A stretch of 64,000 nt of DNA from Candidatus Saccharimonadota bacterium. GTDB lineage: Bacteria > Patescibacteriota > Saccharimonadia > Saccharimonadales > Saccharimonadaceae. Each line of letters opens with the position of its first letter. Within the stretch, counting starts at the first letter, position 1. This document shows, one piece after another, positions 1 to 64,000 of the stretch. The notes below the pieces were generated by a model. That model was not told the DNA's origin. It did not search any database and saw only the letters and a list, made by a program, of their open reading frames with translations. The stretch covers positions 1-64,000 of the forward strand of contig JAFRBS010000005.1 of assembly GCA_017404725.1 (NCBI GenBank), read 5' to 3'. A program made the position numbers and the translations under genes.

Positions 1-87
1 ACGGGCTAATGCTAATTTATGGACATTAACAATAATTAACATTACCTCTATAACATAAAAAACATCTCCAATCTGATAACAGGGGTA

Positions 88-111
88 TAAAAAAATGCCC
101 GTTTTGGGCAT
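88..111 (-). terminator. intrinsic terminator after the tRNA-Arg half
   Basis: On the minus strand, ATGCCC and GGGCAT pair around a five-base loop and are followed by a run of T (88-94 read in reverse). It lies only 7 nt beyond the point where the tRNA-like sequence ends, so a transcript from the tRNA half would stop here. Confidence 0.75.
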
Positions 112-118
112 AATTAAA

Positions 119-157
119 TCCGAAGACAAGTGCTCTAATCCACTGAGCTACGGCGGC
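119..157 (-). pseudogene. 5' half of tRNA-Arg(UCG), 3' half missing
   Basis: Reading the minus strand from 157, the sequence gives a 7-nt acceptor 5' strand (GCCGCCG), a good D arm (GCTC...GAGC), the 5' side of the anticodon stem and a CTTCGGA loop with anticodon TCG (121-123). The match then ends: no anticodon 3' strand, T arm or acceptor 3' strand follows in 1-118. Instead an intrinsic terminator follows within a few bases. It may be an attachment-site remnant, a decayed copy, or a split gene whose other half is outside the window. Positions 1-87 are AT-rich and nothing else was recognised there. Confidence 0.7.
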
Positions 158-210
158 ACTAGGGTTATTATACCACATTTGGACAGGTTTTTGAACTTAT
201 GTTTAAAGTG

Positions 211-245
211 TTGACTTTTTCTCTTATCTGTGGTATAATGTACTT
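211..245 (+). promoter_or_regulatory. consensus promoter, leaderless start
   Basis: TTGACT (211-216), a 17-bp spacer and TATAAT (234-239). The predicted transcription start falls at or next to the ATG at 246, leaving no room for a ribosome-binding site. This is one of the clearest cases of the leaderless layout seen through the window. Confidence 0.85.
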
Positions 246-881
246 ATGGATATAGTTGATAAGGTGTTTGAGGGGTTAAGTCTGAGTGATCAGGCGGAAA
301 AAGCCCGGAAAATCACGGCGCATCAGCGCAAAAAAGAGCTAAGAAAGCGCAATTATGCGCGCGTTTTGGCCCTCGGTTCGGTTGCCGCGGTGGTAGTTGG
401 CTTGGTTGCAACAGGGGTGATTGTGAACTTACCTAAGGGCACGAGCGCGGAAAGCGAAATCGAAGTTTCGTTCCCTGAAACTCAAGAGGACACTGCTACG
501 ACTGAGGAAACTGAGGCGGATGCCGAAACGGAAACTCAGACTGAAGAGAAAAACAACGAAACGAACTCTACCCCTGTAAAAACTACGGCAAAAAAGAGCC
601 AGACAGCGAAGAAAACTGCTGCCGCGACGACGTCTTCCGAGACGACGACTACGACGGTTGTGAACGCGATCGATAGTAACGCTGAGAAAACTGACCAGGG
701 TGCGACTGGCGGAGATGGTTGTACCGAATATGCGAAAAATGCGCTATATTGTAAGGACGCCAAGGCTCAGGAACAATCGACGACGCCTTCTTCTGACGAT
801 CAGAGCGAAAATAGCGGCGACGATAGCAAGGGGGATGTAAAGGACGAAGATTCCGGGGACACCGGCGGGGAGACTGACTAA
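246..881 (+). CDS. membrane-anchored acidic Thr/Ser/Glu-rich protein
   Basis: A 211-residue protein with a basic cytoplasmic N-terminus (about 1-40), one membrane segment (about 41-62) and a long low-complexity outer region rich in Thr, Glu, Asp and Ser. A single Cys pair (DGCTEY...LYCKD, about 158-168) could form a disulfide. No family was recognised. It resembles a stalk-like surface protein, which is inference from composition only. A consensus promoter with its -10 six bases before ATG makes the start secure. The last 138 bp overlap the end of comEC on the opposite strand. Confidence 0.75.
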   Translation: MDIVDKVFEGLSLSDQAEKARKITAHQRKKELRKRNYARVLALGSVAAVVVGLVATGVIVNLPKGTSAESEIEVSFPETQEDTATTEETEADAETETQTEEKNNETNSTPVKTTAKKSQTAKKTAAATTSSETTTTTVVNAIDSNAEKTDQGATGGDGCTEYAKNALYCKDAKAQEQSTTPSSDDQSENSGDDSKGDVKDEDSGDTGGETD

Positions 882-2267
882 GAAATAGCGCTGGTCGCCA
901 AGGAAGTTGACGACCGCGAAATGGTAATCTAGGATGATTTTAGCAAGAGATGCGCTCGCTCCGGCCAACGGGGCGAGCGCTATCGTTTCGAAGAGGCCGG
1001 TGAGGAAGGTCAGACCCATGACGATGGAAATGGTCGGGAGGATCAGGAGGTTCGCGAGAATGGAAATCAGGGAGATTGAGCCGTAAAAATAGATCAGGAT
1101 CGGGGCGCAAAGGAGGGTCGCAGAGAGGCTGGAGAAGATTAGGTCGGCGATAAAGCCGGGCTTTTTTCCGCCTCTGCCGGCGCCGTAGAAGAAAGTCTTA
1201 AAGAGGGACGAGAAAACCATAATGCCGGTAAATGAAGCGAACGAGAGTAGCCAGGCGAGATCTAAAAGGTTCGTCGGGCTTAAGATCAGCGTTCCAGCCA
1301 TAACCGCGAGCAGAACGCGCCAGGGCGAGCGGTCGCGACCGAGATACCAAGCAAGCAGGCTCAAAAAAGCAACGGGGGCGGCGCGAGACATACTAGGGGT
1401 TAAACCGGTAATGCCGACGAAGATGAGGATGAAGAAACTAGCGCCGAAAAAGCCAGAAAAGCGCGAAAATTTTCCTAAGAGTTTTCTCGCGAAACTGGCG
1501 AGGATAGAGAGGTGGGTTCCGGAAGCGACGATGATATGGGTCAAGCCGACGATGCGGAGGGTGTCTTCAAAGTCTTTGTCGACGCCGGATTTTATGCCGA
1601 GGAGATAGCCGAGCGCGAGGCCGGCCTCTTTCTCGGGGAGAACCGCTTTAATCTTCTCGGCGAAACCGTCGCGGAGATTTAAGAAAAAGTCGCCACCGGC
1701 CTCGCGCGCCAGGATTTTCGGGCGATAGAAAAAGCCGGCGTAAGTTCCGAAGCCCGGTTTTAATTCCCCGCTTAAAGTTATTCTGTCCGAGCGTTTTAAA
1801 TCGGTCCCCGGAGATTTTCCGAGGCTGGCGTAAAATTTTCCGGCGACGGCTAGGCCGGCGGAATTCTCGGCTGGCTCAGCGGGCTCAGCGGCCGGCATAG
1901 CGATTTCAATTTCGCCAAGCGTCAGGCCGATTTTTTCTTCGTCTATCGTCGGGTCTTTTAAAACTTTTGCGGTCAGGGTTACGGTTTTTCCGATCAGGTT
2001 TTCTTCGATGGTTTTAGCGCCCAGAAAATCTGGCGCGGCGCGAAAAGAAATCAGAATAATTCCGGCGACTAAGGCGAAGGGCAACGTAGCCGGGCGTGGA
2101 AATTTTATGGCGAAAATTAAAAGCCCTATCGAAACAAAAAGCCAGAGAACTGGCGCGAAGAAATCGTAGCGAAAAATATGTATCAAAATGTCGCCGGCGA
2201 GAACGCCGAGAGAAAATACGGCAAAAGCCCAAGATGGGTGGAGATATTTTCTTAGAAGTTTTTTCAT
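744..2267 (-). CDS. comEC: ComEC/Rec2-type DNA-uptake channel, no nuclease domain
   Basis: A 507-residue polytopic membrane protein. Residues about 10-75 hold membrane segments, about 85-195 a soluble OB-like region, and about 210-500 the ComEC competence domain. The family motif is visible at 241-252 (GLTH, then SGTH). ComEC passes single-stranded DNA across the inner membrane in natural transformation. Full-length homologues of about 750 residues end in a metallo-beta-lactamase-like domain; here the protein stops after the last membrane helix and a run of six Arg. Prepilin genes at 8.7-12.6 kb are possible partners. The C-terminus overlaps the preceding plus-strand gene by 138 bp. Confidence 0.9.
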   Translation of the reverse strand: MKKLLRKYLHPSWAFAVFSLGVLAGDILIHIFRYDFFAPVLWLFVSIGLLIFAIKFPRPATLPFALVAGIILISFRAAPDFLGAKTIEENLIGKTVTLTAKVLKDPTIDEEKIGLTLGEIEIAMPAAEPAEPAENSAGLAVAGKFYASLGKSPGTDLKRSDRITLSGELKPGFGTYAGFFYRPKILAREAGGDFFLNLRDGFAEKIKAVLPEKEAGLALGYLLGIKSGVDKDFEDTLRIVGLTHIIVASGTHLSILASFARKLLGKFSRFSGFFGASFFILIFVGITGLTPSMSRAAPVAFLSLLAWYLGRDRSPWRVLLAVMAGTLILSPTNLLDLAWLLSFASFTGIMVFSSLFKTFFYGAGRGGKKPGFIADLIFSSLSATLLCAPILIYFYGSISLISILANLLILPTISIVMGLTFLTGLFETIALAPLAGASASLAKIILDYHFAVVNFLGDQRYFLVSLPAGVPGIFVLYIPLAIVAAIFALIVRRRRRRLFLSLGVLTI

Positions 2268-2351
2268 GGCCCTTTCTAGAGCCGATAGTTCGCTTTTTAG
2301 TTTAGCAAAATTTTAGCAAAAAGTAAACTGGACATGCTAAATTTCTGGATT

Positions 2352-3260
2352 TTAAGCGCCGACTTTGTCTTTCTTGTTGCGGCGAGTAGCGTTATGTTCA
2401 ACGTATTCGATAATTTTTTCGGCGACGTTCCGGCCGGTGATTTTTTCAATACCGAAACCTGGCGAAGCGTTTACCTCGAGAACGAGCGGACCGCGATCGG
2501 AGCGCATCAAATCGACACCGGCGATATGCAGGCCCATAGCCTTCGCGGCGCGAATTGCCATATGACGTTCCTCGGGAGTGAGTTTAATCGCGGTTCCCTC
2601 CCCGCCTTTATGGAGGTTGCTCCTAAAATCATCATCTAACGATTGGCGTTTCATACTGGCGACCACGCGCGAGCCAACGACGAAAGCACGAATATCGGTA
2701 CCGGAAGACTCTTTAATGTACTCCTGGATCAAAATGTTTGTACCGTCTTCGTTATAGAGGTAGAACGCCTGGAGCGTAGACTTCGCGGCTTTTTTCGTTT
2801 CGGCGAGGACGACGCCGTTGCCGTGGGTCGAAGTCGCAAGCTTGATGATGACCGGAAGTTCAATCTGCTCAAGCAGATCATCAATATCAGTCGTGTTACG
2901 AGAAACCAAAGTTTTCGGAGTATCGACACCGTTTTTAATCATAATCTGGGCAGAGCGCAGTTTATCACGCGAACGGACAATCGCGATCGAGCTGGACGCA
3001 GTCCAAGTTCCTTGCATCTCAAATTGGCGAACGATCGTCGTGCCGTAACGAGTCATATAGTTAGCAATGCGCGGAATAACGGCGTCAAACTTTGGAAGTT
3101 TTTTGCCGCGATAGAAAATTTCGGGATTTTTCGCATCAAGCGAAAGATAACAGTTTTTATACTTAATAACTTTTACCTCATGGCCGCGTTTTTCGGCTTC
3201 TTCGACGAGGCGTTTCGTCGAATAGTTGGCGTTGCCGTTGCTTAGAATTGCGATCTTCAT
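2352..3260 (-). CDS. rimK: RimK-type ATP-grasp glutamate ligase
   Basis: A 302-residue ATP-grasp enzyme of the RimK family, which adds glutamate to a protein C-terminus (ribosomal S6 in E. coli) or makes poly-glutamate. The N-terminal pre-ATP-grasp part (MKIAILSNG) is followed by the ATP-binding core, and the EVNASPGFG signature near the C-terminus carries metal-ligand residues. Length matches E. coli RimK (300). The start at 3260 is preferred over an in-frame one 45 bp upstream because AAAGGAG precedes it and family homology starts there. It follows the retropepsin-like gene by 1 nt, the usual RimK-peptidase pairing. The S6 target is not in the window. Confidence 0.9.
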   Translation of the reverse strand: MKIAILSNGNANYSTKRLVEEAEKRGHEVKVIKYKNCYLSLDAKNPEIFYRGKKLPKFDAVIPRIANYMTRYGTTIVRQFEMQGTWTASSSIAIVRSRDKLRSAQIMIKNGVDTPKTLVSRNTTDIDDLLEQIELPVIIKLATSTHGNGVVLAETKKAAKSTLQAFYLYNEDGTNILIQEYIKESSGTDIRAFVVGSRVVASMKRQSLDDDFRSNLHKGGEGTAIKLTPEERHMAIRAAKAMGLHIAGVDLMRSDRGPLVLEVNASPGFGIEKITGRNVAEKIIEYVEHNATRRNKKDKVGA

Positions 3261-3261
3261 G

Positions 3262-3768
3262 TTATTCTCCTTTGGCTGGTCGGCCGTTCTCTTCGTCTGG
3301 AACAAAATTTATTTTATATTTACGCTTCAGCTCGGTGCGATTGATGTCGGACTGGGATGTGTCAACCAAAAAACGATTATTGAGCATTAAACGACCCAGT
3401 AAAACCGGATAAACATTTTTTGAACGATCCGCGAGAGTAAACGGGGTCGTGAAAATATGACCACCGACTTTTACGCGAAGTTTTACTTCGTAGCGATCCT
3501 CGCGGTCGCCGAAAGAATTTGCTATATGTACGACGTCGTAATCATTTGTTTCGACTTCAAAGGCCATATCGTTGAAAACCGGGTGCCCACCTAAAATACG
3601 GGAGTGCAAAGTGCCAGCGTCATCAATTTTGATGTTGTCTGCATGAACCGCGGAACGATAAGCCCCGGTATCGGTCTTGGCTGGAATCTTCTCGTCAGAA
3701 AAATTCACGAACGTAATTTCTTCCGCTCGTCCGATAATCACCTTGTGCGACTTCTTCTCTGTTTTCAT
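3262..3768 (-). CDS. RimK-associated retropepsin-like peptidase (RimB/COG4067 type)
   Basis: A 168-residue protein of the retropepsin-like family often paired with RimK and sometimes annotated 'ATP-dependent zinc protease'. The aspartic-protease style motif KTDTGAYRSAVH sits near residues 31-42 and a second hydrophobic-Gly motif (PVLLGRLML) lies towards the C-terminus. Start ATG at 3768 is chosen because a TTGACA-17-TATAAT promoter ends 7 nt before it and conserved sequence begins there. With rimK it forms a two-gene operon. In known pairs the peptidase helps trim or regulate the added glutamates; its exact role here is inferred. Confidence 0.8.
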   Translation of the reverse strand: MKTEKKSHKVIIGRAEEITFVNFSDEKIPAKTDTGAYRSAVHADNIKIDDAGTLHSRILGGHPVFNDMAFEVETNDYDVVHIANSFGDREDRYEVKLRVKVGGHIFTTPFTLADRSKNVYPVLLGRLMLNNRFLVDTSQSDINRTELKRKYKINFVPDEENGRPAKGE

Positions 3769-3805
3769 GCTTGAAATTATATCACAGATATGGTATAATG
3801 TCAAT
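3769..3805. promoter_or_regulatory. interleaved divergent double promoter
   Basis: The 37-bp gap between two start codons holds two full promoters. Plus: TTGAAA (3771-3776), 17 bp, TATAAT (3794-3799), ATG at 3806. Minus: TTGACA (complement of 3799-3804), 17 bp, TATAAT (complement of 3776-3781), ATG at 3768. Each -35 lies beside the other gene's start, so two polymerases cannot be bound at once. Both transcripts would be leaderless. Confidence 0.85.
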
Positions 3806-5035
3806 ATGAAAAAGCATGTCCTCATCGTTGGAAAGAGGTTCTCTGGATTGATAAAATACCTCGAGGAGAATGGTTATGATTATACCGTGCTACGAGATAT
3901 AAAAACTGCTAAATTTAAAGATAAAAAATTCAAACACCGCGTGCTTTGTGATTTTTCAAGTGATGAAAAAATCATAGAGAGTTTAAAGCAGCTGAAAGTT
4001 CAACCAGACGCGGTAGTTTCGATATATGAAGCTTATATCTCGGCGGCGGCTTTTATTGCGGAATATTTTGGACTTTTTGGGTTGCCACGTGAGGCGGCGA
4101 AAGCTTGTACCGATAAAGAGCTGATGCGGAAGAAATTTGCTGAGGCGCCAGAAAAAATTAGCCCAGAATTTAGAGAAATAAAGAGCTATAATGACGCTCG
4201 AGAATTCGCGGAAACACACGGTTTTCCGTTAATCATGAAGCCTGCGAATCTGTCGAAAAGTTTGCTCGTAACAAAATCTGAGAATTTTGAAGAGTTAAGA
4301 AAAAATTATGAACGATCTATGGCGACAATTGAGCAGGTTTATAAAAAATATGCGCCTGATGCGACGCCGAAACTTTTGATTGAAGAATTTTTGGTTGGGC
4401 ACGTTTATTCGGTTGATGCGTTTGTAGATGCAGATGGCGAACCGCATGTCATGCGGGAAATCGTAGATTATCAGACTGGATATGAAGTCGGGTACGAAGA
4501 CAATTTTCATTACAGTCGGATTTTGCCGACGAAGCTTTCTGCGGATGAGCAGGCTGCTTTGCTCAAGTGCGCGCGGCTTGGATGTGTAGCGTTGGGGATG
4601 AAAAACTCGCCAGCGCATATTGAGATCATTATGACTGCAGGTGGGCCGAGGATTGTAGAAATCGGAGCGCGAAACGGCGGTTATCGTGAGCGAATGTATA
4701 GACTAGCAAACGGGATTGATATCACGGGAAATATGTTGAGACTGGCATTCGGGGAAAAGCCAGAAATTTCTGAAATGAAAAATGAACCGGTCGCGGTTTT
4801 AGAGTTGTTCCCTTTTTCGCCTGGCGAATTCGTTGGTTTAGAAAATGAAGAAACGCTGCGTAAGCTTCCGTCCCTAGAATATCTAAGTATAAAAGCAGAG
4901 CCGTCCGAGTTTGTTGGCAAATCTTCGGACGGTTATAAAGCCACGGCGATTATTATTCTGCATAATTCGGATGCTGAACGGTTTGCAAAAGATTTAGATT
5001 TTGTAAACAGCTCCGTTCGTGTTATGACGCGTTAG
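3806..5035 (+). CDS. ATP-grasp carboxylate-amine ligase
   Basis: A 409-residue ATP-grasp protein of the carbamoyl-phosphate-synthase/L-amino-acid-ligase branch. Residues about 1-100 form a Rossmann-like pre-ATP-grasp domain, about 105-310 the ATP-grasp fold (lysine-containing PLIMKPANLSKS strand, later IEIIMTAGGPRIVEIGARNGG with metal-binding Glu/Asn), and the rest a C-terminal cap. Such enzymes join an acid to an amine with ATP; the substrates cannot be read from sequence. The start at 3806 is preferred over an upstream in-frame ATG because the promoter sits 6 nt before it. Its divergence from rimK-peptidase hints at related or opposed regulation. Confidence 0.8.
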   Translation: MKKHVLIVGKRFSGLIKYLEENGYDYTVLRDIKTAKFKDKKFKHRVLCDFSSDEKIIESLKQLKVQPDAVVSIYEAYISAAAFIAEYFGLFGLPREAAKACTDKELMRKKFAEAPEKISPEFREIKSYNDAREFAETHGFPLIMKPANLSKSLLVTKSENFEELRKNYERSMATIEQVYKKYAPDATPKLLIEEFLVGHVYSVDAFVDADGEPHVMREIVDYQTGYEVGYEDNFHYSRILPTKLSADEQAALLKCARLGCVALGMKNSPAHIEIIMTAGGPRIVEIGARNGGYRERMYRLANGIDITGNMLRLAFGEKPEISEMKNEPVAVLELFPFSPGEFVGLENEETLRKLPSLEYLSIKAEPSEFVGKSSDGYKATAIIILHNSDAERFAKDLDFVNSSVRVMTR

Positions 5036-5172
5036 ATTTCGGAGATGATTAGTTTGTCGCCGAAAACGGATTTTTGGATCCGATGGGTCGCGAAGCCTTG
5101 AGAATTTCGGATGACCTGGCCGCTTTTTAGAATTGCATCTTCGATTTTTAGTTGGTTGCTCGCACCAAACAT
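5032..5172 (-). CDS. small 46-residue protein, unknown function
   Basis: A short open frame with a strong Shine-Dalgarno sequence, GGAGG, 7 nt before ATG at 5172. It encodes 46 residues starting MFGASNQLKIEDAIL and ending KLIISEI, with no membrane segment or cysteine. Its stop codon interlocks with that of the convergent ATP-grasp gene in the tetranucleotide TTAG (5032-5035), the same arrangement seen at three other convergent pairs here. Ribosome-binding site and stop placement support it as a real gene. No family was recognised. Confidence 0.65.
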   Translation of the reverse strand: MFGASNQLKIEDAILKSGQVIRNSQGFATHRIQKSVFGDKLIISEI

Positions 5173-5257
5173 AATATTACCTCCACTTATTTCTATCTAT
5201 TTTAGCGCGGAGGCTTTAAAAAGTAAAATGGTTATGCGGGAGTTTTTTGGAAAAAAC

Positions 5258-5590
5258 TTAAATGTCTAGAGATTCGTTGGAAAGTGTGTCGGCAGCGAAC
5301 GGATTCGGCGTCTTATCAAGATCATCTAGGACTTCCTTGTAATTTTTCAAGAAATTTTCTAAGCTGTCGTTATTAATCTCGTCGTTTTCGGAAAACTTAT
5401 AATCTTCTTTTAGCTCCTTTTCGATTTCCTTTTCGTCGGGTAAAAAGCCAGGACGTGAACGATCGAGATAAATATCGCCGGAAGCATGGTAAACGTAAAC
5501 CGAAACTGCGGTCGTGATCAAAGCGACGGCGGTCGAGACTAAGCCAAGAATTAAGAGATTATGATTTTTTTTATCGCCTTCTTCGTTCAT
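5258..5590 (-). CDS. single-pass membrane protein, unknown
   Basis: A 110-residue protein with a short N-terminus, one membrane helix (about 12-34) and an acidic outer tail rich in Glu, Asp and Asn. It starts directly after the stop of the upstream secreted-protein gene (TAAATG, no spacer) with AAGGAG inside the end of that gene, so the two are co-transcribed and probably translationally coupled. A joint role for the two proteins at the cell surface is inference; no domain was recognised. Confidence 0.7.
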   Translation of the reverse strand: MNEEGDKKNHNLLILGLVSTAVALITTAVSVYVYHASGDIYLDRSRPGFLPDEKEIEKELKEDYKFSENDEINNDSLENFLKNYKEVLDDLDKTPNPFAADTLSNESLDI

Positions 5591-6130
5591 TTAGTCGTTC
5601 TCCTTCAAGCGAGCAGTTGCGGTATAAAAATTCCCGAAAAGCGTGCGGAGATGCTTGGCTGAATCGTTTAAGGCCACGCGCGATTTTCGAACATTTTCTA
5701 GTTTATAGTAGAAATTAGTCGAATCGTTTTTACAGTCGACGTTTAAAAGTTCCTCGTAAGCTTGGCTATAGCTAGTAAACTTTTCGGCAAAATCGGAACG
5801 GGAATCGAGGATGTCGGAATAGAGGCGCGTGATCGTCGTCGACGGGCGATTATGTTTTACGAGGCTTAGGTTAAGCGGTGTGATATAGTTCGTAAGCAAA
5901 GTCTGATAAACTGAGCCGAGATAAGAGCGTGTGCGCGAATCGGTGCGCTGGATGGTTTTTAGGTTCTGTTTTAAAGTCTGGCAAGAGCTCGAGATTACGT
6001 CGAGCTGGTCGGAAGAGGGCCCGACAGCAGAAACTTGGGCGTGGGCAAAAAACAGAGAAACCCCGAAGAACATTGCGGCTGCCAGAGCTACTATGATTGG
6101 GGTTGTTTGTCTATCCTTTTTAAGCGGCAT
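5591..6130 (-). CDS. secreted or anchored helical protein, unknown
   Basis: A 179-residue protein with a signal peptide or anchor (residues about 10-32, ending in ...FAHAQ) and a mostly helical mature region with two Cys (SSCQTLK and NVDCKND) that may pair. TATAAT lies 9 nt before the ATG, so it is the first gene of a leaderless two-gene unit with the downstream membrane protein. No family was recognised. Confidence 0.7.
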   Translation of the reverse strand: MPLKKDRQTTPIIVALAAAMFFGVSLFFAHAQVSAVGPSSDQLDVISSSCQTLKQNLKTIQRTDSRTRSYLGSVYQTLLTNYITPLNLSLVKHNRPSTTITRLYSDILDSRSDFAEKFTSYSQAYEELLNVDCKNDSTNFYYKLENVRKSRVALNDSAKHLRTLFGNFYTATARLKEND

Positions 6131-6153
6131 ATTATGTATATTATATCACACCT

Positions 6154-7350
6154 TTAATTTATGTCGTCGAGAGAATCTAATTGCAGAAAATCAGGAAGAC
6201 GGAGATGCTTCACTGTGCTGGTTGAGTAATCAAGATCGTCATTTGTGATTAGAATTTTTTGTGCAGAGTTGTCAATTCTCGCAAAAGCACCAAATTCACG
6301 TTCGTAGGTTTCTTTCTCTACGACGCTATACGCGACCTGAATATAATAGTCCTTGCCGTCTTTTTGTACGAAGAAATCTATTTCTTTGCCGTCAATATTA
6401 TTGTAGACACTAACTTTGTAGCCCATATAAATCAGCTCGTTATATACGATATTTTCTAGATTATGTGTTAGGTCATATTGCTTATCAATATGGCGAATTG
6501 AATTAAACGAAACGTCGGCGTCGTAGATTTTGAAATAGTAAGATAATTCTGTTTTAGTTTTGGCCGAGTACGGTTTTATACGCTCGATGATGTAGGCTTC
6601 TTCTAGGTAGTTTAGGTATTTGATAATTGTGTTGATCGATCCCTCGACGTGCTCGTTTTTAAGATATCCCTCTATTGAGCGCGAGGAGAAAATACGCGAG
6701 TTAGTTTTCAAGACGAAGTTCGTGACGCGTCGAAAGAGTTCAGTGTTTTGGATGTTGTAGCGATTAATTACGTCGTGCTCGACGATGGATTGGTTTAAAT
6801 CACTTAGGTATTTTGATTGGTCTTCCGAATTTTCAAATTCAAATCTTTTAGGGAATCCACCCCAGACAAGGTAGTCCGACACACTCGGACTAAACCCAAG
6901 CTCCTTGGAATAAGCGACTATTTCCTTAAAAACAAACGGACGAACTTGGAACGCAACATAGCGACCGCTGAATTCTTTCGTGTACTCTTTTGACAAAAGC
7001 TTTGAGTTTGACCCCGTAATGAACACGGAATTATCACCTAGGCGAAGAGTTTTACAAGCAAGCTGCCAATCTTTTACTTCCTGAATTTCATCAAAAAATA
7101 AATAGTTTTTTCCCGGCTTTCTCTGAGAATCTATGTACTCAAGAAGTTTTCGACAATCTGGAATATTAGACCTAATGCGCTCGTCTTCAAAATTAAGGTA
7201 GAGAACATTCTTAGAATCGCGTTTTATCTCGGACATAATTTGCTCAAGAATTACTGACTTACCAGAACGACGAACCCCAGTAATAATTTTTATTAGATCT
7301 GTGTCATAAAATCCCCTGATTTGTTCAATATAGTGCGTTCTTTCAATCAT
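6154..7350 (-). CDS. AAA ATPase with DUF4143 C-terminal domain
   Basis: A 398-residue P-loop ATPase. Walker A is GVRRSGKS (25-32), Walker B is YLFFDEIQE around residue 83, and sensor-like ITGSNSK follows. The C-terminal half matches the DUF4143 family, with a winged-helix-like region and a nuclease-like fold (EIDFFVQKDGKDYYIQV). Proteins of this type are widespread, often accessory, with unclear function; some are discussed as defence or stress ATPases. Start 7350 is chosen from the TTGACT-17-TATAAT promoter 6 nt upstream and the conserved MIERTHYIEQ; an in-frame start 60 bp upstream is less likely. The promoter holds an 11-bp inverted repeat. Confidence 0.85.
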   Translation of the reverse strand: MIERTHYIEQIRGFYDTDLIKIITGVRRSGKSVILEQIMSEIKRDSKNVLYLNFEDERIRSNIPDCRKLLEYIDSQRKPGKNYLFFDEIQEVKDWQLACKTLRLGDNSVFITGSNSKLLSKEYTKEFSGRYVAFQVRPFVFKEIVAYSKELGFSPSVSDYLVWGGFPKRFEFENSEDQSKYLSDLNQSIVEHDVINRYNIQNTELFRRVTNFVLKTNSRIFSSRSIEGYLKNEHVEGSINTIIKYLNYLEEAYIIERIKPYSAKTKTELSYYFKIYDADVSFNSIRHIDKQYDLTHNLENIVYNELIYMGYKVSVYNNIDGKEIDFFVQKDGKDYYIQVAYSVVEKETYEREFGAFARIDNSAQKILITNDDLDYSTSTVKHLRLPDFLQLDSLDDIN

Positions 7351-7356
7351 GCTTCT

Positions 7357-7398
7357 ATTATACTGAACAATTTGGCAAAAGTCAAGAAAATTGTTCAG
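7357..7398 (-). promoter_or_regulatory. promoter within an 11-bp inverted repeat
   Basis: Minus-strand TTGACT (complement of 7380-7385), 17-bp spacer, TATAAT (complement of 7357-7362), ATG at 7350. Perfect 11-bp inverted arms CTGAACAATTT (7363-7373) and AAATTGTTCAG (7388-7398) flank the -35. This is a typical operator position; the regulator is unknown. Confidence 0.7.
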
Positions 7399-7453
7399 CC
7401 CATTGAGCAATTTTCTGATGATGGCTAAATCGTTCTTCGCTAGTAGATATCAC

Positions 7454-8386
7454 TTAGCGGTTAAATAGGCCGCGCTTTTTGGCGTTTTTGAATTCTTCTA
7501 GGATTTCTTTTTGCTTTTTTGTCAGGTTCTTCGGGGTTTCGACGATGATCGTGACGATATGCGGGCCGCGGTCGCCGTCGGCGCGGAACGGAACGCCATG
7601 GCCAGAAAGTTTGAACGGCGTGCCGGACTGGGTCCCGGCAGGAACTTTCATGGTAATCGGGCCGTCGACGGTTTCGACTTCGATTTCGGTACCGAGCGCG
7701 GCGTCGACCATGGAAACTTTTTCTTCGGAAAGGATGATAATCCCCTCGCGGGTTAAACGTTTGTCTGGCTTAACTCTGACCTGGACGTAAAGATCGCCTT
7801 TTTCGCCGCCTTTTTCTGGCGAATCGCCGCCGCGGCCTTTCAAGCGAATCATCTGGTCGTCGTCGATCCCGGCGGGGATTTTCAGATTAATATCTTTGCC
7901 GTCTATAGTAATGGTCTTTTTTGTGCCGAAGATAGCTTCTTTAAAAGTTACGGTAACGGAAGTCCGATAATCTGGGCCTTTTCTAGGTCCGCGCGGGCCG
8001 CCGCCAAACATCGCGCTTAAAATATCGTCGAGCGGGCTACCGCCACGCCTGCTTTGGAAATTAGAAAAATCGAAGTTAAACGACTGGCCGTTAAAGTTAA
8101 AGTCCCCGAACGGATTTCCGCCGCCGGCGCCGAAAGGATTCCCGCCGCCGCTAGCGCCGCCATTTACGCCGGCGTGACCGAACTGGTCGTAACGAGCGCG
8201 TTTCTGTTTGTCGGACAAAACCTCATGAGCTTCAGAAACTTCTTTAAACTTTTCTTCCGCAGCTTTATCACCGGGATTTTTATCAGGATGGTACTTAATC
8301 GCCAGCTTACGATAAGCCTTCTTAATTTCATCGTCGGAGGCGTTTTTGCTGACGCCTAAAACTTCGTAATAATCGCGTTTTGCCAT
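7454..8386 (-). CDS. dnaJ: DnaJ-family co-chaperone without zinc finger
   Basis: A 310-residue Hsp40. Residues 1-70 are a J domain with the HPD motif (YHPDKNP) that stimulates DnaK ATPase. About 70-140 are Gly/Phe-rich (repeats of GGGNPFG), followed by the two beta-sandwich substrate-binding domains. The four CXXCXGXG zinc repeats of type I DnaJ are absent, so it is type II (CbpA-like) in layout although it sits under a heat-shock operator. Start 8386 is fixed by [12 protein letters not shown] and by a promoter whose -10 ends 6 nt upstream. A CIRCE element overlaps the -35, predicting HrcA repression. No dnaK or grpE is adjacent. Confidence 0.92.
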
Positions 8387-8392
8387 AGATAT

Positions 8393-8430
8393 ATTATACG
8401 TCACTAGCACTCGTTAGTCAAGAGTGCTAG
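8393..8430 (-). promoter_or_regulatory. CIRCE (HrcA operator) overlapping the dnaJ promoter
   Basis: CTAGCACTC-N9-GAGTGCTAG at 8404-8430 matches the CIRCE consensus TTAGCACTC-N9-GAGTGCTAA with the outermost pair changed in both arms, keeping symmetry. The nine-base spacer contains the -35 TTGACT (complement of 8416-8421). A 17-bp spacer leads to TATAAT (complement of 8393-8398). HrcA bound here would block polymerase directly. Confidence 0.93.
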
Positions 8431-8445
8431 CAGAATTTGAGGCGC

Positions 8446-8501
8446 AAAAAACACCGGGGTGGAGACACAATCGGGGGGGCGATTGTGGCTCCGCCTCGGC
8501 G
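8446..8501 (-). terminator. long hairpin terminator of the initiator tRNA
   Basis: The segments 8452-8473 and 8480-8501 form a long, slightly imperfect, GC-rich stem around a run of G (C on the minus strand). On the minus strand it is followed by six T (complement of 8446-8451). It lies 13 nt past the CCA end of tRNA-fMet and before the dnaJ promoter. Confidence 0.8.
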
Positions 8502-8513
8502 TTCTAATATTCG

Positions 8514-8590
8514 TGGTGGCGGGGGTTGGATTTGAACCAACGACCTTTTGGTTATGAGCCAAACGAGCTACCAGGCTGCTCTACCCCGCG
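8514..8590 (-). tRNA. initiator tRNA-fMet (CAU)
   Basis: A full 77-nt cloverleaf with CCA encoded. The 5' end CGCGGGG faces CCCCGCC, leaving a C1-C72 mismatch, the unpaired 1:72 position typical of bacterial initiators (C-A in E. coli). The anticodon loop holds CAT (complement of 8554-8556). The D arm (AGAGCAGCCTGGTAGCTC) is nearly identical to E. coli tRNA-fMet. The anticodon stem has TTTGG/CCAAA rather than three consecutive G-C pairs at its base, unusual for an initiator. Confidence 0.95.
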
Positions 8591-8642
8591 ATACTTAATT
8601 GTTAATCATGAGCTCGTTTGGCTCATGAGCCGTCATGACGGG

Positions 8643-8668
8643 GAGCTACCAGGCTGCTCTACCCCGCG
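8643..8668 (-). pseudogene. partial duplicate of the tRNA-fMet 5' end
   Basis: A 34-bp exact direct repeat (8643-8676 and 8565-8598, offset 78 bp) copies the first 26 nt of tRNA-fMet plus 8 nt upstream. The match stops after the D arm, so this copy cannot fold as a tRNA. Between the copies, 8611-8626 repeats 16 bp of the tRNA D/anticodon region in inverted orientation. A promoter lies upstream, so the duplicate would form part of the precursor leader. Confidence 0.9.
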
Positions 8669-8686
8669 ATACTTAAGCACTATTAT

Positions 8687-8715
8687 ATTTTAGCGCAGAA
8701 AGCGGGGTTTGTCAA
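8687..8715 (-). promoter_or_regulatory. tRNA-fMet promoter
   Basis: Minus-strand TTGACA (complement of 8710-8715), 17-bp spacer, TAAAAT (complement of 8687-8692). The predicted start lies just before the partial duplicate, giving a leader of roughly 90 nt before the true tRNA. The -35 partly adjoins the end of the pilin-like gene cluster. Confidence 0.8.
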
Positions 8716-8718
8716 GAG

Positions 8719-10026
8719 CTAGGATCCTGAAACAGTCCCAGTGTTTGGACAGCCACCGACGTTCGGATTCCTTTCGTCTCCTTCGTCGTCGGATGTCCAA
8801 CAGTTGTGAGTAACCCAGAAATTTTTCTCCGTAGTCATACCAGAGTTACCAGTGAGCTGAGCCGCAAATTCCGGATACGGAAAGTTTGTATCGATAAGCT
8901 CGACCCGTGTATCTACGCGACGGAAAAGATCGTTTGCGCGACCGGTCGAATCGATTTGGGCCTGGACACCAACAAAGTTCACCGTAGTGTCACAAAGTTT
9001 ACTACCGTTACCCGTGCAAAGCTGAATGGAAAAATCAGTCTTTTGATCGCCACCATACGGGAGCTCGACGCGAAGAAGAGTTGTAGCTAAGTTGCGCGAC
9101 CCGCCTCGGAATGGTTTCGGAAGCTCGATATCTACACTACACTGGAAATCGGCAGTGCCGGTACATTGGACTTTGACTGGAGAGTCGTCGGCTTTGTCAG
9201 AATTTTCAATAACTTTTTCTTTCGTATAATATTTACTACCCGTACCTACGCCGCCGGAAGAATTCGGCTGGAAAAGGAGGGAGAAATGGTCAGTGCCATC
9301 GTGAGAATTGTTCACAGTGCTAAGCTCACCTAGAGAGAACCAGCCAGTGTCCGTCTGGTAAAAATCGACAGCGATAGGCGGAATATATTTTTGGGCCTCA
9401 TTCGCATTAACGAACCAGTCGCTATTAAACTGCTGGAGGACTTGGTTTAGGTATTTTACGGACGGAGAAGACCAACTAAAGCGAATGCCGTGGACATTAT
9501 CGAGATTAGTCGCGGAGCCGTCTGCGAGATTACCAGTTCGGATCGGAATGACACGAATACGTTTTTCAGAAGATAATTCTGCGCGATAATCTTCGAGATC
9601 TTCGCTTAATTTTACGCAGGTATAAGCCTGTTCCATATCCTCAGAATTCGGGCTACTGCTAATAGTCTCTTTAATTTTTACTTCCCCGCCAGAATTGCCG
9701 TTACGCTTTAACGCGAGGGCGACGGTGTCGCAGCCACCATTTTGCATTGCCCAAATAATATGCTGACAAGTATTGCCATCTTTTTTCGCAACTTCGCCCT
9801 GGTCGAGACATTGATGATACTTCACGAGAACGATTTTTGCGTCTTCGACGCCAGCGAGCGCAGAATCATAGGCAGATTTTGAAAGATCGTCGTTAGTAGA
9901 TTTTGTAGCCTCGGAGACCATGATGCGAATAAAGCTCATAGTAATAACACTTAAAAGTAACATTGTGAAAATTACGACGTAAAATGCGGCGGCACCTTTT
10001 TTAGATTGATATAAACGATTCATCAT
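8719..10026 (-). CDS. PilX-like pilus-associated protein
   Basis: A 435-residue protein with an N-terminal hydrophobic helix (about 11-33) after KKG, resembling PilX-type proteins but without the Glu5 of classic pilins. The large outer domain contains several Cys pairs (CTGTADFQC, LCTGNGSKLCD, and Cys near the C-terminus), suggesting disulfide-stabilised folds. It is the last gene of a four-gene unit, overlapping the preceding gene by 4 bp. It probably joins a pilus or pseudopilus tip, inferred from context. No ATPase, prepilin peptidase or assembly platform gene is in the window. Confidence 0.75.
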   Translation of the reverse strand: MMNRLYQSKKGAAAFYVVIFTMLLLSVITMSFIRIMVSEATKSTNDDLSKSAYDSALAGVEDAKIVLVKYHQCLDQGEVAKKDGNTCQHIIWAMQNGGCDTVALALKRNGNSGGEVKIKETISSSPNSEDMEQAYTCVKLSEDLEDYRAELSSEKRIRVIPIRTGNLADGSATNLDNVHGIRFSWSSPSVKYLNQVLQQFNSDWFVNANEAQKYIPPIAVDFYQTDTGWFSLGELSTVNNSHDGTDHFSLLFQPNSSGGVGTGSKYYTKEKVIENSDKADDSPVKVQCTGTADFQCSVDIELPKPFRGGSRNLATTLLRVELPYGGDQKTDFSIQLCTGNGSKLCDTTVNFVGVQAQIDSTGRANDLFRRVDTRVELIDTNFPYPEFAAQLTGNSGMTTEKNFWVTHNCWTSDDEGDERNPNVGGCPNTGTVSGS

Positions 10027-10844
10027 TTTGTTGCGTCTCCTATTCCTGTTGCCCTAGTGGCAAAATTAAATTTATTAATTGCGCAATACGCAAAGTCGGT
10101 ATTCAAATTGTCTGGTTGGTCGGTGCAGAAATTTCCGATATCCATAATGTTGACGCCGCCACGAATAGTTGCGAGAATAAAGGTTCCGGAATAGAACGAG
10201 TGACGAGTTTCGTTATGATATTTCGGTTCGAAAATAGTAAGATCGTAGAGCGCGAGATTATCTTCAGATTTTTCGAGTAACTCTGTAGGTTTTTCATCCA
10301 GGTTAAAGCTTACTAGCTGGTTACTACTAAGGCCGTTACATAGCGCCCTACCCAAATCGTTGACCTGGAGCAAGCGAAAATCGTCGATAGTTTCCTTACC
10401 CCCTGAGCCGTCCTCCTTAGGATAGGTTACTTTCATACGTTGATCTTTTAAGGAATCTCCACCAGGTTTAGTATAGGTCTGATTTTCATCATCTAAGATA
10501 TAGCCGGTATTCCAAAGATAAGTATATTTGCCTGTACAGAAAATTCCTCTCGAAGGAGCCGAAAATTCTTTATTAGCTCGGGCAATTTTAACCGTAGCGG
10601 TTTGTTCTTTATACATGACATCGATCTTTACTTCGTCGGGCTGGACCGAGGCGGAAATAGATCTAGTAAAGTTATCGATTAAATCTTCGCCGATAGTATT
10701 TACGGATTTGATAGTCATTCCTTTCTGATAAATCGTAATAACGTGCGTGACGAGAAGTGCAATCGTAATTAGTAAAATTCCGAGAAAGGCACTTGCGAGA
10801 GATAATTCGACAATAGTAAATCCGCGTTTATCGTGTGCTTTCAT
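10023..10844 (-). CDS. prepilin-like protein (minor pilin)
   Basis: A 273-residue protein with a type III signal: basic KAHDKRG, cleavage after Gly8, then FTIVE with Glu at mature position 5 and a long hydrophobic helix. The C-terminal outer domain is large for a minor pilin and has Cys residues (FCTGKYT, ALCNG, FCTDQPD, AYCAIN). It would be processed by a prepilin peptidase encoded elsewhere. It overlaps its neighbours by 1 and 4 bp, showing tight co-translation. Its exact place in the filament is unknown. Confidence 0.85.
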   Translation of the reverse strand: MKAHDKRGFTIVELSLASAFLGILLITIALLVTHVITIYQKGMTIKSVNTIGEDLIDNFTRSISASVQPDEVKIDVMYKEQTATVKIARANKEFSAPSRGIFCTGKYTYLWNTGYILDDENQTYTKPGGDSLKDQRMKVTYPKEDGSGGKETIDDFRLLQVNDLGRALCNGLSSNQLVSFNLDEKPTELLEKSEDNLALYDLTIFEPKYHNETRHSFYSGTFILATIRGGVNIMDIGNFCTDQPDNLNTDFAYCAINKFNFATRATGIGDATK

Positions 10845-11617
10845 TATTTTATCTCCTCGATTAATTCTGGATTATATAGACGCATGATTGTGCCGATTGT
10901 GGTCGGGCGAGTGCGACCAGGTGCATTCCAGCAAGTATAGATATGGAAATCGTAAAATTCTGGCTTATCGCTAGCGTAGCCATTATCGTCAAGGCCACGT
11001 GCTTCGCTTTCTACCGGAATGACCCAAATTCCTTCAACGTGAGCAACGTTAGTATATTTAGTGCTTTCGTACATTTCGTCTTCGTTCGAATTCGTCCCAC
11101 TGTTAAAAATTACGCGAGGATTTAAAGCGGCTGGGCGGAAAATATCATTATCTGGTTTCGCGGAGATGATGGTTCGGTCGGGATGATCTGTGTCAATTTT
11201 TCGCGTATTTAGAATGATCGATTTGCTAGAATAAATACTTTTCGGAGAGCTAGCCTCATAGCGGCCGCTACATTCTGAAGGATTTAAATCGGAAAGAGTT
11301 AACGGGAGAATAGCGTTTGAGTCTGCCGCATTGGCAGTAGCTGCTGCCTTAAGAACTTTCCAGATATTCTCGTACTGGCGATTGCCTTTCATAATATCGC
11401 GCTCAGATAGAAAAGAGTTATGAATAAAGCGCAAGACTTCCGACTGGGCATCAATTTCATTTCTAGCCATAGAGAGTTCGAGAGTCGACTCGACAGTCGC
11501 GACGCCGGAATTCATGACGATAACCGAGAGTACGGAAATGAGCGCGAAAACAGCAATCGCGAAAAGAACTTCGATCATAGTATCGCCGCGGCGGGGAGCC
11601 GAGTTTAGTCTACGCAT
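10844..11617 (-). CDS. prepilin-like protein (PilV-like minor pilin)
   Basis: A 257-residue protein. The leader MRRLNSAPRRG is followed by DTMIEVLFAIAVFAL, giving Glu at mature position 5 and a hydrophobic helix, which matches PilV/GspI-type pseudopilins. The outer domain is about 210 residues with two Cys (SECSGRY, YTCWNA). It starts within the end of the upstream gene (13-bp overlap) and ends in a TAATG overlap with the next, so it is an internal operon gene. Confidence 0.85.
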   Translation of the reverse strand: MRRLNSAPRRGDTMIEVLFAIAVFALISVLSVIVMNSGVATVESTLELSMARNEIDAQSEVLRFIHNSFLSERDIMKGNRQYENIWKVLKAAATANAADSNAILPLTLSDLNPSECSGRYEASSPKSIYSSKSIILNTRKIDTDHPDRTIISAKPDNDIFRPAALNPRVIFNSGTNSNEDEMYESTKYTNVAHVEGIWVIPVESEARGLDDNGYASDKPEFYDFHIYTCWNAPGRTRPTTIGTIMRLYNPELIEEIK

Positions 11618-12648
11618 ACATTATCCTCCGAATCAAATTCGATCAGTTCGACTGCGGCAGAGTTAGTGCCGTCAGGTTTTAGACGAACGTTGCGGCGACG
11701 ACCGTTATAGACATATGAATCGCCAGAATCTACACAGAAATTAGCCGCGGTTTTATCGGAAAAATGAGGCACGGAAGAGTCCGAGGTATCTAGGAATTGC
11801 GTTAAAGAGGCGCGGATATTTTGTAGAGTAGTATTCGACGGAGCGTTGCTACAGCTTCCGGCGGCAAAATAATCAGCAGCTACAGGATCGGAAAGACGAA
11901 ATCCGGCTTCGTTCAGGTCGAGCACGTAGGTATGGATAGTGCCGTCAACCGGTGAGCGCACAATCATGACTGCGCCAGACCAGTACTTACCTTTTTCGGT
12001 ATTTTCGATATGACTCGACCAGTCTGGAGTATAAGAGTATTCCCCGCCAGCATAGACGACTTTACATTCGAGATTGTCATTACTCGTAGTTTCATAGGCG
12101 AGAAAATCGGCATGTACGAGGCGCAAGGCTTCGAGCGTAGGGTTAGCGGCTTTTTCGATTCCTTCCGGAAGTTTATGCTCGATATCTATAACGTCACCAA
12201 TAACGTCGTAAACCATAATTTTATCGTTCGGATCTTCGTCGGTATTAAGATTTTCAATACGGGCATCGAAGAAAGCGATTTTTCCGTAGATAGCACAGTT
12301 CGTACGACCGCTTTCGTCCTGAACGGTATTCGTAGCCTGGTCGCCGATAGCATAATTATGTTTACTACTATAGGTATTAACGCCACTATGGTTTTTACTA
12401 ACTACACTACTAGCAAGGGTACACCCAGTCTTATCACGGTTGCCGGCGTTACCACCAAGATTATTTTGGACATCTTCAGTTTGGGAATAAAGGCGACGAA
12501 GAAATTCGGTGTAATCCTGGACGGCGTTATTATAGCGCTGGCGAGCGACGTTCATGCCGGCTCCAGCAGCGACGCCAACAAAAAGCAACGCGGAAACCGC
12601 AAGGAAAAGCGAAACTTCGATAATGGTGAAGCCTAACCTCCTCTTCAT
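11605..12648 (-). CDS. prepilin-like protein, first gene of the pilin operon
   Basis: A 347-residue protein with leader MKRRLG and the mature start FTIIEVSLFLAVSALLF (Glu5 present), a standard type IV pilin-like N-terminus. The large C-terminal domain is cysteine-bearing and rich in Asn and Asp. The promoter is TTGAGA-17-TATAAT with the -10 (complement of 12656-12661) 7 nt before ATG, so the four-gene pilin unit starts leaderless here. It may be the base of a minor pilin complex, judged from gene order only. Confidence 0.85.
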   Translation of the reverse strand: MKRRLGFTIIEVSLFLAVSALLFVGVAAGAGMNVARQRYNNAVQDYTEFLRRLYSQTEDVQNNLGGNAGNRDKTGCTLASSVVSKNHSGVNTYSSKHNYAIGDQATNTVQDESGRTNCAIYGKIAFFDARIENLNTDEDPNDKIMVYDVIGDVIDIEHKLPEGIEKAANPTLEALRLVHADFLAYETTSNDNLECKVVYAGGEYSYTPDWSSHIENTEKGKYWSGAVMIVRSPVDGTIHTYVLDLNEAGFRLSDPVAADYFAAGSCSNAPSNTTLQNIRASLTQFLDTSDSSVPHFSDKTAANFCVDSGDSYVYNGRRRNVRLKPDGTNSAAVELIEFDSEDNVCVD

Positions 12649-12680
12649 ACTAATAATTATACACTAGCAGAATGAATTTC

Positions 12681-13094
12681 TCAAGGAGTTTTCGTAAGCT
12701 CATCATAGAGGTCGTAAATATATATTCCCTCGTCATCCGTAGGGGCATAATCGCGAGCTCTTTCTAAGTCTTCAATGACCTTTTCGTTGTTCCCTCCGAG
12801 GTGATAATAGTACTCAATTCGAGCTTTAAGATTATAGTAAAGCGCAAAGGAGTCGGTATAATTTTCGACGGCACGATCCAGGCGTTTTTCGAGATCATCC
12901 GAGGCGCCTTTTTTGAAGTCGTAATCTATCACGCGATTATATAGGACTTTATATTCGGCATACGGGTCAGACTCTGGCAGCAGTTGGACGAAAAACCAAG
13001 GGAGAAAGCGCCAAAGGATGATACCAAATACTACGGTGCCTATGATAATAAACTCCACGATAAGTCGCTTTTTTGACGATACTTTAGTTCCCAT
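12681..13094 (-). CDS. membrane-anchored protein with TPR-like helices
   Basis: A 137-residue protein with one N-terminal membrane helix (about 13-35) and a helical outer region. The pattern around ALYYNLKARIEYYYHLGG...EKVIEDLERARDYAP resembles a tetratricopeptide-like repeat. Start 13094 is chosen because TATAAT (complement of 13101-13106) lies 6 nt upstream; an in-frame ATG 15 bp earlier falls inside the promoter. It stands between the large secreted protein and the pilin operon, with its own promoter, and may act as an accessory scaffold. Confidence 0.75.
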   Translation of the reverse strand: MGTKVSSKKRLIVEFIIIGTVVFGIILWRFLPWFFVQLLPESDPYAEYKVLYNRVIDYDFKKGASDDLEKRLDRAVENYTDSFALYYNLKARIEYYYHLGGNNEKVIEDLERARDYAPTDDEGIYIYDLYDELTKTP

Positions 13095-13115
13095 ATCTAC
13101 ATTATACACCGGTAA

Positions 13116-16100
13116 CTAGAATCGTGGGGCAAGTTCGCGCATATAGACTATTGTGGCTTGGGAGAGACGATTTGCCTGGTTGTAAGCCCAATAGTACGCG
13201 TCTGGACGGAGATTAAAGATTTCGGCCGGAGTAATCGAACCGGTATTTGCGAGATTTTCGTTGTATTTAATTTTACCGATGCTATTTACGCCCGGATAGG
13301 CACCCGCGGTACGATTCAGAGTTAGCGTCTTTGCAAACACTGGCCCGTTGAAGATTATGGTTTTAGTACAGACATCAGCGCTACCATGTCCAGCATCACA
13401 CGTGTTAATGTCGCCAAAGTTGGCTTGATTTTCGTTTCCGGTACTTCCGCGGGCAAAGAGCCAAGCGTCAATTTGGGTTACTTCCGGAGCAATCTTAATA
13501 TTATTTGCGATAATGATGATTTGCGGGATATCGCCACCGCCTTGGTAGACTTCGCTATTTCTAGATTGTAGCCTTAAGGCGCTGTTGATGTCGGAGCAAG
13601 TCCCGGAGCCGACACAAATATTACCGTTTATTCGGACATTGCCGTCGATTTCGATAATACGCGTTTTGCCTTTATCGCCAGGGTGTTGGTTTTGGATAAT
13701 CGAGCCAAGGTTAATATACGTCGAGGTCTTATAATATTCATACAAAACTTCGTCGCTATTTTGGAGGGTGCTATAGTAATCTCCGGATATCGCAGATTTG
13801 TCGCTCGGAGTATAGCGGTTGCGGACTTGGGCTAATATGCCGGTTGATGGGACATATCCGTAATTTGCTAAGCCGACAGACTTCGAGTTAGAGTTGCTTG
13901 CGCACTGGCTATTCGAGATGGTTACCGAAACGAGCTTACAATACGCCGTATTTTTCTCAGCTCCACCAGTATTAATATAGCCTAAGGAAGCGCCAGAAGC
14001 AAAGCCTCTAGAATTTCCGCCAACGACCGCAAGCGTATCAGTCCAGGAACCGAAGAGTTTGCCGACTCGAGTTTTGTTCGACTGGGAAGTAGTAATGTTG
14101 CCCTGAGTATAGAAGCCACCCCAGGCCTGAAAATTAGGCTTCTTCGCGATTGTGCGGCAGGAAGCGGACGAGACGCGCCAATATGGACTTGCGCCATTCA
14201 TAGCATAGCCACTAACGCCCTCGACTTCTCCGACGGTTAAATCTTTCTTACTAGTGATGCCATGGCTATCGGCATGCCAGACGCCTACAGCAACGCAGTA
14301 TTTCGAACCTGGTTCAACATCTGGAATGCTTTGGGAATATGTCTGGCGAGAACCACTTTCGTCTACGCCGTCGATACTATATAGTTCCCCGTCTGGGTTG
14401 ATCGCTCCGTATCGATCGCTAATAATTCTCTCTGGCTCACTTATCATATGGGACCCAAGTTTATTCTTATAGTAAGACACGACATCATTATTTCCCCATT
14501 GGCCGTTACTTGGGAAGGTAGTAACGCCACCCTTTAGCGCAGATCCATCACCTGCGTCGTAATCCTTGTCTACGATGAAGCTAATAAAGCGGACTACGGT
14601 ATTTCTTGGAGTCATAGTGAGATACTGTTTATTCGCATCTACGCCTGGATTAAGGCGCTTGTTTGCCGTAACAGTATAGCTGGAATCGACTGCCTCACCA
14701 GCATGGACGACGTCTCCGCCGGTGCGAATACTAGATTTTGTCGTCGTGGTAAAGTTATATGGGACTTTAACTTTAGCAGATGTTTCGGTCCAATAGTCGT
14801 CGAATCTGATCGAATAGGTCGGACTAGAACCTTTGCGGCCCGGAGCGTTATATTTAAGTTTTGAGACGCTTTTCTCGTTTGGAGAGCAATACCACGAATC
14901 ACTAGTTTTACTACCTGAATGGTAGCCTAGTGAGCAACCGGTATGTAAAGTGGCTTTATAATTATCATTATATTCATAACCATCCTCGTCTTTTTTTGTT
15001 GTCCAGCTAATTTGCCAGCCGCTCTTTTCACACTGTTGGCTATCACATTCTTGCTCTAAGTAGCCCCATTTCCAACCACGATAATTATACGCTTCACCAA
15101 CTGAGCCAAGATGAACATTAATGATGCTGTTGTATCTCGGAGCCAAATAGCTATAGTCACAGCTAGAATTACCAGTCGAATTATATTCGCAAACAGCTTC
15201 TCTATCTCTATAACTGCCACAGTTATTACTGCTTCCGCAATCAGCGCTGTTTTTATCGTGCGCATAGGCGATCCAGGCGTCGATTTTGCGATAGTTGAGG
15301 GTCTGAGCGAGAGTCTGACCGGCATTAGTCGAGTCGATGCCGCCATAAGCCTGCTGACATTTTTTGTCATTAGCGAAGCCAGGAATACGATATGTGTTAC
15401 TCATTCCTAGACCCCAGTTCCAGCCATTGACGCCAGGAACACAACCGAAGCCCGAGTACTGATTTAAGTTCTGCGAGGCATTAAATCCGCCGGTGGCCTG
15501 GTTCTTTGGCGAATACATCTGGAAACCATAATCGTAGAATATTTCTTCTGGCTTAAATCTATCATAGAAGCTAGTAGGTTTCGCTAGGCCTTTTTCGTTT
15601 TGTTGGAGACTTTGAGTCGCGGTTAGATTACTGCGGTTAAAGAGGTAGTCATCATGGCTGTAGCCAGACAGGTAGAATTCATTATTCGGGAATATGTTAT
15701 TGTCGAAGGATGACGCCCGTTTCCTGGACGTAGTGTATTGGTCTAGGCCATAACCGTCTCGTCCGGATCCAGTGACTGCTTGGGCGCCGAAACAGAGAGC
15801 GTGGCGGAACTGAATCTCGTCGCCAGGTTTCGCGTAGACCTCGCCTTTCCAAGTCGAGCCGTTTGTGTAATTAGTAACTTGGGAGCGGGCGAGCGTGTTA
15901 CCGTAGTTTGCTGTGCTTTTCGCGTCAGAGAAGATTTGGGTACAGTACGTCGGAGGTGGTGGGCGACGAAGTTTAATACAGATAGTAGAGTAACCCGTAT
16001 CACCGTTTGGCAGGAACCAGGCAACATTATTTGTAGAGCGAATGTTGAAATTTTTCGTTTGGTATTGGATCGTTTGACAGACTGTGACCGTAGAGTTTTG

Positions 16101-17699
16101 CGCAACGGAGACGTTAACGCTATTAATATTTACTGTCGCGACATGGGTTGATCCTTCCTGAGATAGGCTTGACATGCTGATTATTCCATTAGCTACATTC
16201 CCAGTGCTATAGTTACTTTGCACTACGGTCCAGGTGGTAGAAGCTCCTGCAGCAACAGCTTTATTATAAGTCTCGTCATCGACATCAGAACCGATGCGGT
16301 GAGAGAAGGTAACGGTTTGACTGGATTGACCTGGATCCATCTCGATAGTCTTTATCCTCGAATCTGAAGGTCCCCACTTTTCATCCTTGCCAGTAGTTTG
16401 ATCGCCAACGCTAGACTGAGAATAGAAATCGCCAGGATCGCCCTTCGGGTCGGGACGATGAAGCTTTACGCAGATTTTGGAGTTGGCGGAATCATTCACA
16501 GGGCTTATCTTGGACCCTTCGCCGATTGTAAAAGTTTTTGTAGAATATTCAATTTTTTCGCATATAACTTTATATTCGCCTGGATTAATCTTTACTGTCT
16601 GGGTATTACTTGCTAGGACCTTATTCCAAACATACGATTCGCTATCGTCGTTATAACTTCCGTCAACTTTGCCCATATCCGTCAATTTTATTGTACTCTT
16701 ATCAACTCTTGAGCTCGAATCCATATTCCAGTTATCGGCTTTCGTAACAGTATATGTAGTCTGTGCATTTGTATTTTTGAATTTTTTATATTTTTCCTGG
16801 GTAGTACGGATACCTAGAACAAAATTAAATGTAATATCTTTAGAATCTTGGTCAGCCGGAACCTCGACGGCGACTTCTTTGCTCTTATTTTCGCCATTAT
16901 TATACCATCTACTAGAGTCGGTTTCTGTACTTACAGTCTCAGACCCAAGATTTACAATTCTGGCCCTAGAGTAGAAGTTGCCTTTTGTTCGGCCATAGCA
17001 GAACCAGCCCAGTTCGCTGTTTGGACCGTTCCATTTAATCGGTTTGCCGCTACTGTCTTTTCCAAAGGCTTCATCGTCATCCTTCATGGCCTGGTAAGCA
17101 GTGAAAGCTCTGTTTGGAGTTATCGGATTCGGGTCGGTCGTAGCTCCATTCGTCCACGGCGTTTGCTTGGCACGTAATGGATTACTCCAGCTGTGATCCT
17201 TCGAATCCATGAAATCAATACCTAGGTCCGTCTCGTACGGGGAGGTATCAGATTGGCTAGTATTCCAAAAAATGTAACGGTTGCCTATTTCTGAGCGTGG
17301 TCTATTGTTGTCACTTTGCCAACGGACATGTTTGACCTGAGTAGAGGTCGCTCCGTACCCAGTCCAATCTCCTGTCCCCGATTCCGTCTCAAAACGAACT
17401 AAGGCGTAGAAACCGTCATAATTTCGGCAAATATTTTTAACTTTGACTAGTCTAGACTCGTCCCACCAACTACGGGCGTTCGGTACTATAGCTTTGTCTT
17501 CGGTTTTCTTGTCGGTGTATTCATAATATATCCAACCCGCACCATGATAACAAGCGGCCGAGGCACTGCTACAGCTACCGCCGCTATATCTACCTCTACC
17601 GGTAGCGGCATTGGCCGTTGAGGTTATCGTCAGACCAAGGCCTGCACAGACTACGCCGAGTGACGATATAGCTAAGACTCGTTGTAATTTCTTATTCAC
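13116..17699 (-). CDS. 1527-residue secreted, cysteine-rich surface protein
   Basis: The largest protein in the window. It starts with a signal peptide (about 1-32, ending TANA) and has no clear C-terminal membrane anchor. Residues roughly 270-590 contain a duplicated unit in which a Cys-Tyr/Lys-Thr strand (ICEKIEYSTKTF, then VCQTIQYQTKNF) is followed by a C(V/I)KL(H/R)RP strand. Many Cys lie in the middle part. The C-terminal 250 residues look beta-rich (GNVRINGNICVGSGTC...IIIIANNIKI). No family was recognised with confidence. Its start overlaps the upstream membrane-protein gene by 8 bp. It may be an adhesin or pilus-associated tip protein. Confidence 0.8.
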   Translation of the reverse strand: MNKKLQRVLAISSLGVVCAGLGLTITSTANAATGRGRYSGGSCSSASAACYHGAGWIYYEYTDKKTEDKAIVPNARSWWDESRLVKVKNICRNYDGFYALVRFETESGTGDWTGYGATSTQVKHVRWQSDNNRPRSEIGNRYIFWNTSQSDTSPYETDLGIDFMDSKDHSWSNPLRAKQTPWTNGATTDPNPITPNRAFTAYQAMKDDDEAFGKDSSGKPIKWNGPNSELGWFCYGRTKGNFYSRARIVNLGSETVSTETDSSRWYNNGENKSKEVAVEVPADQDSKDITFNFVLGIRTTQEKYKKFKNTNAQTTYTVTKADNWNMDSSSRVDKSTIKLTDMGKVDGSYNDDSESYVWNKVLASNTQTVKINPGEYKVICEKIEYSTKTFTIGEGSKISPVNDSANSKICVKLHRPDPKGDPGDFYSQSSVGDQTTGKDEKWGPSDSRIKTIEMDPGQSSQTVTFSHRIGSDVDDETYNKAVAAGASTTWTVVQSNYSTGNVANGIISMSSLSQEGSTHVATVNINSVNVSVAQNSTVTVCQTIQYQTKNFNIRSTNNVAWFLPNGDTGYSTICIKLRRPPPPTYCTQIFSDAKSTANYGNTLARSQVTNYTNGSTWKGEVYAKPGDEIQFRHALCFGAQAVTGSGRDGYGLDQYTTSRKRASSFDNNIFPNNEFYLSGYSHDDYLFNRSNLTATQSLQQNEKGLAKPTSFYDRFKPEEIFYDYGFQMYSPKNQATGGFNASQNLNQYSGFGCVPGVNGWNWGLGMSNTYRIPGFANDKKCQQAYGGIDSTNAGQTLAQTLNYRKIDAWIAYAHDKNSADCGSSNNCGSYRDREAVCEYNSTGNSSCDYSYLAPRYNSIINVHLGSVGEAYNYRGWKWGYLEQECDSQQCEKSGWQISWTTKKDEDGYEYNDNYKATLHTGCSLGYHSGSKTSDSWYCSPNEKSVSKLKYNAPGRKGSSPTYSIRFDDYWTETSAKVKVPYNFTTTTKSSIRTGGDVVHAGEAVDSSYTVTANKRLNPGVDANKQYLTMTPRNTVVRFISFIVDKDYDAGDGSALKGGVTTFPSNGQWGNNDVVSYYKNKLGSHMISEPERIISDRYGAINPDGELYSIDGVDESGSRQTYSQSIPDVEPGSKYCVAVGVWHADSHGITSKKDLTVGEVEGVSGYAMNGASPYWRVSSASCRTIAKKPNFQAWGGFYTQGNITTSQSNKTRVGKLFGSWTDTLAVVGGNSRGFASGASLGYINTGGAEKNTAYCKLVSVTISNSQCASNSNSKSVGLANYGYVPSTGILAQVRNRYTPSDKSAISGDYYSTLQNSDEVLYEYYKTSTYINLGSIIQNQHPGDKGKTRIIEIDGNVRINGNICVGSGTCSDINSALRLQSRNSEVYQGGGDIPQIIIIANNIKIAPEVTQIDAWLFARGSTGNENQANFGDINTCDAGHGSADVCTKTIIFNGPVFAKTLTLNRTAGAYPGVNSIGKIKYNENLANTGSITPAEIFNLRPDAYYWAYNQANRLSQATIVYMRELAPRF

Positions 17700-18426
17700 T
17701 ACAGGCCTCCATGGCGCGCTTCATTCTTGCGATGATTTGGTCCGTATATGACATGTCTCCGTTTTCGTCGAATTCTGTATTTTCGTCTTCGGGAGACGCT
17801 TCGGCTACCTCTTTTCCGGCAGCCTTCATGGCGGCGATACTGGCTTCCTGAATCCGTAAGGACGTTCGCCTGATAGAAGCTAGTTCGCAGTCCGAGAAAC
17901 TATCCGGTTCCATTTCGACTTCTGACATGACACTTTCCATCTCGTCTGCCGCAGTTTTTAGCAGATTATTGTCTACTAGAGCATTAATGTATTTGACCTG
18001 GGAAGCAGAGTAGTCGTTTATCGATAAACCGGTAAATTCGTCGCCATTAAGATCGGGTTTTAAGGCCGCTACTTCTTCGGGGATTTCTTCAGTATAGTTT
18101 TTCTCTTCCGGAGTATATACCGCTTCGTCGCCATTATCGCCCGAAGAAGATGATGGCGATTCCGTATTATTTAAGACCAATATGGTTATTAGCGTAATCA
18201 TAGCCAAGACGACTACTCCAGCAGAAATAATTCCAGCAAGCATTAGATGTCTCTTCGTAACTCTTGACTGCCTAGCTTGTTTATCAGGAGTTTCTTTTTT
18301 CCGCCTAGTTTTTATTCTGGTAAAAAAGTTTCTTCCTTTCCCGGCGACAGAGTCGCTCAAAATATTCTGCGAAGAATAGATAACATTATCCTCTTTCTTA
18401 GAACTTCCCTCCACAGAATTATCCAT
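17692..18426 (-). CDS. single-pass membrane protein upstream of the large surface protein
   Basis: A 244-residue protein with a basic cytoplasmic part (about 1-60), one membrane helix (about 62-85), and an acidic, Ser/Glu-rich outer region with two Cys (SDCELAS, EACSE). Start 18426 is chosen over an upstream TTG because a TTGATT-17-TTAAAT promoter is positioned to start transcription close to this ATG. The gene overlaps the 1527-residue protein gene by 8 bp, so the pair is an operon; the protein may be its membrane partner or export helper. Confidence 0.75.
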   Translation of the reverse strand: MDNSVEGSSKKEDNVIYSSQNILSDSVAGKGRNFFTRIKTRRKKETPDKQARQSRVTKRHLMLAGIISAGVVVLAMITLITILVLNNTESPSSSSGDNGDEAVYTPEEKNYTEEIPEEVAALKPDLNGDEFTGLSINDYSASQVKYINALVDNNLLKTAADEMESVMSEVEMEPDSFSDCELASIRRTSLRIQEASIAAMKAAGKEVAEASPEDENTEFDENGDMSYTDQIIARMKRAMEACSE

Positions 18427-18471
18427 AGTTCTATTTAAACACAAGCTAGAAAAAAAATCAAGACAAGAGAG

Positions 18472-18491
18472 AGCCCCGCTTTCGCGGGGCT
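18472..18491 (-). terminator. GC-rich hairpin downstream of the SH3b gene
   Basis: AGCCCCGC and GCGGGGCT pair around a GAAA tetraloop (minus strand). The stem is strong, but the T-run follows about 18 nt later instead of directly, so termination efficiency is uncertain. It separates the SH3b gene from the next promoter. Confidence 0.6.
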
Positions 18492-18504
18492 ATTGACAAA
18501 CACC

Positions 18505-19131
18505 TTAAATTGCATATTTTTCAATCACGCTACGCACCTCTTTGGTGTATAGCCGCCCCCCCGCGGAGTTGTTTCCGAGATATAAGTCATAGTATAGTTG
18601 TAAATCTCCAGGGGAACTCCACTGATGAATCGATAGCTTCTTGGCGTCGTTGCTAATGTCAAGGAAAAAAAGAACTACCTTATAATGGTTCCCGTCAAAC
18701 TCTCTGTCCTCTATCGTAACATCGGAGCAGTAATCAATGTTCCAACCAAGACTAGTGGCGTAAGTTTTTAAGTTTTCGAGGGTCTCTTCGGCGTGTTTTT
18801 TCCAACCTTTAATACTACAGTGGTACTTCAGGTCAGAACGCTTAACGTAGCCAAATTTTCCTTTCTTATAACGAATTCTGATCCAATCGCCTTCTGAGCC
18901 ATACTTGATAACCTTATCGTCTTTTTTTAGGATTGCCACAATTTTGCTTGAGGCTGAAGCCTTTTTGTAGACTTTAAGTTTATTGGGTTTGACCCACCAA
19001 GGACTAGTTTCGGCTTTCGCTATAGGTGAACCGGTTGTGGATGATATTTCGGGCATAAACCCTATGCCTGCAAATAGCATACACAACACGATTAGAACAG
19101 TAGTTAATTTCCTAGGTATTATTTTTCTCAT
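18505..19131 (-). CDS. secreted SH3b-domain protein
   Basis: A 208-residue protein with a signal peptide (about 1-41), a bacterial SH3 domain (about 46-102: KLKVYKKASASSKIVAIL...FGYVKRSDL), and a C-terminal domain with two Cys (KYHCSIK, DYCSDV). Bacterial SH3 domains usually bind peptidoglycan or peptides. Unlike most first genes here it has a 70-nt leader and a perfect AAGGAGG Shine-Dalgarno. The leader, RBS type and monocistronic setting suggest possible acquisition from another lineage. Confidence 0.8.
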   Translation of the reverse strand: MRKIIPRKLTTVLIVLCMLFAGIGFMPEISSTTGSPIAKAETSPWWVKPNKLKVYKKASASSKIVAILKKDDKVIKYGSEGDWIRIRYKKGKFGYVKRSDLKYHCSIKGWKKHAEETLENLKTYATSLGWNIDYCSDVTIEDREFDGNHYKVVLFFLDISNDAKKLSIHQWSSPGDLQLYYDLYLGNNSAGGRLYTKEVRSVIEKYAI

Positions 19132-19236
19132 AATAAATACCTCCTTATTAAGGAACGTGCGTAGATCCCCTACGCAAAGGCCCCTAGGGCAACCCTAGAT
19201 TACAACTATAATAGCACATCTTCGGTGATTTTGCAA
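19132..19236 (-). promoter_or_regulatory. promoter and structured leader of the SH3b gene
   Basis: Minus-strand TTGCAA (19231-19236), 17-bp spacer, TATTAT (complement of 19208-19213). The leader of about 70 nt holds two small inverted repeats: CTAGGG/CCCTAG (19184-19198) and GCGTAG/CTACGC (19159-19175), then AAGGAGG before the ATG. The hairpins may stabilise the mRNA or control access; no known riboswitch was recognised. Confidence 0.65.
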
Positions 19237-19264
19237 GCTTGAGCGGAATGACCTCTGAGGGGAT

Positions 19265-19702
19265 TTAGAGTCCGAGAAGGAAGGAGAGCCACTGGCGGAA
19301 GTTTGACGGCTGTTTTACTTCGGCTACCGCGACGGCTGCGGTTTCGTCGATTTCTTTATGTTTATTCTTCGCGGCTTCGGAATTTTTCGGCAGATAAACT
19401 AGCGATTCGCCAGGAAGGAGTTTGTTTTCTTTTTCGCGAGCGGCGAGTTCTTGATATTCCTCCGAAGCATAATACTGGTTTTCGAGCTCTAGAGTATCGA
19501 CTTCGAGCTCTAAGAGTTTTACTTCCCTGCGCTTGTTAATTATCCGCTGTTCTAGCTGCCAGTTTCGACTAAGGGACACAATCGCGCCATAAGTCCAGGC
19601 GAGACAACAGGCGATAAAAAGTAAAACTAGAACCCGATTCACGGATAGGCCGTGGGTTAGTTTATATTTTAAGCGCCTGGCTTTTTGCTTGAGCTTATTC
19701 AT
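19265..19702 (-). CDS. DivIC/FtsB-like septum formation initiator protein
   Basis: A 145-residue bitopic protein: basic N-terminus, one membrane helix (about 24-45), and a coiled coil (RIINKRREVKLLELEVDTLELE), then a short motif resembling the family's YYASEEYQELAAREK...GE region. DivIC/FtsB acts with FtsL and FtsQ/DivIB in activating septal wall synthesis. Start 19702 is chosen because TATAAT lies 9 nt upstream; an in-frame ATG 24 bp further up falls before the promoter. The C-terminal tail is longer than usual and Ala/Val-rich. Confidence 0.85.
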   Translation of the reverse strand: MNKLKQKARRLKYKLTHGLSVNRVLVLLFIACCLAWTYGAIVSLSRNWQLEQRIINKRREVKLLELEVDTLELENQYYASEEYQELAAREKENKLLPGESLVYLPKNSEAAKNKHKEIDETAAVAVAEVKQPSNFRQWLSFLLGL

Positions 19703-19747
19703 CTGTTCTATATTATACCATTTCATGATAAAATATAAAGTATGGTC

Positions 19748-19823
19748 GGGGGCATAGCTCAGTGGTTAGAGCAGTCGGCTCATAACCGATTGGTCGCTGG
19801 TTCGAACCCAGCTGCCCCCACCA
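19748..19823 (+). tRNA. tRNA with CAU anticodon (elongator Met or Ile2)
   Basis: A full cloverleaf with acceptor GGGGGCA/TGCCCCC, D arm, anticodon CAT (19781-19783), T arm GCTGG/CCAGC and an encoded CCA. All first pairs match, so it is not an initiator. The D arm and the GGTCGCTGGTTC stretch recall E. coli tRNA-Ile2, whose anticodon C34 is modified to lysidine, but elongator Met also fits. TAAAAT/TATAAA lie just upstream. Only 17 nt separate it from gtrA, so the two may share a transcript. Confidence 0.95.
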
Positions 19824-19840
19824 GATAATAGGTTTAGATT

Positions 19841-20278
19841 ATGAAAGATTTAATAAAACTATACAGAAAATATCGCGAAGTTATTAGCTACCTTTTCTGG
19901 GGCGCATGTAGCACGGTAGTAAACATCGCGTCTTACTGGGTCTGCTTCGAAATTTTAAACATTCCGAACGTGCCGTCGACCATAATATCCTGGGGTTTAT
20001 CGGTAGCTTTCGCTTACGTTACGAACCGCATTTTCGTCTTCGAGAGCAAGTCTCGGAAAATATTCCTGGAGGCCTCGAAATTTGTCGGAGCAAGAGTCTT
20101 GACCGGATTTTTTGACGTCGGGATCATGTTTTTCGCGGTAGACGTTATGGGATGGCTTCCGGTTTTCTGGAAAATCGTTTCGAATATTATCGTAATTATC
20201 TTAAACTTCGTATTTAGTAAATGGTTCATCTTCGTCGACCCTGGAGCGGCTAAGAAGGGGCAAAAAAAGACCCCTTAG
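19841..20278 (+). CDS. GtrA-family membrane protein
   Basis: A 145-residue four-helix membrane protein of the GtrA family (membrane segments about 15-35, 42-62, 83-105 and 108-128; conserved NRIFVF and FSKWFIF). GtrA proteins are thought to flip or present undecaprenyl-linked sugars made by GtrB-type transferases. Two GtrB-like genes lie in the window (29238-30194 and 47384-48352), but not beside this one. The gene follows a tRNA by 17 nt. Its last codons lie inside a bidirectional terminator, so the stop codon sits in the hairpin loop. Confidence 0.88.
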   Translation: MKDLIKLYRKYREVISYLFWGACSTVVNIASYWVCFEILNIPNVPSTIISWGLSVAFAYVTNRIFVFESKSRKIFLEASKFVGARVLTGFFDVGIMFFAVDVMGWLPVFWKIVSNIIVIILNFVFSKWFIFVDPGAAKKGQKKTP

Positions 20279-20291
20279 CGGGGTCTTTTTT
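20262..20291. terminator. bidirectional terminator covering the gtrA stop codon
   Basis: AGACCCC (20268-20274) and GGGGTCT (20280-20286) form the stem, with A-run before and T-run after, so it works in both directions for the convergent gtrA and the small gene at 20304-20507. The gtrA stop TAG (20276-20278) is in the five-base loop. Confidence 0.9.
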
Positions 20292-20303
20292 ATCTATACG
20301 ATA

Positions 20304-20507
20304 TTATTTCTTCTTAAGAGTCAAGAAACCGTTGCGTGGGTTCTCGGTCACGATGCGGTCTTCAGGAAGATCACAAGGGGTACCTTTTCCGCCATCAGCG
20401 TTCTTGGTAAAGAAGTAGATAGTTTGCTGTTTGCCACCGCGAAGGGTAACTTCGGATTTACGTAGGTAATATTTGACGCCTTTGCTATTGGTATATTCGT
20501 AGGCCAT
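20304..20507 (-). CDS. small conserved-looking 67-residue protein
   Basis: A 67-residue soluble basic protein beginning MAYEYTNSKGVKYYLRK, with many Lys and aromatic residues, and ending LTLKKK. It resembles a small protein often seen in Saccharibacteria and related CPR genomes with no assigned function (recollection, not a search). It has its own TTGACA-17-TAAGAT promoter and a clear AAGGAGG Shine-Dalgarno, plus a terminator, consistent with a highly expressed monocistronic gene. Confidence 0.8.
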   Translation of the reverse strand: MAYEYTNSKGVKYYLRKSEVTLRGGKQQTIYFFTKNADGGKGTPCDLPEDRIVTENPRNGFLTLKKK

Positions 20508-20628
20508 TTTTCCTCCTTAGTTTGTTATAGTTCTATCTTATGCCCTCTTAGGCTTGCTGTCAAGGGGTTTTACAGAGATTTTTTCGGTTTTTTAGGGGAC
20601 AACAGAGGTCGCGTTGTATTTTTTACAA

Positions 20629-21348
20629 CTATTTTTTGGTGATTCTGACTATTAAGATAGCGATACGGATAAAAAGCCAGATGATAAATTTGATGATAAT
20701 AATGACGATCAAAACGAGACAGATAATCGTGAACAGGCCAGAAAGGGTCGGCGTCCACATCGGCGAGGCGAAATCGAAGCGATAAAGGGTCGTGTCGGGG
20801 AGCGCAACGACGTATTCGTCCTCGATTTTTTCGGAAGTCGGGAACTTGTTGATCTCGGTCATGTAACAGTTAATATAGTTCGGGTCGTTCCAGGCCCAGC
20901 CGTTCGCCTGCGCCTGAGGCTGGCAGACGGACATCGCCGCGGCATAAACATTCCCGTTCGGGTTATCGTCGGACGGAGGGTTCGCGGCGGCTTGTTCTAA
21001 AATCTCGCCAGTTTTTCTCAGGTATTGTTTCTCGAGATAAAGCGGGCCAGTACCGAAAGTAACATAACTTTCGCCGTTTCGCTCGACGACGTTAATAACC
21101 GTATGAGTGCGCGTAAATTTTTTCAATTCCTCGAGCGTTCTCGAAATTTCGGCGTCGTTTCCTCCCTCGTCGGCTTTTACGACCGCCTCTTTTAGTTCGA
21201 CCATTTTTATATGGTCAAAACGCATGAAAGTCGCCGTGATGAAAAGTAGCGGAAGCAGAATCAAAATTAGCTGCCAAGTCTTAACCATGCTCAGTTTTTT
21301 TAGAGCGATTTTTAGATTCTGCTGGATTTTGGAACTTTTACCCACCAT
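20629..21348 (-). CDS. two-helix membrane protein, unknown
   Basis: A 239-residue protein with a membrane helix near residues 25-43, a soluble outer domain of about 155 residues with two Cys (SVCQPQ, INCYMTE), and a second helix pair or long helix near 205-235. This gives cytoplasmic ends and one outer loop. No family was recognised. It is divergent from murC across a 20-bp palindromic promoter, with TATAAT 10 nt before its ATG. Regulation shared with MurC hints at a cell-envelope role. Confidence 0.7.
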   Translation of the reverse strand: MVGKSSKIQQNLKIALKKLSMVKTWQLILILLPLLFITATFMRFDHIKMVELKEAVVKADEGGNDAEISRTLEELKKFTRTHTVINVVERNGESYVTFGTGPLYLEKQYLRKTGEILEQAAANPPSDDNPNGNVYAAAMSVCQPQAQANGWAWNDPNYINCYMTEINKFPTSEKIEDEYVVALPDTTLYRFDFASPMWTPTLSGLFTIICLVLIVIIIIKFIIWLFIRIAILIVRITKK

Positions 21349-21352
21349 AACT

Positions 21353-21366
21353 GTTATAATTATAAC
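21353..21366. promoter_or_regulatory. 14-bp perfect palindrome with back-to-back -10 boxes
   Basis: GTTATAATTATAAC contains TATAAT on the plus strand (21355-21360, 8 nt before the murC ATG) and on the minus strand (complement of 21359-21364, 10 nt before the ATG at 21348). The same 14-mer with one change appears at 26559-26572 and 48700-48713, again exactly between divergent starts. Confidence 0.75.
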
Positions 21367-21368
21367 AT

Positions 21369-22688
21369 ATGAATATATATATTTCAGGTATTTCCGGAAC
21401 TGGCATGGGGCCGCTGGCGCTGATGGCGAAGGCGGCGGGGTTTTCGGTCTTCGGGTCGGACCTTGCCGAGGGGGCGATTTCGCGCGAGTTAGTTTCGGCG
21501 GGAATTTCTTTCGTTACTGGGCCTTCGGCTCAAGACGGCAAGTTTCTCGCCGAGTGTATCGACAAAGACGGAGTAGACTGGTTCGTTTATACTTCGGCTT
21601 TACCTGCTGATCATCCGGAATTATTATTGGCACGCGAGCGGGGGCTTCGGATTTCTAAGCGCGATGAGCTGATTGCTTTCTTAGTCGATAAACTTGGGCT
21701 TTCCATGGTCGCGGTCGCAGGGACGCATGGAAAAACGACGACGACTTCGATGATCATCTGGGCGTGTCTTCAGCTTAAGATCCCGATTTCGTATCTCGTC
21801 GGGACGACTTTACCGTTCGCGGCTTCGGGGGCGTATAATCCGTCTTCGCAGTTTTTGGTTTATGAAGCGGATGAATACGACCGGAATTTCTTGCATTTTT
21901 CGCCTTGGCTGGCGGTAATCGTCTCCGTTTCTTATGATCATCCAGACATTTACAAAACACCGGAAGACTATAGGCTCGCTTTCCGGAAATTCGAAGGACA
22001 GAGCGAAAATGTCATTCGACTTTCTGACGGCGTTTCTTCCGAAGAGTTCGAGCTTTCTGGTAAAGTCCGGCGCGAGGATGCCGCTCTCGCGGCTAAGGCT
22101 GTTCCGCTGATGGCGGAAGAGGCGGGGATTGAAGTTTCTTTTGATGAGATTGTCGCGGTCTTGAATCGTTTCCCGGGAAGCGGACGTAGATTCGAGCGGA
22201 TTTGTCCGGGAGTTTATTCAGATTATGGGCATCATCCGGAAGAAATCGCGGCGACGATTGAGCTGGCCTCGGAAGAGGCTTCGCGGCTCGGGCTTTCTGG
22301 CGTCGTGGCGGTTTATGAACCGCATCAGAACGTAAGGCAGACTGAGGTTTTTGATAAATATCGTTCGGCGTTTTCGGGGGTTTCGCATCTTTTCTGGCTG
22401 CCGACTTACCTTACGCGCGAGGACCCTTCGCTTAAAATAATTTCGCCGGAAGAGTTTATCGCGTCGCTTGATAATTCTGAGGTGGCTGAGCCAGTTTCTG
22501 AGCTTGACAATGTTTTTGGGCTTGAATTAAAACGCTGGCGCGGAGAAGGTTATTTAATTCTTTTGCTTACCGCCGGGCCGGCGGACAGCTGGCTTCGTAA
22601 GGTCTTCGCGGATGAGGCCGAAGAGGAACGGCGGAACAAGGTAGATGTGGAAGGCGTTCGGCAGGCCGGAGAAAAAGAGCAGCGTTAG
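21369..22688 (+). CDS. murC: UDP-N-acetylmuramate-L-alanine ligase MurC
   Basis: A 439-residue Mur ligase. The N-terminal GISGTGMG (7-14) is the UDP-binding fold typical of MurC, the central domain holds the ATP loop GTHGKTTT (118-125) and YEADEYD, and the C-terminal domain has the DYGHHPEEI motif. MurC adds L-Ala to UDP-MurNAc, the first peptide step of peptidoglycan precursor synthesis in the cytoplasm. Mpl is an alternative, but gene context does not show recycling. No other mur gene is nearby. The natural C-terminus is reached near WLRKVFA; about 30 further residues come from a 135-bp overlap with the convergent gene. Confidence 0.9.
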   Translation: MNIYISGISGTGMGPLALMAKAAGFSVFGSDLAEGAISRELVSAGISFVTGPSAQDGKFLAECIDKDGVDWFVYTSALPADHPELLLARERGLRISKRDELIAFLVDKLGLSMVAVAGTHGKTTTTSMIIWACLQLKIPISYLVGTTLPFAASGAYNPSSQFLVYEADEYDRNFLHFSPWLAVIVSVSYDHPDIYKTPEDYRLAFRKFEGQSENVIRLSDGVSSEEFELSGKVRREDAALAAKAVPLMAEEAGIEVSFDEIVAVLNRFPGSGRRFERICPGVYSDYGHHPEEIAATIELASEEASRLGLSGVVAVYEPHQNVRQTEVFDKYRSAFSGVSHLFWLPTYLTREDPSLKIISPEEFIASLDNSEVAEPVSELDNVFGLELKRWRGEGYLILLLTAGPADSWLRKVFADEAEEERRNKVDVEGVRQAGEKEQR

Positions 22689-24053
22689 GGCGTAGCCGAT
22701 GATAATTGCAGTTATGCAAATGTCGGGCGCGTCCAAAACCCCTGTAGGCCTTCGGCCTTCCGCGTCCCAAGGGGCGGTCGCCACAGGGGTTTTGGCGCTT
22801 AGGCTCGCGCTGCCGTGCTCCGCATACCCGACACTTACATATCCTGCAATTATCATCGCTGCTACTAACGCAATTCCGGCGAGGCCGAGTTCGAGGAGGA
22901 GGGAGGCGTATTCGTTTTGGACGATTTCTTTTTTGCTGCCGACTTTGTCCGGGTATTTTTCGCGGAGGACTGTTCCGGCGGAGCCGAGGCCGGTGCCGAA
23001 AATGAAGTTTTTCGGGTTTTCAGTCGCAGTTCTTAAGGCAAGGTCGGTAAAGTTTAGGCGGATGTTTGTCGAGTCTTCGACATAGCCGGAATAGTGAGAT
23101 GGTTCGGCTGTGGCGGGAACAGCGGGCATTTCTTCAGTTGGCGTTTGGGCTGGCTCCTCGGCTTTCGGGCGCAGATCAAGTTTACCGAGGGTCAAATGAT
23201 GTAGAGCCTTCGTCGTTCCGGAAACGAAATCGTCCGAAGTCGGCGAAACTGCCGCCATGATTCCCTGCGCAGACAAAGTCGTAAAGAAAGCAGCGAGAAC
23301 GATCGGGAGGATTAGAAAAACTTTCGCGCGATGTTTTTTAATCGCCGTGGCGACGACGAAGAAAATTAGCGCGGCTGAGAAAGCGTAAATTGCGCCGCGA
23401 GAAAATGTTAAAAATAGCGTCGCGGAGAAGAAAAAGCCGAGCAGAAGATAACGCAGGCGTTTTTCGTTTTTCGTCGCGAGATAGAAACTAAGTAGCGCCG
23501 GAGCAATTTCTAGCCCGCCCATGAATTGTGGCTCGATTGCGAAACCGTTTGGATGCGGAAAACCGAACGAAGCGTAGACACAACCGTTGCACATTAACGA
23601 ACCGTCCGCCGAAACGCCCATGAGATCAAGCGCACATTGGAGCCAACAGAAAATGCTGACGACGAAACTCGTGACTAAGAAGATTTGGATCAATTTCTCA
23701 CGGAGAAGTTTGTCCGCAGATTTTAATATATATATTATATTCAAAATTGCGAAGATAAGAAGCCAGATTAGGCCGGCGGTCAAAATTGCGCGAAGATGGT
23801 TCGGCGACCAAATCGCAGAAGCCGTAGCATAAAGCGGAAAGAGCGAAATAATGACGAGTCTTTTTAGCGAGAAAAATTTTATTAGCGCTTTTATGTTCGT
23901 GATGTTTGTGAAAAAGAAAACGACAAGCCAAATTTCGGGGAGCGAAATTTCAAGATTCATGGCTTCGGTTCCGCCGAGTTTAATGAGCGGGAAATTCGTA
24001 AAGAAAACTACGACCGGAAGGCAGAAAAGCAGAAAATTATTGGGTTTTTTCAT
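22554..24053 (-). CDS. O-antigen ligase/polymerase-like membrane protein
   Basis: A 499-residue polytopic protein with about ten membrane helices and a long outer loop (residues about 270-360), the layout of the WaaL/Wzy O-antigen ligase superfamily. Such proteins join undecaprenyl-linked glycan blocks to each other or to an acceptor. A hydrophilic segment (about 400-430, EHGSASLSAKTPVATAP...GVLDAPD) between two late helices is coded by a GC-rich palindromic element. The 3' end overlaps murC by 135 bp; the 5' end overlaps the next glycosyltransferase gene by 17 bp, placing it in the operon of the initiating transferase. Confidence 0.8.
   Translation of the reverse strand: MKKPNNFLLFCLPVVVFFTNFPLIKLGGTEAMNLEISLPEIWLVVFFFTNITNIKALIKFFSLKRLVIISLFPLYATASAIWSPNHLRAILTAGLIWLLIFAILNIIYILKSADKLLREKLIQIFLVTSFVVSIFCWLQCALDLMGVSADGSLMCNGCVYASFGFPHPNGFAIEPQFMGGLEIAPALLSFYLATKNEKRLRYLLLGFFFSATLFLTFSRGAIYAFSAALIFFVVATAIKKHRAKVFLILPIVLAAFFTTLSAQGIMAAVSPTSDDFVSGTTKALHHLTLGKLDLRPKAEEPAQTPTEEMPAVPATAEPSHYSGYVEDSTNIRLNFTDLALRTATENPKNFIFGTGLGSAGTVLREKYPDKVGSKKEIVQNEYASLLLELGLAGIALVAAMIIAGYVSVGYAEHGSASLSAKTPVATAPWDAEGRRPTGVLDAPDICITAIIIGYALTLLFFSGLPNAFHIYLVPPFLFGLIREDLTKPAVRRPGGKQKN
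22721..22833. repeat. nested palindromic element inside the ligase-like gene
   Basis: Perfect 13-bp arms CCAAAACCCCTGT (22733-22745) and ACAGGGGTTTTGG (22783-22795) enclose a small hairpin AGGCC-TTC-GGCCT (22746-22758). Outer arms TGTCGGG (22721-22727) and CCCGACA (22827-22833) make a second, wider inverted repeat. It is GC-rich compared with its flanks, keeps the minus-strand reading frame, and begins 33 bp after the murC stop. It looks like a small REP/MITE-type insertion. Confidence 0.75.
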
Positions 24054-25131
24054 CGATGAATTCCTTTAACTTTGTCTTAAAAATTTTCTCGTCGAATTTC
24101 TCGGCAGATTTCTGAACTTTCTCGCGGTTAAATTTCAGGTCTTTGAAATTTTTAATGGCATATACTAAAGATTCGGTCGTTTGGGACTCGAAAAATAGGC
24201 CGTTTTTATTCGGCTCGATATAATCGCGTGCGCCGCCTTTCCCGAAAGCGATGACTGGGCAGCCAGCGGCCAAAGCCTCGACCGGCGCAATGCCAAACGG
24301 TTCCAAACTCGGGAAAAGATAGCCTTCGGCAGATTTAAGATAAGTTTTTAGCTCGTCTTGGTCCATGCGCGGATAGAACGAAATTAACGGCGAGCCGTTT
24401 GCTAATTTCACGAGATTTTCATGTTCCGGGCCTTCGCCGATAATCGTTAGGTGGCTGCCAACTTCGAGACAGGCTTTCACGCAGAGATCGAGGCGTTTCC
24501 AAGTTACTTGGCGAGAAGTTGTAATAAACTCAACTTCGTCGATTAGTTTTTTGGAGGATTTCTTAGAAAATTTTTCAACATTGACTGGCGGATGGATAAT
24601 CGTAGACTTTCGATTATAGTATTTTTTAATTTGTTCGGCGGCGTAAGTGCTAATCGTAACAAACTCGTCCGGAAGTTGGGCGGCAGCATAATCTTTCTTC
24701 CTCTGCGGTTTTACAAAAATTTTAAGGCCTAAACGAGCGAGCGGATTAAAAATTCCGAAGCCGGGATTTCTGATATAATCATCGTACATTTGCCAGTAAT
24801 ACTGGGTCGGGACATGACAATAACAAATATGCTTTTTCGCTCTTACCGCCTTCGCCTCGGCGCCGGTAACGGAAATAACTAAGTCGTATTCTGATAAATC
24901 AAGTTTCCTGAAATAACGCTGGCGAAGCGGCCCTAGGAAACGGCGAAGAGCGGTCGGGAAAATTTGGAGCCAGCCGGTTCGGACGTCGGCGTCTTTAAAC
25001 CAGTCGATTCCCTTTTTGCTATATTTCGAAGTATAAATCGGGGCGTCTGGGTACATCTCATGAACTGCCAAAAGCACACGCTCGGCGCCGCCAACATTAG
25101 TCAACCAATCGCAAGCAAGCGCGACCTTCAT
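24037..25131 (-). CDS. GT4-family glycosyltransferase
   Basis: A 364-residue GT-B glycosyltransferase. The N-terminal domain has ACDWLTNVGGAERVL, a common acceptor-side motif; the C-terminal domain has the GT4 donor-site motif EPFGIAPVEALAAGCPVIAFGKGGARD. It resembles the WbaZ/mannosyltransferase group, but the sugar is not certain. It works in the cytoplasm at the membrane face on lipid-linked sugars. Its start codon overlaps the end of the upstream initiating transferase gene by one base, so the three genes from 26558 to 22554 form one operon. Confidence 0.88.
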   Translation of the reverse strand: MKVALACDWLTNVGGAERVLLAVHEMYPDAPIYTSKYSKKGIDWFKDADVRTGWLQIFPTALRRFLGPLRQRYFRKLDLSEYDLVISVTGAEAKAVRAKKHICYCHVPTQYYWQMYDDYIRNPGFGIFNPLARLGLKIFVKPQRKKDYAAAQLPDEFVTISTYAAEQIKKYYNRKSTIIHPPVNVEKFSKKSSKKLIDEVEFITTSRQVTWKRLDLCVKACLEVGSHLTIIGEGPEHENLVKLANGSPLISFYPRMDQDELKTYLKSAEGYLFPSLEPFGIAPVEALAAGCPVIAFGKGGARDYIEPNKNGLFFESQTTESLVYAIKNFKDLKFNREKVQKSAEKFDEKIFKTKLKEFIDEKTQ

Positions 25132-26558
25132 TACTTGGCCCCTTTATGGAACAATACGGCGGTAAAAGTGCGGCCGATAATTTGGAAATCGCGGAGAATG
25201 GACCAGTTCTGAATATAATACAAATCTAGCGCGCGGCGTTCTTCGAACGAAATATCGCGACGGCCAGAAACTTGGGCAAGACCGGTCAGGCCGGATTTTA
25301 CGGAAAGCAGCAGCGAGCGGTCACCGTAATTTTTCAACTCGCCCGGGACGAGCGCGCGCGGACCGACCAGCGAGATGTCACCTTTAACTACATTTAGAAG
25401 CTGCGGCAATTCGTCAAGCGAAGTCTTACGTAAAAAGCGTCCGATTTTCGTAATGCGCGGGTCGTTTTTTAGAAAATCGCCGTTTTTTCGATATTTTTCA
25501 ATCAACCTTGGCTTTCCCATTTTTGTAAAGGCTTCTTCTGGCGACATTCCGGAATATTCTGGCGACATCGAGCGGAACTTATAAATTTTGACCTTTTTAT
25601 TATAGCGAGAAAGGCGATATTCGGAATAAATCGCGGGATTTTTCGGGTCGGAAAGTTTGACGATCAGCCAGATGATAAACATCGGGATTAATGCGATCAG
25701 GAAAGCTAGGCCGCCGAGAATGATGTCCATGGCACGCTTCGCGACGCGGGCGCCGCCCATAAGCGGCGTGACTTTTACGAGAATCGCCGGCGTATCGCCG
25801 ATAAGTTCCATGCTGCCGATATGCGAAGTCAAAGTTGAGTCGGTCGGGACGAAATAATACAGCATATGATTTTTTACGGCTTGGCCGTAAGTATATTCGG
25901 TTTGGATTTCGTCGGTCTGGAAAATGATGTCGGCATGGACATGAGCCAGGGCATCTTTTAGCGACGAGAATTTGCGATGTTCGAACTGTTTCGGGACGTA
26001 GCGCGAGCCTGCGATAATGCCGGCGATGCGATAGCCTTCTTCTGGATATTCGGAAATGTACTCGATTAAGTTTTCAGTATTTTTGCTATTCCCTACGATA
26101 ATTACGCGCTGGGTCGCACGACGAGTTTTTACGACGATAAGATAGCGAATGCGGCGAATGATTAAGCGAACTAAAACGAGCGAAACGAAACAAAGTACTA
26201 AGGCCCAAAGCGCGACGGGGCGGACCGGGAAAAGGTCGGTCTGGAAAAAGAAGTCGTAAGTTATGATCGTCATCATGCCGACAATCGAAGCGAGAAAAAG
26301 TCGGCCAAATTCAGAGGAGCGCGAGCGGCCGAGAATGATTTTTTTGCGGTAAAGTCCTAGGCTGGCGAGGACTAGCCACCAAATCGGGACGAAAAGTAGC
26401 GCCGTCCAGGTAAATTCCCACTGATCTGGAGCGAAATGGTACGGTCTGTTATCAAGATGCGTACGGATAAAATAGGCGGCGGCAAAAGAAAAAACAATTA
26501 CTACAGCATCTCCAAACATGAGAAATACGCGATAAATGGAACCGGAGTCCTTTTTCAT
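25131..26558 (-). CDS. undecaprenyl-phosphate glycosyl-1-phosphate transferase
   Basis: A 475-residue enzyme of the WbaP/WcaJ type that starts glycan synthesis by moving a sugar-1-phosphate to undecaprenyl phosphate. Four N-terminal membrane helices (about 10-130) and a Rossmann-like domain (about 140-260) precede a fifth hydrophobic segment and the catalytic bacterial sugar-transferase domain (KIYKFRSM, KTSLDELPQLLNV, SLVGPRALVPGE). It heads the operon with the GT4 and ligase-like genes. Its start is 14 bp from that of galE on the other strand, with overlapping -10 boxes, linking polymer initiation to sugar supply. Confidence 0.92.
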   Translation of the reverse strand: MKKDSGSIYRVFLMFGDAVVIVFSFAAAYFIRTHLDNRPYHFAPDQWEFTWTALLFVPIWWLVLASLGLYRKKIILGRSRSSEFGRLFLASIVGMMTIITYDFFFQTDLFPVRPVALWALVLCFVSLVLVRLIIRRIRYLIVVKTRRATQRVIIVGNSKNTENLIEYISEYPEEGYRIAGIIAGSRYVPKQFEHRKFSSLKDALAHVHADIIFQTDEIQTEYTYGQAVKNHMLYYFVPTDSTLTSHIGSMELIGDTPAILVKVTPLMGGARVAKRAMDIILGGLAFLIALIPMFIIWLIVKLSDPKNPAIYSEYRLSRYNKKVKIYKFRSMSPEYSGMSPEEAFTKMGKPRLIEKYRKNGDFLKNDPRITKIGRFLRKTSLDELPQLLNVVKGDISLVGPRALVPGELKNYGDRSLLLSVKSGLTGLAQVSGRRDISFEERRALDLYYIQNWSILRDFQIIGRTFTAVLFHKGAK

Positions 26559-26572
26559 GATATAATTATAAC
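26559..26572. promoter_or_regulatory. overlapping divergent -10 boxes between glycosyltransferase and galE
   Basis: GATATAATTATAAC fills the whole gap between the two start codons. TATAAT lies on the plus strand at 26561-26566 (6 nt before galE) and on the minus strand as the complement of 26564-26569 (5 nt before the other ATG); the hexamers share three base pairs. Both mRNAs would be leaderless and the promoters mutually exclusive. Confidence 0.8.
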
Positions 26573-27571
26573 ATGGAAAAGGTTTTAGTAACAGGGGGGA
26601 CAGGATTTATCGGTTCACATACAGTAGTCGAGCTAATTCAGGCTGGGTATGATGTCGAAATTTTAGATAATTTAGACAACAGTAAGATTTCGGTTCTCGA
26701 CCAGATTTCTAAGATCACGGGCGTTCGTCCAGTTTTTCATCAAGTTGATTTGTTGGATTTCCCGAAATTATCGAAAGTTTTTTCTAAAGGCGGGTACGAT
26801 AGCGTGATCCATTTCGCGGGCTTAAAAGCCGTCGCAGAGAGCGTGGAAAAGCCGCTTAAATATTACGAAAATAATGTCAGCGGAACGATAAATCTGCTAA
26901 AATGTATGCTTAATAACGAGGTCTCTCGGCTGGTTTTCTCTTCTTCAGCAACGGTTTATGGCGCGAACAGCTCCGATTCTTGTTCCGAAAAAACGCCAAC
27001 TGGCGTCGGAATCACGAATCCATACGGTAAGACAAAATATATGATCGAAGAAATCTTAAAGGACGTCTGCGCCGCCAATCCGGATTTTTCGGTTACGCTA
27101 CTTAGATATTTCAATCCAATCGGGGCGCACCCGTCTGGGCTCATCGGCGAAGATCCGAACGGAATTCCGAATAATCTGATGCCGATTATCATGAAAGTCT
27201 CGCGCGGAGAAATTCCAGAACTTTCGGTTTACGGAAATGATTACCCAACTTTCGACGGGACTTGTATTCGAGATTATATTCATGTCGTCGATCTGGCGAA
27301 GGGGCATCTCCTGGCGCTTAAAAAATTACGGCCTGGGGCCTCGGTTTATAACCTCGGAACAGGGCAAGGGACTTCTGTTCTAGAGATGGTCGAGGCGTTT
27401 AGCCGCGCGAGCGGACGACGGCTGCCGTTTAGAATCGTCGAGAGGCGGCCTGGCGATCTGCCGGTAATCTGCGCGGACGCTTCGAAAGCTAATGCTGAAC
27501 TAGGTTTTAAAGCCGAACTTACGATCGACGATGCGATGCACGACACTTTAAGATATATAGCGGCTTATTAA
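26573..27571 (+). CDS. galE: UDP-glucose 4-epimerase
   Basis: A 332-residue short-chain dehydrogenase-type epimerase. GGTGFIGSHTV near the N-terminus binds NAD; SSATVYG and YGKTKYMIE carry the catalytic Ser and Tyr-x-x-x-Lys. The C-terminal domain (RPGDLPVICADASKA) is typical of GalE. It interconverts UDP-Glc and UDP-Gal, or the N-acetyl forms, to feed the glycan genes around it. It is transcribed alone and divergent from the initiating transferase operon. Its last 53 bp overlap the end of the convergent GT2 gene. Confidence 0.92.
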   Translation: MEKVLVTGGTGFIGSHTVVELIQAGYDVEILDNLDNSKISVLDQISKITGVRPVFHQVDLLDFPKLSKVFSKGGYDSVIHFAGLKAVAESVEKPLKYYENNVSGTINLLKCMLNNEVSRLVFSSSATVYGANSSDSCSEKTPTGVGITNPYGKTKYMIEEILKDVCAANPDFSVTLLRYFNPIGAHPSGLIGEDPNGIPNNLMPIIMKVSRGEIPELSVYGNDYPTFDGTCIRDYIHVVDLAKGHLLALKKLRPGASVYNLGTGQGTSVLEMVEAFSRASGRRLPFRIVERRPGDLPVICADASKANAELGFKAELTIDDAMHDTLRYIAAY

Positions 27572-28208
27572 TTGTCACAAAATTTTCGATATCACCGAGT
27601 TTAACATATTTTTTGATGAATTTCAGCTCAGAAGTTTCTTTCTCATCTTTTTTCGGCTTTTCGAATTTTAGTTCATGGTCTTTGATGATTTTCGAAAGGA
27701 AAAGTTTATTATTCAGAAAATGTAAGCGATCGTCTTTTTTAAATAGCCTTTCGCGATAAAACTTCGTAGTTTCTTTCGGCTTTTTATCTAAGGTAAGCGT
27801 GCTATAGAGCACCTTAGTTTTTTCGGCGCCGAGCTGTTTCAAAATTCCAGTCATAGCTAAAGTCTGGTCGCCATTTATCGTCGTCAACATTAAAGCTGTG
27901 ATAAAATTTTTGTCGATGTCGTCATTCGGATCGAGGAAAATAATATATTCACCAGAAGATTTTTCGACGCCAAGGTTTCTGGCGGCATAGGTACCTTCAT
28001 GCTCTTGACGAAAAAGATGGACGTTTCGCAATTCTTCTTCCAAAGCAAAATTTTTAATCTTTTCGGCGGAGTCATCTTTCGAACCGTCATCTATAAAAAT
28101 GATTTCTAGATTTTCATACGGATCTTTTCTTAGACTTTTTAGCAATTTTACGGCATAAATTCCGTCATCTTTTACTGGAATGATAATTGATACTAACGGT
28201 TTTTTCAT
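27519..28208 (-). CDS. GT2-family glycosyltransferase (short)
   Basis: A 229-residue GT-A enzyme. It has the usual VSIIIPVKDDG start, the FIDDGSKDDS nucleotide-sugar motif and a LDPNDD segment where DxD would be (D-P-N-D-D), then little beyond the catalytic core. It is shorter than its neighbour at 28205-29197, with which it shares a 4-bp ATGA overlap. It probably adds one sugar to a surface glycan; donor and linkage cannot be told. The last 53 bp overlap the convergent galE. Confidence 0.85.
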   Translation of the reverse strand: MKKPLVSIIIPVKDDGIYAVKLLKSLRKDPYENLEIIFIDDGSKDDSAEKIKNFALEEELRNVHLFRQEHEGTYAARNLGVEKSSGEYIIFLDPNDDIDKNFITALMLTTINGDQTLAMTGILKQLGAEKTKVLYSTLTLDKKPKETTKFYRERLFKKDDRLHFLNNKLFLSKIIKDHELKFEKPKKDEKETSELKFIKKYVKLGDIENFVTINKPLYILKCRASHRRS

Positions 28209-29197
28209 TTGCTCCTCCTTTTTTCGTAAATTTTCCAGCCTAATTTGAACAATTTTTCATTCGAGAGAAAAGTTTTTAAAGCGATACGATCGCGACGAGA
28301 GGCTTCGGGATTTTTTGCGACGTCGTCTTTATGCTCTCTAATATAGTCCGCAAGTTCTTCTTTAATCTTCTGCTGGGATTTCGTCAAAGGCTTCTTACTG
28401 GTCAACATCTGTCGAAGGACACTAAAGCGCGCGTGCATTCTTCTAAGCCTCGTTAAATCATCAAGGTCGCCCTCGTATTTTTTGTCGATAGCGTCGCACA
28501 TTTTGTCGGTAAGCTCGACAATATCAAGTTTTCGGTCGTCATAGACCTTTTTGTTCGCGATTGAACCTTCGCGTTTTATATAGCAATAGGTCGGCGACGG
28601 AATATAAGCGATTTTACTACATTTTAAAATTAAACGATAAGTTGTGCCGAGATCTTCATGGAGCTTTCTTTCCGGGAAGCGCACGTTTTTCCATAAGTCT
28701 TTATGGTAAATCTTAGCATAAGCGGAAACGTTGAAGCTCTCGTCTTTTAGTAATCTTTTTAGACAGGTTCTTTGATCTAGTAATTTCGATTTAAAGCCGG
28801 CACCATAATTAATATGTTTCCCGCTCGGATAAATTTCGTCGATAGCGCAAATCGCCATTTTTGCCCCCTGGCCTTTCGCGGCATTATACAACTCCTTAAT
28901 ATGCTCTTTTTTAATCGTGTCGTCAGAGTCGACAAAAACTAGGTATTCTCCTCTCGCGGTTTTTATGCCGGTATTTCTGGCGCTCGATAGCCCGCCGTTT
29001 TTTTGATGGATAACTTTTATGCGCTTGTCGTGGCGCGCATATTCATCGCAAAGTTTTCCAGAATAATCGGTCGAACCGTCATCAATTAATATGACCTCGA
29101 GATTTTCGTAGGACTGGCCTAAAACCGATTTCATACAAGCGCCGAGGTATTCTTCGACGTTATAGACCGGGATGATGACCGAGACTAGTTCGTTCAT
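28205..29197 (-). CDS. GT2-family glycosyltransferase
   Basis: A 330-residue GT-A enzyme with SVIIPVYNVEEYL, LIDDGSTD, QKNGGLSSARNTG and the FVDSDD (DxD-type) metal site, the layout of capsular and O-antigen transferases such as CpsJ/EpsJ. The C-terminal half is helical and basic. TATAAT (complement of 29205-29210) lies 7 nt before ATG, making it the leaderless first gene of a two-gene unit with the shorter GT2 downstream. Confidence 0.88.
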   Translation of the reverse strand: MNELVSVIIPVYNVEEYLGACMKSVLGQSYENLEVILIDDGSTDYSGKLCDEYARHDKRIKVIHQKNGGLSSARNTGIKTARGEYLVFVDSDDTIKKEHIKELYNAAKGQGAKMAICAIDEIYPSGKHINYGAGFKSKLLDQRTCLKRLLKDESFNVSAYAKIYHKDLWKNVRFPERKLHEDLGTTYRLILKCSKIAYIPSPTYCYIKREGSIANKKVYDDRKLDIVELTDKMCDAIDKKYEGDLDDLTRLRRMHARFSVLRQMLTSKKPLTKSQQKIKEELADYIREHKDDVAKNPEASRRDRIALKTFLSNEKLFKLGWKIYEKRRSK

Positions 29198-29237
29198 AAG
29201 ATATATTATAACACTTTTATGTGGTATAATGTACTGT

Positions 29238-30194
29238 ATGAAAGAGACAATTCTGTATGTGGTGGTTCCCTGCTATAATGAGGAAGCTTGTTTAAAGGAG
29301 ACTAGCAGACTTTTGAAAAACAAGCTGGCGAGTTTAGTAAAAACTGGCGTCATCAGTAAAAATAGCAAGATAGTATTTGTTGATGACGGCTCCAAAGACG
29401 CAACTTGGAAAATAATTGAGGGGCTTGATGGGCCTATAGTCGGAGTGAAATTAGCACATAATCGTGGCCATCAAAATGCGCTTCTGGCAGGGTTAATGTA
29501 TGCGAAAGAACGTGCGGACGCGATTATCTCGATGGATGCGGATTTACAAGATGACATAGAAGCCATGGATAAATTTTTACAAAAATTTAGGGAAGAAAAT
29601 TGCGAGATAGTTTATGGCGTGCGGAGCGAGAGAAAAACCGACACAGCCTTTAAGCGGAATACGGCTTTGGCGTTTTACAAAATTATGAGGAAGCTAGGGG
29701 CCGAAACCGTTTATAACCATGCAGATTATCGGCTGATGAGCAAGCGAGCTTTGGATGAGTTGTCTGGATACCAAGAAGTTAACCTATTTTTACGCGGCAT
29801 TATACCTACAATCGGCCTGAAAACTGCCGAAGTTAAATATGTGCGGAACGAAAGATTTGCTGGCGAAAGTAAATATCCATTAAAGAAAATGATGGGGTTT
29901 GCCTGGGACGGGATCACGTCTTTCAGCGTAAAACCGATTAGGATAATTCTCGCGGTTGGGATAATTGTTTCCGTTATTAGTTTGCTGGTGCTACTTTATG
30001 CGCTGATTGTGAACATGCTTGGGCAAGCCGTAAGCGGTTGGACATTTATTATCTGCTCTATCTGGCTACTTGGAGGAATACAGATGTTTTCGATCGGGTT
30101 AATCGGCGAGTATGTCGGTAAAATTTATGCTGAAACCAAGCGGCGACCACGATATATTATCGAGAAGATTGTCGAACGTAATAAACCTCTTTAG
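29238..30194 (+). CDS. GtrB/DPM-type polyprenyl-phosphate glycosyltransferase
   Basis: A 318-residue protein with a GT2 catalytic domain (PCYNEEACLKET, FVDDGSKDATW, DADLQDD) and two C-terminal membrane helices (about 235-260 and 270-295), ending in YVGKIYAETKRRPRYIIE. This is the GtrB/ArnC/DPM1 layout, transferring a sugar from a nucleotide to undecaprenyl phosphate for later use outside. A TATAAT is 7 nt before the ATG at 29238. A second enzyme of this type is at 47384-48352. The 3' end overlaps the convergent membrane-protein gene by 38 bp. Confidence 0.9.
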   Translation: MKETILYVVVPCYNEEACLKETSRLLKNKLASLVKTGVISKNSKIVFVDDGSKDATWKIIEGLDGPIVGVKLAHNRGHQNALLAGLMYAKERADAIISMDADLQDDIEAMDKFLQKFREENCEIVYGVRSERKTDTAFKRNTALAFYKIMRKLGAETVYNHADYRLMSKRALDELSGYQEVNLFLRGIIPTIGLKTAEVKYVRNERFAGESKYPLKKMMGFAWDGITSFSVKPIRIILAVGIIVSVISLLVLLYALIVNMLGQAVSGWTFIICSIWLLGGIQMFSIGLIGEYVGKIYAETKRRPRYIIEKIVERNKPL

Positions 30195-32040
30195 AATGGT
30201 CGGCCTGTTTATAATCCTCCTGGAAGGCATGGATGCGATCGCCAAACCTTGCTTGGTGGTCTGGATAAAGTGAATCAAAATAATTAGTTAGCTTTTCATA
30301 GTCTTCGTCATCAAGCGGAGAGATCTTATGATATACGAGCGCGGTCACATCTTTTTGTAACGAAAATTCTTTATCGTCCTTGACGAAATGCCGACCGAGA
30401 TAAGAATCTGGCTGTTGTATCAATTCGGAAAGATAGCGAATTATTTCTTGCGAACCTTCTTTGAGGTGCGTCTGGATAGGATTAGTCGTAACAATAGTAT
30501 GCGCGGCAAAGAATATTTCAGGGAATCCGTCCCGAAGGTCAATGTTATGAGAATCAACCAAATTCATAACAGCGTTTTCTACCTTTGGGCGATCCATAAC
30601 CTTCAATGTGTCAGAGTTTAGGATTGGGCTACTGGCTAATACGTAGACATAGTTACCATCGTTACTTTCGTTCAGGTAGTCGCGAAGAGAACGTAAACTA
30701 TCTAAATCTGAATGATATATAGGATTAAAACACTCGCTGAACATAGGGTCTATCGGCTTAATAATTTTCTGTATATGAGTAGAGAAGAAATGGAGCGGCT
30801 CTAATGCAATGAGCGCGAGGACGATAATTTTGCATATCGTAAACGGCACCTTTTTAGGTAACTGCATAATGAAGTACAGACCAAGAAAATCAAGAATGAG
30901 CACTTGTATATTTATAGTATACATTTGGTGGCAACCCATTATTTGGACTCGCCAAAAAGCAATAATCGTGATGATGATAGATGTGACACAAAATACAGAA
31001 ATTTTACGATATTTACGTTTTATCAAAGAATAAACTACGGCAAAAATTGCAAGAGCGACAAAGAAATAGCCGAGAATTGATGGGAAAGCAGATGCCTTCG
31101 TAATGAGATCCGCATTATAAGCGGAGTATAATGTTGCATAATCCTCGCCGAGGATTCGAAAAACCAAGCCGTTAAAAAATACTAATAGTACCGTCAGCGA
31201 TGTCCCCCCGACAATAGCTAAATTAGCAATGGTATTTTTTAAGTAGGTTGAAATGGAGCGGCGACTTATTCGCTTCAAGCGAATCAGACAATAGACCGAA
31301 TAGAGTACTAGAGCCGAGACATAGCCAACCGCAAAAAATGCAGTGTAGCGACGGAACAAAAACGTTACAACTAATAGTAGGCCAATGGATACGTTCATTA
31401 AAATCTGAGATTTCGCTTTTTTCGTTGGTTGGAATTTGAGAAATAGCGCGAGGAGCAAAGATATAGGGATCAGTTCGGCCACATCGATATAACCTTTTAG
31501 CAGCGCATCAAACGGGACGACAAAACACGAAAGCATGAAAAGCGCAAGAAGCCAAGTGCGCCGAGTTGTCTTTTTGTCTCCAGAAGTCAGCCGCAAGAAA
31601 ATGCAGAAAACAATAAAGAGTGCGGGGACGAGGGACATGAAATAATTGATCAAAACATATCTCAGGAAAGTACAGCCAAAAATGCGCAGAGGAAGACTAA
31701 TAACGGTCGGTAATATGAGATTATAATCCGAATTAGTAATTGAATACCAAAGATCGTTAAGTGCAGAAGTTGGGGCACTATAAAGTTTGTCGGTATGCGT
31801 ATAGCTCCAATGCCAGTATCCGCCCGAATCCCAGTCGTAAATGCCTGAATTTTTAGAAATTGAATAAACTATAGCCAAGGCTCCAATGGCGACCATAATG
31901 CCAAAAATCAGCCACCAACGTCGGTTAAAATTTTTCCTAATAAAATTTTTGCCAAAGGCGAGAGTAAAAACTTTGTAGAATAAAGCGTATAAAATTCCTA
32001 TAAAACTGGCGCCTATAAGAATCGCGGCTACTGTTCTCAT
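30157..32040 (-). CDS. GT-C-like polytopic membrane protein
   Basis: A 627-residue protein with about eleven membrane helices in the first 460 residues and a soluble C-terminal domain. The first outer loop has an acidic motif (IYDWDSGGYW), the position where GT-C glycosyltransferases keep catalytic Asp residues. This suggests use of a lipid-linked sugar made by the adjacent GtrB-like enzyme, on the outer face. No family was identified with certainty. It lies 1 nt downstream of rmlD and may belong to the rml operon. The 3' end overlaps the convergent gene by 38 bp. Confidence 0.75.
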   Translation of the reverse strand: MRTVAAILIGASFIGILYALFYKVFTLAFGKNFIRKNFNRRWWLIFGIMVAIGALAIVYSISKNSGIYDWDSGGYWHWSYTHTDKLYSAPTSALNDLWYSITNSDYNLILPTVISLPLRIFGCTFLRYVLINYFMSLVPALFIVFCIFLRLTSGDKKTTRRTWLLALFMLSCFVVPFDALLKGYIDVAELIPISLLLALFLKFQPTKKAKSQILMNVSIGLLLVVTFLFRRYTAFFAVGYVSALVLYSVYCLIRLKRISRRSISTYLKNTIANLAIVGGTSLTVLLVFFNGLVFRILGEDYATLYSAYNADLITKASAFPSILGYFFVALAIFAVVYSLIKRKYRKISVFCVTSIIITIIAFWRVQIMGCHQMYTINIQVLILDFLGLYFIMQLPKKVPFTICKIIVLALIALEPLHFFSTHIQKIIKPIDPMFSECFNPIYHSDLDSLRSLRDYLNESNDGNYVYVLASSPILNSDTLKVMDRPKVENAVMNLVDSHNIDLRDGFPEIFFAAHTIVTTNPIQTHLKEGSQEIIRYLSELIQQPDSYLGRHFVKDDKEFSLQKDVTALVYHKISPLDDEDYEKLTNYFDSLYPDHQARFGDRIHAFQEDYKQADHSKEVYYVRQSSR

Positions 32041-32041
32041 C

Positions 32042-32929
32042 TTACTCTACACCCTCGAGGTAGCGAGCGAGCGCGTCTTGCCAGGTCGGCAGAGGTTCGA
32101 ACCCGTTTTCTTTTAATTTCGATTTGTCGAGACGGGAATTAAACGGACGCGCGGCTTTAGACAGGCCATATTCCGCAGTCGTAACGGGAGTAACTTTCGA
32201 GTTAATTCCAGCTTGTTTGAAAATCTCTTTCGTGAAATCGGCCCAGGAAATATAGCCGCCCTCATTCGTCGCATGATAATAGCCGTATTTATCGGTTTCG
32301 ATCATGTCGACGAGGAGCCGTGCTAAATCTGGGCAGTAAGTCGGCGTGCCAATTTGGTCATCAACGACGCGGACCTCATCATGAGTTTTTCCGACATTCA
32401 CCATGGTTTTCACAAAGTTGTTGCCGTTTTTGCCGAAGACCCAGGCGATACGCACGATGAAATATTTGTCGAGAGTGTTCGCTACAGCGAGTTCGCCGTC
32501 TAGTTTCGACTGGCCGTAAACATTTAGTGGAGCATAATTTTTATCGTCTGGTTGCCAAGGGTCGGTTCCCTGCCCATCGAAAACATAGTCTGTCGAGATA
32601 TAAACCATTTTTGCGTCGATTTCTTTACAGGCCTCGGCGATGTTTTTCGTACCATCAACATTTACGGCGCGAACTTTCGGAATATTTTCCTCATCTTCCG
32701 CGGCATCAACTGCAGTCCAAGCGGCACAATGGACAACGGCGTCTGGCTTCAATTCTTTTAGGAGTTCGTGGACTTTTTCTTTGTCCGTGATGTCTAGCGG
32801 AACAACTTTAAATGGTGCATTTTCATCGCCAGCGCGATCGCTACCGATAGCCTCGTAGCCACGCTTTTCTAATTCCAGCATTACATCGTGGCCAAGCTGC
32901 CCAGAAACACCTGTAACGAAAAATTTCAT
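32042..32929 (-). CDS. rmlD: dTDP-4-dehydrorhamnose reductase
   Basis: A 295-residue short-chain dehydrogenase. GVSGQLGHDV is the nucleotide-binding loop; STDYVFDG and YGQSKLDGE hold the catalytic Thr/Tyr/Lys, as in RmlD/RfbD. It performs the last step to dTDP-L-rhamnose. Start follows the rmlB stop directly with no gap. The order here, rmlA-rmlC-rmlB-rmlD in transcription direction, is a common rhamnose operon arrangement. Confidence 0.95.
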   Translation of the reverse strand: MKFFVTGVSGQLGHDVMLELEKRGYEAIGSDRAGDENAPFKVVPLDITDKEKVHELLKELKPDAVVHCAAWTAVDAAEDEENIPKVRAVNVDGTKNIAEACKEIDAKMVYISTDYVFDGQGTDPWQPDDKNYAPLNVYGQSKLDGELAVANTLDKYFIVRIAWVFGKNGNNFVKTMVNVGKTHDEVRVVDDQIGTPTYCPDLARLLVDMIETDKYGYYHATNEGGYISWADFTKEIFKQAGINSKVTPVTTAEYGLSKAARPFNSRLDKSKLKENGFEPLPTWQDALARYLEGVE

Positions 32930-33958
32930 TTATTTACCTCCATACATTTTTTCGTAGTAGTTCTGGTAGTCGCCAGAAATAATTTCTTCCCACCAGTCTT
33001 TATGGTTTAGATACCAGTCAATAGTCTTCTCGATGCCGTCTTTGAATTTAGTTTCAGGAAGCCAGCCGAGTTTTTCATGGATTTTCGTTGGGTCAATCGC
33101 ATAGCGGCGATCATGGCCTTTACGATCTTCAACATAAGTAATTAGGCTTTCTGGTTTACCTAGTTTTTCACAAATCAACTTAACAATATCGATGTTACTC
33201 ATTTCGTTATGACCACCGACATTATAAACCTCGCCGATTTTACCGTTATGAATGATTAAGTCAATTGCGCGGCAATGGTCCTCAACATAGAGCCAGTCGC
33301 GAACGTTTTTGCCGTCGCCATAAACTGGAAGAGGTTTGTCGTTTAAAGCGTTAATAATCATCAAAGGAATTAATTTTTCTGGGAAATGGTATGGGCCGTA
33401 GTTATTTGAGCAACGCGAAATCGTCGCTGGGAACTTGAAGGTTCGGCAGTAAGCCAAGACGAGTAAATCGGCACCAGCTTTCGAAGCGGAGTATGGACTA
33501 CTAGCGTGGATCGGAGTTTTTTCGGTAAAGAAGAGGTCCGGACGATCCAAAGGCAAGTCGCCGTAGACTTCGTCGGTCGAAACTTGATGATAACGCGGGA
33601 TGTTTAGCTCACGGCAAACGTCCATTAAAACCTGCGTACCAGAAACGTTAGTTTTTACGAAAAGATCTGGGTCTTTAATCGAACGGTCGACGTGACTTTC
33701 TGCAGCAAAGTTTACAACAATGTCTGGATTTTCTTCTTTAAATAATTTCGTGATTTCTTCACGGTCGCAAATATTCGTTTTCGAGAAGCGAAAATTCTCG
33801 TTTTCTAGAGCGTCCTTCAAAGTCGAAAGGTTGCCAGCGTAAGTCAGGCAGTCGACACAGACAATGCGATAATCTGGATATTTATTCAACATGTAGTAAA
33901 CAAAGTTTGAGCCGATAAAGCCGGCGCCACCAGTTACAACGATAGTTTTTTTAGCCAT
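32930..33958 (-). CDS. rmlB: dTDP-glucose 4,6-dehydratase
   Basis: A 342-residue enzyme with GGAGFIGSNFVYYML (NAD binding), HVDRSIKDP, the STDEVYGDL motif carrying the catalytic Asp-Glu pair, and YSASKAGAD (Tyr-x-x-x-Lys). It converts dTDP-glucose to the 4-keto-6-deoxy sugar, the second step to dTDP-L-rhamnose. It overlaps the rmlC stop by 1 bp, indicating coupled translation. Confidence 0.96.
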   Translation of the reverse strand: MAKKTIVVTGGAGFIGSNFVYYMLNKYPDYRIVCVDCLTYAGNLSTLKDALENENFRFSKTNICDREEITKLFKEENPDIVVNFAAESHVDRSIKDPDLFVKTNVSGTQVLMDVCRELNIPRYHQVSTDEVYGDLPLDRPDLFFTEKTPIHASSPYSASKAGADLLVLAYCRTFKFPATISRCSNNYGPYHFPEKLIPLMIINALNDKPLPVYGDGKNVRDWLYVEDHCRAIDLIIHNGKIGEVYNVGGHNEMSNIDIVKLICEKLGKPESLITYVEDRKGHDRRYAIDPTKIHEKLGWLPETKFKDGIEKTIDWYLNHKDWWEEIISGDYQNYYEKMYGGK

Positions 33959-34524
33959 TATTTTGCCTCCTTAAATGTTATTTTCGATTCAGATAGTTTT
34001 AGATGTTTTCTATCTTTTTCGCTTAAAACATACTCACAGTCAATTTCTGGCCACTCGACGGCAACGTCTGGATCGTTAAACGGCAAACCGCCCTCGTCCT
34101 CGGGATGATAAAAGTCGTCGCACTTATAAGCAAACTCAGCGTAATCAGAAAGAACGAGAAAACCATGGGCAAATCCGCGCGGAATCATGAGCTGCTGATG
34201 ATTTTCTTCGGAAAGTCGCGCGCCAACCCACTCGCCATAAGTCTCACTACCTTCGCGAAGATCAACTGCAACGTCAAAAACTTCGCCTTTTAAGACGCGA
34301 ACTAACTTCGCCTGAGGATAGGTTTTCTGAAAATGAAGACCCCTGAGAACGCCTTTTTTCGAACTGGACTGATTATCCTGGACAAAAGTATAATCTAGAC
34401 CAGCCTCTTTAAAAGCTTCCTCGTTATAAGTTTCCATGAAATAACCGCGCTCATCTCCGAAAAGTTTCGGAGTAACGATATAGACGCCGTCGATTTTAGT
34501 TTTTTCAAATTCAAAATTGCTCAT
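33958..34524 (-). CDS. rmlC: dTDP-4-dehydrorhamnose 3,5-epimerase
   Basis: A 188-residue cupin-type epimerase of normal length. Motifs FQDNQSSSKKGVLRGLHFQ (the His of RGLHFQ is the catalytic base) and IPRGFAHGFLVLSD are clear. It epimerises C3 and C5 in the rhamnose pathway. Placed 1 nt downstream of rmlA and overlapping rmlB by 1 bp. Confidence 0.95.
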   Translation of the reverse strand: MSNFEFEKTKIDGVYIVTPKLFGDERGYFMETYNEEAFKEAGLDYTFVQDNQSSSKKGVLRGLHFQKTYPQAKLVRVLKGEVFDVAVDLREGSETYGEWVGARLSEENHQQLMIPRGFAHGFLVLSDYAEFAYKCDDFYHPEDEGGLPFNDPDVAVEWPEIDCEYVLSEKDRKHLKLSESKITFKEAK

Positions 34525-34525
34525 T

Positions 34526-35413
34526 TTAGTCCTTTATCTTCCCTTCTGCGACATTTTTTAAATGCTGACCGTAAGAAGATTTGCCGTATTTTTCAGCGGA
34601 AGCGGTCAACTGATCTTTAGAAATCCAACCGTTTTTATAGGCAATCTCTTCTGGAGCGGAAATCTGAATACCTTGGCGTTTTTGGATTACACGGACAAAA
34701 TCAGAGGCGTCAGCGAGCGAGTCCATTGTCCCGGTATCAAGCCAAGCAAAACCGCGACCGAGAAGCTGGACATCAAGGCGTTTTTCGTCGAGGTAAAGTT
34801 CGTTTAAGCTCGTAATCTCGAGCTCGCCGCGAGCGGACGGCTTAATCGTGGCAGCTTTTTCGGAAACGCCTTTCGGATAGAAATACAGACCGGTAACGGC
34901 ATAGTTGCTCTTCGGCACGGCAGGTTTTTCTTCGATCGAAATGGCTTGCCAATTTTTATCAAATTCGACAACGCCGAAGCGTTCTGGGTCGTTTACATAA
35001 TAACCAAAGACAGTCGCGCGGTCGTTTTCTTCGGCGTTCTTCGCGGCGGCTTTTAAGGATTCGCCGAAACCAAGACCATAGAAAATATTGTCGCCGAGTA
35101 CCATGGCGCAGGCTTCGCCATTAATAAACTCTTCGCCAAGCGTAAAGGCTTGGGCGAGGCCGTCCGGAGAAGGCTGGACCTTGTACGAAAGGCTGATGCC
35201 AAAATTTTTACCGTCACCAAGCAGACGTTCGAAATTCGGCAAATCATTCGGAGTAGAAATAACCAAGATGTCTTTAATCCCAGCCGTCATCAAGGTCGAC
35301 AATGGATAATAAATCATCGGTTTGTCATAAACTGGCAACATCTGTTTCGAAGTCGCCAAAGTTAACGGGTATAGGCGCGTGCCAGACCCCCCAGCTAGAA
35401 TAATTCCTTTCAT
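34526..35413 (-). CDS. rmlA: glucose-1-phosphate thymidylyltransferase
   Basis: A 295-residue nucleotidyltransferase with [20 protein letters not shown] at the N-terminus, the hallmark of RmlA. It makes dTDP-glucose from dTTP and glucose-1-phosphate and is usually feedback-inhibited by dTDP-rhamnose. As first gene of the rml operon it has TATAAT followed by a leader of about 20 nt that contains AAGGAG, so unlike most first genes here it can use a Shine-Dalgarno site. Confidence 0.96.
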
Positions 35414-35452
35414 ACAAAAACTCCTTTTTCTTATTATACCATAACTAGAGGT

Positions 35453-36325
35453 CTATTCAGGGATTTTCCAGGCTTTTCGCAGGTGTTTTTCTTGAGCTTC
35501 GATCTTCTTTTTGGCATCAGGACTGAGTTTGACGTCGTTTCGAATTTTATTATGAATGGCTTGGATTTCGGCAAAGTGAATTTTATGGTCGGTAGTTTCA
35601 GTTACGCTAGATTTATGGAGCCGATGAATGTTCAATGGCTTTTTAAAATACGCAATTTTTCCATACAATAAAATCTCACTGTAAAAATACCAATCGCCAG
35701 CGAGTTTGAACTTTTTGGCCTGGTCTAATATTTTACGGAAATCAATTTTTGGGTCTTTTTTAAAGACAACAGCAGAGACATTCGGGATAGTATTATAAAC
35801 GGAGAGCACGCGAGAAAGTTCTTCTTCACCATTTCTAATATAGTCCTTCGACGGCCGATCTTCGCGGACGAAGTTGAGCGGTTTTCTAAGGCTAGATTTT
35901 AGGTCGCGCTTGCCGTTTTCATTAACTATCCTCGAGTTCGAATACGAGAGCACGGTTTTTGGGTTATCGAAGCCCTTCATCACAGTTTCAAGAAAAGTCG
36001 GTTCACAAGAATCGTCTAGCTCGGCAATCCAAATATATTCGCCGGTTGCAAGATCAATTCCCCTTTGCCATTGCGAAAAAACGTTGCCAGAATTTTCTTT
36101 ATTTACCTTCGCCTTAATCCTTAGACCGGGGCGTATGTTCTTTAGACCTAATAGTTTTTGTTTCATAATATCACGACTATTGTCAGTCGAGGCGTCGTCT
36201 AAGATAATCAACTCATAAATCGGATAAGTTTGTGCAAGAACGCCATCAATACGTTTATTGAAATATCTGCCATAGTTATAATTCGGGAGGATTACAGAAA
36301 CTTTTTTAGGCCCACTCGGTTCCAT
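35453..36325 (-). CDS. GT2-family glycosyltransferase, paralogue of the upstream N-domain
   Basis: A 290-residue GT-A enzyme with VSVILPNYNYGRYFNKRID, LIILDDASTDNS and WIAELDDS as the metal-site segment. It is clearly related to residues 1-290 of the 712-residue neighbour just upstream (shared PNYNY, QTYP-YELIILDDAS-DNS, GEYVWIAE), which points to local gene duplication. Its ATG directly follows that gene's stop (TAAATG). It probably adds a related sugar, perhaps rhamnose given the adjacent rml operon. Confidence 0.88.
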   Translation of the reverse strand: MEPSGPKKVSVILPNYNYGRYFNKRIDGVLAQTYPIYELIILDDASTDNSRDIMKQKLLGLKNIRPGLRIKAKVNKENSGNVFSQWQRGIDLATGEYIWIAELDDSCEPTFLETVMKGFDNPKTVLSYSNSRIVNENGKRDLKSSLRKPLNFVREDRPSKDYIRNGEEELSRVLSVYNTIPNVSAVVFKKDPKIDFRKILDQAKKFKLAGDWYFYSEILLYGKIAYFKKPLNIHRLHKSSVTETTDHKIHFAEIQAIHNKIRNDVKLSPDAKKKIEAQEKHLRKAWKIPE

Positions 36326-38464
36326 TTAAGCCTCGCGAATAAATCGATAAGTCTTTTTTGCCAATCGCTTAAACTTGCGAATGGCACGGAGAGAAAAGCC
36401 CATCGAGACGAGCTCGGATGCGGTAGGAAAATCACTGTACGCAACTTCTTTGGTTAATTTGCGGCTAGTTTCGGCAACTTCTTTTGAGGCGACGACAGGG
36501 GGCCTCGTGTAGCTTTTCTTAATGGTGCCTTTGGTTCCTTTCGGTTTTTTACCTGCAAAATAACGATCGATAATCTCGATGAACTGCTGATAACCTTTTT
36601 CTAGTGGATAATCTTTCATATATTTCGAACCAGCGGCGCCCATTTCTTTTTGGAGCTGTTCATCTTCAAGAATTTTAATCAGGGCCGTGGCAAGGGCTTC
36701 TGGACATGGCTCAGCGAGAAGACAACCATCCTCTGGGAGATCATAGAGATTATTCTCGTGATATAATTCAACTACTGGAAGTCCAGCCGCCATCATTTCA
36801 AATGGGATGCGCGACGGGTTCGAAGCGCTCATACATAGTCCGACAGAACATTTATTGTAAAGTTTGTTACATTTATCAACTGGGATCACGCCGAGATGTT
36901 CCACCTTTAAGTTGTGGATTTTTCGTTTCGTGGAGCCATATAGATAGATTTTAACCTCTGGATGAAGATTTTGAACAAGCTGGAGGGCGCGAAGCGCAAT
37001 TCGATCACAACGACGAGGTTTTCCTGGCTGGAAAATTAAGCAAATTGCCTTCTCCTTTTTGACGTCTTTCAGTTTTTTGTAGTTTTTAAGATCAGCGCAA
37101 AAGTTAAAGTAGTTCGTCGTGGTGTTGTAATTATCGCCAACTTTCTGGGAAAGCCATTTTCCGATCGTAACGCCACCTAGGCCATAATCATATGTCTGCT
37201 CAGCTTCGAGATATTCGCTACCCATCGGGAAAAACCACGGCTCAAAATCTTGGATAAAGTAGAGTTTCTTATCACAATTTGCTTCAGATACTGGTTTAGC
37301 GGTATCCCAGCCAGTCGCAATGACCATATCGTAATCGTGCGCAAGCTGATAGCCGCTCATAACGTCGCCTTTGAATTCACCGTAGCCTTCAACGACGCGG
37401 TCGTAAATCTGGTTCGGATATTCATTCCTAGTGCTATTTACATACATATCACATTTATAACCGTGGTCGATCAAACGGTTAATGTTCGTGAAAATCGTGC
37501 GATGGCCACCGGACCCAGTAGAAAACTCTGGAACGAGCCAGGCAATATGTCCTTTTCTCCCACTATTTTTCTCGTTCTCGACAAAACCCATGCCACGTCT
37601 CCTTACTTTTTGCCACTCTAATAATTCTTTAGTAAGCTTATACTTTGCCGCAATTTTTTCTTGGACCTCAACGACTTCGCCATATTCAGCGTTTAGTTTA
37701 ATGACGGTGGACGCCGAACCGCGATCATGTTTCCGATAGTAATTTAGCGGCTTCGCGCTGTAGGCAATATCGCCAAGCTCGAGAACACGAGAATAGATAT
37801 ACCAGTCGCCAGCAACTTTATACTTTTTCGCATCTTCAAAAATTCCTGGAAGTCTTTTATCGTTTTTCCAGACGACACTCGAGACATTCATAATCGGGTT
37901 TGTACCACTAAGATAGTTCTTTATTTCGTCTTTACCGTCATTGTAAAAATCTGCGGCATAGCGACCAGAATCCCACATATCCATCCAGTCGGCGCAGGTT
38001 TTGCTCCTGATGTTATCGTCTTGGTCGATGCGCATAGAGTCAGAGTAAAATAGCACGGTTTCTGGATGGTTAGTAAATTTATCCATCGCGGTCTCAAGAA
38101 AACGCGCATCACAGCTGTCATCGGCTTCAGCGATCCAGACATATTCGCCGGTCGCTTCCTTTAGGCCCTTCTGCCACTGCGAAAATACGCAACCGCCAGA
38201 ATTTTCTTTATTGACGATAAACTTAATTTTAAGATCTGGGTAGTCTTTTTTGATTTTTACGATTTTCTGCTTAATAACTTCGACGCTATTGTCAGGCGAA
38301 GCATCGTCTAGAATAATTAATTCGTAAACTGGATAAGTTTGGAATAGAATAGAGTCAAGGCGTTCGATAATAAAATCGGCATAATTATAGTTCGGAACGA
38401 TAGCGGAAATTTTATGCAGGGGTTTAATCTTTTTTCTGGGATGTTCGTAAATATTAACCTTCAT
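36326..38464 (-). CDS. two-domain glycosyltransferase (GT2 + WsaF-like GT-B)
   Basis: A 712-residue protein. Residues about 15-290 form a GT2 domain (AIVPNYNYADFIIERLDS, LDDASPDNS, WIAEADDS). Residues about 310-640 form a GT-B domain resembling WsaF/rhamnan-synthesis transferases (IAWLVPEFSTGSGGHRTIF; SNPSRIPFEMMAAGLPVVE). A basic helical tail of about 70 residues may contact the membrane. WsaF-type enzymes are rhamnosyltransferases in Geobacillus S-layer glycan assembly, which fits the adjacent rml genes. TATAAT is 6 nt before ATG. Two activities in one chain suggest a disaccharide repeat. Confidence 0.85.
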   Translation of the reverse strand: MKVNIYEHPRKKIKPLHKISAIVPNYNYADFIIERLDSILFQTYPVYELIILDDASPDNSVEVIKQKIVKIKKDYPDLKIKFIVNKENSGGCVFSQWQKGLKEATGEYVWIAEADDSCDARFLETAMDKFTNHPETVLFYSDSMRIDQDDNIRSKTCADWMDMWDSGRYAADFYNDGKDEIKNYLSGTNPIMNVSSVVWKNDKRLPGIFEDAKKYKVAGDWYIYSRVLELGDIAYSAKPLNYYRKHDRGSASTVIKLNAEYGEVVEVQEKIAAKYKLTKELLEWQKVRRRGMGFVENEKNSGRKGHIAWLVPEFSTGSGGHRTIFTNINRLIDHGYKCDMYVNSTRNEYPNQIYDRVVEGYGEFKGDVMSGYQLAHDYDMVIATGWDTAKPVSEANCDKKLYFIQDFEPWFFPMGSEYLEAEQTYDYGLGGVTIGKWLSQKVGDNYNTTTNYFNFCADLKNYKKLKDVKKEKAICLIFQPGKPRRCDRIALRALQLVQNLHPEVKIYLYGSTKRKIHNLKVEHLGVIPVDKCNKLYNKCSVGLCMSASNPSRIPFEMMAAGLPVVELYHENNLYDLPEDGCLLAEPCPEALATALIKILEDEQLQKEMGAAGSKYMKDYPLEKGYQQFIEIIDRYFAGKKPKGTKGTIKKSYTRPPVVASKEVAETSRKLTKEVAYSDFPTASELVSMGFSLRAIRKFKRLAKKTYRFIREA

Positions 38465-38482
38465 TATTTTATTATACCATAG

Positions 38483-39748
38483 TTATTTATCGTCTTTGGG
38501 GCCTTTGATGACTTTATGTACTTTGTCTATGCCACGAATTATATTGTATGATTTTCTATTTTTAATTTCTGCAAGTTCGTGAGTGGCTCTCTCTAATTCC
38601 CTATCATGTACCTCGGAAATTTTAACAAGATCATTATATTTTTTTGCGGTTTCGTCATAGGCGGCGCGAAGTTTATCGCACTCTTTTAGCGTGACCACTA
38701 ACCCATTTTCGGCGATTACCTTGTCTTTAGCTATACCCTCAACACTTTTCGCATAAGATAGATACTGTTCAGGAAACGAGTCAATTTCGCGAGGTTTTAA
38801 ATCCCCAAATAGCGCGTCGAGCTGGTTTTCCAATGAAAAGCGTTCGCAAAATTTTTCACGATTCTTAGTTTGGAAAGCTCGGGCATCGTCGTAGCCGTCC
38901 GTAATTTCTTTAGCAATTTCTGAAGCGGCCTTAGATATGAAGCCGCGACCGGAAAAATTTTTATCTTCGGCAGCTTTAAAATTTTCTGCGTTAAGATAGC
39001 CCGGGCCGCCGAATTTGTCGTAAACATAAACCGGCAATCCCATACCGAGACAATACTGCACTGTTTTCCCTATGGCAATGACCACATCGTAACGATTTAG
39101 GGTCGAATAATCCACTAAACTTGGTTTAGCAATTTGCCCGATGACGTCTGTCTTTATATTTTTATCTGCTAGGGCCGGGACGATCTTCTTAAACTCTGGC
39201 GTAGGATGATTCGAAACTATCAATACTTTTTTCAGGGCGCCTTTCCTCGAGGCGGGCTCAGCGAACTGTTTCGGAATAAAATTTGGGAAAATTTGCGCAT
39301 CTAGCTTGTCAAAATTAAGGTATGTCGCTTTCGCAAAATCGTAAGCTTCTTTTGAAACGAATAGGCTTTTTGTGGCTAATTTTGTTTCGAGATCATAGAC
39401 ATAGGGCTGTTCAAGGTACAGATCCGTATGTGAAGACATATGAAAAAAGATGAATGTTGGGGAATTTTTTGCGTTTTTTAGCGGTTCTAGAATGGCGTTC
39501 GGCAAAACTTGATGATGAACCCAGACGAGATCTGGAGATTTTAGAATTTCCGCATTTTCATCGGTAGTAACCTTGATTTTTCGTCGTCTGAATTCTTCCG
39601 CCATAGGCTCGGCCAGGTACCAAGTAAATACTACGACTTCCACGTTATTATTCTGTAGATGTTCAGCTAACTCGAGCGTAACGATTTCTGAGCCAGCAAG
39701 AAAATGCAAGGCGTTTTGAGTGATGACGACTTTTTTAGGTTTATCCAT
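38483..39748 (-). CDS. GT-B-like glycosyltransferase with C-terminal coiled coil
   Basis: A 421-residue protein. The N-terminal half has ITQNALHFLAGSEIVTLELAEHL, typical of GT4/GT1 acceptor domains; the donor domain is divergent, without a strong E-x7-E motif. The last 90 residues are predicted coiled coil (KLRAAYDETAKKYNDL...ERATHELAEIKN), as seen in polymer length-control or membrane-associated transferases. Start 39748 is chosen over one 36 bp upstream, as -10-like TATTAT lies directly before it. Divergent from wzm, so it belongs to the export locus. Confidence 0.75.
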   Translation of the reverse strand: MDKPKKVVITQNALHFLAGSEIVTLELAEHLQNNNVEVVVFTWYLAEPMAEEFRRRKIKVTTDENAEILKSPDLVWVHHQVLPNAILEPLKNAKNSPTFIFFHMSSHTDLYLEQPYVYDLETKLATKSLFVSKEAYDFAKATYLNFDKLDAQIFPNFIPKQFAEPASRKGALKKVLIVSNHPTPEFKKIVPALADKNIKTDVIGQIAKPSLVDYSTLNRYDVVIAIGKTVQYCLGMGLPVYVYDKFGGPGYLNAENFKAAEDKNFSGRGFISKAASEIAKEITDGYDDARAFQTKNREKFCERFSLENQLDALFGDLKPREIDSFPEQYLSYAKSVEGIAKDKVIAENGLVVTLKECDKLRAAYDETAKKYNDLVKISEVHDRELERATHELAEIKNRKSYNIIRGIDKVHKVIKGPKDDK

Positions 39749-39814
39749 CCCTATAATAATATCATAAAATTCTGATGATGCCAACAGGGCGAAAATATGA
39801 TATAATAGTCTAGT

Positions 39815-40615
39815 ATGAGTATTTTGGCGCGAAAAAACAAGGTTCTTTTGAAAGAACTGATTAAGACCGATTTTAAGTTACGATATCAAGGATCGGTTCT
39901 CGGGTACCTTTGGGCAATTCTCCGCCCGCTTTTAATGTTCGCTATTCTTTATATTGTATTCGCGAAAGTTCTGAAGTTTGGCGGTGATATACCTCATTAC
40001 CCAGTTTATCTTCTGACTGGCATCGTACTCTGGAGCTTCTTTACAGAATGTACTGGTCAGGGTATTCACGCGATTGAACAGCGCGGAGATTTACTTAGAA
40101 AATTAAATTTTCCAAAATATATCGTCGTAGTCAGTGCTACAGCCACGGCAGTAATTAATCTCTTGATCAACCTTTGCGTAGTGGTTATTTTTGCGTTACT
40201 TAATGGCGCGACCCCGAGCTGGAGCTGGCTATTAGTTATACCTTCGATTATAGAACTCTACGCGCTGACGCTTGGCGTATCGTTATTGCTTGGCGCGATC
40301 AATATTAAATTTAAAGATATTGGTTCGATTTGGGACGTTTTAATGCAGGCAATGTTCTATGCGGTTCCAATTATCTATCCGATCTCAATGGTAGCGTCGG
40401 CATCTCCATTCATCGCAAAAATTATTTTGCTTAATCCGATTTCTCAAGCGATACAAGATATACGCCATAACTTGATCACATCTGAGGCGATCACTGGATG
40501 GGGGTACATTGGAATTTGGTGGAGTTTATTATCTATTTTGCTGGTTATTTTAACTGTGGCGATCGGTGCGGCTTACTTTCGAAAACGTGCGCCATATCTT
40601 GCGGAGGAAGTTTAG
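39815..40615 (+). CDS. wzm: polysaccharide ABC exporter permease Wzm
   Basis: A 266-residue permease of the ABC-2 type with about six membrane helices. The start KTDFKLRYQGSVLGYLWAIL and the RRGDLLRKLNFPKY-like coupling helix (EQRGDLLRKLNFPKY) are typical of Wzm/TagG/RfbA. It forms the membrane channel that exports complete lipid-linked polysaccharide. TATAAT lies 8 nt before ATG. The wzt ATG follows the stop directly. Confidence 0.93.
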   Translation: MSILARKNKVLLKELIKTDFKLRYQGSVLGYLWAILRPLLMFAILYIVFAKVLKFGGDIPHYPVYLLTGIVLWSFFTECTGQGIHAIEQRGDLLRKLNFPKYIVVVSATATAVINLLINLCVVVIFALLNGATPSWSWLLVIPSIIELYALTLGVSLLLGAINIKFKDIGSIWDVLMQAMFYAVPIIYPISMVASASPFIAKIILLNPISQAIQDIRHNLITSEAITGWGYIGIWWSLLSILLVILTVAIGAAYFRKRAPYLAEEV

Positions 40616-41791
40616 ATGGCATCGGATAATGATATTGCAATTAAAGTTTCTGGGCTTCATAAAAGCTTCCGGCTTCCGACTGAACGAGCCTGGGGTTTAA
40701 AACAGGCGATCTTCAACCGTCTACGTGGCGTAAAAGGATATAAAGAACAGAAAGTTTTACGAGGGCTCGATTTTGAAATTAAAAAAGGTGAATTTGTTGG
40801 GATCGTTGGCCGAAACGGAAGCGGTAAATCAACTTTATTAAAAATTTTGGCGGGAATTTATCGTCCGGAAAAAGGTTCGGTCACGGTTAATGGTAGTCTG
40901 GTTCCCTTTATTGAGCTCGGAGTTGGGTTCAATCCAGAACTTACTGGGCGTGAAAATATCTACATGAACGGCGCATTACTCGGATTTTCTAATAAAGAAG
41001 TGGATGAGATGTACGACGAAATCGTGGATTTTGCGGAGCTTCGAGAATTTATGGACCAAAAGTTGAAGAACTATTCTTCGGGCATGCAGGTGCGCCTGGC
41101 ATTTTCGATTGCGATTCGAGCAGATAGTGACATCCTGCTTCTCGATGAGGTCTTAGCGGTAGGCGACGAAGCATTCCAGAGGAAATGTTTCGCGTATTTT
41201 GCAAAATTGAAGAAAGCTAAGAAGACGGTCATCCTAGTTACGCATTCTATGGCCTCGGTTCAGCAATTCTGCAACCGTGCGATCATGATCGATAGCGGGA
41301 AAATTATAGCCGAAGGAAATACGCGAAAAGTATCCCAGAAATATCGCGATCTTAATATGGAAGAGGACGACCCAGGACGCGTAACCATGAAGAAGGGCCG
41401 CGGAGATAGCAAATATCTTTCTATTAAGGCAAATGCGAAGGTAAATACCAAGAAGGTCACGCTGGACTTCCAGATGGAGCCAAAAGAAAAAATCGAGGAT
41501 CCAGCCATGGTCGTCGTAGTTTATCGCGAAGATGGGACGCCTGTGTACCGCTGGGCATCTGATGAAAAGCTCGATGGCGAATTAGATCTGTCTCAGAAAA
41601 ATGAGTTACATATCGAACTTGATAATTTCTTCCCCGACGGAGATTTTTCCGTAACCGCCGCGTTTGCTTCCAGAGACCGAAGCACGGATTACGGTGTTTT
41701 TAATGATGTCATGAGCTTTAGAGTAGATCCTCGCAATTCTTACCCACAAGATGTCCTATGGAAAATACCAGAAAAATTTGACCTGAAATGA
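40616..41791 (+). CDS. wzt: polysaccharide ABC exporter ATPase Wzt with carbohydrate-binding domain
   Basis: A 391-residue ATPase. Walker A (GRNGSGKST), the signature YSSGMQVRLAFSIA, Walker B LLLDEVLAVGD and H-loop VTHS are all intact. Residues about 250-391 form an additional beta-rich domain as in Wzt of E. coli O8/O9a, which binds the non-reducing end of the finished polymer and controls export. Its presence predicts that the polymer carries a terminal modification or specific end. The stop is TGA, overlapping the next ATG (ATGA). Confidence 0.93.
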   Translation: MASDNDIAIKVSGLHKSFRLPTERAWGLKQAIFNRLRGVKGYKEQKVLRGLDFEIKKGEFVGIVGRNGSGKSTLLKILAGIYRPEKGSVTVNGSLVPFIELGVGFNPELTGRENIYMNGALLGFSNKEVDEMYDEIVDFAELREFMDQKLKNYSSGMQVRLAFSIAIRADSDILLLDEVLAVGDEAFQRKCFAYFAKLKKAKKTVILVTHSMASVQQFCNRAIMIDSGKIIAEGNTRKVSQKYRDLNMEEDDPGRVTMKKGRGDSKYLSIKANAKVNTKKVTLDFQMEPKEKIEDPAMVVVVYREDGTPVYRWASDEKLDGELDLSQKNELHIELDNFFPDGDFSVTAAFASRDRSTDYGVFNDVMSFRVDPRNSYPQDVLWKIPEKFDLK

Positions 41792-42603
41792 ACATCCACG
41801 AAATCAAAACTCATAACAAGCACGTCTGGCGACCAAAAATTGTCGGATTAATTCGCGAGCGAAATGAAGCGTTGATTTTACAGGACACCCTGGACGAATT
41901 GGCGAAAATCGCCGATGCGATCGTAGTGTTTGATGATGCTTCGGAAGATGATAGCGTAAAAATCGCCCTGAACCATCCAAAAGTAGTAAAAATACTCGCC
42001 AACCAAACTTGGAATAGTGATGTTGATCGCAGCAAAGACGAGACCCTGCAACGAGGGGCGCTTCTTCAGGCTGGGATGAAATATCACCCAAAATGGATTT
42101 TATACCAAGATGCGGACGAACGGTTCGAAAAACCGGAGAAGGTTCGAGAGTTTATGCTAAATAACGCAAAAAACCCGAAGGTTTCTAGTATAACTTTCAC
42201 GTTTTACGACGCATACATGACGAAGAAAGACCAAGAACCATATACCGGCGGAAAATTGTACGGTTTTCGAAAGATGTTTGGGGTTGAGCGGCGGGAAATT
42301 CCAATGGCGTGGAAGCCAAATAAAGATATTCGTTATCCGGAAGATATTCCGGATTTGCGCGTGCCAGTTGGAATTGACCCAAAAAAGGCGGTTAAAAAGT
42401 TTTTCGTACAACATTATGGAAAATCTCTGAGCGTGGACCAATGGGAGGAAACTTGTGATTATTATATAGAACATTTTCCGGGGTATGCTGAGAAATGGAA
42501 AAAACGCAAGGGCAAGGGTATTCATAGTACGAAATCGGATTTTGGGACGAAATTACTTACCTGGGAAGAAGTCAAGAAAAACAAAGATGTCCTGATCGGC
42601 TAA
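41788..42603 (+). CDS. GT2-family glycosyltransferase (WaaE-like)
   Basis: A 271-residue GT-A-like enzyme with KIVGLIRERNEALILQDTL, VFDDASEDDS and the YQDADERFE metal site. Such short enzymes with an xDADE motif resemble WaaE/KdtX-type or glycan-primer transferases. Overlap with wzt (ATGA) puts it in the export operon, so it may act on the exported chain or its terminus. Its stop interlocks with that of the convergent LGFP gene (CTAA, 42600-42603). Confidence 0.85.
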   Translation: MNIHEIKTHNKHVWRPKIVGLIRERNEALILQDTLDELAKIADAIVVFDDASEDDSVKIALNHPKVVKILANQTWNSDVDRSKDETLQRGALLQAGMKYHPKWILYQDADERFEKPEKVREFMLNNAKNPKVSSITFTFYDAYMTKKDQEPYTGGKLYGFRKMFGVERREIPMAWKPNKDIRYPEDIPDLRVPVGIDPKKAVKKFFVQHYGKSLSVDQWEETCDYYIEHFPGYAEKWKKRKGKGIHSTKSDFGTKLLTWEEVKKNKDVLIG

Positions 42604-44552
42604 TTTTTAACCGTAGCGACGCCATTTACGATAGAGATTGTGCCGTTTTCGTAACGCTGGTATGTCGAGGTTTGTGCGCTAATTGGATAGCCAAGGCTTC
42701 CTGAAATGCTGCCGGTTTCGATGAATTTAGTGCGAATATTGCCGTAATTTTCCCAGGCGCCAGTCTGCGGCGAATAGATAATTACTTTATTTCCTTCATA
42801 AGCTTGGACGCAGGCATCTTTGCGGCCGATGTTACAGTTCATCGGACTGATCGGGTAGCCGAATTTGTCGACGCCGCCGAGCGCAGTGAGGCGTTTTCGA
42901 ATTGCGCCGTAATTTTCCCAGGCGCCAGTCTGCGGCGAATAGATAATTACTTTGTCTCCTTCGTAGGCTTGAGCACAAGCGCCAGTACGACCGATATTGC
43001 AGTTTACGGCGCTGACCGGGTAACCGAATTTATCGACGCCGCCAAGCGCGAGGAACCGAGCGCGAATATCGCCGTAATTTTCCCAGGCACCAGTTTCTGG
43101 TGAGTAGACAATAATACCCTTTTCGAAGGCTTGGACGCAAGCGTTTTTGCGGCCGATATTGCAGTTTACGGCGCTGACCGGAAGTCCGAGCTTGCTGTTT
43201 AAGCCGCCGAGCTGGCTATATCGTTCGAAGATTTTTCCGTAGACTCCCCAAGTTCCCGTAGCATCGTTAGCGACGATTATGCCATTTTCAAATTTCTGTG
43301 TGAAATAATTGCCGGATTGGCTTACGCCGCTAGTCGGCAGACCGAGAACTCCGTCGATACTGCCTAACTGGGCGTGTCGAGTACGTAAGCGTCCGTGACT
43401 TTCGTAAGTTCCATATTTGCTGGAAATAATTACGGCATTCTTCTCAAAAGCCTGGACACAAGCACCGTCATGGCCGATGTTGCAGTTTACTGAGCTAGTC
43501 GGGTAGCCGAGCTTATTTACGCCGCCAACAGCGATTAAGCGGCTACGAATATCGCCGTAATTTTCCCAGGCGCCAGTTTCTGGGGTATAAACGATAATTC
43601 CTTTTTCGTAAGCCTGGACACAAGCACCGGTACGACCGATGTCGCAGTTAATCGCACCAACGGATTTTCCGAGTGCGCTCTTTTCGCCGCCGATTTTTTC
43701 ATAGCGTTCGTAGACGTAACCCGCGCCAGTGGCTTGATGTGTGCTGCCGAACCAATCGGTAAAGTAGAGGTAGAAATTGCGATTACCGTAGGCGCCACAG
43801 TTACAGGTACCGTAGCCGGCGGCGAGAGCGCCAGCGTTCGGCTGATACGGGGTATAGCGATAGAGCGATGAAGTCGCGCGGTTCTTTACGTTTACGATCG
43901 AGCCGCCGCAAGCTGCGTTTGGATTGTATTGGATGTAATTATCGCCAACTGGATAATTTGTCCAGCCGCCGTTTAAAACTGAGCGGAACATCGAGGCGGC
44001 TTTTCGTACCTGGTTCTTAAAACCATAATATTCAGAATCGCAAGGCGCGGTGTCTGGGCAACCATAACCGGTCGCGGCGCGATATTGGCCAGAGCGCGGG
44101 AGCGTATCGGTAACCAGGCCTTGTTCTTTCTGGAGCAAGACAATCAAAACCTGCGGGTTAATCTTGTAATCCTGCGAAGCCTGCCAGATGATATGCGCGG
44201 CGGATTCGCCGTCGAAACTCTCATCCGCCATACAGACAAAATGGCCGTTTTCGACGTGCCAGTTCATCGTCCCGCTCATGTCGAGCGAGCTGGTTTTATT
44301 GCCGACGAGATAGAGACGCGTATCGTTACAAGCGTTTTTCGATTTCAAGAAATTCTGGATCTGGCTTTCGCTCATCGAAGTATAGTTCGACATTACGCCG
44401 TCGCTAATAATATCGCCGGCGTCCCAATTCGCTAAGCTCGCGGCAGAGCTAGTATCTAGGTTTTTCGTGATAAGAAAACTGAGCACCGCAGTCATAGCAA
44501 AGACGAAAGCGCAAATCAGAATCCGGTAATGGTGATTTAATCTGTTTATCAT
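42600..44552 (-). CDS. LGFP-repeat cell-wall-binding surface protein
   Basis: A 650-residue secreted protein with an N-terminal signal or anchor (about 10-35). Residues about 40-275 form a domain with SPQ-like helical parts, VLLQKEQGLVTDTLP and GYGCPDTAPCDSEYYGF, resembling the domain that precedes LGFP repeats in actinobacterial surface proteins (recollection). Residues about 278-650 hold seven repeats of about 53 residues with LG(F/L/Y)P and TGAWENYG motifs. LGFP repeats are known from mycolate Actinobacteria and are linked to cell-wall binding. Five repeats carry an NC(N/D)IG...AC Cys pair. It is co-transcribed downstream of the next gene (4-bp overlap). Confidence 0.9.
   Translation of the reverse strand: MINRLNHHYRILICAFVFAMTAVLSFLITKNLDTSSAASLANWDAGDIISDGVMSNYTSMSESQIQNFLKSKNACNDTRLYLVGNKTSSLDMSGTMNWHVENGHFVCMADESFDGESAAHIIWQASQDYKINPQVLIVLLQKEQGLVTDTLPRSGQYRAATGYGCPDTAPCDSEYYGFKNQVRKAASMFRSVLNGGWTNYPVGDNYIQYNPNAACGGSIVNVKNRATSSLYRYTPYQPNAGALAAGYGTCNCGAYGNRNFYLYFTDWFGSTHQATGAGYVYERYEKIGGEKSALGKSVGAINCDIGRTGACVQAYEKGIIVYTPETGAWENYGDIRSRLIAVGGVNKLGYPTSSVNCNIGHDGACVQAFEKNAVIISSKYGTYESHGRLRTRHAQLGSIDGVLGLPTSGVSQSGNYFTQKFENGIIVANDATGTWGVYGKIFERYSQLGGLNSKLGLPVSAVNCNIGRKNACVQAFEKGIIVYSPETGAWENYGDIRARFLALGGVDKFGYPVSAVNCNIGRTGACAQAYEGDKVIIYSPQTGAWENYGAIRKRLTALGGVDKFGYPISPMNCNIGRKDACVQAYEGNKVIIYSPQTGAWENYGNIRTKFIETGSISGSLGYPISAQTSTYQRYENGTISIVNGVATVKN
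42615..43720. repeat. seven tandem LGFP-coding repeats of about 160 bp
   Basis: The repeat units of the LGFP protein are also similar in DNA. For example, the stretch reading TTTTCCCAGGCGCCAGT recurs at about 42750, 42913 and 43564, and units 5 and 6 are nearly identical. Such DNA repeats allow slippage or recombination, so copy number may vary between strains and assemblies. Confidence 0.85.
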
Positions 44553-45100
44553 AGGCTTACTTCTCCGCTAATTACTCCGGTCTTTTCTTCGGAGGTCAGC
44601 TTAATATTAATATTCCAAGTTTTTCCGGCGGAAAGCTCGGAAAGCGGGACATCGAAACCTTCGCAAGACGAAGTCGTCGCGCCGCTCTGGATAATCGGGG
44701 CAGCCGCAGCATAGGTCGCCGAGCCAGAAGTCATGGTCAAATTACAGGTCCCGGAACCTAGAATTTGGTCGATCGAGACGCGAATCGAAAGATTTTCGCT
44801 AGTTTTTCCGGTATAGGTAATTATGCCGGTCAGTTCATGGAGCTCGTTCGGGTTTTCACCTTCGTACTGCGGAACTTCGTTAAAATTATCGGTTTCGGTA
44901 TCTTTTTCGGTTTCTTTGACCGTAGTTTTCGAAGGCTCGGAGACGGTCGTCTTAATTTCGTCGTTAGACGAGGTATCCGCTTTTTTATGCGTCAAAAGCG
45001 CAAGAGCGACGCCAGCACCGGCACAAAGGACAACCAGTCCGATAACTAGAAAAATAGTTTTAATATTTCGTTTGCGTTTGATTGAGAGCTGTTCTACCAT
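44549..45100 (-). CDS. membrane-anchored outer-domain protein, unknown
   Basis: A 183-residue protein: basic N-terminus, one membrane helix (about 15-36), a Thr/Glu/Ser-rich linker (about 38-90) and a C-terminal beta-rich domain of about 90 residues with two Cys (GTCNLTM, SSCEGFD). The promoter is TTTACA (complement of 45130-45135), 17 bp, TAAGAT (complement of 45107-45112), 6 nt before ATG; it lies inside the end of the upstream gene. It is co-transcribed with the LGFP-repeat protein and may serve as its partner at the surface. Confidence 0.75.
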   Translation of the reverse strand: MVEQLSIKRKRNIKTIFLVIGLVVLCAGAGVALALLTHKKADTSSNDEIKTTVSEPSKTTVKETEKDTETDNFNEVPQYEGENPNELHELTGIITYTGKTSENLSIRVSIDQILGSGTCNLTMTSGSATYAAAAPIIQSGATTSSCEGFDVPLSELSAGKTWNINIKLTSEEKTGVISGEVSL

Positions 45101-45106
45101 GTTTTT

Positions 45107-45135
45107 ATCTTATCACACCAGGGGCTACTTGTAAA
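45107..45135 (-). promoter_or_regulatory. promoter of the LGFP operon
   Basis: TTTACA-17-TAAGAT on the minus strand (-35 complement of 45130-45135, -10 complement of 45107-45112), with ATG 6 nt after the -10. It separates expression of the LGFP operon from the DsbA-like gene upstream. Confidence 0.7.
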
Positions 45136-46183
45136 GACCGAGGTGTTTTTTGCCGTCGTAAATTAAAGTCGGGATGCCCTTAGGTTTAATCTCGTTTTCG
45201 ACAACTTCGGCGATTTTGGCCATGCGAGATTTAACTTCTTCGCCGTTCGCATAATCTGTGACGCGTTTCACTTCGTCGGCGGAAAGACCCCATTCTCCTA
45301 GCCAGTCCTTAATAGTTTTTTCGGCGGTCTCTTTGGAATAATTATTGTTAAAGGCGGACTGGTAATTTACGCCGTCTTGATCTTCTTCGGTGAAGATGCG
45401 GTTAATCAGTTCTGCGTCGAGATCTTTGTACGGATTTTTCGAAGCGGTTTCGGTTTCTTTCGAAAGCAAAGTCAGCGCGTTAAAATATTTCGCGATGATG
45501 CCAGAATTTTGGTATTTATAATTTCCGTCGCTAAGTTTGATCGGGTAGATCATTAGGTAGATTTTGTGCTTGTTTAGGAAATTCTGGTTTTTTAGTTGGT
45601 TCTTATACGACTGCATACAGACCGGGCAACCAGGGTCGAAAATGTCCAGAGCGGTCGTTGATGGATTTTCGGCTTTGTTCAGCGACGGCATCGGCTCGAC
45701 AAAATAATCTTCGGCGCTCCAGTTTTTTAGGCGGTCTGGGATGTTTTTGAAAATTTCGCCCCACTCCTCGAACCAGTTTAGGTTCGTTTCCTCGAGGCTG
45801 CAAATCTCCGAACCGAGCGCGCAATTCGCCGGCTGATTAACATTGCAAGTGCCAAGCGTCCAGAGTGCGAGGCCAGCTTTTGCGCCTTCAATCAGGGACC
45901 AAACGGTAATCACGACGATCAGAATACTGCCGACTTCGAGCGCGACCGAAAGCGGTTTAACGAGCTTTGGCTTTTTTATGACGACTTTTTTTAGCAACGT
46001 AGTTTTTACGTCCTCGGAAAAGCTGGTGTCGCATTTTCTAAAACTGATTCTTCTCGTAAAACAATGCCAGGATTTTTTCAGGACTTTTAGGTATTTTCTC
46101 CCGAGGTCGCGGTTAAAAATCGAAAGGAAGGCGACGACGACGCCAACCAAAATCAGGATGATAAATGCTGCGATACAGACCAT
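45125..46183 (-). CDS. membrane DsbA-like thiol-disulfide oxidoreductase
   Basis: A 352-residue protein with two membrane helices (about 3-24 and 82-102) and a C-terminal thioredoxin-like domain. The redox motif is CPVC (186-189) after FDPG, and a cis-Pro loop KGIPTLIYDG lies near the end, typical of DsbA/TlpA-type enzymes. It would oxidise Cys pairs in exported proteins; a VKOR-type partner is not in the window. Start 46183 is preferred to an ATG 36 bp upstream because TATAAT (complement of 46190-46195) lies 6 nt before it. The adjacent LGFP protein and the pilin-like proteins are likely clients. Confidence 0.85.
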   Translation of the reverse strand: MVCIAAFIILILVGVVVAFLSIFNRDLGRKYLKVLKKSWHCFTRRISFRKCDTSFSEDVKTTLLKKVVIKKPKLVKPLSVALEVGSILIVVITVWSLIEGAKAGLALWTLGTCNVNQPANCALGSEICSLEETNLNWFEEWGEIFKNIPDRLKNWSAEDYFVEPMPSLNKAENPSTTALDIFDPGCPVCMQSYKNQLKNQNFLNKHKIYLMIYPIKLSDGNYKYQNSGIIAKYFNALTLLSKETETASKNPYKDLDAELINRIFTEEDQDGVNYQSAFNNNYSKETAEKTIKDWLGEWGLSADEVKRVTDYANGEEVKSRMAKIAEVVENEIKPKGIPTLIYDGKKHLGLYK

Positions 46184-46226
46184 ATATATATTATACATCA
46201 TCAAAAAGGCGTGGTACAATAGAGAT

Positions 46227-47387
46227 ATGAAAGATTTTGATTATTTAGGGAAGAATGATATTTATCTAGATTCGGCGTGCCAAAGCCTCCGGCCGCGGCC
46301 GGTCCAAGAAGCTTTACTTGAATATTATAATAAACATAATTCTTGTGGCGAGCGAGTGAAATACGATTGGGGCGTTACGACCGATAAAAAAGTCGAGGCG
46401 ACGAGAGACAAGGTTTTAAAATACTTAAAACTAAAAAAGCGCGATTATTTTGTTTCGTTTACGCTTAATACGACTTATGGGATTAACTTGATTTTGTCGC
46501 AACTCGACGTGAAAAAGCTCGGGATAAAGCGCGTTATTACGAGCGAAATCGAGCATAATTCCCCGTTCCTTTCGACGATGACCTTCGCAGAGACTCATAA
46601 AATTAGGCGCGAAGTTGTGCCACGACTTGATTCTGGCGAGATGCCGGAAGATTATGACTATTCTAACGCGGTCGTGGTCGTAAATAGTGTTTGTAATTTC
46701 GACGGGCGGAGGCTTGAGAATATTAAGACTCTTACGAAAATTATCCATAAGGCCGGCGGGATTTTAATTATCGACGCGGCGCAAGGGCTCGCGCATGATA
46801 AAGACCTGCTCGAAAAGACCGACGCAGACGCGATTTGTTTCTCAGCACATAAAATGTATGCGCCGTCGCTCGGCGGGATTATTATGAAGCGGAAACTTTT
46901 ACCTTTTATTCACACGACTTTTGTCGGGGGCGGAATGGTTGATGACGTCCTTCGCGATAAATATTTCCTTTCGGCAGAAAATAAGGACCACGCCTATACG
47001 AAATTCGAGGCCGGGCTTCAAGCCTGGGGCGAAATTATCGCGCTAGGTAAGGCAATCGATTGGCTCGAGGAGCGGACAAAAGCGGATCATGAAAGACTTG
47101 AGGAGTTGTCCCAGAAACTATTTGACGCTCTGAAATCGCACGAGAAAATTCACGTCTTAAATACCGAGGCGCGGCCGACGATATCGTTTTATGTCGAGGG
47201 CATAGATAGTCATCTGCTCGGCGCGGCGCTGGCAGACCAAGGGATTATGGCGCGGACCGGGTATTTTTGCGTCCATTATTATCTTGACCATGTGCGGCAT
47301 TATCCACCGCTAGTTCGATTCTCGCTTGGTTATCATACTCGCGAAGAAGATATTGAAAAAGTGATTAAAGCGCTCGAGAAAATCTAA
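46227..47387 (+). CDS. cysteine desulfurase-like class V aminotransferase
   Basis: A 386-residue PLP enzyme. The PLP-binding Lys lies in CFSAHKMYAPSLGGI and the sulfur-carrying Cys in ARTGYFCVHYYL, both as in SufS/Csd group enzymes. It releases sulfur from cysteine for Fe-S clusters or tRNA thiolation. No sufBCD, iscU or mnmA is adjacent, so its partner is unknown. Start 46227 is set by TACAAT 6 nt upstream and by DIYLDSACQSL; a much longer upstream frame is rejected because it is antisense to the DsbA-like gene. Its stop interlocks with the convergent GT2 gene (CTAA). Confidence 0.88.
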   Translation: MKDFDYLGKNDIYLDSACQSLRPRPVQEALLEYYNKHNSCGERVKYDWGVTTDKKVEATRDKVLKYLKLKKRDYFVSFTLNTTYGINLILSQLDVKKLGIKRVITSEIEHNSPFLSTMTFAETHKIRREVVPRLDSGEMPEDYDYSNAVVVVNSVCNFDGRRLENIKTLTKIIHKAGGILIIDAAQGLAHDKDLLEKTDADAICFSAHKMYAPSLGGIIMKRKLLPFIHTTFVGGGMVDDVLRDKYFLSAENKDHAYTKFEAGLQAWGEIIALGKAIDWLEERTKADHERLEELSQKLFDALKSHEKIHVLNTEARPTISFYVEGIDSHLLGAALADQGIMARTGYFCVHYYLDHVRHYPPLVRFSLGYHTREEDIEKVIKALEKI

Positions 47388-48352
47388 AGATTACGCGAGG
47401 CCTTTTTGTCCACGATGTAAAGTGGGCGGCCCTGAGTTTCGGCGTGAATATGAGAAATGTAGAGAGCAGTAATCGCCTGCGCGACGAGAATTATGCCGAC
47501 AAGAAAAGTGATGAAAATAGTCATCTGGACGGCGCCGTTCCAGTAAAGATGTAGTGGGTCGCCGAGGATATATTGGTTAATAATACAGAACAAACCAAGC
47601 AGGAATGAACCAAGCATAATGAATCCGCCGAGATAGCCAAGCATTAGAAGCGGAGTAGTTGACATAGAAACAAAACTATCCAGCGCGAGATGGAAAAGTT
47701 TTTTCGTGTTGTACGAAGGCTTACCGGCCATGCGCGCGCCGTAAGTATATTCAATATATTCTTGTTTGAAGCCAAGCCAATCAATTAGGCCACGCGTGAT
47801 GCGGTTGTGTTCGGTCAGGCGGTTATATTCATCAACCACTACGCGATCGAGCAGGCGGAAATCGGTACTTCCAGGGACGGTATAACTGTTCCCCATTTTG
47901 CGGAGCATCCAGTAAAACAGTTTCGAGCCAGTTCGCGCGATAAATCCATGCTTCGTAAAGCGGTCGCGGACGCCAGTAATAACTTCGGCGCCGTTAAACC
48001 ATTTTTCGAGAAACTCAGGGATGAGCTCTGGAGGCTGCTGGCCGTCGGCGTCAAGCGTGATAACGGCGTCGCCTTTCGCATAGGTCAAGCCTGCGGCGAG
48101 AGCGACTTCTTTACCGAAATTGCGCGAGAAAGAGACGAGTTTAATGTTTTTGTCTTTTTTCGCGTATTTTTGGAGAATTTCCAAAGTTTTATCGGTCGAA
48201 CCGTCGTTTACGAAGATGACTTCGGTTTTGCAATATTTTAATTTCGCAAGTTCTGGGAAAAATCGCGTGTCTAAAAACTCCGAGATGCCCTCTTCTTCGT
48301 TATGAACCGGGATGACGAAACTGATGAATGATTTTTTAGTAAAGATAGACAT
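47384..48352 (-). CDS. GtrB-type polyprenyl-phosphate glycosyltransferase
   Basis: A 322-residue protein with GT2 motifs (VIPVHNEEEGI, FVNDGSTDKT, DADGQQPPE) and two C-terminal membrane helices (about 232-255 and 270-295) ending HIHAETQGRPLYIVDKK, the family hallmark. It would load a sugar on undecaprenyl phosphate. AAGGAG overlaps the end of the LexA-like gene upstream, so the two are co-transcribed. It is the second such enzyme in the window; only one GtrA is seen (19841-20278). Confidence 0.9.
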   Translation of the reverse strand: MSIFTKKSFISFVIPVHNEEEGISEFLDTRFFPELAKLKYCKTEVIFVNDGSTDKTLEILQKYAKKDKNIKLVSFSRNFGKEVALAAGLTYAKGDAVITLDADGQQPPELIPEFLEKWFNGAEVITGVRDRFTKHGFIARTGSKLFYWMLRKMGNSYTVPGSTDFRLLDRVVVDEYNRLTEHNRITRGLIDWLGFKQEYIEYTYGARMAGKPSYNTKKLFHLALDSFVSMSTTPLLMLGYLGGFIMLGSFLLGLFCIINQYILGDPLHLYWNGAVQMTIFITFLVGIILVAQAITALYISHIHAETQGRPLYIVDKKASRNL

Positions 48353-48358
48353 TGAAAA

Positions 48359-48697
48359 TTAAACTCCTTCTTCGAGGTCTATACCTAATAGTATAGCAGA
48401 TTTTCTTAAAATGTCAAGGTCTTCCTCGTTAGTGAGCCCTGCCATCTTCGCGCGGAAGAGATTAGTCGTCTCGGGGTAAGTAATGTCGACAACTTCGAGA
48501 GAATGGGCTTCGCCAGGGGTTTTTCTGAGCGCGCCGAGGGTTACTAAGTTTTCCACATGTTCTGCCACCCCTGCAACTGAGGAAAGTCCTAGCCCAGAAC
48601 AGATGTCGCGATAAGATGGAGAATAATGATGTTCATCAATAAAATCCTTAATAAAGTTATAAACTTCCGTTTGTTTTTTGGTCAATTTAACGCTCAT
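48359..48697 (-). CDS. LexA-type DNA-binding protein without peptidase domain
   Basis: A 112-residue protein. Residues 1-65 match the LexA winged helix (LTKKQTEVYNFIKDFIDEHHYSPSYRDIC...GLSSVAGVAEHVENLVTLGAL). The C-terminal S24 self-cleavage domain is absent; a short helical tail (NEEDLDILRKSAILLGIDLEEGV) replaces it. It cannot respond to RecA by autoproteolysis as normal LexA does. It starts 18 bp from the divergent LCP gene within a palindrome and may regulate both. It precedes the GtrB-like gene in one operon. Confidence 0.85.
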   Translation of the reverse strand: MSVKLTKKQTEVYNFIKDFIDEHHYSPSYRDICSGLGLSSVAGVAEHVENLVTLGALRKTPGEAHSLEVVDITYPETTNLFRAKMAGLTNEEDLDILRKSAILLGIDLEEGV

Positions 48698-48718
48698 ATG
48701 TTAAAATTATAACATATG
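48695..48718. promoter_or_regulatory. palindrome covering two divergent start codons
   Basis: Perfect 9-bp arms CATATGTTA (48695-48703) and TAACATATG (48710-48718) flank AAATTA; both ATG codons lie inside the arms. -10 boxes: minus TATAAT (complement of 48706-48711, 8 nt before ATG), plus TAAAAT (48702-48707, 8 nt before ATG). It is a candidate operator for the LexA-like protein encoded here. Confidence 0.7.
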
Positions 48719-50284
48719 CCTAAGAAAATTAAATCAATTGATGGGTTTGTCGGCGATCCGCGCAGGCGAAAACTGATGACCCAAAGGCAAGCAGAAAAGA
48801 TCGCAAGAAAAGGCGGTGGGCTGGTTTCTATTAGACCGAAAAAAACGAGCAAACAAGCCGCGGAAGATTTTTTGCGACCGGTCGGCTCGCTGAAATTTGA
48901 TGTTGATGAAAACGATATGGAAGAGGAGCTAAAAATGGAGAAGAAGCGCGTCAAGAAGGCGAAGAAACATGGTTCGAAGAAAAAGAAAGTAATAATTATT
49001 TTAACGGCTATTTTGTTGCTGCTCGGCGGGGCGGGGGTAGTTGCGTATCTCTGGGCGAACGGGATCATCAGCAAAGTCACCGACGGGAACGCTGGGCTGT
49101 TCGATTTTATCGCGGCAAAAGACGTCGAACTTAAAAAAGGCGAAAACGGGAGGACGAATATTTTGGCGTTCGGGACGTCGGGGTACGATATGAGCGGGTC
49201 TGAGGGCGATGGGACGCATGATGGGGCGCAATTAACCGATTCGATCATGGTAATTTCGCTTGACCAAGAGACGAAGGACGTAGCGATGGTTTCTCTGCCG
49301 CGCGATCTTTATGTCAAGAAAACTTGTACGGCGACGGCGAAGGTCAACGAAGTTTATTGGTGCGCGAATATGAAAGGCAACGATGAGGCTGCGGGGGCGA
49401 AAGCGCTGGAAGATAAGGTTTCGGAGATCCTGGGCGTAGATTTCCAGTATTACGTTCATCTCGACTGGGCGGCGTTAGTCGACGTAGTCGACGCGCTTGG
49501 CGGGATTACGGTAACGCTAGACGAGACGATCAAAGACACTTGGACACAGACTTTCATCACGGCTGGCGAGCCAGTGACTTTGGACGGCGAAGGAGCGCTA
49601 GGTTTGGCGCGCGCGCGACACGGTACGACTGGGGGCGATTTTACCCGCGGGACGAGCCAGCAGAAAATTCTGATTTCACTTAGAGACCGATTTATAGAGA
49701 AGGGGCTTAGCCTGACCGACGCAATGGGGCTATTAAATACCGTCGGCGATAATGTGCGGATGAACTTTAATGCGGACGAGATTAAGACTCTAGTAAATAT
49801 GGTCGAGGATTTCTCGGAGGAAAGCATCCGCCAAGTGCCGCTGACCAACGTCGGAGATGAGCACAAAAATTATGTGACGACTGCGAATATTAACGGCATT
49901 TCTTACGTCGTGCCGTCTCTTGGGGTTGGGAATTATACTGATATTCAGAAATATATCGCCAAATCGTTTTCATCCGATGCGGCGGCGCGCGAAGAAGCGA
50001 AAATTATGGTGCTTAACGGCACTGGCGTGGCCGGTAAGGCGGCGGAGGAACAAAAGAGTCTGGAGAGTGCCGGATTTAATGTCACGAAGATTGGCGATGC
50101 GCCAGAAGGCAAATATAAAGAAAACTACTATATCTACGACATCTCTGGAGAGAAGCCGGCAACGAAGGCGTCGCTCGAAAAACGCTATGATACTGAAGCT
50201 AAGGCCGCGGATGAGCTGCCGGCAGGTATCAAAGCAACTGGATACGACTTCGTGATCGTCCTCGGTAAGAAAGAAGAAGCCTAA
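48716..50284 (+). CDS. LytR-CpsA-Psr (LCP) glycan-peptidoglycan ligase
   Basis: A 522-residue type II membrane protein. A basic cytoplasmic part (about 1-87) precedes one helix (about 89-113), an LCP domain (about 135-380), and a LytR_C domain (about 425-520, starting KIMVLNGTGVAGKA). LCP motifs are visible: LTDSIMVISL, VSLPRDLYV and ARARHGTTGGDFTRGTSQQ, which supply pyrophosphate-binding Asp and Arg. LCP enzymes move lipid-linked glycans to peptidoglycan, which would fix the Wzm/Wzt-exported polymer. Divergent from the LexA-like gene through a palindromic promoter. Confidence 0.93.
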   Translation: MPKKIKSIDGFVGDPRRRKLMTQRQAEKIARKGGGLVSIRPKKTSKQAAEDFLRPVGSLKFDVDENDMEEELKMEKKRVKKAKKHGSKKKKVIIILTAILLLLGGAGVVAYLWANGIISKVTDGNAGLFDFIAAKDVELKKGENGRTNILAFGTSGYDMSGSEGDGTHDGAQLTDSIMVISLDQETKDVAMVSLPRDLYVKKTCTATAKVNEVYWCANMKGNDEAAGAKALEDKVSEILGVDFQYYVHLDWAALVDVVDALGGITVTLDETIKDTWTQTFITAGEPVTLDGEGALGLARARHGTTGGDFTRGTSQQKILISLRDRFIEKGLSLTDAMGLLNTVGDNVRMNFNADEIKTLVNMVEDFSEESIRQVPLTNVGDEHKNYVTTANINGISYVVPSLGVGNYTDIQKYIAKSFSSDAAAREEAKIMVLNGTGVAGKAAEEQKSLESAGFNVTKIGDAPEGKYKENYYIYDISGEKPATKASLEKRYDTEAKAADELPAGIKATGYDFVIVLGKKEEA

Positions 50285-50287
50285 ATT

Positions 50288-50749
50288 TTACTCAGCAATC
50301 TTTTCAATGATGAGTTTTCGTTCCCTGCCTTCACCTTCGGAGTGAGTCGTGACGTCGGAATAGTCGTCAGCAAGTTTATGGACGACGCGGCGATCGGCTG
50401 GGTTTAAATCTAGCGTCATAGCCTCGCCAGTTTCGCGAACTTTCTTAATCCAGCCCTCGGCCTTTTCGGCGATGCGATCGGCGCGCGCGCGCTTATAATC
50501 GGCGATGTCGACGTTCACGCGCGTAACTTCTGCCTCTTTTGCAGAAAGCGTCATGCTGACGATAGTCTGAAGCGCGCGCAAGTTGTCGGCGTTACGGCCG
50601 ATTAAGAGCGAGTTCATACTCGTCGACGGGACGGAAAGCTGGATAACTTCGTCCTCGATCGTCGAATCAACAGCAACGTTGATGCCGAAAAAACTTAATA
50701 AGTCTTCTAGATATTTAGTGGCAAAGCGGATGGCTTCATCTTTGTTCAT
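50288..50749 (-). CDS. khpB: KhpB/Jag RNA-binding protein (KH-R3H)
   Basis: A 153-residue protein with a short N-terminal part, a KH domain (about 45-90, IGRNADNLRALQTIVS) and an R3H domain (about 95-153, NPADRRVVHKLADDYSDVTT). The Jag_N domain of Bacillus homologues appears reduced. KhpB binds RNA with KhpA and affects cell division and wall synthesis. It overlaps yidC by 4 bp with a Shine-Dalgarno in the end of yidC, the classic yidC-khpB order. Confidence 0.92.
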   Translation of the reverse strand: MNKDEAIRFATKYLEDLLSFFGINVAVDSTIEDEVIQLSVPSTSMNSLLIGRNADNLRALQTIVSMTLSAKEAEVTRVNVDIADYKRARADRIAEKAEGWIKKVRETGEAMTLDLNPADRRVVHKLADDYSDVTTHSEGEGRERKLIIEKIAE

Positions 50750-51807
50750 TTCTTTCTCCTTTTCTTATTATTACCCTTCCCTGCGGAAATACGGGTAATA
50801 TTCGGTTCCTTTTTGCCACCCTTATTTTCAACTACTTCGGCTTCTTTAATATCGCGAAGCTCTTTTAAGACAGCTTTGTCGGCGCGTTCTTCCATCTCGT
50901 CTTCGTCGCGATTTAAGACGATCTTCTGCTGAATCGCAGTAATAACGTTCGAAAGAAGGTAGTAGAAAACTAGGGCGCCAGGAAGGCCGAACATAATGAT
51001 AAACATCATAATCGGCATCATATTACCCATTTGGCGCGAGGCCATCGCGGAAAGGTCGGCCTGGTCTGGATCTTCGCCTTTCTTCGCCTGGGCGATCATC
51101 TCCTTAAAAGTACGGCCTTTTTTCTTCTTGGACGGGAGCTGTTGACGAGAAAGTAGCCATTGGACTAAAGCGGCGGCGACCGCAAAGAGGAAGATAGTAA
51201 TCGTAGAGACAGTCACTTTGCCGGAGGTAAGCTGCGAAGCGGAGGCGTCGAGCTCGACTAGGCCGAAGAGCTTAGGATGGAAATCGTAGCTCGCGTCTGG
51301 GGTCGCGGTTTTATTGTCGCCAATCTCAGCGAGATATTTGTCCTGGATCTCGGAAATCTCTTTAATACGGCTTAGGTTCTTAATCGGCTCGTAGGCACAG
51401 TTCGAAACGCTGGTATAGCCGCAGGTGTCGCCGTTCGGGGATGGGTTCGCTGGGTTCGAAAACGCGCGAATGCCAGAAAAGAGGGCGATGAAGATCGGGA
51501 GCTGGATAAATAAAGTTAAAACCGAGCTCATCGGCTTTACGTTGTTCCGCTTATAAAGATCCATCATCTGGAGCGATTCCATCTGGCGGTTACCCTTGCA
51601 GCGTTTCTTAATTTCGGCGAGCTCAGGCTGGATCTTGCGCATGAGCTTGGTCTGGTGGAGCTGTTTTTTCACGAGCGGCCACATACAAATCTTGACTAAG
51701 ACCGTAAAGATAATGATAGCTAAACCGAAATCGCCAACAAAGTTATAGATTAAGAACAAAATGTTCATAATCGGACGAATAATAACGGTATCAATTAGCC
51801 AAAACAT
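50746..51807 (-). CDS. yidC: YidC/Oxa1 membrane protein insertase
   Basis: A 353-residue insertase of the short Gram-positive type without the large periplasmic domain. Membrane helices lie near 15-38, 90-115, 215-235, 260-285 and 290-305. The segment MWPLVKKQLHQTKLMRKIQPELAEI is typical, including the cytoplasmic hairpin; an outer loop (about 118-205) has two Cys (DTCGYTSVSNC). The basic C-terminal tail may touch the ribosome. TATAAT lies 9 nt before ATG. Confidence 0.94.
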   Translation of the reverse strand: MFWLIDTVIIRPIMNILFLIYNFVGDFGLAIIIFTVLVKICMWPLVKKQLHQTKLMRKIQPELAEIKKRCKGNRQMESLQMMDLYKRNNVKPMSSVLTLFIQLPIFIALFSGIRAFSNPANPSPNGDTCGYTSVSNCAYEPIKNLSRIKEISEIQDKYLAEIGDNKTATPDASYDFHPKLFGLVELDASASQLTSGKVTVSTITIFLFAVAAALVQWLLSRQQLPSKKKKGRTFKEMIAQAKKGEDPDQADLSAMASRQMGNMMPIMMFIIMFGLPGALVFYYLLSNVITAIQQKIVLNRDEDEMEERADKAVLKELRDIKEAEVVENKGGKKEPNITRISAGKGNNKKRRKK

Positions 51808-51817
51808 ACTTTTACTA

Positions 51818-52162
51818 TTATATCATACTTTGAGAGATAAGAGAAGAAATTATCTCTTTAACCTCAGAAAAATCGCAAGTTAGAAAATCTTTAGAATAAA
51901 TTACAAAAATAAAATCGTTTTGAACGTCAAAATTATGTTCCTTTTTATACAGACGGATCGCTTCGTAAATGCGGCGGCGAATGCGGTTTCGACCGACGGC
52001 GGTTTTTTCGACTTTTTTCGAAACCACAACGGCAAAACGCTGGAAGCCGCGCGTATTTTTCGTATAGACGATCGAGGCTTTTGCGGAGCGGATGGTCTTT
52101 CCGTGGCGATAGACGTACTGAACGCCGCCGCGAGAATGGAACCTAAAACGTTGGTTTAACAT
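51818..52162 (-). CDS. rnpA: ribonuclease P protein component
   Basis: A 114-residue basic protein. The RNR motif (VGRNRIRRRIYEAIR) and RFAVVVSKKVEKTAVGRN match RnpA, the protein partner of RNase P RNA in tRNA 5' processing. It normally follows rpmH directly; here two ABC transporter genes lie between. TATAAT (complement of 52174-52179) is 11 nt before ATG, so it probably has its own promoter. Confidence 0.94.
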   Translation of the reverse strand: MLNQRFRFHSRGGVQYVYRHGKTIRSAKASIVYTKNTRGFQRFAVVVSKKVEKTAVGRNRIRRRIYEAIRLYKKEHNFDVQNDFIFVIYSKDFLTCDFSEVKEIISSLISQSMI

Positions 52163-52179
52163 ATATAATATATATTATA

Positions 52180-53883
52180 CTACATCTGGAGCGTCTTATA
52201 GACGGGAGATTTTTTGAGCAGAGTTTTATGCGAGCCGCGGGCGATGAGCCGACCCTTGTCGATGACGAGGATGTCGTCGGCAAGGCGCATGAGGTCGGGC
52301 TTATGCGTAATTACGAGCACAGTATGGTCTTTGCTGAGCTTTTGAAGTACTTTGATAATTTCGGCGGTGGCGCGATCGTTAAGAGACGAGGTCACCTCGT
52401 CAAAGAGCAGAATTTCAGATTTAGAAAGCAGAGTTCGCGCGAGGCTAAGCAATTGTTTTTGACCGGCGGAAAGATTTGCGCCATCGTTAATTAGAGGCGT
52501 GTCGTAACCTTTGTCTAGGCGCATAATATCGTCATGGATGCCAACGGTCTTACAGGCGGCGATTTGGCGCTCGTGGTTACTATCGACGAGATCGAGGTTC
52601 TGGCGGATGGTCATGTCGAAGATAAAAGGCTTTTGGGTCACGATGCTGACGTTAGTAGAATAGACGTCTTTCGTATAATCTTCGGCATTTTTACCGTCAA
52701 TTAAAATCTTACCCTTCGTCGGCGGATAAAGGCGGAGGAGCAGGCGGAAAATCGTAGATTTTCCGGAGCCGGATTTGCCGACGATGGCGGTAAAGGTGTT
52801 TGGTTCGATCGTGAAATTGAGATTTTTCACGGAATTCTTACCATCGTAAGTAAAGCTGACGTTTTTAAATTCGACGCGGCCTTCGATGTCGTCGGTAGCG
52901 TCGGTGCCATAATCTTGCATCTGCTCGGTTTTAAAGTTTAAGAAGCGGTACATACGATTAACTGCAACGATGCTTTTCGAGAGGTTATAAATCGTGTCGG
53001 TGGCTTTGTCGTAATTGTCGAGCATATCGTCGTAATAACCGACGACGAGAACGAGAATAGCGATGTTCGCTTCGCCTCTTAAGATCAGATAGGCCGACAA
53101 AAGATAGATAATAATACGGCCGATACCGAGAATTACTGGCACAGCGGAATTAGCGATGTCATAATGAAGACGCTTTCTTAAATTTGCGCGGCGCCAGAGA
53201 CTGGTCGTATGCTCAAAATATTCGTAGAGATTACTTTTCATGTCAAATGCGTGAATTTCTTTATGGCCATCTAGAGTTTGGCTATATAAATCGGCAACGG
53301 CATCTTGTTGTTCCCTCTCCAGCCCGCCGTAATAATCGCGACGCTTCATATGGAAGAGGAAGAGCATACCGGCGATGATGATACAACCGAGCGAAATTAG
53401 CCCGATGTTTAAGTCGACGGCAAAGAGAATGACGGCGGAAATGATGATGGCGGCAAAACTGTTTAAGCAGTCGAAGAAATAGTCCGGGAGCGTACGACAT
53501 TCGTTAATGTCGCGGAAGGCGGTGTTAATGATCGCGGCGCGAGAGATGTCTTCGGAAAAGTTGGTCGAGAGCGTAGAAATTTTGGCGAGCACTTTTTTCT
53601 GGAGGTCGTTATGGATATAGTTCGCGTTTTTCGCGTAAGCGAGATAGTTGTAGCGATGGCAAGTGATGTAAAGTAATGCGGCGCCAGCGAAAATTCCGAC
53701 CGAAATGAAAGCGCCACGGAAATCGCCTTCGGTAGCACGGTTAATGATTTCGGCGGCGATGAACGGTAAGGCTAAGAAAGTCGTGACACGGAGGGCGGCG
53801 GAAAAGTAAAGATGGAACAGAAGCACTTTATTCGTTGCGCCGAGGCTAAAGAAGCGTTTCATGAGTTTAAAATATCTAAACAT
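52180..53883 (-). CDS. ABC exporter half-transporter, canonical ATP site residues
   Basis: A 567-residue fusion of a six-helix exporter domain (about 1-310) and an ATPase domain. Walker A GKSGSGKST, Q-loop VTQKPF, Walker B ILLFDEVTSSL with catalytic Glu and H-loop VITHKPD are intact; the signature LSAGQKQ has Ala for the second Gly. Start 53883 is chosen for GAGGTG upstream and an 8-bp overlap with the partner gene. It would form a heterodimer with the product of 53876-55630. Substrate unknown; drug, lipid or peptide export are options. Confidence 0.9.
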   Translation of the reverse strand: MFRYFKLMKRFFSLGATNKVLLFHLYFSAALRVTTFLALPFIAAEIINRATEGDFRGAFISVGIFAGAALLYITCHRYNYLAYAKNANYIHNDLQKKVLAKISTLSTNFSEDISRAAIINTAFRDINECRTLPDYFFDCLNSFAAIIISAVILFAVDLNIGLISLGCIIIAGMLFLFHMKRRDYYGGLEREQQDAVADLYSQTLDGHKEIHAFDMKSNLYEYFEHTTSLWRRANLRKRLHYDIANSAVPVILGIGRIIIYLLSAYLILRGEANIAILVLVVGYYDDMLDNYDKATDTIYNLSKSIVAVNRMYRFLNFKTEQMQDYGTDATDDIEGRVEFKNVSFTYDGKNSVKNLNFTIEPNTFTAIVGKSGSGKSTIFRLLLRLYPPTKGKILIDGKNAEDYTKDVYSTNVSIVTQKPFIFDMTIRQNLDLVDSNHERQIAACKTVGIHDDIMRLDKGYDTPLINDGANLSAGQKQLLSLARTLLSKSEILLFDEVTSSLNDRATAEIIKVLQKLSKDHTVLVITHKPDLMRLADDILVIDKGRLIARGSHKTLLKKSPVYKTLQM

Positions 53884-55630
53884 TTTCACCTCGCTTTTCG
53901 TTATGTGCACTCGGGACGTTAGTTTGGAGATGGCGATAGATACTGCTGCGTTTCATTAAGCCTTCGTGCGTCCCAGAGTCGGAAATTTTGCCGTCGTCGA
54001 GGACAATAATGCGGTCGGCGAGTTTCATTAAATCTGGCTTTTTAGTAATCATCACGATAGTGCGTTCGCCTTCGAGTTTTTTGATTAGGCGCGGAACGAG
54101 CTTCGCCGTGTCTGGATCGAGGCTAGTCGTAATGTCGTCTAGGAGCAGGACTTCGGCGTCGGTCAAAATCGTGCGGGCGATGGAAATCATTTGGCGCTGG
54201 CCGCCAGAAATGTTGACTGCGTTTTCGCGAAGAATAGTATTATAGCCCTGAGGCAGAGCTTCGATGAAATCATGGATGCCGGCGATTTTGCAGGCTTCGA
54301 TTTGATGATGAATATCTGGATCGACGAAATTAAGATTTTTTCGAATGGACATATTGAAGATAAACGGCGACTGGTTCGCGACGGCGACGTTCGAGGTATA
54401 AACTGCGCGCGAAAATTCGGAAATTTCGGTATGGTCAAGATAGATTTTGCCTCTCGTCGGTTTATTTAGGCGGAGCAGAAGGTTAAAGAGCATGGTCTTC
54501 CCCGCTCCAGGATTGCCGACGATGGCGACACATTCGTGGCGACGGATTTTGAAACTGATGTCCTTTAGGATCGTTTGGCCTTCGAGCTTTAAGGAAACCT
54601 TGTCGAAAGTGATTGTGCCGTCTAGATCGTCGAGCGCGAGGTCACCGAATTTTAGCTCTTGCGCGGGTTTATATTCTAAGATCGATTTTACCCGTGCAAC
54701 GGAAGCGGAAGTCAGGCGGATTTCGGCGGTGGCATCGGAAAGCGTTTCGATTCCGCCGATGATCTGGGTATGGTAAGCGAGCAAGAGAATTAGAATGTCT
54801 AGCGCGAGATGACCGTGCGACATCAGGGTTAATAATAATACATATAAGACAACCTGGAAAAAGTAGTAAATGAATTTAATGTCGACGCCACGGATGTTAG
54901 CATAGTAACGTTGCTTTTTATAAGCCTTATTATAACGGCCTTGGATCCGGGTAATTTTTTCTTGGAGTTTCGGGAGCATATTAAAAGTGCGGACCTCTTG
55001 GATGCCAGAAAGCGTTTGGCTAACGAGATTGCTATATTTATCGTCTTCAATTTGGGTTTTCCACCAAAAAATGTTGTATTTTTTGTCGCAAGAATCGTGG
55101 ACCTTCATGTAAATTAAGGCGGAGGCGACCATGATGAGCGTGATTGGGAGATTATAGGATGCGGAAATTGCGACGATGGCGATGACCTGGAAAATGGTCG
55201 TAATGTATTCGGAAATTTCGTCGTTCATTTCGCCGATGGCGATGACGTCGGTATTAACAGTGTTCATGAGGCGACCTTTGCTGATTTTTTTTGTAAAATT
55301 ATGGTCGGCGCGAATGAGTTTTTCGAAAATGCGAGACTGGATGGAATGGTAAGTATGGGCGACGTTCCAGGTATAAGCGCGGTAATTTAGAAAATAAGTC
55401 AAGCGATTTAAAAAGTAGATTAGGCCGTAAATCGAGATCAGAAAATAAGTTTGGACTTCGTTCTGATCGGTTAAGGCTTTGATGATGAGCGCGGCGACGA
55501 TCGGGAGGATGATCGCGAAGGCCTTATAGAGGCAGGCGGTAAGAAGAGTCAGCGCAAAAAGCGGGCGACTGATCTTGGCTAATTTGAAATAGTCGCGAAT
55601 TAGCTGGATATGATCTTTGACCATTAACAT
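53876..55630 (-). CDS. ABC exporter half-transporter, degenerate ATP site residues
   Basis: A 584-residue fusion of exporter membrane domain (about 1-320) and ATPase domain. Walker A GNPGAGKTM and signature ISGGQRQ are good, but Walker B reads VLLLDDITTSL (Asp in place of the catalytic Glu) and the H-loop reads MITKKPD (Lys for His). Paired with its partner's altered signature, this predicts one inactive and one active ATP site, as in TM287/288-type heterodimers. TATAAT (complement of 55638-55643) lies 7 nt before ATG, just after the rpmH terminator. Confidence 0.9.
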   Translation of the reverse strand: MLMVKDHIQLIRDYFKLAKISRPLFALTLLTACLYKAFAIILPIVAALIIKALTDQNEVQTYFLISIYGLIYFLNRLTYFLNYRAYTWNVAHTYHSIQSRIFEKLIRADHNFTKKISKGRLMNTVNTDVIAIGEMNDEISEYITTIFQVIAIVAISASYNLPITLIMVASALIYMKVHDSCDKKYNIFWWKTQIEDDKYSNLVSQTLSGIQEVRTFNMLPKLQEKITRIQGRYNKAYKKQRYYANIRGVDIKFIYYFFQVVLYVLLLTLMSHGHLALDILILLLAYHTQIIGGIETLSDATAEIRLTSASVARVKSILEYKPAQELKFGDLALDDLDGTITFDKVSLKLEGQTILKDISFKIRRHECVAIVGNPGAGKTMLFNLLLRLNKPTRGKIYLDHTEISEFSRAVYTSNVAVANQSPFIFNMSIRKNLNFVDPDIHHQIEACKIAGIHDFIEALPQGYNTILRENAVNISGGQRQMISIARTILTDAEVLLLDDITTSLDPDTAKLVPRLIKKLEGERTIVMITKKPDLMKLADRIIVLDDGKISDSGTHEGLMKRSSIYRHLQTNVPSAHNEKRGENV

Positions 55631-55647
55631 TAGCTTTATTATATAAG

Positions 55648-55676
55648 AAAAAGACCACTTTTTAAAGTGGTCTTTT
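55648..55676 (-). terminator. rpmH terminator
   Basis: AAGACCACTT and AAGTGGTCTT (about 55651-55674) pair around a four-base loop, followed on the minus strand by TTTTT. It closes the rpmH transcript and lies directly before the ABC exporter promoter. Confidence 0.85.
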
Positions 55677-55709
55677 GAGGTTTAAGACGCTCGAGCGTCT
55701 AGGCGCCGC

Positions 55710-55847
55710 TTAAGCGCTAAGACGAGCGCGACCCTTAATGCGGCGGCGCTTTAAGACCTGGCGGCCAGATTTCGTAGCGTTTCTCTTCATGAAGCCATGC
55801 TCAGCTTTGCGCTGGCGCTTGTGTGGCTGGTATGTGCGTTTTGGCAT
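55710..55847 (-). CDS. rpmH: 50S ribosomal protein L34
   Basis: A 45-residue very basic protein, [19 protein letters not shown]...KGRARLSA, a textbook L34. The start at 55847 matches the family N-terminus; the longer upstream frame is not needed. TATTAT lies about 10 nt before ATG. A terminator follows, so it is separated from rnpA by the two ABC exporter genes, breaking the usual rpmH-rnpA pair. Confidence 0.97.
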
Positions 55848-56091
55848 AATTAATCCTATAATACTTTTAAAATTGTTAAATATTTGTTCTAGTATATCAT
55901 AGATTTCCACTTTTTGGAAGAAGTTTTCCACATTTTAAACAGATTCTAGGGCGAATTTGTGGAAAAGTTGACCCCTATTCTGGGATGTACATATTATAAA
56001 ATGTTTAAAAATGGCGGCGGAGGTTGTGGAAAAATCTGTTATAATTAGAAGTAATAGAGTTTAATGTGGGGTGAAAGGAGGTAAAACCTAG
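55848..56091. other. replication origin region, left part (rpmH-dnaA)
   Basis: AT-rich spacer with three copies of the 9-mer TTTTCCACA: plus strand 55924-55932, minus strand 55958-55966 and 56025-56033. This differs from the E. coli DnaA box (TTATCCACA) by one base and recurs right of dnaA. TATAAT at 56040-56045 is the likely dnaA -10, 7 nt after the third box, which suggests autoregulation. AGGAGG (56076-56081) precedes the dnaA GTG. Confidence 0.8.
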
Positions 56092-57459
56092 GTGTTCGAC
56101 GTTTGGCAAAATGTTCTAGCAGAGATAGAGCAGAATGTTTCGCGTGCGGCTTTTGCGACTTGGTTTACGGACGTAACTCTCCTTTCGATTGACGGCGGGG
56201 TAGTGATTATTGAGGCGCCAAACGTTTTTAAAGCGGAGCAATTAAGCAAGCGTTATGATGAGAATATTAAAACTGCGCTAAAAAATAACCAAGTTGAATT
56301 TTCGGAAGTTGAATATCGAATAAAAAGCTCATCTAAGGTTCGGCCGCGTGGGCGCGAAATTACCATGAAGGAAGTTTCTTCTGGGCTTGGCGCGACGGTA
56401 AGTAGAGGTCGCACAGCGGCGATGCTCCAGAATTTTTCGAACGGGCTGAGCTCTGATTATTCCCTTTCGAATTTTGTGATTGGCTCTTCTAATGAGGTTG
56501 CGGTTAGCGTCGCACAAACAATTATTAAAAATCCGGGGAAAAATCGTTTTAACCCGTTTTTCCTGTATGGCGGGCCGGGGCTTGGCAAGACACACTTAGT
56601 TCAGGCGATTGGGAACGAGATTGTTCGCCGGAATCCGAAACTTAAAGTGCTTTATACGACGACGAATAATTTTTATGCTGAATTTATTAAATCGCTTCGC
56701 CAGAAAAAAGGCGATAGTTTCGCGAAAAAATATCGCGGGCTTGATGTTTTGATTATTGATGATTTTCAGGCGATTATGAAAAAAGAGGCGTCGCAAGATG
56801 AATTCTTCAATACTTTTAATGATCTTTACCAGCGGAAAAAGCAAGTCATCGTAACTTCTGATCGTTTGCCGGAAGAAATTAAGACGATTGATGCGAGACT
56901 AGCTTCGAGATTGGCTTGGACTGGGCCGATTGATTTACAGATGCCGAGTTTCGAAGAACGTTGCGCGATTTTAAAAACGAAAGCTGAGCTTCAGGGCTAT
57001 GATCTTGAAGATGAGGTTGTTGAGTTTATTGCGGATAATGTACGTTCGAATGTGCGCGAACTTGAGGGTGAGTTAAATAAGGTTTTACTTTATGCTGATC
57101 TTAAAAATATCTCTCCGCTCGAAGTGATAAATAATGGGATTATTACTAGCCGAAAAGATCGCGCGGGAAGCGCGTTGACGGCGAAGCAGATTATAAATAA
57201 AGTTGCGAAATGTTGCGATCTTACCGTCGCGGAAATGTGCGGAAAAAGTCGTGTCGCGCACATTAAAACTGCTAGACAAATTGCGATGTATCTGCTTTCT
57301 GAGGAACTTGGGATGAGCACGACGAAAATTGCTCTGGAAGTTGGCGTTAAAGACCATACGACCGTTATGCATGGAATTAAGAAAATTCGTGAAGATTTAA
57401 AACTTAATTTTAAGTTGCGCGAGAAAGTTGAAGAAATTCGGGAGAAGATTTATGCTTAA
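56092..57459 (+). CDS. dnaA: chromosomal replication initiator DnaA
   Basis: A 455-residue initiator starting at GTG with AAAGGAGG upstream. Residues about 1-80 are domain I, about 80-120 a short linker, about 125-340 the AAA domain (Walker A GGPGLGKTH at 160-168; Walker B VLIIDDFQ), and about 345-455 domain IV with the DNA-binding signature DHTTVMHGIKKI. The linker is short compared with many bacteria. It binds the boxes on both sides of the gene and opens the origin. First of dnaA-dnaN-recF. Confidence 0.97.
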   Translation: MFDVWQNVLAEIEQNVSRAAFATWFTDVTLLSIDGGVVIIEAPNVFKAEQLSKRYDENIKTALKNNQVEFSEVEYRIKSSSKVRPRGREITMKEVSSGLGATVSRGRTAAMLQNFSNGLSSDYSLSNFVIGSSNEVAVSVAQTIIKNPGKNRFNPFFLYGGPGLGKTHLVQAIGNEIVRRNPKLKVLYTTTNNFYAEFIKSLRQKKGDSFAKKYRGLDVLIIDDFQAIMKKEASQDEFFNTFNDLYQRKKQVIVTSDRLPEEIKTIDARLASRLAWTGPIDLQMPSFEERCAILKTKAELQGYDLEDEVVEFIADNVRSNVRELEGELNKVLLYADLKNISPLEVINNGIITSRKDRAGSALTAKQIINKVAKCCDLTVAEMCGKSRVAHIKTARQIAMYLLSEELGMSTTKIALEVGVKDHTTVMHGIKKIREDLKLNFKLREKVEEIREKIYA

Positions 57460-57693
57460 TTTTCGTGTGGAAAAGTTGCGAAAAAGTTTGTGGGAAAATT
57501 GTGTTAAAGTTTTGCACAGTTTTGATTTTCTCATGAATTTTGGTCGAGTTTTACACGTTGTGAAAAAGTTTTACGTCGGCTTTTCCACGAAAATTTTAAG
57601 TGAATTTAACCTGTTTTCATGGAGGTTTTACACATTTTCCACATAGCCTATAATTACAACTAAAAATATTAATTAATAAGAAAGGATGAAAAA
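57460..57693. other. replication origin region, right part (dnaA-dnaN)
   Basis: AT-rich spacer dense in DnaA-box-like 9-mers: TTTTCCACA at 57635-57643 and minus 57466-57474, TTTTACACA at 57626-57634 (adjacent to the former, tandem), and one-mismatch forms TTTTACACG (57549-57557), TTTTCCACG (57581-57589) and minus TTTTTCACA (57559-57567). TATAAT at 57649-57654 and AAGGA serve dnaN. No protein-coding gene is supported in this spacer. Confidence 0.8.
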
Positions 57694-58818
57694 ATGGAGA
57701 TTGAAGTTACACAAGAAAAATTGTCAAAAGCGCTAAATATTGTGAGCCGGGTAGCGATGGGTGCGAAATCGACTTTACCGATTTTGAGTAATGTTTTGAT
57801 CCGTGCGGTTTCTAAAAAAGTTTCTTTAACGACAACTAATCTTGATATGGCAGTAGTAGATTTTATACCAGTAATTTCGGCGAAAGATGGCGAAGTTACG
57901 GTTCCAGCAAGACTACTGGCGGAGTTTGTTTCTAATCTTCCACATGGTGAGAAAATTAAAATTAAAGCGAATGGGACGAAAGTCGAAATTTCGGCTGGGA
58001 AATATGTTTCGAAAATTAATGGCGCTTCTTCTGAAGATTTTCCAGTTCTTCCAGAAATTGACGAAAAGAAGACTGTGGTTTATAAAATGGGGGTTGATGA
58101 GTTTAAGACGGGAATTTCGGAAGTGATTATTGCGGCGAGTGGCGATACGACGCGTCCAGCTTTTACTGGGGTTTTCTTTAATACTTTTGAGGGAAAACTT
58201 TATGTCGTGGCGTCGGATGGTTATCGAATTGCGGAAAGGGAATTTATTAGTAAGGTAGAAAGCGATGTCCAGGCGATCGTGCCGACTGCGGCTCTACAGG
58301 AAGTTTTACGTTCGGCTTCGGACGAGGTAGATGAAATTGAGCTAATCTTTGAGGAAAATCAGGTGCGATTTAGGCTAGGTGAGATCGAGGTTACTTCGAA
58401 ATTGATCGACGGAGTTTTCCCGGATTACCGTCAAGTTATTCCGAAAGAAATGGGAATTAAAATGGTGCTTCCGCGCGAAGAATTAACGAGGATCACAAAA
58501 ATGGCGGCGGTGTTTGCGAGAGAATCTTCAAGGGCGATTTCTTGCGAGGCAGACGCGAAGGCGGGTAAGTTTTATGTTTCTTCGGTTGCGAATGAGATGG
58601 GTGAGAATAAATCGGAAATTGATACAAAAATTTCGGGGTCTGGGGAAATTAAGTTGGATTCGCGTTTTCTGATGGATGTGATGAATGTGATGGAAGAAAA
58701 TGAAGTTAGAGTTGAATTTTCGGATGAGCCGGGAGTTGATGGGAAGCCGCAGCCGATGGTTATTCGAAACGGAAAGAGCGATAAATATATTCATGTGATT
58801 ATGCCACTAGATTTCTAA
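57694..58818 (+). CDS. dnaN: DNA polymerase III beta subunit (sliding clamp)
   Basis: A 374-residue clamp of normal length with three homologous domains (about 1-120, 125-245, 250-374). Typical stretches are LPILSNVLI, TTRPAFTGVFF, ASDGYRIAERE, FPDYRQVIP and the C-terminal VIMPLDF. Two subunits form a ring that holds the polymerase to DNA. AAGGA lies upstream of ATG. recF follows after 1 nt. Confidence 0.96.
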   Translation: MEIEVTQEKLSKALNIVSRVAMGAKSTLPILSNVLIRAVSKKVSLTTTNLDMAVVDFIPVISAKDGEVTVPARLLAEFVSNLPHGEKIKIKANGTKVEISAGKYVSKINGASSEDFPVLPEIDEKKTVVYKMGVDEFKTGISEVIIAASGDTTRPAFTGVFFNTFEGKLYVVASDGYRIAEREFISKVESDVQAIVPTAALQEVLRSASDEVDEIELIFEENQVRFRLGEIEVTSKLIDGVFPDYRQVIPKEMGIKMVLPREELTRITKMAAVFARESSRAISCEADAKAGKFYVSSVANEMGENKSEIDTKISGSGEIKLDSRFLMDVMNVMEENEVRVEFSDEPGVDGKPQPMVIRNGKSDKYIHVIMPLDF

Positions 58819-58819
58819 A

Positions 58820-59815
58820 ATGATTATTAAGAAAATCAGCTTACAAAATTTTCGAAGTCACGAGCTTTATACATTAAAGATGGGGGATGAGACTACGCAA
58901 ATTTTAGGAGAAAATGGCTGGGGAAAGACATCGATTTTAGAGGCGGTTTATCTCGCGCTTCAGGGGAAAAGTTTTCGGGCGGTAGATCGAGAAATAATTC
59001 GACGCGGTGCGGAGTTTTATCGAGTTGAACTAGATTTTTCGGATGGGGAGAAGGTAGTCGTTGCTTATGAAGAGGGCGGGGCTAATAAAACATTTTTAGT
59101 AAAATGTCTAAAATTTAGGCGTCTGCCTAAAAAATATAAGTATCCAGTAGTTTTGTTTTTGCCGGATGATTTACATTTGGTCGGATCTAGTCCGACAAGA
59201 AAGCGAGATTTTTTCGATAAGTTTCTCTCGCAATTTTCACCACAATATGCGCTGAATTTGTCGAGGTATAATAAGGCCTTAAAACAGCGAAACGAGCTTT
59301 TAAAACAAGAGAATTGTAATAGTAATTCCCTGTTTTCGTGGGATGTGATGCTGGCGAAATATGGCTGCGAAATTCGCGAGGCGAGAACTAAACTTATTTC
59401 GGCGATTAATAGCCGCTTAACGGAGGTTTATCAAGGGATTGCGAAAAATAAGGACACGGTTTCTGTGGCGTATGAACCGTATATCGGCGAGGTAGATGAG
59501 AGTAAATATCTCCGGATGCTTTCGCTAGATTTTGAGCGCGACCGGGCCTTAGGGCATACTAATTTCGGCATACATAAGGATGGCTATAATTTTATATTCA
59601 ATGGTTCTTTAGCGGACGGGAGCGCGTCGCGGGGAGAAGTCCGAAGCCTGGTTATCGCGCTGAAATTTATTGAGGCGGAGATGCTAGAAAAGGAGCTTTT
59701 GAAAAAGCCGTTAGTACTTTTAGACGATGTATTTTCTGAACTAGACGAGACGCGCCAGGAAGCGTTAGTTTCGAATTTTAAAGATAATCAAATTATTCTA
59801 ACGAGCGTGGGTTAA
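58820..59815 (+). CDS. recF: RecF recombination mediator
   Basis: A 331-residue SMC-like ATPase, slightly short for RecF. Walker A is GENGWGKT (30-37), the signature region SADGSASRGEVRSL-like (DGSASRGEVRSLVIAL) is near 270-285, and Walker B is LVLLDDVFSELD near 300. It loads RecA at single-strand gaps with RecO and RecR. The last gene of the dnaA unit; its stop interlocks with the convergent PEGA gene (TTAA, 59812-59815). Confidence 0.94.
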   Translation: MIIKKISLQNFRSHELYTLKMGDETTQILGENGWGKTSILEAVYLALQGKSFRAVDREIIRRGAEFYRVELDFSDGEKVVVAYEEGGANKTFLVKCLKFRRLPKKYKYPVVLFLPDDLHLVGSSPTRKRDFFDKFLSQFSPQYALNLSRYNKALKQRNELLKQENCNSNSLFSWDVMLAKYGCEIREARTKLISAINSRLTEVYQGIAKNKDTVSVAYEPYIGEVDESKYLRMLSLDFERDRALGHTNFGIHKDGYNFIFNGSLADGSASRGEVRSLVIALKFIEAEMLEKELLKKPLVLLDDVFSELDETRQEALVSNFKDNQIILTSVG

Positions 59816-60435
59816 TTATCGCAGAGGCCTTTATAAGTAATATCATAGTTAGCTGGGTTAATTCCTTGGTTTTCTAGATATGTTTTAACTTCGGTAGTAT
59901 ATTTAGTTTTTAAATCGTCGGTACAAGTGTTTAAATTAGCAGTAACTTTTATTGCGTTATCTTTTTCTTCAGCGACGATTTGGAAATGATTATTTTTCTC
60001 GTCGTAATATGGCGTGACTTTTAAGATGGGGTCTTTTTTGACATATTCTTTAGCTTTGATTTCTGCTTCGTATTCACCAATAGTGCCTAGAATCATAGAA
60101 TCGTCTTTATGGTTTAGGTACCAAGTTAAACTGCCGTCGGACTGGTTTAGGTAATGGTAAAGGCGGTTTTTTCCACCCTCTTTAATAGTGATTTCGCCAG
60201 TGTAGGTGTCAAAACCATCTTTTTTAATTTCAACAGGGTAGGTTCCTGGGATGAAAGCGTGGGTGCCGTTTTTATAAGTGCTGTTGCCGATTTTAATCTC
60301 AGAACTAGCCGGCGCAACAAGAATTTCTAAATCTGCGGTCTTCTTAGAGTTTACGAGAATGCCGACGAAACTGATTGTTAGAATTAGTAGAACGGCGGTA
60401 ATTATAATGGTAATAAGTTTAGATTTTCTGCTCAT
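59812..60435 (-). CDS. membrane-anchored PEGA-domain protein
   Basis: A 207-residue protein with one N-terminal membrane helix (about 8-28), a PEGA-type beta domain (about 34-95, HAFIPGTYPVEIKKDGFDTYTGEI), and a second outer domain with two Cys (LNTCTDD, KGLCDN). PEGA domains are found in surface proteins and are thought to bind or scaffold. Its ATG overlaps the stop of the hydrolase gene by 1 bp. It is the last gene of a three-gene unit. Confidence 0.8.
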   Translation of the reverse strand: MSRKSKLITIIITAVLLILTISFVGILVNSKKTADLEILVAPASSEIKIGNSTYKNGTHAFIPGTYPVEIKKDGFDTYTGEITIKEGGKNRLYHYLNQSDGSLTWYLNHKDDSMILGTIGEYEAEIKAKEYVKKDPILKVTPYYDEKNNHFQIVAEEKDNAIKVTANLNTCTDDLKTKYTTEVKTYLENQGINPANYDITYKGLCDN

Positions 60436-61685
60436 TATTTTACCCTCCTGAAGATGCGGTATGAGGAATCTGGGTAATAGTTTCGGCCACGGTCACCAGT
60501 ACGAGCGCCAGTACAGCGACCATCGTGGGCGCCGTGGGAGGCGGAGGCGATTTTACCAACACCATCTTCGACGACATACATTTCGACATGGCTTTCATTA
60601 GAACGAATGTCGCCTGGCTCGAGATTATCGGCAGAACCAATGTTCTCGATTTCGATGTATTTTCCAGCCGCGGTTTGTTTAACGAGATAATCTAGAACAT
60701 TGGCGGCACCACAGCAGTAGAAGTCTGGATCGGCGCCGGACGCGCGCATGACGGTTGCGACAAAGGCGTCGCAGCTTCGGCCAGCCATAGAGCAGCCGTC
60801 GCCGAGTTTAGAGATGCCAGTGGTTTCTAAGGCCTGACGATATTCTGGCTTAGGGTCGGTCGATACGTGGCTTCGATCTGGCCAGGAGAAGGCTAGAGCC
60901 GTAGCGTTGATGTCGCCACTATAGCTAGCGCAAGTCGCGGTTACGTCGATATTTTCAGGGATTTCGGAGCCGATTGGATATTTGCCGCCTGGCGCGATAT
61001 TTTCATTAGCGGCGAGCTCGGCTGAGCTAGGAAAGCCTAATGCTTCGCGCGCTGGCTCGATGTAAGTTTTAATAATAGATTTAATATCATTTATATATCC
61101 GGGAACGTCGTTATTATCGCTGGCTGGAGCGTAAATCGGAACGATAGTTTTGATGAATTTATTAAGGTCATAATTTCCAGGGTTAAGATATTCGAAAGCC
61201 TTATCATAATAGCCGCTTCGCATAACCGTAGAGCCAGCCCAAGCGTTGATGCTGAGTTCAACGCTGCTGAATTTTGCAAAAGTGCCGTTACTAGCGGTCT
61301 GGTATTCTCCAGCGTCGCCGCCGCGACGGATGCCGAGCCAGTTATTTGTGGCGATGGCCATGTCGCTGGTTCCGGTTCCGGATTCTTTTTGCATTTGGGC
61401 AATTAAGACTTCCCAAGGGGTGCCAAAAGTTCTTTGGGCTTCCATCGCGGCCTGACCATAGACTTCGACCGCCTGCTTAATACGTTCGCCGCCAACGCCG
61501 GTGATTTGTTTGCCGGAGCTTCCGCCTGGGATACAATTGCTTCCGCCGGATGGATAATAATAATAGATGCCGTTTTTAGCATATTTATCCATGGTGGTGT
61601 CGTCTAGGATATAGCCGTTTTCCTCGGCGAAGACGGGGGCGGTTAGGGCGGCGGCGGCAAGGATGCTTAAGATTAGGCGCTTCAT
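60435..61685 (-). CDS. secreted peptidoglycan hydrolase (glucosaminidase + NlpC/P60-like)
   Basis: A 416-residue protein with signal peptide (about 1-20, ending VFA). Residues about 65-210 resemble an FlgJ/GH73-type glucosaminidase (WEVLIAQMQKESGTG, NNWLGIRRG). Residues about 290-416 resemble an NlpC/P60 or CHAP cysteine hydrolase, with Cys in GRSCDAFVATVMRASG and His in SHVEMYV. Together it could cut both glycan and peptide bonds. The role may be self-wall remodelling, a VirB1-like opening for a secretion machine, or attack on a host wall. ATGA overlap with the large membrane protein gene. Confidence 0.82.
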   Translation of the reverse strand: MKRLILSILAAAALTAPVFAEENGYILDDTTMDKYAKNGIYYYYPSGGSNCIPGGSSGKQITGVGGERIKQAVEVYGQAAMEAQRTFGTPWEVLIAQMQKESGTGTSDMAIATNNWLGIRRGGDAGEYQTASNGTFAKFSSVELSINAWAGSTVMRSGYYDKAFEYLNPGNYDLNKFIKTIVPIYAPASDNNDVPGYINDIKSIIKTYIEPAREALGFPSSAELAANENIAPGGKYPIGSEIPENIDVTATCASYSGDINATALAFSWPDRSHVSTDPKPEYRQALETTGISKLGDGCSMAGRSCDAFVATVMRASGADPDFYCCGAANVLDYLVKQTAAGKYIEIENIGSADNLEPGDIRSNESHVEMYVVEDGVGKIASASHGAHDGRCTGARTGDRGRNYYPDSSYRIFRRVK

Positions 61686-63991
61686 GCTATGGTCTCCAAT
61701 TTTCTTTTTTCATAAATATATTCATTATATATAATATATATATTACTAATATTATTATCTAAATCAAAGAGTATTTTTTCATCTTCTTTTGGTTCGCCGA
61801 AGGCGTAGGCGATGGAAGGGTTGTAGTCGTCGAGGAGGCTGTAATAGTCGAGAAGAGCAATGGTTTCTTCGGCTTCGGATTTAGATAGACCGGAGATGCG
61901 GGCGAGGTAGCCGGCGCGAGAGTTGTCGAGCGGATGTTCGGCATAATACGCGTCTTTGAAAATGGCGACCGGGTCTTCGGCTCCTGTTTCACGGGCGAGG
62001 ATGCGGTTGTCTTCGATATAGCGTTGGTAATATTTCATTTCGGTATCCCAGCGTTCATTTTTTGTAGAGTTAACGCACCAGCTACCGTCTACCCAACCGG
62101 AGCCGCCTTCGGCTTCGATGGAGTTCACGAGATCAACTACATCCCCGATAAATGGCAGGTTGTCGACGACTGTGCCGAAGGAAGTTTCAAGTGCATTTGC
62201 GATATTAGCATCTTGAACGCCAAACGGTGAGTCGCGCTCGGTGCAGAACATAATATATTTAGCGAGCTCGGAGCCATCTTTGACTTTTTCTTTGCCCTCC
62301 TCGTTAGTTTCGATATTTGGGCTGATAACTTCTTGGTAAGCTTTGTCTTCTTTAGTATCAATGGTAACGGTTGAAAGATCGGTTGTAGTAATTGGATTAC
62401 AATAAATATCGCCCTTGGCGCCGATGTCTTCGAGATTTGGACAGTTTTCGCCAAAGGTCGTCATATAAGTTTCGTTTTCGCCGGACGCGAGGGTTTTTGG
62501 AAGAGAATTTTTTACGATGCTACTGAAGGTATTGATCAGTCCGGAGACGTTTGTGGAATAATTTAGGGCCATGAATTTTTGCGCGAGCGAACCGAGGAAA
62601 GTGTTTTTCGAGGTTAAATCGAACGGGCTACGATTTTCGCGGTCTTTAGCGGCTTCTTCGGCAATTACTTCTTGGTTGGCTTGATTATAAGCTAGTACGG
62701 CTTCGGCGGAAGATGGAGATTGGCCGGAGCCGGAGCGACCGACGCGAGTGTTGGCGGCGGACATTCCGCGGACAACCATTTCGCCGGCTGGGATGCCTGA
62801 GGTCCCCTCGAAGGCGTTAGTAAAGAGGGCTTGGGCGACGTGGGGGATCATAAAGGCGAGGACGCCGGTAATGGCGACTTCGGCACCAATACTAATAGCA
62901 GCGTCGATAAGGAGCCCAACCGCGGAGCGGATAAGTCCGCCGCCAGGAGTAGCGAGTGCTATTAGAGAAACAATGGCAGTTGTGGCGCGAACCATATTAC
63001 ACGAGCGGAAGGTCGCTCCGGTAAAGCCAGCGGCACCGATCGTCGCGGTAAGTAAGCGTTCTAAGGAGTAGCGTCCAGATTTTTTCTGGTTTGGCGCAAC
63101 GTTGCCGAGAATTACGCGGTTTCCTTCGGCCTCTAGAGGTGAGCCGGTCTCAGTGATTTCTTCGCCGGTATCAAGGTCGGTCGTCGTCGTGGTTTTTGGT
63201 TCAGAAAAGAAAGTCAAAGTTTCGTTAATACCAGATTCGCTGCCTTTTCCGTCCATCATTTTACTAATAGGCTCCATACTATTCATGGCGTAGTTGATAG
63301 ACGAGTAAAGCTCGTAGCTGGCGACGGCGACGGAAATTAAGCTGCCGGCTTTTAAGATAGCGCAACCGGTGTTTGCGACGCCTCCGACTTTTCCAGAAAT
63401 ATCGGCGATATAGCTCCTGGCTTTAGCGTTAGCAGTATCGCCGGCGACATTTCGAACATCGGCATCTTCGCCAGTAGCGACGCGTTCGATATGTTCATTG
63501 CCATCTTCGTCGGTCACGACGCGATCTTCGGCAGTATTAACGCTCGAATCGGTTTCGCCGTCGAAAACGGCTTTCCTGGTTTCTTTATAATTTTCATTAT
63601 CAGCTTCGACGTCGCCAGTCTCTTTATAATTTTTGAAAATATTACGAGAAAGCCCAAGTTTTTGGTAAATTTTTCCAGCGGTTTTATCATAAAATCCAGA
63701 GGCGCGGCCGTACTTTGGGGTTAAACCTAGCTTTTTGCTACGCAAAACACTAGAAGCATGTTGGGTATCGGTCGCCTCGGTATAAAGTGCGGAAAGATGC
63801 GGACCTAAGAGCGAGTTGCTACTAAAAGCGACACAGCCACCACCGCCGAGCAGGAGTAATAAAATAAGGGCGGGGACTTTTCTTTTAAAGCGGCCTTTTT
63901 TTCCGGATTTTCCGGCTTTTCCGGCTTTTCCGGTCTTCCCGGGGCCAGTATAAAGAGATCCTGGCTGATGTTCGCGAGACTTTGCGTCCAT
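61682..63991 (-). CDS. large multi-spanning membrane protein, possibly VirB6/TrbL-like
   Basis: A 769-residue protein. A repetitive basic N-terminus (GKTGKAGKAGKSGKKG) precedes a membrane helix (about 38-58), then helices near 205-225, 335-355, 360-385 and 385-405 within a long soluble protein with several Cys. Layout and the adjoining wall hydrolase recall VirB6/TrbL-type components of T4SS-like loci, but no signature confirms it. TATAAG lies just before the ATG at 63991; only 9 bp of upstream sequence remain in the window, so the start and any upstream operon genes cannot be judged fully. Confidence 0.65.
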   Translation of the reverse strand: MDAKSREHQPGSLYTGPGKTGKAGKAGKSGKKGRFKRKVPALILLLLLGGGGCVAFSSNSLLGPHLSALYTEATDTQHASSVLRSKKLGLTPKYGRASGFYDKTAGKIYQKLGLSRNIFKNYKETGDVEADNENYKETRKAVFDGETDSSVNTAEDRVVTDEDGNEHIERVATGEDADVRNVAGDTANAKARSYIADISGKVGGVANTGCAILKAGSLISVAVASYELYSSINYAMNSMEPISKMMDGKGSESGINETLTFFSEPKTTTTTDLDTGEEITETGSPLEAEGNRVILGNVAPNQKKSGRYSLERLLTATIGAAGFTGATFRSCNMVRATTAIVSLIALATPGGGLIRSAVGLLIDAAISIGAEVAITGVLAFMIPHVAQALFTNAFEGTSGIPAGEMVVRGMSAANTRVGRSGSGQSPSSAEAVLAYNQANQEVIAEEAAKDRENRSPFDLTSKNTFLGSLAQKFMALNYSTNVSGLINTFSSIVKNSLPKTLASGENETYMTTFGENCPNLEDIGAKGDIYCNPITTTDLSTVTIDTKEDKAYQEVISPNIETNEEGKEKVKDGSELAKYIMFCTERDSPFGVQDANIANALETSFGTVVDNLPFIGDVVDLVNSIEAEGGSGWVDGSWCVNSTKNERWDTEMKYYQRYIEDNRILARETGAEDPVAIFKDAYYAEHPLDNSRAGYLARISGLSKSEAEETIALLDYYSLLDDYNPSIAYAFGEPKEDEKILFDLDNNISNIYIIYNEYIYEKRKLETIA

Positions 63992-64000
63992 GGCCTTATA

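Follow-up and report, generated by a model that had tools for sequence, protein, structure and literature searches.

A giant secreted protein encoded beside the minor pilins of the type IV pilus T4P-1 in a Saccharibacterium, a candidate tip adhesin

Layout of the cluster and its minor pilins

The window, i.e. the whole stretch of 64,000 nucleotides that was analysed, comes from a host-dependent Saccharibacterium with ordinary type IV pilus (T4P) genes, whose genome is assembled into 739 kb in 32 contigs and is 98% complete. It contains a cluster of seven packed genes, all on the minus strand, extending from position 8719 up to 18426 or 18444 (window ORFs). The genes, their positions and the 8-bp overlap given in the earlier note on this DNA were all confirmed. 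In the order of transcription the cluster comprises:

17692..18426, minus strand: transmembrane (TM) partner (W7), with a short cytoplasmic N-terminus, one TM helix and an acidic helical outer part
13116..17699, minus strand: giant protein (W6), 1527 aa, with a type I signal peptide, a variable N-terminal part of ~950 aa, a conserved C-terminal module (residues ~950-1527) and the C-terminal end RELAPRF
12681..13109, minus strand: small membrane protein (W5), 142 aa, with an N-terminal TM segment and a helical outer part
11605..12648, minus strand: GspH/FimU-like minor pilin (W4), 347 aa, cleavage motif G|FTIIE, with Glu5
10844..11617, minus strand: GspI/PilV-like minor pilin (W3), 257 aa, G|DTMIE, with Glu5
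10023..10844, minus strand: GspJ/PilW-like minor pilin (W2), 273 aa, G|FTIVE, with Glu5
8719..10026, minus strand: GspK/PilX-like minor pilin (W1), 435 aa, G|AAAFY, without Glu5; in its model, a 66-residue N-terminal helix is followed by a beta-rich domain

Neighbouring genes either overlap by 1-13 bp or are separated by gaps of at most ca. 33 bp, and the cluster is therefore regarded as one packed unit. The overlap of W7 with W6 is exactly 8 bp (17692-17699), and the W7 start at the ATG at 18426 is backed by homologues; an upstream TTG lengthens the ORF to 18444. Since the order and strand of the module are kept in about a dozen congeners, the cluster is not a chance run of ORFs. Scans for promoters and terminators gave counts near the shuffle expectation. 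Just upstream of the cluster lies a gene coding for a secreted SH3-domain protein (window positions 18505-19131); at the same site, next to ftsL, congeners carry genes for unrelated secreted or membrane proteins instead.

The last four genes code for proteins with prepilin N-termini, and alignments place Glu5 in W4, W3 and W2 and its absence in W1, such an absence being the mark of GspK/PilX (PMC7541494). Matches of the window pilins themselves are weak, with N_methyl of Pfam below its cut-off and IV_pilin_GFxxxE of NCBIfam at its cut-off, those of their relatives reaching 7e-9 for PilX_N, 1e-6 for gspI and 1e-5 for PilV. The order H-V-W-X is the same as that following pilA-pilD in relatives (L069, L089-L092, TM7i and HMT-352), and the PilX profile finds matches in 182 of the 197 genomes of the order. 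On sequence grounds the four are thus identified as the canonical GspH-I-J-K (FimU-PilV-PilW-PilX) minor-pilin set. They had been described as having unusually large, cysteine-rich outer domains; the size is in fact ordinary, ca. 200-425 aa being normal in the other genera of the family, and the cysteine richness holds clearly for W1 (2.3%) and mildly for W4 (1.7%), not for W3, which at 0.78% is below the mean of 1.09%. The giant is also mildly cysteine-rich (1.9%).

The AlphaFold model of W1, of moderate confidence (mean pLDDT 68), comprises a helix at residues 10-75 and then a beta domain. Foldseek found no PDB match to it below E 0.001, the best being scattered viral jelly-rolls, and these weak matches agree with the jelly-roll-like outer domain reported for TM7x PilX1 (PMC12206443). 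When three pilin profiles were searched against PDB sequences, the only matches were weak ones to the Geopilin N-terminus, for two of the profiles.

The giant protein and its membrane partners

The giant belongs to a family of secreted proteins that is not represented in Pfam or NCBIfam; the profile of its C-terminal module has matches in 169 of the 197 genomes of the order. Among 109 members of at least 550 aa, an N-terminal hydrophobic segment was found in 102, in 97 of them followed by a signal-peptidase-like motif, and an internal TM segment in none. Both the length and the sequence of the N-terminal two thirds are variable, in contrast to the conserved C-terminal ~580 residues, at whose end stands the near-invariant motif (T)YxRELAPRY. 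The AlphaFold model of the C-terminal module is beta-rich and, like that of PilX, of moderate confidence (mean pLDDT 64) with no significant fold match: Foldseek returned nothing from the PDB below E 0.001 and no propeller among the fold matches, the best, non-significant one being a beta-sandwich of the CARDB/Spo0M type.

The protein resembles PilY1/PilC in several respects: it is soluble, has a type I signal peptide, a poorly conserved N-terminus and a conserved C-terminus (PMC7541494, PMC13190605), is encoded together with FimU/PilV/PilW/PilX, of which PilX lacks Glu5, occurs in several versions per genome and occasionally bears a VWA domain. It differs in gene order, in the presence of a TM partner, and in the organism that encodes it, which has no secretin and is not a classic diderm. 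Moreover, Pfam searches of 34 giants gave no match to Neisseria_PilC, the PilY1 propeller domain, and membership of the giant in the PilY1 family, which this domain defines, was rejected. A VWA domain was found in one of the 34, a paralogue (L056:5739-10472) in which the inserted domain recalls the VWA-bearing variants of PilY1.

In each of three genomes, two contigs (L191/L192 in G103, L193/L194 in G242, and L195/L196 in G244) share an identical terminal stretch of 141 bases, which belongs to the 3' end of giant genes found at different places in that genome. Such shared ends suggest that giant genes were recently copied or exchanged and then collapsed by the assembler.

In 57 of the 73 scorable cases in named genomes, the gene directly preceding the giant codes for a TM protein; in the other 16, including TM7i and HMT-352, no TM protein is encoded at that position. 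W5 was found in only some congeners. The earlier note had also listed a TPR-like anchored protein; neither the 142-aa nor the 250-aa protein has a Pfam match for TPR, and both have an N-terminal TM segment followed by a helical outer part.

Place of the cluster in the T4P-1 system

The cluster lacks both an ATPase and a secretin, as had been noted; this is not true of the ATPase at the level of the genome, since pilB, pilT and pilC are encoded elsewhere in it. pilM-N-O-x-pilB lie on contig C16 (L034), pilT-pilC at the end of contig C9 (L036), and pilA, coding for the major pilin, adjoins the prepilin peptidase gene pilD on contig C7 (L071; checked with Pfam), so that PilB, PilC, PilM, PilD, PilA and PilT are all encoded. 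A secretin was sought by PF00263, with no match anywhere in the genome. A second, divergent PilB/GspE-like ATPase is encoded at L035:4590-6221 (G000:C29) and also at L073, L074, L079, L081 and L087; it is conserved in the genus and has no pilM beside it, and each genome has only one pilM.

Outside the genus the system forms a single operon, with the order TM-giant-pilM-N-O-(x)-B-T-C-A-D-H-V-W-X in other genera of the same family (L089-L092), and it is likewise one operon in other families (L068, L069). Among the matches listed, pilM is immediately preceded by the giant gene, in the same orientation, in 30 of 38 genomes from other genera of the family (median gap 59 bp) and in 45 of 49 genomes from other families (median gap 156 bp), i.e. 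in 75 of 87 in total. A set of 80 loci from named genomes was also gathered by PilM, comprising its closest relatives rather than a random sample and including neither TM7x nor Southlakia; sequence upstream of pilM is available for 76 of them, and the giant directly precedes pilM in 74 and is separated from it by a small ORF in the remaining two. The named giants adjacent to pilM include those of TM7i (CP075337.1; 1142 aa), of the HMT-352 single-cell genome (989 aa) and of OX335598.1. The adjacency recurs in a further order of the class (L178) and, as a weaker case, in another class of the phylum, where pilM of a T4P locus is immediately preceded by the gene for a 708-aa giant-like protein (L181:8110-10236). 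In other classes, most of the genes whose products are distantly related to the C-terminal module lie outside T4P loci. By its sequence and gene neighbourhood, the giant is recognised as a previously unnamed family heading the T4P-1 operon across this lineage.

The arrangement in the genus is different, with pilM following the giant in none of 15 cases among the matches listed. Of its 65 genomes with PilX, 19 have the giant next to the minor pilins, as in the window, and 46 have it away from them, at other loci and usually with the TM partner; the absence of a link between giant and pilin genes in relatives, which the earlier note named as refuting its proposal, thus holds for ca. 70% of the genus. 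The state of pilV follows the same division, the gene lying beside pilX in 18 of the 19 linked and 3 of the 46 unlinked genomes (Fisher 5e-12); in one of the latter (L185) pilV stays at the end of the pilM-pilD locus. On the PilX tree, some of whose deep branches lack good support, the unlinked state needs at least two changes, and therefore the window arrangement looks ancestral to the genus, with the giant-pilin linkage lost at least twice. The unlinking thus appears as a secondary loss; outside the genus, the partnership of the giant is with the T4P machinery itself. Judged by these gene orders, the operon is split in the genus and the giant gene has evidently moved next to the minor pilins.

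T4P-1 is already known from other Saccharibacteria. In TM7x it corresponds to T4P locus one (TM7x_00415-00475), which comprises the machinery and five pilins (PMC12206443), and in Southlakia to T4P1 (SEML1_0104-0116), an essential locus (PMC10633639). T4P-1 is essential in both genetically studied Saccharibacteria (PMC10633639, PMC12206443); it forms the filament needed for twitching, with the filament shown in TM7x, and locus one is the only system of non-G1 clades (PMC12206443). The genome studied here has the same machinery, the same four minor pilins and the major pilin; it differs from the published loci in its split operon, with the giant gene placed next to those of the minor pilins. 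Both published ranges contain 13 genes, equal to the count from pilM through PilX in relatives, and therefore, going by gene number, these loci apparently begin at pilM and leave out the upstream giant. What is new is a component of T4P-1 that had not been recognised, the giant; the pilus type itself was known. A full-text literature search for PilY1 together with Patescibacteria turned up only one paper on saccharibacterial pili.

A proposed role of the giant and alternative explanations

The cluster is probably the minor-pilin and tip half of the organism's single T4P-1, split from an ancestral operon that included pilMNO-BTC-A-D as well. That the giant and the minor pilins belong to T4P-1 is well supported by the gene orders described above, and the most economical reading of the giant itself, drawn from the analogy with PilY1, is that of a candidate PilY1-like tip adhesin built on a non-homologous scaffold. 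The proposal of the earlier note that the minor pilins form a tip complex with the giant is strengthened by the near-constant presence of the giant in the T4P-1 operon across the order and by the PilY1-like layout. According to the proposed mechanism, the minor pilins H, V, W and X would assemble in the membrane on PilC as a priming complex, and the giant, exported by Sec, would use its conserved C-terminal module to dock on the end capped by PilX. Prior to extension, the giant might be held or loaded at the membrane by the TM partner, together with W5 where present. Polymerisation of PilA by PilB beneath the complex would then carry the giant outward as the tip of the filament, its variable N-terminal domains facing outward and possibly binding the host, which PilT-driven retraction would pull in. 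A one-to-one complex of the giant and the minor pilins is not proven for the 46 of 65 genomes of the genus in which their genes are unlinked.

The same genes have been considered under three other readings. The earlier note saw in the cluster a new, stand-alone pilus-like apparatus, in keeping with its lack of an ATPase, a platform protein and a major pilin; the genome does, however, encode all three at other sites, and in relatives the ordinary T4P operon ends with these four pilins, a standard set throughout the order. This reading was rejected on the basis of the genome-wide machinery and the relatives' operons, and is considered highly improbable. Nor do the pilins of relatives, as a rule, lie in a standard T4P locus devoid of the giant, for the standard locus includes it. 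The giant might alternatively be a substrate, exported to the surface or released by the minor pilins acting as a pseudopilus similar to that of type II secretion systems. GspH-I-J-K is indeed the pseudopilin set of those systems too, some proteins in the family of the 257-aa pilin match the NCBIfam models gspI and gspJ, and T4P-1 is known in this organism from genes alone. However, the ancestral operon is shared with the retraction ATPase gene pilT and with pilMNO, the genome has no PF00263 match that would indicate a secretin, and T4P-1 has been published as a filament required for twitching (PMC12206443), which makes export of this kind unlikely.

Finally, the giant could be a surface adhesin in its own right, anchored by its TM partner and merely co-transcribed with the T4P genes. 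Pairs of a giant and a TM partner occur in many congeners at the radA/ruvC and rpsL loci, which have no pilus genes, and similar pairs are found in other classes (L173, L176, L177). On the other hand, the adjacency to pilM is kept in most genomes, spanning numerous families, and also in a second order of the class, and the T4P linkage is retained in the 16 of 73 named cases from which the TM partner is missing, TM7i and HMT-352 included; we hold an independent adhesin to be quite unlikely. One of the loci from another class, L173:9878-16666, has a tandem of two giant-like proteins, each with a small membrane-type protein encoded before it, and no pilus genes nearby.

The reading as a T4P-1 tip adhesin can be extended, tentatively, to the whole of Patescibacteria. 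The giants might be T4P tip adhesins evolved independently of PilY1 and non-homologous to it, with one C-terminal dock and interchangeable N-terminal host-binding regions; the paralogues at scattered loci in the genus, some with identical 3' ends, might then be swappable tips of one pilus, setting or shifting the host range. As a secreted protein that heads the T4P-1 operon and is encoded by most genomes of the order, the giant offers a defined gene for genetics in TM7x, TM7i and S. epibionticum and, should it be the tip adhesin, its variable N-terminus is the first place to seek host specificity. PilX2, an adhesin candidate with a host-binding phenotype, belongs to a second pilus absent outside clade G1 (PMC10633639, PMC12206443).

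Large adhesive modules are likewise presented at the pilus by PilB of Streptococcus sanguinis (PMC8179133) and by PilX2 of TM7x (PMC12206443). Unlike these modular adhesive minor pilins, the giant is not a pilin, having a type I signal peptide but lacking a prepilin motif. In some congeners (L186:4281-7607 and L187:8454-11006) it is PilV, or a protein like it, that bears a fused outer part of very large size, giving proteins of 850-1108 aa in all, with Listeria-Bacteroides repeats and, in L186, also a Fib_succ_major domain.
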